The translations under genes and the position numbers were made by a program. DNA of 36,048 nt from positions 1 to 36,048 of the forward strand of contig JADFXQ010000017.1 of NCBI GenBank assembly GCA_015233495.1, read 5' to 3'. Within the stretch, counting starts at the first letter, position 1; every line of letters begins with the position of its first letter. The DNA comes from Candidatus Omnitrophota bacterium. GTDB taxonomy: Bacteria; Omnitrophota; Gorgyraeia; Zapsychrales; Zapsychraceae. A model generated the notes under the pieces. The model had not been told where the DNA came from, did no database searches, and saw nothing but the letters and a program-made list of their open reading frames with translations. Of the stretch, positions 1-36,048 are shown one piece after another.

Positions 1-252
1 CCTATATGACCCCGGCAAAATGCTTCATATCGAGCCCGGAGCTCCTCAAAGATATCGGCTTTGATGATTAAAATTTTTTTCGCCCCCCCAGGGAATAGGG
101 GGTAAGGATCTATGGTATCATTCCCAACATGAAAAAATTTTGTCATTTTTCCAAGCGTGCCGTTGTGCTATGATTAGTGTTATGTGGTGATTTGGATTTG
201 ACAAAGGGCATGGCCAAATTGTCCATAACCTTCCAAAATTGAGGAATGAAAC

Positions 253-432
253 ATGGACAAAGAACGGATTGCCCGGCTAAATATAAAATCTGATGATGCG
301 GCCTGCAAAAAAGATTACGTCGGATACTGGATGGCCAGAGATTCGCTCTGTGTATCAGAAGTCGCGTCGCTTTGGCGTTCAAATTGTCAGATTTGTCAAA
401 TTTCTTTACAAATGAAATATCGCCCGCTATAA
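253..432 (+). pseudogene. N-terminal remnant of a class II (CPD-type) deoxyribodipyrimidine photolyase, about 59 aa reading frame
   Basis: ATG at 253 after 'gaggaatgaaac'. Translation MDKERIARLNIKSDDAACKKDYVGYWMARDSLC... resembles the class II photolyase start (xPxRIRxLN...VxYWMxRDQRAEDNxAL), but similarity stops after YWMARDS and the frame ends at 430-432. Confidence 0.4.
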
Positions 433-433
433 T
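405..433 (+). promoter_or_regulatory. sigma70-type promoter upstream of hisG: TTTACA - 17 nt - TATAAT
   Basis: -35 TTTACA at 405-410, 17-nt spacer, perfect -10 TATAAT at 428-433, about 65 nt before the hisG start. Confidence 0.7.
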
Positions 434-499
434 GTCGTTCCTTTGGTGGGAACGACCTATTTTAACTAAGAAGTTTGCGCGGTTGCGAGGATGGAAGCT

Positions 500-1375
500 A
501 TGTCAAAATTGAGATTGGGTTTGCCGAAAGGAAGTTTGCAGGAGGCGACCGTCAAGGTGTTTGAGCGCGCCGGGTTCAAACTGTATATTTCCAGCCGGTC
601 GTATTTTCCCACGATCGACGACGCGGAAATCCAACCGATTTTATTGCGGGCGCAGGAGATGTCGCGTTACGTCGAGGACGGGACTTTGGACTGCGGCATC
701 ACCGGCGCGGATTGGATTTTGGAAAATAATTCCAAGGTGGACGTGCTGGCGGATTTGCTCTATGCCAAGCAAAGCGCGGTTAAGGTGCGCTGGGTGTTGG
801 CGGTGCCGGAAGATTCGTCCATTAAAAGCGTCAAAGATCTGGAAGGAAAGAGAATCGCTACGGAATTGGTCGGCGTGACCAAGGCTTATTTGAAAGCCAA
901 TAAAGTGAAGGCCCAGGTTGAATTCAGCTGGGGCGCCACGGAAGCGAAAGTAGCCGACGGTTTGGTGGACGCTATTGTCGAGCTGACCGAAACCGGCAGC
1001 AGTCTGCGGGCGCACAAATTGCGCATCGTCACCACAGTGTGTGAATCGACAACCCGGTTTATCGCCAATAAAACTGCGGCGAAAAATGAGTGGAAACGGA
1101 CAAAAATGGAGCAGATTGTCATGCTCCTTAAGGGCGCGATTGACGCGGCCAATATGGTGGGGCTGAAGTTGAATTTGGAAGAAAAGAATTTTGAAAAAAT
1201 TATTAAAATTCTTCCTTCCTTAAAACAACCGACGATTTCGCCTCTGAGCAAGGAAGGCTGGTTAGCCATGGAAACGGTTATCGACGAGAGTACGGTGCGC
1301 AATCTGATTCCGAAACTCAAAGCCGCGGGCGGCCAGGGCATCATCGAATATTCTTTAAACAAACTGATTTACTAA
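500..1375 (+). CDS. hisG: ATP phosphoribosyltransferase (long-form HisG with C-terminal regulatory domain)
   Basis: [25 protein letters not shown]..., [25 protein letters not shown]-terminal HisG_C-like segment. Start at 500 preferred over the ORF start at 491. Confidence 0.95.
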
Positions 1376-1391
1376 TCCCGGATTAAAATCT

Positions 1392-1493
1392 ATGCCGTGC
1401 GGTAAAAAAAGAAAACGGATCAAGACACGGACGCATAAGCGCAAGAAAATGCGCAAGGCGCTCCGGCATCTCAAGAAACGTAAGTCACGCTAA
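1392..1493 (+). CDS. 33-aa extremely basic protein, AURKAIP1/COX24 (mS38/bS22)-like, probable ribosome-associated microprotein
   Basis: Hand translation MPCGKKRKRIKTRTHKRKKMRKALRHLKKRKSR*. The K/R-rich 'KKRRKRMxxKKHRKxxRKxRxxRRK' pattern is typical of AURKAIP1/COX24 small proteins. Below the ORF-track length cutoff. Confidence 0.7.
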   Translation: MPCGKKRKRIKTRTHKRKKMRKALRHLKKRKSR

Positions 1494-1555
1494 GCCCAAA
1501 AGCTTTGATCGTGATAAACGGATTTCGCGTGTTTTTCATTCCATAGGAAAACAAT

Positions 1556-2587
1556 ATGCGTGAACTCGACAAGATCAATAGGCCCGGATTCTGCCTTGGC
1601 AAACAGATCGGCAGAGTTTGTTTCGCTTGGATGATCTTTGGCCAGGTGATATTGTCTGACGCTTGGGCATTTCCCGTTGAAACTCAGCAAGCGCAAAGCA
1701 ATGAGGCCCAAGCCTTGGCGCATTATGTGCTTGGTCAGGTCTATGATTTTTTGGGATTGAGCAACCGCGCGGTGTTGGAGTTTCAACAATCCGCCCAACT
1801 GGATCCCACGGTTTATTTTACTAATCTTCGGTTAGGCGCGGCGTATGCCCGTTTGGGGATGTTGGATGATGCCAAGCAGGCCTTGAGGCAAGCGGCAGAA
1901 AGCCGGCCCGCGGACACGCAGGCCCATTATCTGATGGCCTTGATTTATTCCACTCAGAAAAACTATGACCAGGCCGCTGCGGAATATGAGTTGATTTTAA
2001 GATCACTCGATGCCAATGACCCGCGCGGCTTTGAAATTCATAATTATCTCGCGCAGCTTTATTATTCCCAAAAAAAATATCCGCAAGCCATTGCTCAATT
2101 TGAAAAAATGTTGAGCTTGGAACCCCAAAACACCGATGTGATGTATTTTTTGGGCGCGCTTTATTTTGACTCCGGCAAGGCTGAAAAGGCCGAGAAGATT
2201 TTGCTTGCGGCGATTGTCATTGATCCGGAGCATGACGGGTGTCTGAACACCTTGGCGTATATTTACGCGGAACAAAGCCGGAAATTAGACCAGGCTTTGG
2301 CGTTGGTCAACCGCGCGTTAAAGATCGCGCCGGATCAGGGCGCGTATTGGGACACCTTGGGCTGGATTTACTTTCGCCAAGGCAAGACCGCCCAAGCTTT
2401 GGAAATGCTTAACAAAGCCGGCAGTCTGCTCGCTGACCCGGTGATTTTTGATCATCTCGGTGATGTTTATGCCGCGGATCATAATCTGCAAAAGGCTCTG
2501 GCCTATTGGAAAATGGCTTTGGAGCTGGATCCAGAGCAAAAGTCGGTGGCTCAAAAAATAAAAGAAATTTCACGGCCTCATTCCTAA
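1556..2587 (+). CDS. TPR-repeat protein, exported or membrane anchored
   Basis: Repeated TPR units (ALAHYVLGQVYDFLGLSNRAVLEFQQSAQLDP; YWDTLGWIYFRQGKTAQALEMLNKA) after an N-terminal hydrophobic segment. Confidence 0.85.
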   Translation: MRELDKINRPGFCLGKQIGRVCFAWMIFGQVILSDAWAFPVETQQAQSNEAQALAHYVLGQVYDFLGLSNRAVLEFQQSAQLDPTVYFTNLRLGAAYARLGMLDDAKQALRQAAESRPADTQAHYLMALIYSTQKNYDQAAAEYELILRSLDANDPRGFEIHNYLAQLYYSQKKYPQAIAQFEKMLSLEPQNTDVMYFLGALYFDSGKAEKAEKILLAAIVIDPEHDGCLNTLAYIYAEQSRKLDQALALVNRALKIAPDQGAYWDTLGWIYFRQGKTAQALEMLNKAGSLLADPVIFDHLGDVYAADHNLQKALAYWKMALELDPEQKSVAQKIKEISRPHS

Positions 2588-3444
2588 TGCGTCCATTCAC
2601 TTTAAAATCTCCTGCGAAATTAAATCTCTATTTAAGCGTCAATCACCGCCGTCCGGACGGTTATCATGACATCACGACTTTATTTGAGCGGATCAATTTA
2701 TTTGATGAAATCAGCTTTGAGTCCGCGGTTGATCAGTCCATTCGGATTTCTTGCGATCATCCGCAAGTCCCGGTGGGGCGAAAAAATCTGGTTTATCAGG
2801 CCGCGAAGTTATTGCAAGACGAATTTGGTTTGCGACAGGGCGCCCGGATTTATATCCGAAAGCGGATTCCCGTTGCGGCGGGTTTGGCGGGAGGATCAAG
2901 TAATTGCGCTACAGCGTTGCTGGGTTTAAACCGGCTCTGGGGATTGAAGTTAGGACGCGAGGAACTGGTTCGTTTCGGTCAAAGTCTGGGCTGCGATGTC
3001 GCTTTTTTTCTTTATGATACTTCTTGGGCCTGGGGCAGGGGACGAGGGGATCAGATTGAGCCTTTAGATGTGAAAACAAAATGTTGGCATATCGTCGTAA
3101 CTCCCAAGGCCAAGGTCTATTCATCCGCAGTGTATTCAGCCTTGAAATTGGAGTTGACAAAGAAAATAGAGGATGTTAATATCCTACTCTCTTATTTAAG
3201 GATGAATAATATAATAGGGCTTGGTCGTGTTTTGCATAATGATCTAGAGCCGGCAGTTTGCTCTTTTTGCTCGACGGTGGAATCGGTTAAAGCGGCTTTG
3301 AAAAAATGGGATGTGCCCGGCGCGCGGGTTTCCGGAAGCGGACCGTCGGTTTACGCGCTTACGGAGAATGCCGCTCAGGCGAGGAACATCGCGGAGCATT
3401 TAGCCCATCGCTACGCGCAGGTTTTTGTGGTAAGCACGTTTTAG
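2587..3444 (+). CDS. ispE: 4-diphosphocytidyl-2-C-methyl-D-erythritol kinase
   Basis: MRPFTLKSPAKLNLYLSVNHRRPDGYHDITTLFE; IPVAAGLAGGSSNCATALLGLN (GHMP ATP loop); GARVSGSGPSVYAL. ATG overlaps the preceding TAA (TAATG). Confidence 0.93.
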   Translation: MRPFTLKSPAKLNLYLSVNHRRPDGYHDITTLFERINLFDEISFESAVDQSIRISCDHPQVPVGRKNLVYQAAKLLQDEFGLRQGARIYIRKRIPVAAGLAGGSSNCATALLGLNRLWGLKLGREELVRFGQSLGCDVAFFLYDTSWAWGRGRGDQIEPLDVKTKCWHIVVTPKAKVYSSAVYSALKLELTKKIEDVNILLSYLRMNNIIGLGRVLHNDLEPAVCSFCSTVESVKAALKKWDVPGARVSGSGPSVYALTENAAQARNIAEHLAHRYAQVFVVSTF

Positions 3445-3482
3445 AGATTTACAAAGGCCCAGGCTTCCGGAGGAGCAGAATC

Positions 3483-3554
3483 ATGGGCATAAATAATTTG
3501 GCGAAAATTTTTGGCCAATTTAAAAAGTATAAACGGCTTTGCCCTAAGTTGTAA
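3483..3554 (+). CDS. possible 23-aa microprotein or leader peptide
   Basis: MGINNLAKIFGQFKKYKRLCPKL* preceded by GGAGGAG (3469-3475) at 7-nt spacing; lies in the ispE-spoVG gap. Confidence 0.35.
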   Translation: MGINNLAKIFGQFKKYKRLCPKL

Positions 3555-3590
3555 GCAAGCGATATTTTTTAAATGCGAAGGAAATTATTT

Positions 3591-4001
3591 ATGGAAATCA
3601 CGGAAATTCGAGTCTTCCCCAAAGAGGGCCAGGATAAGAAGCTGAAGGCGTACGCGACCGTCACCTTTGATCATGTTTTTGTGGTTCGGAATATCAAGAT
3701 CATTCAGGGAGCAGCGGCTTTGTTTATCGCTATGCCGTCGCGCAAGGTTAAAAATTCTTGTTCTAAATGCGGCGTGAAAAATGAAGTTGGCAGCCGCTAT
3801 TGCAATCATTGCGCGGCGGCCCAGCCGCAGAACCGGAACGCGGAAACGGATCCTGTCGACGCGAAAGCGGATCATCGGGATATGGCCCATCCGATAACGC
3901 AGGAATTTCGTGATTATTTGCAGAAAAAGATTTTAGACGCTTACACCAAAGAAATCGCGTCCGGAAGGCCGGTGTCGAAATTTGACGCCGGGGATGATTA
4001 G
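3591..4001 (+). CDS. spoVG: SpoVG family regulator with an inserted zinc-ribbon (CxxC...CxxC)
   Basis: MEITEIRVFP..KLKAYATVTFDHVFVVRNIKIIQGAAALFIAMPSRK and DMAHPITQEFRDYLQKKILDAY are SpoVG; between them CSKCGVKNEVGSRYCNHC. Confidence 0.88.
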   Translation: MEITEIRVFPKEGQDKKLKAYATVTFDHVFVVRNIKIIQGAAALFIAMPSRKVKNSCSKCGVKNEVGSRYCNHCAAAQPQNRNAETDPVDAKADHRDMAHPITQEFRDYLQKKILDAYTKEIASGRPVSKFDAGDD

Positions 4002-4006
4002 CGCTA

Positions 4007-4106
4007 AATAACAAAATTCAAAATCAAAATTTAAATTAAAAACAGAAATGCGGAATTTGATGTTTTGGGCTTAGAATTTTGTAATTTGAATTTTGTCATT
4101 TGTTAT
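4007..4106. repeat. A/T-rich imperfect inverted-repeat (MITE-like) element, copy 1
   Basis: Left 'aataacaaaattcaaaatcaaaatt', right 'aattttgtaatttgaattttgtcatttgttat'; right arm nearly identical to the element at 9079-9203. Confidence 0.5.
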
Positions 4107-4113
4107 CTTATCT

Positions 4114-4184
4114 TGCCTGGTGGTGTAATGGTAACACACGAGAATTTGGATCTCGTTTTCAAGGTTCGAATCCTTGCCGGGCAG
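4114..4184 (+). tRNA. trnQ: tRNA-Gln (anticodon TTG)
   Basis: Acceptor TGCCTGG/CCGGGCA plus discriminator G; D-stem GTGT/ACAC; anticodon stem CGAGA/TCTCG with loop ATTTGGA (TTG); T-arm CAAGG TTCGAAT CCTTG. CCA not encoded. Confidence 0.93.
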
Positions 4185-4196
4185 TTTTTAAAAATT

Positions 4197-4214
4197 CGGC
4201 AAGGATTCGAACCT
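4197..4214 (-). repeat. 18-bp perfect inverted copy of the tRNA-Gln T-arm/acceptor segment
   Basis: cggcaaggattcgaacct is the reverse complement of 4162-4179 (aggttcgaatccttgccg), 17-nt spacer. Confidence 0.85.
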
Positions 4215-4297
4215 AAGGGGCGCGGGGAGATCGTCCCCGAGAGTCGATTGCGGTAAAATCTCGATTTTCGAAATATCAGAATGCGAGTCCGGAATTG

Positions 4298-5545
4298 ATG
4301 CCAGAACTCCGCTCCATCATTTTAGCCGCGGGAAAAGGGACGCGGATGAAATCCGCAATCCCGAAAGTTTTGCATGCGGTGTGCGGACAGCCGATTTTAC
4401 GCTATGTGTTGGACGTGAGTCGGGCGGCTGGAGCGCGGAAGACTTATGTTGTGGTTGGTCATCAAGCGGACGCGGTGCGGGATTTTGTAGGCGCCGCGGC
4501 GGAAGTGATCGAGCAGACGCAGCTTTTAGGAACCGCGGACGCGGTACGGCGGGTGGTTCCGTTTTTGAAAAATTTTAGCGGGGATGTGTTGATTCTTTGC
4601 GGCGATGCGCCGCTTTTAGAAAAACCAACCATCCGCGCCCTGGTCAACCGCCACCGGCGGGCGGACGCGGTATGCACCGTATTGTCCGCGGAGGTTGCCG
4701 ACCCTGCGGGTTATGGTCGAATCGTGCGGGACAATGCCGGTGAAATAATGGCGATCCGCGAGCATCAAGACGCGGATTCTCGGGAAAGGAAAATCCCGGA
4801 AATCAATGTCGGCGTGTATTGCGTCCGCTCGCGCGATTTGCTGCGGGCCTTGTCGGGTGTTACATTTAACGGCCGGAAAAAAGAATTTTATTTGACGGAT
4901 ATTGTGGCGATTTTGCGTCAGGCCAAACTGAAAGTCCAAGCGGTGAAAATCCGCGATTCCCGGGAGGGCTTGGGAATCAATACCCGAAGGGATTTGGCGC
5001 TGGCGCAGAAGGTGATGGGGGGGAAAATTCTCCAAGCTTTCATGGATAACGGCGTTACCCTTGTTGATCCTGTTAACACCTACATTGGTCACGACGTGAA
5101 AATCGGCAGGGACACGGTTATCCAGCCGTTTGTTTACATTGACCACGATGTGCGCATCGGAAAAGATTGTCAGATCGGGCCGTTTTGCCGACTGCGTCCG
5201 GGAACCCGTTTAGGCGATCGGGTTCAGATCGGGAATTTCGGCGAGGTATCGCGCAGCGGGTTTGGCGATCAGAGCGTGATGAAACACTTTGGTTTCGTGG
5301 GAGATACCCGCATAGGAAAGAATGTCAATATCGGCGCGGGGTTTGTGACCGCGAATTACGATGGAAAAAGCAAGAATAAAACAGTCATTGGCGATAAGGC
5401 CTTTATCGGCTCAAATTCCACAGTAGTCGCGCCGGTGAACATAGCCGCGCAAGCGGTTTTGGGCGCCGGGAGTGTTTTAACGCAGGGCCGGAAAATTCCG
5501 GCGGGAAAAGTGGCGGTTGGTGTCCCGGCGCGGGTGGTGCGGTAA
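4298..5545 (+). CDS. glmU: bifunctional UDP-N-acetylglucosamine pyrophosphorylase / glucosamine-1-phosphate N-acetyltransferase
   Basis: N-terminal LAAGKGTRMKSAIPKVLHAVCGQPILRYV; C-terminal left-handed beta-helix hexapeptides ...GFVGDTRIGKNVNIGAGFVTANYDGKSKNKTVIGDKAFIGSNS. Confidence 0.95.
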   Translation: MPELRSIILAAGKGTRMKSAIPKVLHAVCGQPILRYVLDVSRAAGARKTYVVVGHQADAVRDFVGAAAEVIEQTQLLGTADAVRRVVPFLKNFSGDVLILCGDAPLLEKPTIRALVNRHRRADAVCTVLSAEVADPAGYGRIVRDNAGEIMAIREHQDADSRERKIPEINVGVYCVRSRDLLRALSGVTFNGRKKEFYLTDIVAILRQAKLKVQAVKIRDSREGLGINTRRDLALAQKVMGGKILQAFMDNGVTLVDPVNTYIGHDVKIGRDTVIQPFVYIDHDVRIGKDCQIGPFCRLRPGTRLGDRVQIGNFGEVSRSGFGDQSVMKHFGFVGDTRIGKNVNIGAGFVTANYDGKSKNKTVIGDKAFIGSNSTVVAPVNIAAQAVLGAGSVLTQGRKIPAGKVAVGVPARVVR

Positions 5546-5579
5546 TGCGGCGATTGGGAAAATTTTAAAGGAAACTATT

Positions 5580-6530
5580 ATGGACAAAACACGAATTTTT
5601 ACCGGTAACGCGCATCCCCAATTAGCCGAGAGCATTTGTCGGCAGTTAAAGGTCAGTTTGGGCAAGGCGCTCATTTCGCGGTTCAGCGAGGGGGAAATCC
5701 GCGTCAAATTGCAAGATAATGTGCGCGGCAAAGACGTGTTTATCATTCAGCCGACTTGCCCGCCGGCAAATGAGAATTTGATGGAATTATTGATTATGAT
5801 CGACGCGGCGCGCCGGGCTTCCGCTTGGCGGATCACCGCGGTGCTGCCTTATTACGCTTACGCGCGCCAAGACCGCAAGGATCAGCCCCGCGTGCCGATC
5901 ACCGCGAAATTGGTGGCGAATTTGATCACCGCGTCGGGCGCGGACCGTGTGTTGACCATGGATTTGCATGCCTCGCAGATTCAGGGTTTTTTTGATATTC
6001 CGGTAGACCATTTGTACGCGATTAACCCGTTGTGCGAATATTTTAAGGAGAAGGCGGTTGCGGATTTGATCGTCGTGTCTCCGGATGTCGGGGGAACGCG
6101 CATGGCCCGGGCTTACGCGAAGCGTTTGGGAGTGGGTTTGGCGATTGTGGATAAACGCCGGGAAAGTCCCGAAAAGACGGAAGTCATGCATATTCTTGGC
6201 GACGTGAAAGGGAAAAGCGCGGTGATGGTCGATGATATCATCGCGACGGGAAGTTCATTGCTCGAGGCTGCGGAGGCACTGAAAAAGCAGGGAGTGAAAA
6301 AAGTATTTGCCGCGGTATCGCACGGGATTCTTTCGGGAAACGCCATTGAGCGTCTGAATGCCAGTACGGCGTTGGAAGAATTGGTTATCACCGATACGAT
6401 TCCTTTGGCGGAGTCAAAACGTTCGGATAAAATCACGGTGGTTTCCGCGGCGCCGCTTTTAGCGGACGCGATTAAACGCATCCATGATGAACAATCGATC
6501 AGTTGTTTGTTTGATGAGGCAACGAAATAG
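5580..6530 (+). CDS. prs: ribose-phosphate pyrophosphokinase
   Basis: MDKTRIFTGNAHPQLAESICRQL; VFIIQPTCPPANENLMELLIMIDAARRASA; PYYAYARQDRK; VMVDDIIATGSSLLEAAEALK. Confidence 0.97.
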   Translation: MDKTRIFTGNAHPQLAESICRQLKVSLGKALISRFSEGEIRVKLQDNVRGKDVFIIQPTCPPANENLMELLIMIDAARRASAWRITAVLPYYAYARQDRKDQPRVPITAKLVANLITASGADRVLTMDLHASQIQGFFDIPVDHLYAINPLCEYFKEKAVADLIVVSPDVGGTRMARAYAKRLGVGLAIVDKRRESPEKTEVMHILGDVKGKSAVMVDDIIATGSSLLEAAEALKKQGVKKVFAAVSHGILSGNAIERLNASTALEELVITDTIPLAESKRSDKITVVSAAPLLADAIKRIHDEQSISCLFDEATK

Positions 6531-6542
6531 AGGGGACAACGG

Positions 6543-6623
6543 AATAGGGGACAGCGCCCTATTGCGTCAGTTTCACAATATTTAATCGTTAAGGCAAATC
6601 GAAATAGGGCGCTGTCTCCTATT
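6543..6623. repeat. REP-like long inverted repeat (aataggggacagcgccctatt / aatagggcgctgtctcctatt)
   Basis: 21-nt arms 6543-6563 and 6603-6623 complementary with one mismatch, 39-nt loop. Confidence 0.75.
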
Positions 6624-6640
6624 TATTAAGGCGGAAGAAC

Positions 6641-7336
6641 ATGGAAGAGATTAAATTTGATGTTGAGGTGAGAAAAAGCACGGGAAAACAAACGGTGAAG
6701 GCGTTGCGCCGTCAAAATATGATTCCGGGGATTGTTTACGGCGGGAAGAGCGGCCCGACCGTCATTCAGTTAGACCGAAAAAAATTCGAAGGCGTTATGC
6801 GTTTGCACCGCGGCCAGAATGTGATTTTTCATTTGAACGTTTTGGAAAACGGGCAAAAACTGCGCGATTACGCGGCTTTATTAAAGGAAGAGCAAAATCA
6901 TCCGGTTTTGGATAACGTCGTGCATGTGGATTTTCAACGCATTGATTTGAAGAAAGAAGTCACGGTCAAGGTCGCTTTGGAAGCCAAGGGCGATCCGGCA
7001 GGCGTTAAGCAGGGCGGCACGCTGGAACATATTCTTTGGGAATTGGAAATTGTTTGTTTGCCGACGAATATTCCGCAAAAAATCGATGTGGATGTTTCCG
7101 CTTTGAATATGAATCAATCGATTCATGTCAAAGAGATTGTTTTACCGGCGGGGATCAAGGTAAAAAATGATCCCGAATCCATTGCGTTTACCGTGGCGCC
7201 GCCGCGGAAAGAGGAAGAAGCTCCCGTCGAAGGCCAACCTGCAGAGCCGGAAGTCACTAAGGAAAAGAAACCGAAGGCGGAAGGTGGTGAAGCGGGTAAA
7301 GAGGCAGGAAAGGAAGCGGGTAAGGATAAAAAGTAG
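6641..7336 (+). CDS. rplY: 50S ribosomal protein L25/general stress protein Ctc (two-domain form)
   Basis: RKSTGKQTVKALRRQNMIPGIVYGGKSGPTVIQLD; VDFQRIDLKKEVTVKVALEAKGDPAGVKQGGTLEHILWELEIVCLPTNIPQKIDVDVS; charged C-terminal tail. Confidence 0.95.
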   Translation: MEEIKFDVEVRKSTGKQTVKALRRQNMIPGIVYGGKSGPTVIQLDRKKFEGVMRLHRGQNVIFHLNVLENGQKLRDYAALLKEEQNHPVLDNVVHVDFQRIDLKKEVTVKVALEAKGDPAGVKQGGTLEHILWELEIVCLPTNIPQKIDVDVSALNMNQSIHVKEIVLPAGIKVKNDPESIAFTVAPPRKEEEAPVEGQPAEPEVTKEKKPKAEGGEAGKEAGKEAGKDKK

Positions 7337-7359
7337 CGAGCGGATAGAGACAGCCAGTT

Positions 7360-7971
7360 ATGGACACGCGGGTCATTTTCGGTTTAGGCAATCCTGGTCG
7401 GGAATATGAAAATACCCGGCATAATTTGGGATTTATGGTTCTGGCTTGTCTAGCCCGGCAGCGGGGCTTGGTTTTTAAAAATTGCGCGTTTGCCAAGGGA
7501 TGGTTAGCGCAGGAGCTGACCGGTTCACGTCTAACCGTGTTATTTTTGCCGGCAACCTTCATGAATTTATCCGGGAACGCGGTACGAAAAGTGCTGGATA
7601 AACAGGGTGTTGGGTTGGCGCAGATCCTTTTAGTTTGTGATGATTTGAATCTGGACTTTGGCCAGATGCGGTTGCGGAAAAAAGGTTCGGACGGCGGACA
7701 CAATGGTTTAAAATCCGTGATTGCAGCTTTCGCTTCGCAGGAATTCGCCCGTTTGCGCATTGGGATCGGGCATCCGGGAAACAAAGACGCGGTCGTGGAT
7801 TATGTGTTGCAGCCGTTTAACAAAGAGGAACGAGAAAGATTGCCGGCTATTGTGGAAACAGCCGCGGAGTGTTGTTCAAAATGGGCGTCACAGGTAGAGC
7901 GTCCGGAGTCGGTGGTCCATGTGGACGCCATAAAATCCAGAGACACAGAGAGGCGGGGAGAATTAAAATGA
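7360..7971 (+). CDS. pth: peptidyl-tRNA hydrolase
   Basis: FGLGNPGREYENTRHNLGFMVL; PATFMNLSGNAV; DDLNLDFGQMRLRKKGSDGGHNGLKS. Confidence 0.96.
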   Translation: MDTRVIFGLGNPGREYENTRHNLGFMVLACLARQRGLVFKNCAFAKGWLAQELTGSRLTVLFLPATFMNLSGNAVRKVLDKQGVGLAQILLVCDDLNLDFGQMRLRKKGSDGGHNGLKSVIAAFASQEFARLRIGIGHPGNKDAVVDYVLQPFNKEERERLPAIVETAAECCSKWASQVERPESVVHVDAIKSRDTERRGELK

Positions 7972-8273
7972 CAATTGCGGAATTGAACAGGAAGTATGAA
8001 CTGGTCGTTGTGGTTGATGCGAAGCTGACCGGGGAAGAAAAAGAAGCCATCTTGAAAGACGCGTTAGACCTAATCGGGAAATGCGGCGGCAGAATCATTA
8101 ACAGCCAGATTTGGCTGGAAAAGCATAAATTTACTTTCCGGATTAACAAACGGACAGAAGGGACCTATTATCTGGTGAATTTTGAGTGCGCGGGCGCGGG
8201 GCTTCCGGAAATCCGTAAGGAAATGCGGCTTAAGGAAAAAATTCTCCGGTTTTTGTTGGTTAAAATCGCGTAA
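7968..8273 (+). CDS. rpsF: 30S ribosomal protein S6
   Basis: MTIAELNRKYELVVVVDAKLTGEEKEAIL...GTYYLVNFECAGAGLPEIRKEMRLKEKILRFLLVKI. ATGA overlap with pth; next to ssb and rpsR. Confidence 0.9.
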   Translation: MTIAELNRKYELVVVVDAKLTGEEKEAILKDALDLIGKCGGRIINSQIWLEKHKFTFRINKRTEGTYYLVNFECAGAGLPEIRKEMRLKEKILRFLLVKIA

Positions 8274-8355
8274 TAAGCCCTCTTGCCCGCTCCCTCCCCG
8301 CGAGTGGCAGGGAAAGAGGAAAATAATTTTATAATTTGTTTTAGGGAGGATGGAA

Positions 8356-8796
8356 ATGGCAAGTTTGAACAAGGTTTTTTTAATCGGGAATTTAACGCGT
8401 GATCCGGAATTGCGTTACACTCCCGGAGGCACGGCCGTGGCAAATCTCGGGATTGCGGTGAATCGGAAATTCAAAGATAGCTCGGGAGAATTAAAAGAAG
8501 AGGTTTGTTTTTTAACCGTTACGGTTTGGGATAAACAAGCGGAAGGCTGTTGTCAATATTTAACTAAAGGCCGGCCGGTTTTTGTCGAAGGCGTGTTGCA
8601 GTCCCGGTTCTGGGAAACGCCGGATGGTCAAAAACGCAGCGCTATTGACGTTCGGGCGGAACGGGTGCAGTTTTTAGGTCATGGCGCAAAAGATGCCGCG
8701 AAAGAACCAGGCGCGGGCGACGCCCCGGAAGCAGAACAACCACCGGGCGGGGAAGCGATAAAGCCGGAAGATATTACTTGGGATGAGAATAATTAG
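8356..8796 (+). CDS. ssb: single-stranded DNA-binding protein
   Basis: [39 protein letters not shown]; acidic tail ITWDENN. AGGGAGG 6 nt upstream of ATG 8356. Confidence 0.95.
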
Positions 8797-8809
8797 GGAA
8801 AGGTTAATT

Positions 8810-9073
8810 ATGAGAATGGAACGAGATCAAAAAAAGACAACCAAGAAACGCCGGATGAACAGCCGGCCGCGCAATACCGTGCGGTTCCAACTGCCGGAAA
8901 TTGACGCTATTCATTTTAAAAATTTTACGATATTGCAAAAATTTTTAACCGAGCGCGGGAAATTGATACCCCGGCGGATTACGGGGCTTTCCGCCAAAGG
9001 ACAGCGACGGTTGACGGAAGCAGTTAAACAGGCGCGATTTTTGGCGTTGTTGTCCGGAGGAGGAGCGAGATAA
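8810..9073 (+). CDS. rpsR: 30S ribosomal protein S18
   Basis: [48 protein letters not shown]. Confidence 0.93.
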
Positions 9074-9078
9074 AAGCA

Positions 9079-9203
9079 ATGACAAATAACAAAATTCTAA
9101 TGACAAAACAAAATTCCAAAATAGTTTTATATTTCAAAAACAAAAGAACAAAACAACAACCTAAAATTGAATATTTTGTAATTTGAATTTTGTTATTTGT
9201 CAT
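9079..9203. repeat. 125-bp A/T-rich MITE-like element with perfect 19-bp terminal inverted repeats, copy 2
   Basis: atgacaaataacaaaattc (9079-9097) and gaattttgttatttgtcat (9185-9203) are exact reverse complements; related to 4007-4106. Confidence 0.75.
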
Positions 9204-9222
9204 TTAATAGGGGGATTGAATC

Positions 9223-9666
9223 ATGGAAGTCATATTATCGCAGGATGTGAAAGGCTTGGGGTATGTGGGGGACGTCGTTAAAGTCAAAGACGGTTATGCC
9301 CGGAATTTTATTTTTCCGCAGGAGCTGGGTTTTTTGGCGACGCCCGCTAATTTGAAAAAAATCGAGCAGCAGAAAAAGCGGCGGCAAGTTGAATATGATA
9401 CCAACAAGAAAAACGCTCAGGAGTTGGCGGATAAGCTGAGCAAGGTTTCTTGCACGGTCGCGGTTGAGGTGAACGATTTAGACAAACTTTATGGCTCGGT
9501 CACGGAAGTGGATATCGCGAAATCCTTGGAAGTGGAAGGTTACGTGGTCGATAAAAAATTGATCGAGATTGAAAAGCCGATTCAAGAGCTCGGTATTTTT
9601 GATGTTCCCATCAAACTGCATTCAGAAGTAACGGCGAAGATAAGGGTATGGGTCACGAAGAAGTAA
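9223..9666 (+). CDS. rplI: 50S ribosomal protein L9
   Basis: MEVILSQDVKGLGYVGDVVKVKDGYARNFIFPQELGFLAT... Confidence 0.96.
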   Translation: MEVILSQDVKGLGYVGDVVKVKDGYARNFIFPQELGFLATPANLKKIEQQKKRRQVEYDTNKKNAQELADKLSKVSCTVAVEVNDLDKLYGSVTEVDIAKSLEVEGYVVDKKLIEIEKPIQELGIFDVPIKLHSEVTAKIRVWVTKK

Positions 9667-10979
9667 GAGTCCCCCCACAAAATACGGAAGCGGAAAAGTC
9701 CGTCTTAGGGGCCATGTTGATGGACGATGAAGCCATCGGCGCGGCTGTGGAAATCCTTGAGGCGGATTTTTTTTATGAAGAAGCGCACCGCAAAATATTC
9801 CGCGCTATCGTCGAACTTTATCAGGCCCGCAAGAACGCTGACCTTATCACCATCTGCGACCGGTTGAAAAGCGACGGCGATCTTGAAGCGGTCGGCGGCG
9901 CGAGTTATCTCACCACTATCATCAATTTTGTTCCTACCGCGGCGAATATCCAGCATTACGCGCAAATCGTCAAAGAAAAAGGGATCTTGCGCAAATTGAT
10001 CAAGAACGCGACGCAGATCGTGACCGACAGTTTTGCGGCTGCGTCTTCGGCGGAAGAAATTGTCGACAACGCGGAACGGCTCATTTTTGACATCGCGGAT
10101 ATGAAGGAAAAGCATCAGACGGTCCATATCAAGGATGTCATCAAGGCGAACATCGAAAAATTGGACTTGCTTTATCAAAAGAAACAGCATGTCACCGGTC
10201 TGCCAACCGGTTTCACGGAAATTGATAAATACACTTCGGGTTTGCAAAAATCCGATTTGATCATAATCGCGGCCCGTCCGTCTATGGGGAAAACGGCTTT
10301 AGCCATGTCGATCGCTGAACGGGCGGCGATTGATTATAACGCCGCGGTTGGAGTTTTTAGTCTGGAAATGTCGAAAGAACAGTTGGTGCAGCGTTTGTTG
10401 TGTTCCCAGGCGAAGGTGGACGCGCAAAAAGTGCGGACAGGATTTTTTTCTTCTGCCGAGTGGCCTAAATTGACAAAAGCGGCGTCCCAGTTGTCAGCGG
10501 CGAAAATATTTATTGATGATACCCCCGCGATTTCCGCGCTGGAATTGCGGGCGAAAGCCCGGCGGCTGAAAGCTTCCCAAGATATTCAATTGATCGTTTT
10601 GGACTATATTCAGTTGATGCGCAGTACCAAGGCCTCGGAAAGCCGCCAACAGGAAATTTCGGAAATTTCCCGTTCCTTGAAAGCCTTGGCGCGGGAGTTG
10701 GAAGTCCCGGTGATCGCGCTTAGTCAGTTGTCCCGCGCGGTAGAATCGCGGCAAGATCATAAGCCGCAATTATCGGATTTGCGGGAGTCCGGGGCGATCG
10801 AACAAGACGCGGATGTGGTAATTTTGCTCTTACGGGAAGAATATTATAACTCCACGGAAGAGAACCGGGGTGTGGCGGATGTTATTATCGCCAAACAGCG
10901 TAACGGTCCGGTCGGCACGGTTAAACTCCAATTTACCAAGGAGTTTATTCGCTTCGAAAATCTTGCACATGGCAATTGA
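9648..10979 (+). CDS. dnaB: replicative DNA helicase
   Basis: PPQNTEAEKSVLGAMLMDDEAI; IIAARPSMGKTALAMSIAERAA (Walker A); IVLDYIQLMR; SDLRESGAIEQDADVVILLLREEYY. Confidence 0.97.
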   Translation: MGHEEVRVPPQNTEAEKSVLGAMLMDDEAIGAAVEILEADFFYEEAHRKIFRAIVELYQARKNADLITICDRLKSDGDLEAVGGASYLTTIINFVPTAANIQHYAQIVKEKGILRKLIKNATQIVTDSFAAASSAEEIVDNAERLIFDIADMKEKHQTVHIKDVIKANIEKLDLLYQKKQHVTGLPTGFTEIDKYTSGLQKSDLIIIAARPSMGKTALAMSIAERAAIDYNAAVGVFSLEMSKEQLVQRLLCSQAKVDAQKVRTGFFSSAEWPKLTKAASQLSAAKIFIDDTPAISALELRAKARRLKASQDIQLIVLDYIQLMRSTKASESRQQEISEISRSLKALARELEVPVIALSQLSRAVESRQDHKPQLSDLRESGAIEQDADVVILLLREEYYNSTEENRGVADVIIAKQRNGPVGTVKLQFTKEFIRFENLAHGN

Positions 10980-11004
10980 CAGCCGCAGACAACCTCTTTA
11001 TAAT
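10976..11004 (+). promoter_or_regulatory. perfect consensus sigma70 promoter TTGACA - 17 nt - TATAAT upstream of bamA
   Basis: TTGACA 10976-10981 (overlapping the dnaB stop codon), 17-nt spacer, TATAAT 10999-11004; bamA ATG at 11070. Confidence 0.88.
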
Positions 11005-11069
11005 CCATGAAGTTGAAATTTTGAGTCCGAAAATCTCCTCAAATTCCGGTTGTAAACTATGGAGAGAGA

Positions 11070-13436
11070 ATGAAAAATCTATTTAACGGGAAGCGGATTG
11101 CGGCGCTTATTTTGATGACGGAATTGACGATTTTAGGGCCAGGGCGTTTCGCCGTCGCGCAGAGTAATGAAATGTTGACGCCGCCCGCCGCGGTTAAGGA
11201 AGCGGCGCCCGCGGGAACGGAATCCAAAGCAGTGAAAGCGATTGAAATAAAAGGGAATAAAACTATATCGGTTGCCACAATTTTGTCGAAGATCAAAACC
11301 CGGGTTGGCCAGGAATATATCCAAACGGTTGTCAGTGATGATCTTAAGCGCTTATATAACACCGGATATTTTTCCGATGTGCGGGTGGACCGGGAAGATT
11401 TAGAAGGAGGGTTTAAGGTAATTATTTTTGTGACGGAAAAGGGAGTGGTGAGTGATGTGACTTTTTCCAAGACCCGGTATATTCCCGCAGTGACCCTAAA
11501 GCGAAAAATCAAAACCCAGATTGGGAAGTTTTTAGACAGCAAGGTTTTAAAGGAAGACACCGAAACCATTAAAGATCTTTACGCGAAAAAAGGGCTCACT
11601 TTGGCGGAGGTCGAGGCGGAATCGTTTGTGGATGAAGTCACCAATAAAGTTAGTGTGCATTTCGTGATCCGTGAGGGTTATCGGGTCATTGTTCGGAGAA
11701 TCAATTTTGAGGGAAACCGGGCTTTTCGGGACGGCAAGATCATCAGCGTGATCAAATTGCGGAAAAAACGTTTTTTCAATTCCGCATTTCTCAAAGAAGA
11801 AACTTTGAAAGAAGACATGGAACGGATCGCCAGTTTTTATGAGCAGCAGGGATATATTGACGCGGCTGCGACTTATAAAATCAATTACATGGAAAAGGGC
11901 CGCGTTGAGGTGGATATTTTTATTAAAGAAGGCAAACGCTACTATGTCGGCAATGTGACGGTCGCAGGGAATGCGATAATTTCCAATAAGGAAATTTTGG
12001 GAGAAATGAAGAATATTAAAAGCGGGGGCATATTCAGCCGCAATAAATTATCTTTGGATTTGGCCAGCATTCGCACTTTGTATTTTGATCACGGGTATAT
12101 TTTCGCCAATGTCGCGGATTCCACTTCCATTGATCCGCAGTCCGGCAAGGTTGAGGTGAAGATCAATATCGAAGAGGGAAAATTGGCGTATATCGAGCGG
12201 ATCAAAATTGAAGGGAACACGCGGACGCGCGACATAGTCATTCGTCGTGAACTCAAACTCCAGCCGGGTGACCGGTTTGACGGATCAAAATTGCGGCGCA
12301 GTAAAGAGAAATTGACTAATCTGGGATATTTTGAAGATGTCGGGTTTGATATGGAAGACACCAACGCGGATGACCGCAAAAATCTTGTGGTTCAGGTCAA
12401 AGAAGCCAAGACCGGCACGTTTAGTTTTGGCGGCGGTTTTAGCACCGTAGACAAGATGGTGGGGTTTGTGGAAATTGAGCAACGCAATTTTGACATTACT
12501 AACTGGCCGACGTTTACGGGGGGCGGCCAGAAATTACAATTGCGCGGGGAAATCGGGTCAACGAAAAATAATCAAACGTTGAGTTTTACCGAACCCTGGT
12601 TGTTTGATTATCCGGTGTCCGGCGGGTTTGACGCTTACCGGTCGGTTCATTCCCGAGAACAAGACACGGGGTATGCTTATGATGAACAACGGATCGGCGG
12701 GGTGATCCGTTTTGGCAAACAGTTTACGGATTATATTGACGGATCATTGTTTTATAAAAACGAACAGGTGAAGATCAGCAATTTCGTAGATAATCTATCC
12801 AAGGATGTTTTAGCGGAACAGGGAAAAAATCAAACCAGCGATATAGGGTTTTCTTTGACCCGCAATACCTGTGACAGCACCATCAACCCCACCAAGGGGA
12901 CCATACTGGGCGGGACGTTTGACGTTGCCGGCGGGTTTTTAGGCGGGGATAAAGATTTTTATCGTTTTCAAGGAAACGGCAGTTATTTTCAACCCTTGTG
13001 GTTTAATTCTGTTTTAGAATTCCGCGGCCGGATGGGCGTGGAAAACGCCTACGGCGATTCGACTAAGGTCCCGATTTTTGAAAGATTTTTTGCCGGCGGC
13101 GCCCGGACTATCCGCGGATATGATGAACGCGCGGTTGGCCCGTTGGATAGCCAAACCAATGATCCGATCGGCGGCGAGAGTTTGATCGTCGGGAATATCG
13201 AATACACAATCCCGCTGATCCAATACATCAAATTGGCGGGGTTTTTCGACACGGGGAATGTTTGGTCAAAAATGGAAGACCTGGGCAAAGGCAATTTCAA
13301 ATCGGGGACAGGTTTGGGATTGCGCGTCAAAACACCCATTGGGCCGGTCAACTTAGATTATGGGATACCTTTGAGCATCCAAGAAGGCCAAAAACGTTCG
13401 GGTAAATTTTATTTCAGCGTCAGCCGAGGATTTTAA
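11070..13436 (+). CDS. bamA: outer membrane protein assembly factor BamA (POTRA repeats plus Omp85 barrel)
   Basis: Signal peptide; repeated POTRA-like segments (IEIKGNKTISVATILSKIK; RINFEGNRAFRDGKI; VTVAGNAIISNKEIL; IKIEGNTRTRDIVIRREL); barrel with GGARTIRGYDERAVGP and C-terminal FYFSVSRGF. Confidence 0.96.
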   Translation: MKNLFNGKRIAALILMTELTILGPGRFAVAQSNEMLTPPAAVKEAAPAGTESKAVKAIEIKGNKTISVATILSKIKTRVGQEYIQTVVSDDLKRLYNTGYFSDVRVDREDLEGGFKVIIFVTEKGVVSDVTFSKTRYIPAVTLKRKIKTQIGKFLDSKVLKEDTETIKDLYAKKGLTLAEVEAESFVDEVTNKVSVHFVIREGYRVIVRRINFEGNRAFRDGKIISVIKLRKKRFFNSAFLKEETLKEDMERIASFYEQQGYIDAAATYKINYMEKGRVEVDIFIKEGKRYYVGNVTVAGNAIISNKEILGEMKNIKSGGIFSRNKLSLDLASIRTLYFDHGYIFANVADSTSIDPQSGKVEVKINIEEGKLAYIERIKIEGNTRTRDIVIRRELKLQPGDRFDGSKLRRSKEKLTNLGYFEDVGFDMEDTNADDRKNLVVQVKEAKTGTFSFGGGFSTVDKMVGFVEIEQRNFDITNWPTFTGGGQKLQLRGEIGSTKNNQTLSFTEPWLFDYPVSGGFDAYRSVHSREQDTGYAYDEQRIGGVIRFGKQFTDYIDGSLFYKNEQVKISNFVDNLSKDVLAEQGKNQTSDIGFSLTRNTCDSTINPTKGTILGGTFDVAGGFLGGDKDFYRFQGNGSYFQPLWFNSVLEFRGRMGVENAYGDSTKVPIFERFFAGGARTIRGYDERAVGPLDSQTNDPIGGESLIVGNIEYTIPLIQYIKLAGFFDTGNVWSKMEDLGKGNFKSGTGLGLRVKTPIGPVNLDYGIPLSIQEGQKRSGKFYFSVSRGF

Positions 13437-13464
13437 AATTTTATAAAAAAACAAGGAGGAAGAA

Positions 13465-14007
13465 ATGAAACGATTACCATTAATTACCATTTTAGCGTTA
13501 GCTTTAGCTGTGGTGGGCAGCGGATCCTATGCCGCCGCGCAGACAACGGCCGGCGGAAAGATCGGATATGTTAATTTGAGCCGGTTGTTTGATGAGTATT
13601 ATAAGACCAAACAGTATGATCAAGTGCTGCAGGACAAACAGGGTAAAATTAAGACCGATTTAGAATCCCGGGTGGAGAAGATCAAAGAAACCCAGGGGAA
13701 ATTGAACCTTTTGAGCGCGGATAAAAAAGGGGATATTGAAAAACAATTAGAGCAGATGAAGGGCGATTTTGATAAATATCAACAGGACCAAGCCCAGACC
13801 TTTACCAAGGAACGGAACGAAAAGATCCGGGAAATTCTTTTAGAGATTGAAGGGATTGTGAAAGATTTCGCGGGTAAAGAAGGATATTCCGTTATTCTCA
13901 ATGACCGTGTCTTGATTTTTGGCGATCAGACCATGGATGTGACGGAACAAGTGTTAAAAAAATTGAACGCTGCCGCGCCGGCTAAAGCCGCTGCCGGAAA
14001 GAAATAA
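13465..14007 (+). CDS. skp: OmpH/Skp family periplasmic chaperone
   Basis: Signal peptide, KIGYVNLSRLFDEYYKTKQYDQVLQDKQ, coiled-coil region; directly downstream of bamA. Confidence 0.9.
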   Translation: MKRLPLITILALALAVVGSGSYAAAQTTAGGKIGYVNLSRLFDEYYKTKQYDQVLQDKQGKIKTDLESRVEKIKETQGKLNLLSADKKGDIEKQLEQMKGDFDKYQQDQAQTFTKERNEKIREILLEIEGIVKDFAGKEGYSVILNDRVLIFGDQTMDVTEQVLKKLNAAAPAKAAAGKK

Positions 14008-14040
14008 TCTGTGGGTTGATTTAAGGTTTGCTGAGATCCG

Positions 14041-14082
14041 CTGCCCTTCTGATAGCGTTGTTTTCAGAAGGGCAGTATTTTA
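14041..14082 (+). terminator. Rho-independent terminator after skp
   Basis: Perfect 12-bp stem ctgcccttctga/tcagaagggcag (14041-14052/14064-14075) followed by tatttta. Confidence 0.75.
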
Positions 14083-14196
14083 TTAGGCGCCAGGTTTATT
14101 GATCAAGGCGGATGGCGCAAAGTTCTCAGCGAAAGGGTAAAACATTGTTTTCTAAATCCTGGCCCTTTCGCCTTGAACTTATTAGGATTATGCGGA

Positions 14197-15243
14197 ATGC
14201 GCAAGACTCTTAAAGAAATAGCGGAATTAGTCAACGGCGAGGTGACAGGGGACGCGGGGCTAATGATTACCGGCCTCTGCGGTATCAAAGAAGCCCAAGC
14301 GGGAGATTTGACTTTTCTGGCTAATAATAAATATTTGCCGGATTTGAAAACTACCCGCGCCACTGCCGTGATTATCGGACCAGACGTGGAGATTCCGGCG
14401 CTGCCTTGTATTCGCGTCCAGCAGGCTTCGGCGGCTTTTTCTTTGATTTTATCGACAATAGCGAAGCAGGATCAAACGCGTTTGACGGGGGTTCATCCCA
14501 CCGCTATTTTAGGGCCGGGCGTTAAATTGGGAAAGGCGGTAGCGATTGGCGCGTATTGCGTAATTGAAGCCGGTGTAGTTATTGGGGATCATTGTGTTAT
14601 TTATAGCGGATGCTTTATCGGGCAGGACACGGTTTTGGGGAAAGAGTGTTTCTTGTATCCCAACGTGGTTATCCGGGAGCGGATAACTCTTAAAGACCGG
14701 GTGATGATCCATCCCGGCGCGGTGATCGGCGCGGATGGGTTTGGCTATGAGATGATTGAGGGAACCTATCAAAAAATCCTCCAGATTGGCACGGTGATCA
14801 TTGAAGATGATGTGGAAATCGGGGCCAATGTAACGATTGACCGGGCGCGGTTTGATAAGACGTTTATCGGCCGGGGGACAAAGATCGACAATCTGGTGCA
14901 GATCGCGCATAATGTGATTATTGAGGAGCATTGCGCGATCGCTGCTCAGGTGGGCATATCCGGCAGCAATCACATTGGCAAACGTACCCGGATGGGCGGA
15001 CAAGCCGGACTGGCCGGCCACTTGACGATCGGCGAAGCCGCGGTGATCGCCGCCCAGGCGGGAGTGACGAAATCCGTACCCGCGGGGACAATGGTTTCGG
15101 GATATCCGGCGAAACCGCACGCTGAAGCCATTAAGGTCAACGCTTGTTTGCAGCGGCTGCCGATTTATGTCGAGGAAATCCGCAAGTTACGGGAAAAGGT
15201 CGCGGCGTTAGAAAAACAACTTATCGCGGGAAGCGGGAAATAA
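14197..15243 (+). CDS. lpxD: UDP-3-O-acylglucosamine N-acyltransferase
   Basis: [19 protein letters not shown]; hexapeptide helix; [57 protein letters not shown]. Confidence 0.96.
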
Positions 15244-15245
15244 GC

Positions 15246-16568
15246 ATGGCGGAAAAACAAAAGACCATACAATCCGAAATTTCCATCGAGGGTGTGGGAT
15301 TGCATACCGGAATAAAGGCGCGGCTCACGTTTAAACCGGCAGCCATGGGTACGGGAATCCAATTTGTCCGGGTTGATTTAGCGGGCGCGCCGGTAGTGAA
15401 AGCCTGTTTTGAAAATGTCAGTCCGAAAGATTTAGGCCGTTGCACGGCTTTAGGCCGCGGCGAAGTTGTAGTGCAGACCGTTGAGCATCTGCTGGGCGTT
15501 TGTTGCGGGCTGGGGATAACGAATTTAACAGTGGAAATCAATGCGGCGGAAGTACCGGGCTTGGACGGCAGCGGCGCCGCGTTTTTAAAAATTTTGCGGC
15601 AAAGCGGGATTGTGGAACAAGCAGCGGACGCGGAAATTTTTGTGATCCGCGAAGCCGTGGGTGTGGCTTCATCCGGCGCCGCGATCTATGTGTCTCCTGG
15701 GGAAGATTATCACATCGCTTACACTTTGGATTACGATCATCCGGTTTTGCGGTCGCAATTTTTTAGCACCGGAGTAGACCACCAGCGATTTGAAACTGAA
15801 ATCGCGCCGGCGCGGACGTTTTGCTTGGAAGAGGAAGCACAGCTTTTACGCGCGCAGGGTTTGGGCCGGGGAGCCGATTTTAACAATACATTAGTGGTGG
15901 GCAAAAACGGCGTGAAAAATAATCAGGTCCGTTTTAGCGATGAGTTTGCCCGGCATAAAGTTTTGGACTTGATCGGGGATTTATATCTTTTAGGCGCCGT
16001 GATCCGCGGACATGTCTTCGCCGTGAAAAGCGGACATAACCTGAATTATCAGCTGCTTAAGAAAATTTATGACCAGAAAAAAAAATTCGAATCAATAGGG
16101 CGGGGAGCGGCGCCGGTTGCCGCGGCCGGCGCGGCAATACCGGTCGAAGCGATTATGCGGGTTATCCCGCACCGGTATCCTTTTTTGCTGGTTGACCGGG
16201 TCTTTGAAATCGAACCCGGGAAAAAAGCGGTCGGCATCAAAAATGTCACGATCAATGAGGGTTTTTTTCAGGGGCATTTTCCGGGACGGCCGGTCATGCC
16301 GGGCGTGTTGATGATTGAGGCTATGGCCCAGGTCGCCGGTGTCATGATCCTGCGGCAAGGCGCGCATCAGGGCAAAGTAGCTTTTTTTATGACCATTGAC
16401 AATATCAAATTTCGGCGGGTTGTCGTTCCGGGCGACCAGCTGGTGATGGAAGTCGAATTGATTAAAGACCGCGGCCGGGTCGCCCAGATTCGGGGGGTCG
16501 CGAAAGTCGACGGGGATATTGTCGTGGAAGCAGATATGATGTTTACTTTGGCTCCGGCGGTGTCATAA
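15246..16568 (+). CDS. lpxC-fabZ: LpxC-FabZ fusion: UDP-3-O-acyl-GlcNAc deacetylase + (3R)-hydroxyacyl-ACP dehydratase
   Basis: [44 protein letters not shown] (LpxC), linker [13 protein letters not shown], then [40 protein letters not shown] (FabZ) in one frame. Confidence 0.96.
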
Positions 16569-16619
16569 ATATGAGGGGCAACAACGCGCCGGCGAGCTCC
16601 GATGGAGAAAGGTTTTTTT

Positions 16620-17453
16620 ATGGGAAATATCGCGATTCATCCAACCGCGGTTGTGCATCCTAACGCCAAAATCGCGGCGGGCGTTGCTATTGGCCCGTAT
16701 ACGGTGGTTGAAGAACATGTCATCTTAGAAAAAGATTCAGTCATCGGCAGTCATTGTGTGATTACCGGGCGCACGACCATTGGCCGCAATGCTCGGGTTT
16801 TCACCGGCGCGGTGATCGGCAGTATTCCTCAGGATAAAAAATTCAATCCGAAAGACCCAGTGACCTTAGAAATCGGCGCGGATAATGTTATCCGGGAATA
16901 TGTGACTATCAATCCGGGCACGTTGGAAGGCGGGGGACGGACCGTGATCGGCGACGGAAATTTATTGATGGCCTATTGTCACGTTGCCCACGACTGTCGC
17001 ATTGGCCATAAATGCATTATGGCGAACGCCGCGACTTTAGGCGGCCACGTGGAATTGGAGAACAATGTCACCATTGGGGGATTTAGCGCGGTGCATCAAT
17101 ACACCCGGTTAGGCCGTTTGTGTATTGTGGGGGGATGTTCCAAGGTGGTGCAGGATGTTCCGCCTTTTTCCATGTGTGACGGTCATCCGGCACGGGTGCA
17201 CGGTTTAAACAGTGTGGGGCTCAAACGCGCCGGGTTTTCGTCGGAGGCTTTGTTGGAATTGAAACGGGCGTTTAAGACATTATTTCATTCGGGGTTATCC
17301 CGCGGCCATGCCTTGGCGCAATTGGCCAAAAGTCAGCCGCTGATCACGGAAGTCAGACAGTTGGTTGATTTTATCCAAGCTTCTAAGCGCGGGGTATGCG
17401 GGGGCGAACGGGTTTTGCGGCTCAAGGCGGAAGGCGCCAGTTTTGAGGGTTAA
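16620..17453 (+). CDS. lpxA: UDP-N-acetylglucosamine acyltransferase
   Basis: IHPTAVVHPNAKIAAGVAIGPYTVVEEHV; IREYVTINPGTLEGGGRTVIGDGNLLMAYCHVAHDCRIG; GGFSAVHQYTRLG. Confidence 0.96.
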   Translation: MGNIAIHPTAVVHPNAKIAAGVAIGPYTVVEEHVILEKDSVIGSHCVITGRTTIGRNARVFTGAVIGSIPQDKKFNPKDPVTLEIGADNVIREYVTINPGTLEGGGRTVIGDGNLLMAYCHVAHDCRIGHKCIMANAATLGGHVELENNVTIGGFSAVHQYTRLGRLCIVGGCSKVVQDVPPFSMCDGHPARVHGLNSVGLKRAGFSSEALLELKRAFKTLFHSGLSRGHALAQLAKSQPLITEVRQLVDFIQASKRGVCGGERVLRLKAEGASFEG

Positions 17454-17471
17454 GTTGCAGAAGGGGGACAA

Positions 17472-18278
17472 ATGGCTAGATTAGGTCTGATTGCCGGGAA
17501 TGGGAAGTTTCCTTTTGCCTTTGCGCAAAAAGCTAAGACGTTGGGGTATAGTGTGGTAGCGGCAGGAGTGAAGGGCGATACCTCGCCATGGCTGCGGTTT
17601 TATGTTGAGCAGCTGCGCTTTTTTGACGTCGGGGCTTTGGGGGAAATGTTCGCGTATTTTCAAGCTGCCGGCGTAAACGAAGTTATTATGGCCGGACAGG
17701 TAAACCCGAATAATTTATTTGATCCGCGCGTCCGTTTGGACGAGAAATTTCGCGCGGTGTTTGAGGCGATCCGGGACCGCAAGGCGGACACGATTTTTTG
17801 CGCCATTGCCGATCAGCTGGCGGCCCGGGGAATGCGGCTTTTGGATTCGACTTTTTTGTTAAAGGATAACCTGGCGGCAGCGGGCGTTTTGACTTTGCGC
17901 AAGCCGACCGGCGGGGAAGTCGTTGACGCGCGGTTCGGCCGGGAGATCGCGAAAGCCATGGGACATATTGATGTCGGGCAGACAGTGGTGGTGAAAGAGA
18001 AAGCCATTGTGGCCGTGGAAGCGATGGAAGGCACGGACCAGACGATTTTACGCGGCGGCCGTATTGCCCGCCGCGGCGCGGTTGTCGTCAAAATGAGCAA
18101 ACCAAACCAGGACCACCGGTTTGACGTGCCGGTGGTCGGACCGCGGACGATAAAAACCATGGCGAGGGTTAATGCCGGTTGTCTGGTGGTCGAGGCGGGC
18201 AAGACGATCATCCTCGATCAGGACAAAACTATTGCCTTAGCCGCGCGGCAGCATATTTGTATCATCGCTGTGCATTGA
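17472..18278 (+). CDS. lpxI: UDP-2,3-diacylglucosamine pyrophosphatase LpxI (DUF1009 family)
   Basis: LGLIAGNGKFPFAFAQKAKTLGYSVVAAGVKGD; VIMAGQVNPNNLF; KEKAIVAVEAMEGTDQTILRGG; DVPVVGPRTIKTM. Confidence 0.92.
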   Translation: MARLGLIAGNGKFPFAFAQKAKTLGYSVVAAGVKGDTSPWLRFYVEQLRFFDVGALGEMFAYFQAAGVNEVIMAGQVNPNNLFDPRVRLDEKFRAVFEAIRDRKADTIFCAIADQLAARGMRLLDSTFLLKDNLAAAGVLTLRKPTGGEVVDARFGREIAKAMGHIDVGQTVVVKEKAIVAVEAMEGTDQTILRGGRIARRGAVVVKMSKPNQDHRFDVPVVGPRTIKTMARVNAGCLVVEAGKTIILDQDKTIALAARQHICIIAVH

Positions 18279-19981
18279 TGCCATCAGCCAGCCACAAAAT
18301 CAATTCGGTTATGACCTTTATTTCGCGTAAATTTCCTCCCCAACTGCAATGGAGCCTGGCGATTGTTTTTTTGATTGCGGCGATTCTTCCGGTATTTGTT
18401 TACACCATGCATATCCGGCGTCCTTGGTTTGGGATTTTATCTAAGGACAAGCATCAGTGGAGCACGGCCAGCACGATGAAGTTTACGGAATATTGGCTGC
18501 GGGAAAGCCCGGCGAAATTGAAGTTTGGTTTGATTGAAAATCCGCGCTCGGTGGAAATGCCGACTTTGCAATCCCGGGTGCCTTATCAGTCGTATCCGCC
18601 GGGCACGATCATTGGGGTTTATATTTTTTGCCGGGTTCTGCATCGAGACCCGACCGCCGCCCTGGTAATGAGTTATAATTTGGCCAATCATTTGGCGGTT
18701 ACTATCGTCTTAGCGCTCACGGTGCTGTTCTTTTTTTATTTTCGCCGGGAAAATATTTTTTTGAGTTTTTTGTTCGCCCTGCTTCCCGCCGCGGTTTATT
18801 TGCTTTTGCCCGGGCCGTTGTATTATCATCAGAATGTTTTCTTTTCCGATGCCGCGATCATTTTGCCTTTCGCGTTAATCCTGTTTTTGGAGCTTTGCCG
18901 GGATAATTGCCGTTCCCCAAAAGCGCGGATGGTCATTGATGTTCTACTTACGCTGGTGTTCATCGGGGGCATTCTAACCGATTGGTTTATCTTGTGCGTG
19001 GCGGGATGTCTATTTGTTAAACGCTGGGTAACCGGGGAAATGCGCGGCGTTTCACTGCGGCAGACCGTGGGCCGGATTTTTTTATTTTGGCTGCCCTTTT
19101 TTACCGTGATCGCGGTTTTTATTTTACAGTTATACGTCCTGGGCATTTTGGGTAAAGTTAAAGAGCGGGTTGGAGAACATACCGGATTGTTTAAGGCAAA
19201 GGGCGAATTCAATTTTACGATTTTTTTCAAAGAAAAATTTTGGCCGGAGCATATCGTCGATTATTTTGGCCATTATGGCCCGGCGATTATCCAGGGGATG
19301 TTCGCTGCGCTGCTTATCCTTTTGGCCGCGCTGTTATTTTGCCGTATGACGCGGCGGCGCGTGCCGGATGCCGTCCGTCAGATCGCGGGCTTGGGGAGCT
19401 TGGCGTTGTTTCCCTGTTATCTTTACACCTACGCGCTGAAAGGCCACGCCGCGATTCATGGTTTTACCGCGATGAAATTCGCGATCCCGGTTTGCCTTAT
19501 GCTGTTTGTGCTGCTGCCGTATCTTTTTTTCTTTGTTCTGCCGTCGGAGCTATGGGGGCGGCGTCCCCATCCGCTGACGCTGTGGGTGTTGTTTTTAATT
19601 TGCGCCGCGTTAACGTTTGTCTATCTTAAAAAAGAACATCCTCGTTACGCTAAAATGTTTCCCGCGCCTTTTCCGCTGTTTGAGACGCTTGGCAAATTTT
19701 TTCGGGAAAATACCCTTTATCAGGATATGGTCTTTTCTCCTGACGGGATGATCGGGTTTAACCCGCCGCAATATCTGGCTTACACGGGGAAACGGATGTA
19801 TGAATTTCATAAGATTTGGCATATTTATTATATGACTCGGGAGATTCATGAACCCTTTGATATTGATATTATGATCATTGACCCGGCGAGCGTTGATGCG
19901 GAGTTGGCAGTTTTTCTTAAGCAAGCTTATGTGATGCGGCAATTAGGGCCGATGCGGCTTTATAAAATCCACGGTCAATAG
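18278..19981 (+). CDS. polytopic membrane protein, GT-C (PMT/ArnT-like) glycosyltransferase candidate
   Basis: Many hydrophobic segments; N-terminal luminal loop with acidic residues then TM bundle; ATG overlaps the lpxI stop. Confidence 0.6.
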   Translation: MPSASHKINSVMTFISRKFPPQLQWSLAIVFLIAAILPVFVYTMHIRRPWFGILSKDKHQWSTASTMKFTEYWLRESPAKLKFGLIENPRSVEMPTLQSRVPYQSYPPGTIIGVYIFCRVLHRDPTAALVMSYNLANHLAVTIVLALTVLFFFYFRRENIFLSFLFALLPAAVYLLLPGPLYYHQNVFFSDAAIILPFALILFLELCRDNCRSPKARMVIDVLLTLVFIGGILTDWFILCVAGCLFVKRWVTGEMRGVSLRQTVGRIFLFWLPFFTVIAVFILQLYVLGILGKVKERVGEHTGLFKAKGEFNFTIFFKEKFWPEHIVDYFGHYGPAIIQGMFAALLILLAALLFCRMTRRRVPDAVRQIAGLGSLALFPCYLYTYALKGHAAIHGFTAMKFAIPVCLMLFVLLPYLFFFVLPSELWGRRPHPLTLWVLFLICAALTFVYLKKEHPRYAKMFPAPFPLFETLGKFFRENTLYQDMVFSPDGMIGFNPPQYLAYTGKRMYEFHKIWHIYYMTREIHEPFDIDIMIIDPASVDAELAVFLKQAYVMRQLGPMRLYKIHGQ

Positions 19982-20028
19982 CCCGGCGGCGGGGATAATG
20001 GATCTGCGTTTTTTTTAAGGAAAAGGTT

Positions 20029-22644
20029 ATGGCACAGCGGTACGGACAACGCGCGCTTTGGCTGGCAGGCGCGTATATTTTTTTTATCAGTTTTTTATTT
20101 CTCAACGCGGCGAATCTGCGTTTTAACATGGCGCCCTGCCGGGTTTTTTTGTATCCGACGGACATTCAAGCAGGGGTCGCGGCCCTGCCTTTGCGCGAGC
20201 AGACCGAGCGTTTAGAAATGCGGCCGGCGAAAGATCATAAGCCGTTTCGGGATTTTTTTATCCGTCGTTTTAATATCATCATGCCCCCGGAGGAAGCTCT
20301 GCGGCTGCAACGGATTGATCTCGACATCGGGGGAAAGGTTTTTACTTTTTCCCGAGAGCAATTTTTAAAAGAATGGACTTGCGTTCACCAGGAGGGAAAA
20401 ATTTTATTTTTTTCTCCGGAGCAAAAATATTTGCGCCAATCCCGTTTTGCCCTGTACGGAGATCAAATGGTCAATTGGCGGGGAGACAGCCGGATTTGGG
20501 CTTGGGGAACGATTTGGTTTTTCTGCCTAGCCGTTATGCTGTTGGCCATTCGGAGTTTTTTTTCCCGGACAAAAGTCGGGAAAAAAATCGCCGCGGTTTT
20601 TGCGGCGTTCGGGCCGGGCGATGATCCCGGACTTACATCTCGGGCGTTATCGGCTTATCCCTTATTTTTTAGCGGCGGGTTGGTTTTTTTAGCCGGATGT
20701 TTATATTTTTTAGAAATGCGCTTTCCATATTATTTTTGCCAGGATGACAACCTGGTCCAGTTTTTGCCAGTGATGTTGCAGGGCCTGCGCGATTTTTTCC
20801 ATCAGGGGATTTTTCCCTCTTACGACCCGTTTCAGAATAACGGCATTCCCACGGCATCATTGGGATATTATGGTTTCACCTATCCTTTGACATATCTGGC
20901 GTATTTTTGCGCAGCGCAATTTCTGCATAACGAAATTTTATTGATTGATGTTTACGCGATAATTCATCTGATTGCGGGTTATAGCCTGTGTGTCCTATTT
21001 TTTCGCCGTTTAAACCTCCGGCCGTTGATCGGGGTTTTAGCCAGCCTGTCTTTTATCCTGTGCGGATATCACTTGATCGGCGGAAGGTCGTGGTATCATA
21101 TGTTTCCCGTGGCGCTTTGGTTCCCAGCGTTGATGCTTTTGTATCTGCATTTTCGGGAAAAGAGCCTGCATAGGACTTGGCCGGTCGCTGCCGGTTTAGT
21201 TGGCGGATTGTTGTTTCACGCCGGTAATTTTCAAATGTGGTTATATTGTATGGGTGTGTTTTATGTGTTGGCTTTCCTGCATATTTGCCGCGTTCCTGGC
21301 AGCCGGCTGAAAATTTTTCCGCTGATCGCGGCTCTTTTCTTTACCGGAGCGATTGTTCTGCCTTTTGTCGCGGTTACTGCCCGGGAAATTGCCGGAGTCA
21401 GCCGGTTTGGCGGGACCTCAACAGGCATTGAGGAAGGCTTGGCAGCTTTGTTTTTGCCGTATCCTTTGGCGCAGGCAGGCCTGGGTGGGTGGGGCAATGA
21501 GCACGTCGAGCGGATGGGGCATGTTTATTATAACGGTTCTTTGTTCAATATGATCTGGGCGGCAACTGTTTTGTGGTTGGGCTGGCTGGCACTGACTGGA
21601 ACGCGGCGCGCCGCGTTTTGGCAAAATTTTCGCGGGGATGCGGTCTGGTTGATTGCTTCTTTGGTTATTTTTTTGTTCGCCCTAGGGAACGCCGGGGTAT
21701 TATGGAATTGGCTGGCGATTCTGCCGGTTTTTCAGAAATTCAACTTGGCCTTTAAGTTTTTGCCTTTATTGAATTTTTTTATGATTACCACCGGGGCCTT
21801 GGCTTTGAATGCTTGGGTTACCAGATGGCGACGGGGGGAGCTATGGTTATATGTTGTAGCCGCGGTTGGCTTTGTTGGTTTAGGCTATCACGTGGCGCAG
21901 TGCCGGACCGCTTTTGCGACCTATGCGGACCAGCCGTTTCGGCCGTTTCCCGCGGAATTGAAAAAATTTTTTTCCACCGAAACTAACCGTTTTCCGCCGC
22001 GGGTGTGCACAGTCGGTTTTGAAAGATCTTACTCCAGCGGCTATCTGGATTCTTTGCCGTTGAACATCCCGACGGCGCATAAAATTTTGGCTTTTCACGG
22101 ATATGAACCTTTAGTCAGCCGTAAAGAAATCACCAAAGAAAATTTCCGGCAATACGGGGTGCGCTATGTGCTGGTGAGCACCCTCGGCCAGACGGATATG
22201 AAAGCGCCTTATTTTGAAATGCCCAGATTTCTCGACGTCGAAGGAGAGACGCGTTTTTCGGCGTTTTTGATTTTAAGTTTAAAAGAGCCGATGCCCATGG
22301 CTTTTGTCGCGGGATATCCGCGGGTCGCGCTGCCGGTTGAATATAGCGCGGCTGGGGCGCGCATAACAACTCCGGCTGTCAACACGCGGATGGATGTGGT
22401 GGTCAATTTGCAGTTCCGCAAATTTTTTCTGGCGTTTTCCGGGAAGCGGGCCTTGAAGGTTCAGCCAGATGATTGGGAACGGGTTTTGGTGAAAGATTGT
22501 CCGCCGGGAACAAAAATTGATCTGCTTTATTTGCCGCCTTGGGGAAAATATTTTGGCGGGAGCCTCTTGTGTTTTACGGCGGGATTCGTTATGATTTTAG
22601 GATACGGCAGACGGCGCAAGGCGGACCGCGAACCGGATGTTTGA
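20029..22644 (+). CDS. large YfhO/GT-C-like polytopic membrane protein with N-terminal soluble domain
   Basis: 871 aa; N-terminal TM and soluble domain (LQRIDLDIGGKVFTF), then YFCQDDNLVQFLPVMLQGLRDFFHQGIFPSYDPFQNNGIPTASLGYYGFTYPLTYLA (YfhO-like first-loop pattern) and multiple TMs. Confidence 0.65.
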   Translation: MAQRYGQRALWLAGAYIFFISFLFLNAANLRFNMAPCRVFLYPTDIQAGVAALPLREQTERLEMRPAKDHKPFRDFFIRRFNIIMPPEEALRLQRIDLDIGGKVFTFSREQFLKEWTCVHQEGKILFFSPEQKYLRQSRFALYGDQMVNWRGDSRIWAWGTIWFFCLAVMLLAIRSFFSRTKVGKKIAAVFAAFGPGDDPGLTSRALSAYPLFFSGGLVFLAGCLYFLEMRFPYYFCQDDNLVQFLPVMLQGLRDFFHQGIFPSYDPFQNNGIPTASLGYYGFTYPLTYLAYFCAAQFLHNEILLIDVYAIIHLIAGYSLCVLFFRRLNLRPLIGVLASLSFILCGYHLIGGRSWYHMFPVALWFPALMLLYLHFREKSLHRTWPVAAGLVGGLLFHAGNFQMWLYCMGVFYVLAFLHICRVPGSRLKIFPLIAALFFTGAIVLPFVAVTAREIAGVSRFGGTSTGIEEGLAALFLPYPLAQAGLGGWGNEHVERMGHVYYNGSLFNMIWAATVLWLGWLALTGTRRAAFWQNFRGDAVWLIASLVIFLFALGNAGVLWNWLAILPVFQKFNLAFKFLPLLNFFMITTGALALNAWVTRWRRGELWLYVVAAVGFVGLGYHVAQCRTAFATYADQPFRPFPAELKKFFSTETNRFPPRVCTVGFERSYSSGYLDSLPLNIPTAHKILAFHGYEPLVSRKEITKENFRQYGVRYVLVSTLGQTDMKAPYFEMPRFLDVEGETRFSAFLILSLKEPMPMAFVAGYPRVALPVEYSAAGARITTPAVNTRMDVVVNLQFRKFFLAFSGKRALKVQPDDWERVLVKDCPPGTKIDLLYLPPWGKYFGGSLLCFTAGFVMILGYGRRRKADREPDV

Positions 22645-22714
22645 GACCGCGCGCTTTAACGGTTGACGGCGAAATAGAGCTGGTAATCGCAGGGCGGGAG
22701 AAAGATATTTTTTC

Positions 22715-24532
22715 ATGAATAGAAAATTAGCTATTTTTATCAGTTTGATTTTGATCGCGTTATTCGGGTTTAAGGATGTGTTGATCCTGGCTTTTTCCCA
22801 ATGGCCGCATCTGACTCCGGTGGTGGGAACGCCGACTTTAACTTTTGAGGAGGTTTATGGCTACCTGCCGTTCGTGAACGCTTTTGCTTTTCTGCATCCG
22901 CTCCCAGCCGCGCCGATGGCGGATCCGCAGTTATCGGCGTTGACGTTTTTTCCGCCGCTGACCACGCTGATCACCGGGATGATTTATCAGTTTGTCTGCG
23001 GGGCAAACCCGGACGCTTATCTGCTCGTGATGCACGTCGTTTTTCCTTTGGCCTCGTTTTGGCTGTTGTATTTATTTTTCCTTCGGTATGTTTCGGTTTC
23101 TTGGGCGGTGCTCTTGGCCTTTTTTGGCCTGACTTTCTATAATAATTTTTCTTCTTTGGGGTATTACGCGCAGCTGGGGCGCGACTCCGGAGCTTGGTTG
23201 TCCTTGGCCAGTTTGACGCCGTTGGAGATAACCCGCAGCCCGTCACCGAGTTTCACCTTTTTTGTTTTTATGCTTTGTTTTTATATCACCACGGCCAATT
23301 ACAAATTGAGTTTACGGCGTTCGCTGTTTTTTACCGCGCTGTGGGCGTTGAACATTTATATTTATCTATTTAATTTTTTAGCCGGCATATTGTTCTGGTT
23401 CTTGTATTTGGTGTTAGCGCAGGTTATCCGAGAAAAACGCTGGGCGACCCGCAAATTGTTCCTCGGTTTGGCGCTGAACGGGGTTTTAGTTTTAATGTTG
23501 GTTTTGCCTTATTTGCTCAAATTCAGCGCGGCCAGCAATCTCGACTGGGGGATGATTCGGAATATGGGGATTGACAACCGCAATGACGGTTTGATCGTTA
23601 ATGATTGGGGTATCGCCTTGTCGTATGTTCTCCCGATATTTTTGTGCGGTCTATTGATCCGGTTTTATTGTCAGGATTATTATGAATTGTTTTATCGTTT
23701 CGGCCCGGTTTTTGTTATGATTGGCGTCGAAATTATCATTTTGAACCTCCATATGATACTTGGGAAGTTTTTTCAAACGCAATTGTTTTCCCTGCGGATC
23801 GGAAATTTTTTCACCCGCTATCTTTATTATTTGCCGTTTATTTATTTTTTTACCGCGCCGGTGAAATTGCTCTACCATAACCCCAGGAAAAACGCCGTCC
23901 TGCGGGTTTTTTATGATTTGATTAACCGTTGGATTATCCAACAACGGCATATTATTGCGGCGGCTGGCATGGCGGCGATCGGCGTAATTATTTTAGCTTC
24001 CGGGATCAAATATTATCAGTTTCATGAGTGCGCTACGGCGCGCCGCATGGAGCTTTTGGAACAGCGGGTCTTGACTGCCGTAAGTCGGTTTACCCCGCGC
24101 CGGGGAGTGATTGTTTTTGAGGATTTGGCGGCGAATTTGTATCTTCCGGTACGGACTTCGTTTTCCACGCTGCTGGTGAGTTCGTTTAGCAATCATGTAC
24201 CGCGGGAAGAAATTATTGATCGTTTGTTGTTGTACGCGAAGATTTTTTCCTGGGATCAAAAACGTCTTTTGGATTTTATGCTTCCTGCCCCTTGGCTCAA
24301 GGTGATGTACGAACGAAATGATTTTGTTTTCAGCGACAGCACTTTGGAAAAAGGGTTTGGTTATTGGTTGGTTTGGCACCGGAATAAATTGAGCGACGTG
24401 AAACTTCGGGAATACGCGGCGTTTTTGTCAGAACGCTATCTGAAAATTGATACTGCCGCTTTAAAACAAAAGTTTCAGGTGGTGGACGTGGTTTACGATC
24501 AGGGAAGCCCGGCGGCGGAGTGCAAACGTTAG
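22715..24532 (+). CDS. polytopic membrane protein, GT-C-like
   Basis: 605 aa, about 10 or more hydrophobic segments; adjacent to two similar proteins. Confidence 0.55.
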   Translation: MNRKLAIFISLILIALFGFKDVLILAFSQWPHLTPVVGTPTLTFEEVYGYLPFVNAFAFLHPLPAAPMADPQLSALTFFPPLTTLITGMIYQFVCGANPDAYLLVMHVVFPLASFWLLYLFFLRYVSVSWAVLLAFFGLTFYNNFSSLGYYAQLGRDSGAWLSLASLTPLEITRSPSPSFTFFVFMLCFYITTANYKLSLRRSLFFTALWALNIYIYLFNFLAGILFWFLYLVLAQVIREKRWATRKLFLGLALNGVLVLMLVLPYLLKFSAASNLDWGMIRNMGIDNRNDGLIVNDWGIALSYVLPIFLCGLLIRFYCQDYYELFYRFGPVFVMIGVEIIILNLHMILGKFFQTQLFSLRIGNFFTRYLYYLPFIYFFTAPVKLLYHNPRKNAVLRVFYDLINRWIIQQRHIIAAAGMAAIGVIILASGIKYYQFHECATARRMELLEQRVLTAVSRFTPRRGVIVFEDLAANLYLPVRTSFSTLLVSSFSNHVPREEIIDRLLLYAKIFSWDQKRLLDFMLPAPWLKVMYERNDFVFSDSTLEKGFGYWLVWHRNKLSDVKLREYAAFLSERYLKIDTAALKQKFQVVDVVYDQGSPAAECKR

Positions 24533-24571
24533 ACGGCGGCGGTTCTGCCGGCGGAGTGCAAGGGGAGGTTT

Positions 24572-25618
24572 ATGCTAGCGGCAGTGGTCACCGGTTTGCA
24601 AACAATGGTCATGCAAGAGGTTCCGGTCCCGGAAATCGACGCCGAATCGATTTTATTAAAGGTCGAGGCGTGTTCGATTTGCGGTTCGGATATTCGGATC
24701 TTGGCGAGCGGCAATCCGCGGGTGCGCTATCCGGCCGTGATCGGTCATGAAATGGCAGGCTCGATCGCCGCGGTCGGAAAACAAGTCCGCGGTTTTGCCA
24801 TCGGGGACCGCATCGCTATCGGCGCGGATGTGCCTTGCGGGGTTTGCGATTGGTGCCGCAACGATCAAGGGAATTGCTGTGATACCAATTACGCAATGGG
24901 TTATCAATTCGCCGGCGGATTCGCGGAATATTGTTTGTTAAATCCCGTGGTGGTCAAGTACGGGCCGATTGCGCCGGTCCCGGCTTCGGTGACCGCAGAA
25001 GAAGCGGCTTTGGCCGAGCCTTTGGCTTGTTGTTTAAACGGATATGAGCGCGTGTTTTTTTCTCCGGGAAAAAGCGTGCTCATTATTGGGGCGGGGCCGG
25101 TAGGTTTGATGCTGCTGCAATTGGCCCGGAGTTTTAAGGCGTCGGTGAGGGCGGTTGCCGACGTGGAACCGTTTCGTCTAGCTTACGCCAAAAAATTTTC
25201 TCCGGATTTCATTTTCGATTCTCGGACAACAGACCTCATCGCGGCGGGACAAGCCGCCACGAACGGCAAAGGATTCGATGTGATCTTTACCGCTTGCGCG
25301 GTGCCGGAAGTTCAGGAACAGGCCCTGCGTTTGGTCGCGAAACGGGGATGCGTTAATCTGTTCGGCGGTTTGGCGAAAAACAGCCGGCCGATCGCGGTAA
25401 TTTCCAATGATATTCATTATCGCGAGGCATATGTCACGGGTTCGCACGGGTCTTTGCCCCGGCAGCACAAACAAGCGCTGGATTTGATTGCTCGGCGGGA
25501 AATCGATGTGGCGTCATTGATAACTCACCGTTTTCCTTTAGCGGATATTCAGGAGGCGTTTCAAACGGCGCAGCAGAAGACTAGTATGAAGGTGGTAATA
25601 AGTGACATGAAACAATAA
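24572..25618 (+). CDS. zinc-dependent medium-chain alcohol/polyol dehydrogenase
   Basis: CSICGSDIRI, GHEMAGSIAAVGKQVRGFAIGDRIAIG, CGVCDWCRNDQGNCC (structural Zn), IIGAGPVGLMLLQLA (Rossmann). Confidence 0.92.
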   Translation: MLAAVVTGLQTMVMQEVPVPEIDAESILLKVEACSICGSDIRILASGNPRVRYPAVIGHEMAGSIAAVGKQVRGFAIGDRIAIGADVPCGVCDWCRNDQGNCCDTNYAMGYQFAGGFAEYCLLNPVVVKYGPIAPVPASVTAEEAALAEPLACCLNGYERVFFSPGKSVLIIGAGPVGLMLLQLARSFKASVRAVADVEPFRLAYAKKFSPDFIFDSRTTDLIAAGQAATNGKGFDVIFTACAVPEVQEQALRLVAKRGCVNLFGGLAKNSRPIAVISNDIHYREAYVTGSHGSLPRQHKQALDLIARREIDVASLITHRFPLADIQEAFQTAQQKTSMKVVISDMKQ

Positions 25619-25763
25619 AGGTATATATGGTCTCGAGTATCGGAAGTTTGCTATTGGCGGTCAAAATGGAAATCGCGATAGTTTAAAGGCCTCCCTGTCA
25701 GGCAGACGCGCGGGTTTGCCATTGATATGCCTTTTAAGTGGAATGATGTTATGAGGATGATAA

Positions 25764-26471
25764 ATGGCAGATAATAAAATTTTTATAACTGCTTCGATCA
25801 TGTGCGCTAATTGGATGCATTTGGAAGCAGATTTGCGTGCGCTGGAAGCTGGCGGGGTGGATTATCTGCATTATGATGTCATGGACGGGTTTTTCTGTCC
25901 GGATTATTGTTTGGGCACCCAGATTATCAATGAGATCCGGGCTAACACTTCTTTGGCCGCGGATTATCATTTGATGATTGAAGAGCCGGCCCGGATTTTA
26001 GATAATTTTCAAGCCAATGACGGCGACCGTCTCTCCATTCATTATGAGGCTTGCCGCAATTTGCACCGCGATCTGGTCCGGCTGCGGCAAAAGGGATTTA
26101 AGCCGGGAGTGATCCTTAATCCGGCGACGCCGCTTAACGCGATTGAATATGTGATCGAAGAAGTCGATACCGTGACCATTATGACGGTTAATCCCGGATT
26201 CAAAGGCCAGAAATTGGTGCCGCAGATGATTAAAAAAATTGAAAAATTGGACGAATGGCGGCGGAAAGATCAATTAAATTTTCAGATCTGCGTAGACGGC
26301 AATGTAAATCAGGACAGTATCCCGGCGATGGTGGAAGCGGGTGGAGATATTCTGGTCGGCGGGTCTTCCGGGCTTTTCCTTAAAAACCGGCCGTTGGCCG
26401 AATCTTTAGCGGGGATAAAGAACTTGGTGGCGGCTGGGCTTAAACTGCGGGAAGCGAGGGTGGGAGGATGA
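25764..26471 (+). CDS. ribulose-phosphate 3-epimerase family protein
   Basis: ITASIMCANWMHLEADLRALEAGGVDYLHYDVMDGFFCPDYCLG; DYHLMIEEP; VTIMTVNPGFKGQKLVPQMIKKI; CVDGNVNQDSIPAMVEAGGDILVGGSSGLF. Confidence 0.9.
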   Translation: MADNKIFITASIMCANWMHLEADLRALEAGGVDYLHYDVMDGFFCPDYCLGTQIINEIRANTSLAADYHLMIEEPARILDNFQANDGDRLSIHYEACRNLHRDLVRLRQKGFKPGVILNPATPLNAIEYVIEEVDTVTIMTVNPGFKGQKLVPQMIKKIEKLDEWRRKDQLNFQICVDGNVNQDSIPAMVEAGGDILVGGSSGLFLKNRPLAESLAGIKNLVAAGLKLREARVGG

Positions 26472-27376
26472 ATGTCCGTTTGGGGATCAATACCGGTTTT
26501 GCTGTGAATCGTTACCCGGCGCCGCGGCAATGGGTGCCATTGATCGGGAAAACTTTAGGTTTGAAAATCGTCCAATTGACCGCGGATCTTTTGAACCCAT
26601 CCTGGCCGGAAGACATTATCGAAGGCCAGGTTAGGGAAATTCAAAGTTTGAGCGAGCAATATGGCGTCAAGGTGCGGCAAACTTTTACCGGAGCGTTTAC
26701 TCGGCTTAACCATTTGGCTTATCCGGACGCCGCGCTGCGGGAATATTGGGTGAAATGGTTTTGCCGGTTCGCGGATATTTCCGCAGCCTTGGGCGCCGAA
26801 AGTATGGGGAGCCATTTCGGCATTTTAACAACGGAAGATTATGACGACCCCAGGAAACGGCAGGAACGTTTTGAACAGAACGTCGACGGCTGGCGGAGGA
26901 TATCCGAGCACGCGCAGGGTTGCGGGCTTCAGTATTTGACTTGGGAGCCGATGTCGATCGGCCGGGAGATGGGAGAGACGATTCCAGAAACCCAACGCAT
27001 TCACGCGCGGGTCAACGCGGTAACGGCGATCCCGATGAAATTATGTTTGGACGTTGATCATGGCGATGTTGCCTCCCCGGATCCGGATGATACGGATCCT
27101 TTGGCTTGGATTCGGAATTTTGGAGCCGAAGCGCCGATTATTCATATTAAGCAGACTTCGCGTAACAAAGGCGGGCATTGGCCGTTCACGCCGGAGCACA
27201 ATCAGAACGGGCGGATCACGCCGGGCGTGCTGATTCAGGCGCTGGAAGAAAGCGGCGCTCAGGATGTTACGCTGCTTTTGGAGTTGAGTTTCCGCGAACG
27301 CCAGCCTTTTGACAGCCGGGTGGTGGACGATATCCGGGCTTCGATTGATTTTTGGCGGCCGTATGTAGTTATTTAA
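26468..27376 (+). CDS. sugar phosphate isomerase/epimerase (xylose-isomerase-like TIM barrel)
   Basis: LGINTGFAVNRYPAPRQWVPLIGKTLGLKIVQLTADLL; YLTWEPMSIGREM; LCLDVDHGDV; IIHIKQT; LLLELSFRER. 4-nt overlap with preceding CDS. Confidence 0.8.
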   Translation: MNVRLGINTGFAVNRYPAPRQWVPLIGKTLGLKIVQLTADLLNPSWPEDIIEGQVREIQSLSEQYGVKVRQTFTGAFTRLNHLAYPDAALREYWVKWFCRFADISAALGAESMGSHFGILTTEDYDDPRKRQERFEQNVDGWRRISEHAQGCGLQYLTWEPMSIGREMGETIPETQRIHARVNAVTAIPMKLCLDVDHGDVASPDPDDTDPLAWIRNFGAEAPIIHIKQTSRNKGGHWPFTPEHNQNGRITPGVLIQALEESGAQDVTLLLELSFRERQPFDSRVVDDIRASIDFWRPYVVI

Positions 27377-27433
27377 TTAAGGGCGTTGCATGCATTTTAA
27401 ATGGGTTAGCGAGGAAAAAAAGGGTTATTTTGT

Positions 27434-28204
27434 ATGAGAATTATTATTCCCATGGCGGGGCATTCCCGTCGATTTCAGAAAGCTGGCTATGCTCTGCCGA
27501 AACCGTTTATTCCGATTGACGGCGTGCCGATGATTCAGCGGGTCTGCCGGATGTTTTCGCCTACGGATGAATTTATTTTTATCTGCCAGCAAGCGCATGC
27601 CGCGCGTCCTGACTTCGCTAAAATATTAAACGACGCGGCCCAGCATACCCGGATCATTCCCATCGTGCCGCATGAGTTTGGCCCGGTGTACAGCGCGCTG
27701 AAGGCGGCGTCCTATATCGAAGACCGCGCCGCGCCGTTGATTTTAACTTATTGTGATTTTACTTTGCTTTGGAATTATCCGCGGTTTTTGCGGCAGGCCG
27801 CGCAGTATGAGGGCGCGATCCCGGTGTTCCGGGGATTTCATCCCGCTTCGTTTGGCGACACTTATTATGCGTATGTCCGGGCGAATGAAGCCGGAGAAAT
27901 GTTGGAATTGCGGGAAAAACAATCCTTCACGGAAAATCGTGCGGAGGAATACGCTTCTACCGGAGTTTATTATTTTGAGAGCTGGAATCTTTTTGAAAAA
28001 TACGGCGAGGAATTACTGCGGCTTAAATTTGCGGCGGGCGCGGAATATTACGCCAGTCTGATTTATAATTTATTGGTCCGCGACGGGCATAAAGTCTCGG
28101 TGTATGAAGCGGAAAAATTTATCTGCTGGGGCACGCCGGAAGACTTGGCGGAGTACCGGTTTTGGTCCGAGTATTTTGGCATTTGTCATTTTAATCAAAT
28201 ATGA
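27434..28204 (+). CDS. RmlA-like sugar/polyol-phosphate nucleotidyltransferase (copy 1)
   Basis: IIIPMAGHSRRFQKAGYALPKPFIPIDGVPMIQRV (GxGxRF...PKP variant); ILTYCDF; YASTGVYYFESW; EAEKFICWGTPEDLAEY. Confidence 0.85.
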   Translation: MRIIIPMAGHSRRFQKAGYALPKPFIPIDGVPMIQRVCRMFSPTDEFIFICQQAHAARPDFAKILNDAAQHTRIIPIVPHEFGPVYSALKAASYIEDRAAPLILTYCDFTLLWNYPRFLRQAAQYEGAIPVFRGFHPASFGDTYYAYVRANEAGEMLELREKQSFTENRAEEYASTGVYYFESWNLFEKYGEELLRLKFAAGAEYYASLIYNLLVRDGHKVSVYEAEKFICWGTPEDLAEYRFWSEYFGICHFNQI

Positions 28205-29007
28205 CCAATTTGATCCCTATGGCCGGCTTGGGGAACCGGTTTTTTCAGGATAAATACCGGGTGCCCAAACCGTTTATTCCGGTTTTGGGCGAACCGATGT
28301 TTTTAGCGGCGGCGCGTTCTTTTCCGTCGGCGGATCGGTATATCTTTATTTGCCGGCAAGAACACGTGGCGCGCTATAAAATCGCGGAGACTTTGCGCCG
28401 TTTTTCCCGGCCTGCGGAAATTGTCACGGTGGATGCTCCGACCCAAGGACAGGCCTGCACATGTCTTTTGGCGCAAGATAAATGGGATCCGGCGGATGGA
28501 TTGTTTATCGCGTCCTGCGACTATCAGATGATTTATGATGAAACCAAATATCAGAATTTATGGAATGATCCTTCGGTGGATGTAATTATTTGGACTTTTA
28601 AAATAGGCAGTATCAAAAAAGCTGACCCCCAGGCGTTCGCTTATTGCCGGGTTGAAAACGGACGGGTTACCGAGATTGTCGAAAAACGCGTGATCAGCGC
28701 CACTCCGGAAAACGACCCGGCCGTGGTCGGCTCTTTTACTTACCGCCGCGCGGAATTGTTTACCCGCGGAGCTAAGGACATGATCGCGAAAAATATCCGG
28801 GTTAATAATGAATTTTATGTCGGCACCAGCATCAATCAATTGATCGCCGCGGGTTGCCGCGTGGTGACTTTTGAAATTGAAAATTTTATTTCTTTTGGCA
28901 CGCCGTTTGAGCTGATGTCTTTTCATTATTGGCAGGATTATTTTGATCAGTTAGAGGACCATCCATACCATATGCAACGCCCTTACCCAGCGAGCGCCGG
29001 ACGATGA
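28201..29007 (+). CDS. RmlA-like sugar/polyol-phosphate nucleotidyltransferase (copy 2)
   Basis: NLIPMAGLGNRFFQDKYRVPKPFIPVLGEPMFL; FIASCDYQMIYD; VVGSFTYRRAELF; EIENFISFGTPFEL. Overlaps the preceding and following genes by 4 nt. Confidence 0.85.
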   Translation: MTNLIPMAGLGNRFFQDKYRVPKPFIPVLGEPMFLAAARSFPSADRYIFICRQEHVARYKIAETLRRFSRPAEIVTVDAPTQGQACTCLLAQDKWDPADGLFIASCDYQMIYDETKYQNLWNDPSVDVIIWTFKIGSIKKADPQAFAYCRVENGRVTEIVEKRVISATPENDPAVVGSFTYRRAELFTRGAKDMIAKNIRVNNEFYVGTSINQLIAAGCRVVTFEIENFISFGTPFELMSFHYWQDYFDQLEDHPYHMQRPYPASAGR

Positions 29008-30122
29008 ACAAACCCGAACTTTCGATTATTTTGCCTTGCTATAATGAAAGCCGCAATTTGCCTCTGATTGTCGAGCGGATGAAGCAGTTTTGGCCCCAAT
29101 ACCGTTTTGAATTGGTGTTGGTCAATAATGGATCCACGGATGATACCGCTGCCGTATTAGAGAGGTTGAAGAATAAGTATCCCGATTTTTTGTTTCCGGT
29201 AACCATAGAACTGAACCTTGGTTATGGACATGGAATTCATACCGGGCTGAAAGCCAGCCGCGCCGATGTGGTTGCCTATACGCACGCGGATATTCAAACT
29301 CCGCCGGAAGATGTGTTTCGCGCTTATCAGATGTATAAAAAACATCCGGCGCCAGGCGCGGATAAAAATATCTTGGTTAAAGGGCTGCGCTTGAACCGCC
29401 GGGAGGAGGAACAATTTTTAACCCGCTGGTTTTCCAAAATCGTCCGTTTAGTTTTAGGATATCCTTTAGACGACATCAACGGCCAGCCGAAATTGTTTTC
29501 GCGGGTATTATTGAGCGAGTTGCGCAATCCGCCCCGGGATTTTTCTTATGATTTATATGTGATGTACATGGCTCGCCTTCGGCAATTCGCGTTAGTAGTG
29601 TTTTCCGTGGATTTTGGTGAAAGAGCGCACGGTAAATCGCATTGGGCGACGAGCGTGTCGCGAAAATATCAGACCATACTGAAATATTTAGCGAATATTT
29701 TTAAAATGGGGTGGGAGCATCGGTCAGACGGCCGCAATTTGTTCGGACAGGTTCTGCGGTTTTTGGCTACCGGGGTTGTGACTAATGTCGTGAATTATGG
29801 ATTGTTTTGGACGCTGTTGCGGTTGTTGAATGTTGATTATCGGGTGAGTTCGGCTTGTGGATTTTTCGCCGGGTTTGTGGCGGGATTTTTTATCAATCGG
29901 GCCTGGACGTTTAAGGCCGCCGGCGGGAGATCCGCGGCGCAATGGATAAAATTTTCGATATTGAACGCGGTTTCTTTCGGCGCTAATCTTACTACGATTT
30001 GGATTTTTACGGCCGGGTTGCATTGGCGGCCGGAATTTTCGCAGATCATGGCGATCGGCGGGAGCATGGTGATTAATTTTGTCGGGTCAAAGTTGTGGGT
30101 TTTTCGAAGGTATAGCGCGTAA
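29004..30122 (+). CDS. GT2 family glycosyltransferase fused to a C-terminal GtrA-like membrane domain
   Basis: LSIILPCYNESRNLPLIVERM...NNGSTDDT...AYTHADIQTPPED (GT-A fold), then GQVLRFLATGVVTNVVNYGLFWTLLR...FINRAWTFKA (GtrA). Confidence 0.9.
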   Translation: MNKPELSIILPCYNESRNLPLIVERMKQFWPQYRFELVLVNNGSTDDTAAVLERLKNKYPDFLFPVTIELNLGYGHGIHTGLKASRADVVAYTHADIQTPPEDVFRAYQMYKKHPAPGADKNILVKGLRLNRREEEQFLTRWFSKIVRLVLGYPLDDINGQPKLFSRVLLSELRNPPRDFSYDLYVMYMARLRQFALVVFSVDFGERAHGKSHWATSVSRKYQTILKYLANIFKMGWEHRSDGRNLFGQVLRFLATGVVTNVVNYGLFWTLLRLLNVDYRVSSACGFFAGFVAGFFINRAWTFKAAGGRSAAQWIKFSILNAVSFGANLTTIWIFTAGLHWRPEFSQIMAIGGSMVINFVGSKLWVFRRYSA

Positions 30123-30160
30123 GTTTTTAACTTTGTATTTAGAAACGCTCGTAGCTTGAC

Positions 30161-30392
30161 GGTTTGCCGTATCCATTTCCTGACGCACTGAGCTTCATCC
30201 CAGCCGTCTTGCTGCGCAAGCCGTCTGGGACCGCTGTTTTTCAAGCGGCTCGCCGGTCGCGCCAAACTCGCACCGCGTCATCGCTAAAGCGATGCCGCGG
30301 CACTCAAACAAAGGCGCGAGTGGAAATTTTTCCGGCGATCCGTTTGAAAAACAGCTTTTGCTCAAAGCGGCAGGAAACGGATACGGCAAACC
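30161..30392. repeat. 232-bp nested long palindrome with side hairpin; MITE-like or structured RNA
   Basis: Outer arms 30161-30182/30371-30392 (21/22), middle arms 30234-30256/30332-30354 (21/23), central hairpin CATCGC-TAAA-GCGATG at 30279-30294, side hairpin TCCCAG...CTGGGA 30198-30230. Confidence 0.85.
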
Positions 30393-30470
30393 TGCAACTC
30401 GCTGAAATAATATAGTCAGCCTTTGGGCGCGCGTTTTTTTATTGGCAGGTTAAGAAGATTGGGGGAGAAA

Positions 30471-31547
30471 TTGAAGGCATTAGTGCTGGAAGAAAATGGG
30501 GTTTTGCGATATCGGGACGTCGCAGATCCGGTGATCGGCCGCGATGAGTGTCTGGTGAGAATCAAGGCCGCGGGGATTTGCAGTTCGGATATTCACCGGG
30601 CTTTTGAGAGTGGCGCTTATCATTATCCTTTGATTATGGGGCATGAGTTGTCCGGCGTGGTGGAGACGGTTGGGCCGGATGTCCGGCAATTTAAATCCGG
30701 GGACCGGGTTGCCGTGTTTCCGTTATTGCCTTGTTTTGAATGCGAATTTTGCCGCCGGGAATTTTACGCGCAATGTATGAAATATGATTATTACGGCTCC
30801 CGGCGGGACGGTGGGTTCGCGGATTTTTTAGCAGTGCCGGAATGGAATTTATTTCCGGTGCCGGATGAAGTCGATCTGGCAGCCGCAGCTCTGCTGGAGC
30901 CGTTTTCCGTCGGGGTGCACGCGGCCCGAAAAATCACGGTTCAAGCCGGTCAAACTGTCGCGGTGCTGGGCGCCGGGATTATTGGTTTGATGGTCAGCCG
31001 TTTTTTGGCTGCCACGGTCCAGCCGGACCAGATTTTTGTCCTGGACCGCAACGTTTTAAAATTGCGAATCGCCGCGGATTTCGGCTGTCAGACCGTGCTG
31101 ATTCTGCCGGGTTTGGATTGGAAAAAAGAATTTATTAAACAGACCGGCGGCGTTGATCACGTCATAGAAACCTGCGGCGCCGCGGAAGTTTACCGGGCGA
31201 CTGTGGATTTGGCAAAGCATCACGGCAATGTGGTGTGGGCGGGAAATATCGACGGAGATTTGCATTGGGGGCGGCAAACAGTCAGTTCCGTAATCCGGAA
31301 AGAATTGAAAATTTACGGTTGCTGGAACGCGTGGTACACGCATAAAAATGACGATGATTGGCACGCGGCTTTGGAATTTATCCGGCAGTACTCGGGATGT
31401 CAAGATTGGATCACCCAGAAATATCCCCTGGCGCAGGGTGTTGAAGTTTTGCAAAAATTAAGAAACTATAAGTTGCCGCAACAACGGCTTCCCGGTGAAA
31501 CCATAATCAAAACTATTTTCGTTGAGGAAAAGGAAACAGGATGTTGA
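30471..31547 (+). CDS. zinc-dependent medium-chain dehydrogenase, galactitol-1-phosphate/sorbitol dehydrogenase-like
   Basis: LKALVLEENG...; GICSSDIHRAFESGAYHYPLIMGHELSGVVETVG; CFECEFCRREFYAQC; VAVLGAGIIGLMVSRFL. Likely TTG start at 30471 with GGGGAG upstream rather than the ORF start at 30423. Confidence 0.88.
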   Translation: MKALVLEENGVLRYRDVADPVIGRDECLVRIKAAGICSSDIHRAFESGAYHYPLIMGHELSGVVETVGPDVRQFKSGDRVAVFPLLPCFECEFCRREFYAQCMKYDYYGSRRDGGFADFLAVPEWNLFPVPDEVDLAAAALLEPFSVGVHAARKITVQAGQTVAVLGAGIIGLMVSRFLAATVQPDQIFVLDRNVLKLRIAADFGCQTVLILPGLDWKKEFIKQTGGVDHVIETCGAAEVYRATVDLAKHHGNVVWAGNIDGDLHWGRQTVSSVIRKELKIYGCWNAWYTHKNDDDWHAALEFIRQYSGCQDWITQKYPLAQGVEVLQKLRNYKLPQQRLPGETIIKTIFVEEKETGC

Positions 31548-33223
31548 TCCCTGCGACGAGTTGGAATTTGAAAAAATGGGACCTGGCGGTAGGGGCGCTG
31601 GTTTTTCTTTTATTTTTCGCGATTTATACCCAGTGGACTCTGAAAGCGAATTGGGATCTGACCGGGTCGCATATTGTGCTCACTGGAGATGAAAATGTTA
31701 TTATTGGGAATATTCGGAGCATGTTGGCGGTTCATACTCTCCAAGATAAAATATACGCTCTGTTTGATCGGGATCCTGTTTACGGGATGTTGTGCACTTA
31801 CACGGCTTATTGGGTCGGTGTCCCGGCAGCGCAACGCTGGGGGGAACCCGGGATGATTTTCACGATCCGCATGGCAAAATATTTTGTGCTGGTGACCGCT
31901 TTATTTTTATTATGCCGGCTCACCATAGGTTCGTGGATGATCGGCGCTTTATTATTTGGCGCGCTTTTGTCCATGCCGTCAACCGCTTATTATGCTTTTA
32001 TGCCGAAACCGGATCAGGAACAATTATTGCTGATCGTTATTTTCTTTTTTTTCACCCGGCGCTGTCAATATAGATTGGGATGGCATTGGGTTTTTTTAGG
32101 CCTGGCGTTTGGGACCAAAGCCTCGGCCGCTTCGTTGATCCCATATTGCGGGCTAATTGCGCTGTGGACGATGCGCCGTGATTTGCTGAAAATTCGGTTT
32201 TATCGGGACGCGGTGATCGCCGGGGTGGTATTAATCGGCGGGTTTTTTGTCGCCCAATGGACGCTTCTGGATTGTTTTATTCGGGGGCATTGGAATCAGC
32301 TCGGGAAATATCTATGGTTTATTGCGATCCAAAGCGTTCCGAAGTTGACCGGGTTTCACCATACTTTTATGCATTTTATGGGCCGAATTCTCTGGGACAA
32401 AAATTTGATCGGCGCGCCGTCGTTTTTTCGGGTAATTTTTATTTTATTAGCGGTGGCGGTAGTTTGCAAATTGCTAATTACGCTGCGCTGGGGAAAAATG
32501 AGCGATGCCGAAATCTCCCAGGCGCATTTTCGGATTTTTATTTTTGGCGCCGGTTTGATCCTGCTGGCGCCAATCGCTTTTTTGACTGCGGATTTTTCTT
32601 TTTTTCATCTGCATGGCGGGATGTGTTTTTTGCTTGCGGGGTTAATTTCTTTTATTGAACAAGATTTCCGGCGGCGGCAGGGGAATTTAAAAACTTTTTG
32701 GAAAGCCCCGGAATTTTATTTGCTGGTTTGGATTGGCATCATTGCGGTATTTGCGGTTTTACGAGCGGACGCGTATTTGAACCGGCAGGCCAAGCGTACT
32801 CAGGATGAACACTATTTTTTGCTGGTGAAACAGAGTCATACGTATCAGAACATCTTGCAAACGCTGGCTTTGGCTTCCGGTCAAAAATTACGCGTCATTC
32901 ATAATGGAAATTTTGAAATTGATCCGACCCCCTGGTACAGTACGGATCGGGAATTCAGCCCTTGTCTGGGTTGGCTCAAAGGGGTGGAGGTAGTCATCAC
33001 TTATCCGCATTTGCTTCCGGAACCGGGCACGCCTGCCGATGCCCTTTATCAGAAATATGTCGGTACCTGGGCGGATTTTCAGCAAGGGAAGCAATGTCTT
33101 TACATCTTTTATGATCAACACCCGGGATTAAGAAGTTCGACCGCGTTCGAGAGTCTGGTTATGCTGATTCGGGCGGATATCCTGGCTAAGACCTGGCACG
33201 CGTTAGGCGGAAAATTATTTTAA
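31541..33223 (+). CDS. polytopic membrane protein, GT-C glycosyltransferase-like
   Basis: 560 aa with repeated TM segments; N-terminal loop ...LTGDENVIIGNIRSML...DRDPVYGML; overlaps the preceding dehydrogenase by 7 nt. Confidence 0.6.
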   Translation: MLIPATSWNLKKWDLAVGALVFLLFFAIYTQWTLKANWDLTGSHIVLTGDENVIIGNIRSMLAVHTLQDKIYALFDRDPVYGMLCTYTAYWVGVPAAQRWGEPGMIFTIRMAKYFVLVTALFLLCRLTIGSWMIGALLFGALLSMPSTAYYAFMPKPDQEQLLLIVIFFFFTRRCQYRLGWHWVFLGLAFGTKASAASLIPYCGLIALWTMRRDLLKIRFYRDAVIAGVVLIGGFFVAQWTLLDCFIRGHWNQLGKYLWFIAIQSVPKLTGFHHTFMHFMGRILWDKNLIGAPSFFRVIFILLAVAVVCKLLITLRWGKMSDAEISQAHFRIFIFGAGLILLAPIAFLTADFSFFHLHGGMCFLLAGLISFIEQDFRRRQGNLKTFWKAPEFYLLVWIGIIAVFAVLRADAYLNRQAKRTQDEHYFLLVKQSHTYQNILQTLALASGQKLRVIHNGNFEIDPTPWYSTDREFSPCLGWLKGVEVVITYPHLLPEPGTPADALYQKYVGTWADFQQGKQCLYIFYDQHPGLRSSTAFESLVMLIRADILAKTWHALGGKLF

Positions 33224-33248
33224 ACCCGCTGACAAGGCAGCGTTCATT

Positions 33249-33839
33249 ATGATTGCGATTGCGCACCGGATAAACACCCAAGCCGAATTAGCGCAAGTCC
33301 CGCCGACTTGCGGAGTAGAAGTTGATCTGCGCGACCATGGCGAGCGGATCATTTTGCAGCATGATCCGTTTAAAGACGGCGAGGATTTTGAAGAATATTT
33401 GCGGCATTACCGGCACGCTTTTCTGATTTTAAACATCAAAAGCGAGCGGATCGAGGCAAAAGCGCTGGAACTGGTCCGGCGATATGACGTAAAAGATTAT
33501 TTTTTCTTAGACAGTTCTTTCCCGATGATTTATCAAATGTCCTCTGCCGGGCAGCGGCACATTGCTTTGCGTTTTTCCGAATATGAAGGCTTGGACACTT
33601 TGGAAAAAATGCGCGGCCGGGTTGATTGGGCCTGGATCGATTGTTTCAACCGTTTGCCGCTGGGAAAAGCAGAATTTCAACGCTTAAAGGAATGGGGATA
33701 CAAAATTTGCCTGGTTTCCCCCGATCTCGTCGGCCGCCCGCAAGATATCCCGCCTTATCGCCAAGCCATAGACCAACAGATGCTGGTGTTTGACGCGATT
33801 TGCGTTAAAACACATAACATCGTTGCTTGGCAATCATAA
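33249..33839 (+). CDS. short glycerophosphodiester phosphodiesterase (GDPD)/PI-PLC-like TIM barrel protein
   Basis: MIAIAHRINT...CGVEVDLRDHGERIILQHDPFKDGEDFEEYL (HR...ExD...H motif), ILNIKSERIEAKALELVRRYDVKDYFFLDSSFPMI, ALRFSEYE, CLVSPDL. Confidence 0.75.
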   Translation: MIAIAHRINTQAELAQVPPTCGVEVDLRDHGERIILQHDPFKDGEDFEEYLRHYRHAFLILNIKSERIEAKALELVRRYDVKDYFFLDSSFPMIYQMSSAGQRHIALRFSEYEGLDTLEKMRGRVDWAWIDCFNRLPLGKAEFQRLKEWGYKICLVSPDLVGRPQDIPPYRQAIDQQMLVFDAICVKTHNIVAWQS

Positions 33840-33872
33840 AGAAAACGCTTTCCGGAAACCCGCCTAACGGCC

Positions 33873-33900
33873 TTGTCTTACCCCGCATACAATATATACT
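33873..33900 (+). promoter_or_regulatory. candidate sigma70 promoter TTGTCT - 16 nt - TATACT
   Basis: TTGTCT 33873-33878, TATACT 33895-33900, in the gap before the secreted-protein ORF at 33957. Confidence 0.4.
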
Positions 33901-33956
33901 TATATTAAAGGTCTTAATTTTTAAAGGGGCGGTTTGGGGGCCGCTTTTTGGTGTTT

Positions 33957-35654
33957 ATGATCAGGAAAAATAAAATTTTAGGATTGGTTTTGTCCTGCGG
34001 TCTGATTTTTCAGCAGTCCGGGTTTGCTCAGATGGCCGGGGCTTTGGATTTGCCGGGGTCAATCGCGGCGTTTCGCGCGACGCTGATTCAGGAAAATTTT
34101 CGGCCTTTGCATTTGCGATCCATGGAATATAACGGCGTTGACAATCATTTTCGGTTGCTCATCGACAAAGGCGATTTGAAAAATCCGTTGACTTCCGACG
34201 TGGAAAATACAACGAAAACGCTGCTCAATTATTTTTTTGTCGGTCTGACCCTGCCCAATAAATCCTTTTGGGTGAATTTAAAACCTGACGCGCCGGACCG
34301 CATCATCGACCCGTATCTGGCGCAGACCGACGTCGGGAAAATTGTCCTCGAATCCGATCTGCAACTGAAAAAAGACACCGCCAAATTTACCTCGCCGGAT
34401 ATGCCGGAAGGCAAGGAATATTGGAGCAAGCTGTACAAAAAAGCCGGGCAATTGTTTGGCGACCAGGATATCGCGATTCCGACCATGACTCGGCCGTGGA
34501 TTGTGCCGGGGGAAATCATTCTTCGAGAAACTCAATCCCCTGCCAATGCTTACATTTATAAAGCCACGCTCAAGGTTATGCTGGAGCAGGATTATCTTAA
34601 AGATTCCAACACCTACAATTTTATCGATCCGCGGCTTAAACAATTGAACGAATACGCGTCCCAGCTCCTGCGCGAATTGGTCATCCCCAAACTCACCAAA
34701 GCAGTCAACACGGCGCCGCGATACGCGGCTTTGCGGCAAGTCTATTATTCCCTGATTCTCGCCCAGTGGTTTAAATCCCGGTACGCCGGGCAAGCGGGGT
34801 TATATTCTTCCCGGATCGATTTGCGCGACTTAAACGGCCTCCTATCGCCGAACCCCTGGTCGCCGCAGACGTATTTTGAGCAGTATAAAAAATCATTTCA
34901 AAATGGGGAATACAACTTAGACCAGACCGTTGGCGAGGGAGAAGACCTGACCGTGCGCAATTACCTGAGCGGCGGGTGTGTTTTCGCAATTGCTTTTCCG
35001 CTGCCCAGCGCGAGCCCGGTCACGCGGGGCGCGGTGACTGTCTTGCCGGGCGCTGCCGCGGCTTTCCCGGCGAGCGGCAATAATATTTCCGTTTCGTTCG
35101 CGGATGGAGCGGTAAAAATATTGACCGTGGATTCGGTCGTCACTGATCAGCTCGCTCCGGTTGCTTTTGCGTTAGCGGCGCGGAATAGCCGTCCTTCGGA
35201 TAAGCGGGATACGTTGGCTCAGGGTTCGAGTCCGTTAACTGAGCCAGCTATTATTCAAGGAGAAACAATACCAGTCGTTTCCATTCTTTACCCCGCGTAC
35301 GTTCGGCATGATTTGGCGGTAAAAAGTTTGGTGAATCCGCAGGACCGGAATCTGGTTGGCGTCTACGGCGGATCCGGAGCGGACGTGACCAATTATCTTT
35401 TATCTACCAACGCGAGGGAAAGTTATTTTGTTTATTACGCGGAGTTCGGGGATGTTTCCCCTGCGGAGCTGCAAAAGGTCACGCAAAAATTCGCGGTGTC
35501 ATGGGAGTTTTCGCAACAATACCAGCAATGGAAATCAGTCAAGGGATTTGGGAATACCGGCGCGGTTTTTCCGGAAACTTTTGTGCAGGCCTTGGCTATG
35601 GAACTTGATGCTTTGAGGGAACGGTCAATAGATCCTTACCCCCTTGATTCATAA
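33957..35654 (+). CDS. signal-peptide-bearing Omnitrophota-type protein of unknown function, probably 3'-truncated by an insertion
   Basis: MIRKNKILGLVLSCGLIFQQSGFAQ signal; body ...TLLNYFFVGLTLPNKSFWVNLKPDAPDRIIDPYLAQTDVGKIVLESDLQLKK...KVMLEQDYL...ELVIPKLTKAVNTAPRYAALRQVYYSLILAQWFK...NYLSGG; C-term VGVYGGSGADVTNYLLSTNA (possible methyltransferase-like Rossmann start) ends inside the transposase region. Confidence 0.7.
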   Translation: MIRKNKILGLVLSCGLIFQQSGFAQMAGALDLPGSIAAFRATLIQENFRPLHLRSMEYNGVDNHFRLLIDKGDLKNPLTSDVENTTKTLLNYFFVGLTLPNKSFWVNLKPDAPDRIIDPYLAQTDVGKIVLESDLQLKKDTAKFTSPDMPEGKEYWSKLYKKAGQLFGDQDIAIPTMTRPWIVPGEIILRETQSPANAYIYKATLKVMLEQDYLKDSNTYNFIDPRLKQLNEYASQLLRELVIPKLTKAVNTAPRYAALRQVYYSLILAQWFKSRYAGQAGLYSSRIDLRDLNGLLSPNPWSPQTYFEQYKKSFQNGEYNLDQTVGEGEDLTVRNYLSGGCVFAIAFPLPSASPVTRGAVTVLPGAAAAFPASGNNISVSFADGAVKILTVDSVVTDQLAPVAFALAARNSRPSDKRDTLAQGSSPLTEPAIIQGETIPVVSILYPAYVRHDLAVKSLVNPQDRNLVGVYGGSGADVTNYLLSTNARESYFVYYAEFGDVSPAELQKVTQKFAVSWEFSQQYQQWKSVKGFGNTGAVFPETFVQALAMELDALRERSIDPYPLDS

Positions 35655-36048
35655 GAACATGCTTCATGCGAAGCAATTTATCGAGATCAACAGGTGGTAC
35701 CAAGAGCAGTTGTTGATTTAAGTCAGGTTTCTTTTCAAGAGCGAGTTGCAATGGGGTTTTGTGTTCTTTGTAAGAGTTTGGTCTTTTAAGATTAAAGAAG
35801 AGTTGGTACGCCGTTGCTTTTGCAAAGAAGTCATCGCGGTTTTCAAAATGTTCGATTTCCAGGAATTCAGCTTCGATCAGATTATGAATCGTCTCAACAT
35901 CAGATTGCATCCTGTGAGCGCCCGGAAAGATTGTGTTATGGATTTGTCCGGGAATCGACTCGATGCGACGGGTATAGGCGGAAGATTTTTTAGCGTTCCA
36001 AGAACCTATATATTCGCTTCCATTGTCCGTCTGGCGGATAATGACAGG
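35596..36048 (-). mobile_element. C-terminal part of an IS481-like DDE transposase/integrase core (5' end outside window)
   Basis: Reverse-strand frame open to the window end: RQTDNGSEYIGSWNAKK...IHNTIFPGAHRMQSDVETIHNLIEAEFLEIEHFENRDDFFAKATAYQLFFNLKRPNSYKEHKTPLQLALE... carries the DNGSE and glutamate regions of the DDE domain. Confidence 0.88.

Follow-up and report, generated by a model that had tools for sequence, protein, structure and literature searches.

Gene content of the locus

The window, as we call the whole 36,048-nucleotide stretch of Candidatus Omnitrophota DNA that was analyzed, holds nine + strand ORFs that fill positions 24572 to 33839 (Table 1), downstream of genes for LpxD, an LpxC-FabA-like protein, LpxA, and LpxI. 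Neighboring genes overlap by 4 nt at 26468/26471, 28201/28204, and 29004/29007 and by 7 nt at 31541/31547, and the remaining junctions of the row are gaps of 145, 57, 336, and 25 nt; the original prediction had given these genes and overlaps with exact coordinates. The start of ADH2 is uncertain (TTG at 30423, 30459, or 30471). Among the families that had been predicted, Pfam and NCBIfam bore out the two Zn-dehydrogenases, the RPE, the TIM barrel, the two transferases, and the GT2–GtrA fusion, and the GDPD fold held as well, whereas the GT-C assignment of the 560-aa membrane protein found no confirmation in either database.

Table 1. Genes of the locus and the matches by which they were assigned
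Feature	Position	Strand	Match or remark
605-aa multi-membrane protein	22715..24532	+	outside the originally predicted locus; 39-nt gap to ADH1
ADH1, Zn-dependent medium-chain dehydrogenase (threonine/iditol-type)	24572..25618	+	ADH_N, ADH_zinc_N
RPE-family 3-epimerase, operon-specific paralogue	25764..26471	+	Ribul_P_3_epim
Predicted EryC-type ketose-1-phosphate 3-epimerase	26468..27376	+	xylose-isomerase-like TIM barrel; PDB 4k3z
NTP1, sugar/polyol-phosphate nucleotidyltransferase, lineage 1	27434..28204	+	NTP_transf_3 2.6e-10, NTP_transferase 3.3e-7
NTP2, second nucleotidyltransferase, lineage 2	28201..29007	+	NTP_transf_3 8.7e-5
GT2 (polyprenyl-phosphate type) fused to GtrA domain	29004..30122	+	Glycos_transf_2 1.2e-20, GtrA_DPMS_TM 3.4e-26
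ADH2, GatD-like Zn-dependent dehydrogenase	30459..31547	+	ADH_N + ADH_zinc_N; PDB 4a2c
560-aa membrane protein, lineage-specific	31541..33223	+	no family above cut-off (Pfam/NCBIfam)
Compact GDPD-like phosphodiesterase, 196 aa	33249..33839	+	AlphaFold/Foldseek fold match

The 605-aa protein encoded just before ADH1 gave no Pfam or NCBIfam match and is probably part of the operon. Its homologue in G046, a genome of another Omnitrophota family, is 42% identical and also lies directly before ADH1, and two Opitutia loci have homologues of about 30% immediately upstream of RPE. An AlphaFold model built from four sequences reached a pLDDT of 47.8 and was set aside; we would guess at a membrane glycosyltransferase or a polymer enzyme. 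G046 carries a B12-binding radical SAM protein in place of the 560-aa membrane protein.

Predicted precursor enzymes

ADH1 scored far under every NCBIfam equivalog cut-off and had no close relative in the PDB; its homologues were 56% identical in G046, 51% in L060, and 40% in G750. The best PDB match of ADH2 was galactitol-1-phosphate 5-dehydrogenase (4a2c, 1.2e-58; next match, 6.7e-37), at a score of 220 bits against the 550 of the GatD NCBIfam cut-off. By these comparisons ADH2 appears nearest to the polyol-phosphate dehydrogenase GatD, and the specificities of ADH1 and ADH2 are not readable from sequence.

The operon RPE narrowly missed the cut-off of the rpe model TIGR01163 (209.4 versus 212.6 bits), and its relatives scored 210.2, 199.0, and 169.7 bits. 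It keeps the catalytic His/Asp pairs (H36, D38, H69, and D178, invariant in the alignment), a shared EACRNLHRD motif, and a C-terminal SSGLF. We ruled out that this is the housekeeping RPE, because the genome holds a second copy (G000:C21) that scores above the cut-off at 225.6 bits, and we take the operon copy to be a dedicated paralogue for the same reason.

The TIM-barrel protein is predicted to be an EryC-type ketose-1-phosphate epimerase, which makes tetrulose or pentulose phosphates the likely substrates. It matched the Brucella structure 4k3z at E 6e-87 over 298 residues with all the likely catalytic residues aligned, and it is 46–47% identical to rhizobial EryC; E160, D195, D197, H198, H226, and E272 are invariant between it and Rhizobium EryC, their catalytic role being judged from the fold family. 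EryC is a D-erythrulose 1-phosphate 3-epimerase (PMC10733421). Among the operon's genes, neither the ORF list nor Pfam revealed an erythritol kinase, EryB, TpiA2, or RpiB. The epimerase is not required in every version of the locus, since two Opitutia loci keep RPE, NTP1, NTP2, GT2, and GDPD and lack EryC.

The transferase pair and its GDPD-like partner

In Pfam, NTP1 and NTP2 match only PF12804/PF00483 (NTP_transf_3/NTP_transferase) and not IspD, so that kinship with TarI finds no support. Both also fall well short of all RmlA and GlmU cut-offs, so we rejected an ordinary glucose-1-phosphate thymidylyltransferase. The nearest solved structure to NTP1 is 4evw, which NTP2 matched at 4.6e-6; NTP2 falls just below the Pfam cut-off for NTP_transf_3/NTP_transferase and keeps the signature residues R13, K23, and D107. 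The two proteins are two deep lineages: in the transferase tree, the NTP1 lineage has a support of 99, and NTP2 sits in a clade of eight rows from the loci that we call type B below (support 100). Fusions of the two occur in 41 of 67 loci, for example in Fusibacter and Paenibacillus, and invariably run NTP1 then NTP2. GT2 and GtrA are separate genes in many other loci.

The AlphaFold model of the GDPD-like protein had a pLDDT of 97.3, and its eight best Foldseek matches in the PDB were all GDPDs (including 1zcc, 7e0v, 3mz2, and 2o55; TM about 0.7), with the HRxN, ExD, and HD residues kept. At the sequence level, there was no Pfam match at E 0.1, and a profile search of the PDB returned chance matches only; the protein is compact compared with the 230–285 aa of its GDPD matches. 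It is tied to the transferase pair: homologues occur in 61 of 80 loci, and others were found on different contigs of the L018, L021, and L060 genomes. On phage contigs, the GDPD gene adjoins the transferase genes, with no GT2/GtrA match within about 6 kb. These phage pairs suggest that the enzyme works on the soluble precursor side, and they lend no support to an action on a finished glycan.

Recurrence of the gene set

The recurring set comprises ADH1, the RPE paralogue, the EryC-type gene, NTP1, NTP2, GT2 and GtrA, ADH2, and the GDPD-like gene. It is complete and in the same order in G046 (42–64% identity) and complete in a different order, at about 25–43% identity, in G750, a genome sampled from the same phylum as a Gastranaerophilales genome. 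Large parts of it were found in L018, L021, L023, and L060; the lineages that have it in large part are Schekmanbacteria, Gastranaerophilales, and a deltaproteobacterium. Because the set recurs complete or in large part elsewhere, the nine genes are not a chance row, and the neighborhood search that had been put forward as a means of refutation instead showed co-occurrence. Of 384 Omnitrophota genomes, only two had the EryC-type gene, in each case inside the operon, and whole-phylum searches for further type B loci returned a single new one. The type B operon is rare yet kept together in several unrelated phyla.

Two versions of a wider module

By its gene content, the window locus is the alternative form, here called type B, of a module that is widespread in bacteria, DPANN archaea, and phages and whose core (the NTP1–NTP2 pair, the GDPD-like enzyme, and the GT2/GtrA pair) is present in the window. 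In type A the core is joined by a phosphoribulokinase-like kinase, a HAD protein nearest to ribulose-1,5-bisphosphate (RuBP) 5-phosphatase, and a class II aldolase; in type B it is joined by the dehydrogenases and epimerases of the window. Cultured type A strains include Zeaxanthinibacter enoshimensis DSM 18435 and Fusibacter bizertensis. Among 80 module loci, 60 had the kinase, HAD, or class II aldolase, eight were type B, and none was both; all three type A genes were absent from each of the eight. This exclusion gave a Fisher p of 4e-6, was repeated by BLAST, and is partly phylogeny, so that the p value overstates independence, because the transferases of type B make up a clade of their own.

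No other model fit any of the 36 HADs as well as that of RuBP 5-phosphatase, or any of the 28 kinases as well as that of phosphoribulokinase; both score under the curated cut-offs, which makes the type A chemistry itself a deduction. Haloarchaea are known to have a chain from RuBP through ribulose 1-phosphate to a class II aldolase (PMC9700705), and we infer that the product of type A is ribulose 1-phosphate or one of its aldol relatives. Since ketose 1-phosphates are what the two blocks both point to, type B is probably an alternative route to the transferase substrate, although its product may differ from that of type A. A search of the literature for the module by its parts, mostly outside subscription journals, found no description.

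Proposed pathway and alternatives

We propose, with a probability of roughly 0.5, that this is a rare and probably horizontally moving operon that turns ketose phosphates into an NDP-activated small sugar or sugar alcohol for a surface glycan. The general idea of an activated polyol or ketose derived from ketose phosphates was already in the original prediction and gains from the co-occurrence, the RPE paralogue, the GatD-like ADH2, and the EryC-type epimerase. Type B would arrive at a ketose 1-phosphate, or at an adjoining polyol phosphate, by a path other than that of type A. The RPE paralogue would set the C3 configuration in a ketose phosphate (5-phosphate or, alternatively, 4-phosphate), ADH2 would reduce the ketose phosphate to a polyol phosphate, ADH1 would re-oxidize this at the carbon adjacent to its phosphate, and the resulting ketose 1-phosphate would be epimerized at C3 by the EryC-type enzyme. 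NTP1 and NTP2 would activate the ketose 1-phosphate, or the ketose 1-phosphate and a partner, the GDPD-like enzyme would work on a soluble intermediate that is either a phosphodiester or linked to a nucleotide, and GT2–GtrA and the membrane proteins would export and attach the unit. We can only guess at the step order, the number of carbons, the nucleotide, and the final product. Such a GT2 cannot use an NDP-(O1)-ketose as its glycosyl donor and may therefore serve another sugar. The most specific form, a redox-neutral "ketone walk" (ketose 5-phosphate to pentitol phosphate to ketose 1-phosphate, followed by EryC-type C3 epimerization) that would replace the type A kinase–phosphatase route and have the paired transferases activate the ketose 1-phosphate, is a long shot as it stands. 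To our knowledge, nucleotide-linked ketoses made from ketose 1-phosphates are a class not yet described.

In TarI/TarJ CDP-ribitol synthesis, an MDR-type Zn dehydrogenase stands beside a nucleotidyltransferase, an arrangement that the window locus may share. A pathway of that kind, in which a ketose 5-phosphate is reduced (or nucleotidylated and then reduced) and the polyol phosphate is passed from an NDP-pentitol to a lipid-linked glycan, would suit the RPE paralogue and two polyol-type dehydrogenases of which one is GatD-like, and the conversion of CDP-6-fructose to CDP-6-glucitol for capsule offers a precedent (PMC10918830). However, neither an EryC-type epimerase nor a further dehydrogenase is needed for it, and the transferases are not of the IspD type. 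The operon also contains no CDP-alcohol phosphotransferase, LicD, or TagF-like enzyme, so that a plain polyol-phosphate polymer would be without its transferase. Type A relatives have no dehydrogenase, and for that reason the two-gene TarI/TarJ logic originally invoked finds no support in the wider module. We consider this route unlikely. We give similarly little credence to a C4 unit, in which EryC would act on erythrulose 1-phosphate and the RPE paralogue on tetrulose 4-phosphate while the dehydrogenases interconvert tetritol and tetrulose phosphates, yielding NDP-erythritol, -threitol, or -erythrulose. We know of no RPE-family enzyme that acts on tetrulose phosphates, and type A indicates C5, even though no EryC substrate other than a tetrulose phosphate has been proven (PMC10733421; PMC11508834). 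Tumorigenic rhizobia do have a whole erythritol operon with GDPD-like, HAD, and fused NTP genes downstream on the same strand, but this is a single lineage, and we did not accept it as proving that the product is C4; the same GDPD–HAD–NTP block occurs in R. rhizoryzae without erythritol genes, and the linkage may thus be accidental.

Each enzyme alone resembles catabolic families, as would be expected if the dehydrogenases, RPE, and EryC were passengers from sorbitol- or erythritol-type catabolism that share the locus by chance with transferases for a common NDP-aldose. We strongly disfavor this explanation and regard it as very improbable: distant phyla keep these genes together as a set, a housekeeping RPE exists elsewhere in the genome, and the operon has no erythritol-type sugar kinase, transporter, or regulator.

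Comparison with known systems

Nucleotide-activated alditols and ketoses are known from no more than a few bacteria, and each of these relies on an enzyme pair of its own. The module described here, with its own transferase pair and GDPD-like partner, has two interchangeable precursor blocks, both pointing at ketose 1-phosphates. If our proposal is right, this would give a function to many unnamed capsule genes (usually annotated as NTP transferase, GtrA, phospholipase-like, uridine kinase, or aldolase) and extend EryC chemistry to a second use beyond the breakdown of erythritol, and it could open a new class of activated sugars, as a substrate class, to direct assay.

The pathways to CDP-6-D-glucitol (Campylobacter HS:5) and CDP-mannitol (S. 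pneumoniae 35A mnp1/mnp2) likewise activate and reduce a ketose phosphate in a surface-polysaccharide locus; they use a PF01128 (IspD type) transferase and a PF01370 reductase (PMC10918830), whereas the operon has the PF12804/PF00483 pair, Zn-MDR dehydrogenases, two epimerases, and a GDPD. The EryA-EryB-EryC-EryH-EryI operon of Brucella and rhizobia shares the EryC homologue (about 47%, with the same catalytic residues); the window locus, in contrast, joins it to transferases and a GT and does so without the erythritol-catabolic partners sought above. Compared with the three-part GtrA/GtrB/Gtr polyprenyl-phosphate sugar systems, the operon adds the transferase pair, GDPD, and precursor enzymes and has no confirmed membrane transferase; GT2 plus GtrA with adjoining membrane proteins are common to both. 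The haloarchaeal non-carboxylating pentose bisphosphate pathway has none of its homologues in the window locus; type A differs from it in scoring below the curated cut-off, in its PRK-like kinase, and in its linkage to glycan synthesis, and shares with it the RuBP phosphatase homologue and the class II aldolase (PMC9700705).

Conservation of the operon

The nine genes at 24572-33839 all lie on the + strand, and their positions and predicted overlaps (26468/26471, 28201/28204, 29004/29007 and 31541/31547) were borne out in a window that is the entire contig C20 (ending at 36048) of a 2.1-Mb draft genome, 91% complete. Upstream of them is a row of bamA, ompH/skp, lpxD, lpxC-fabA-like, lpxA and lpxI. 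We conclude that the operon is real, conserved, and under-described, and that it represents a variant way of making nucleotide-activated sugars, not a separate kind of system. The original prediction of an activated polyol or ketose made in TarI/TarJ fashion was partly right: gene positions, overlaps, and co-occurrence were confirmed, the TIM-barrel isomerase turned out to be an EryC homologue, and action of the GDPD-like protein on finished glycan was not supported. No polyol-phosphate transferase was found among the operon genes.

A scan of 84,980 genomes based on NTP2, the second nucleotidyltransferase, yielded 80 loci, of which eight carry genes of the window's version of the module (type B: EryC, RPE, or ADH). 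Gene order is kept in G046, of the same order but another family (orf605-ADH1-RPE-EryC-NTP1-NTP2-GT2/GtrA-x-ADH2-GDPD, orf605 being a 605-aa membrane protein); the close matches of G046 and the related genome G015 (locus L047) are Candidatus Omnitrophota. A whole-phylum search starting from the L060 genome found G750, whose 1.79-Mb contig carries the set as ADH2-GT2-GDPD-x-ADH1-RPE-EryC-NTP1/NTP2 fused-GtrA. The predicted co-occurrence is thus seen elsewhere. EryC is absent from the whole genomes of both Opitutia and of L024, and GDPD genes missing from the L018, L021, and L060 fragments are present on other contigs of those genomes. Among 384 Omnitrophota genomes, 2 have an EryC-type gene, as do 2 of 386 genomes of the phylum searched from L060; the operon is therefore rare and scattered, a distribution likely produced by horizontal transfer. 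In versions with a B12-binding radical SAM protein (G046 and L021), the unit may be C-modified.

Type B loci and coordinates of associated features
Locus	Coordinates	Feature
L018 (Schekmanbacteria)		Type B; RPE 69%, EryC 63%, NTP1 63%, NTP2 64%, ADH2 46%, GT2 44%; contig starts inside RPE
L019 (G046)		Type B
L060 (Gastranaerophilales)		Type B
L021 (deltaproteobacterium)		Type B; one ORF related to the G046 radical SAM protein (cluster 40)
L023 (Rhodospirillales)		Type B
L050 (Woesearchaeota)		Type B
Two Opitutia loci		Type B; RPE present, EryC absent
L014	1774-3291	B12-binding radical SAM gene, which in G046 stands where the window has the 560-aa membrane gene
Window	3573-4001	SpoVG-family protein (PF04026), apparent zinc-ribbon insertion (weak Zn_Ribbon_1)
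Window	15144-16568	FabA/FabZ-like domain fused to LpxC
Window	20029-22644	871-aa membrane protein without family matches; related proteins (clusters 14, 24) are encoded close to the transferase module in several unrelated loci
Window	30123-30458	336-nt gap, in contrast to the tight spacing of most of the operon; no match to an Rfam family
L049 and 57 relatives	L049: 6425-8488	~690-aa protein: phosphoribulokinase-like C-terminal domain; N-terminal half, a membrane domain, weakly similar to PMT_2/GT87
L100-L127 (viral; e.g., L110, L112, L118)	L110: 1575-6822	Cassette: PRK-like kinase, class II aldolase, fused NTP1-NTP2, ~98-aa HAD-like and ~152-aa GDPD-like proteins
L179 (E. coli plasmid NZ_CP145712)	6022-13224	Full type A module; 33 kb IncR plasmid, IS26 copy downstream

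Enzymes of the operon

Zinc-site motifs of both kinds are visible in the ADH1 and ADH2 sequences, and both proteins are Zn-dependent medium-chain dehydrogenases. The closest solved structure to ADH2 is galactitol-1-phosphate 5-dehydrogenase (1.2e-58, versus 6.7e-37 for the second), and ADH1 showed no preferred relative among solved structures. The operon RPE, a ribulose-phosphate 3-epimerase paralogue, is a second genomic copy slightly under the rpe cut-off; the other, on contig C21, is above it. The putative TIM-barrel isomerase does have a TIM barrel but is homologous to EryC (Brucella 4k3z, phmmer 6.3e-87), and the residues that are probably catalytic do not differ between the operon proteins and one rhizobial EryC. 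Structure 4k3z was deposited as "D-erythrulose 4-phosphate dehydrogenase"; the enzyme is called tetrulose-4-P racemase in PMC11508834 and D-erythrulose 1-phosphate 3-epimerase in PMC10733421.

Members of NTP_transf_3/NTP_transferase, NTP1 and NTP2 have 4evw as their closest solved structure and very likely act in sequence or as a single unit, because they are fused in 41 of the 67 loci having both, NTP1 always first. The GDPD-like protein has a predicted GDPD fold at very high confidence. Of 80 viral contigs that encode a related transferase, 64 also have a GDPD-like gene (same strand in 63, ≤60 nt apart in 37), these contigs being IMG/VR predictions that may include host contamination, although some are flanked by structural or replication-like genes. 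All five of kinase, aldolase, small HAD, GDPD, and transferase are present in 18 of the 80. No GT2 match was found in the ~6 kb flanks examined there. The GDPD-like protein thus more probably works with the transferases on the soluble side than on the finished glycan.

Two probable precursor blocks

Flank clustering gave a recurrent core of transferases (77 loci), GT2 (64), GDPD (61), and separate GtrA (32), together with a kinase carrying a fused membrane domain (58), HAD (54), and class II aldolase (51); it is unusual for a kinase to be joined with a membrane part that resembles a glycosyltransferase. Loci with at least one of kinase, HAD, and aldolase (type A) number 60 of 80 and type B loci eight, with none having both (Fisher p 4e-6, which ignores relatedness); a BLAST repeat gave 63 and eight, again with no overlap. 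Since type B transferases form a clade (support 100 for NTP2, 93 for NTP1), this exclusion may reflect few independent events.

The haloarchaeal RuBP 5-phosphatase model gave the best E-value of the list for 36 of 36 HADs scanned, as did the phosphoribulokinase model for 28 of 28 kinases, the members shown falling under the curated cut-offs; in type A aldolases, the His and Glu positions that usually bind metal are kept. The corresponding series, from RuBP through ribulose 1-phosphate to DHAP and glycolaldehyde, has been proven in haloarchaea (PMC9700705). EryC likewise acts on a ketose 1-phosphate. We infer that both blocks converge on a ketose 1-phosphate; the proposed mechanism derives mainly from this convergence.

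Three plasmids, of Rhizobium tumorigenes (L178), R. sp. K1/93 (L182), and R. rhododendri (L185), carry an entire erythritol operon with GDPD-like, HAD, and fused double transferase genes downstream on the same strand; R. rhizoryzae (L183) has the GDPD-like/HAD/fused transferase block without erythritol genes.
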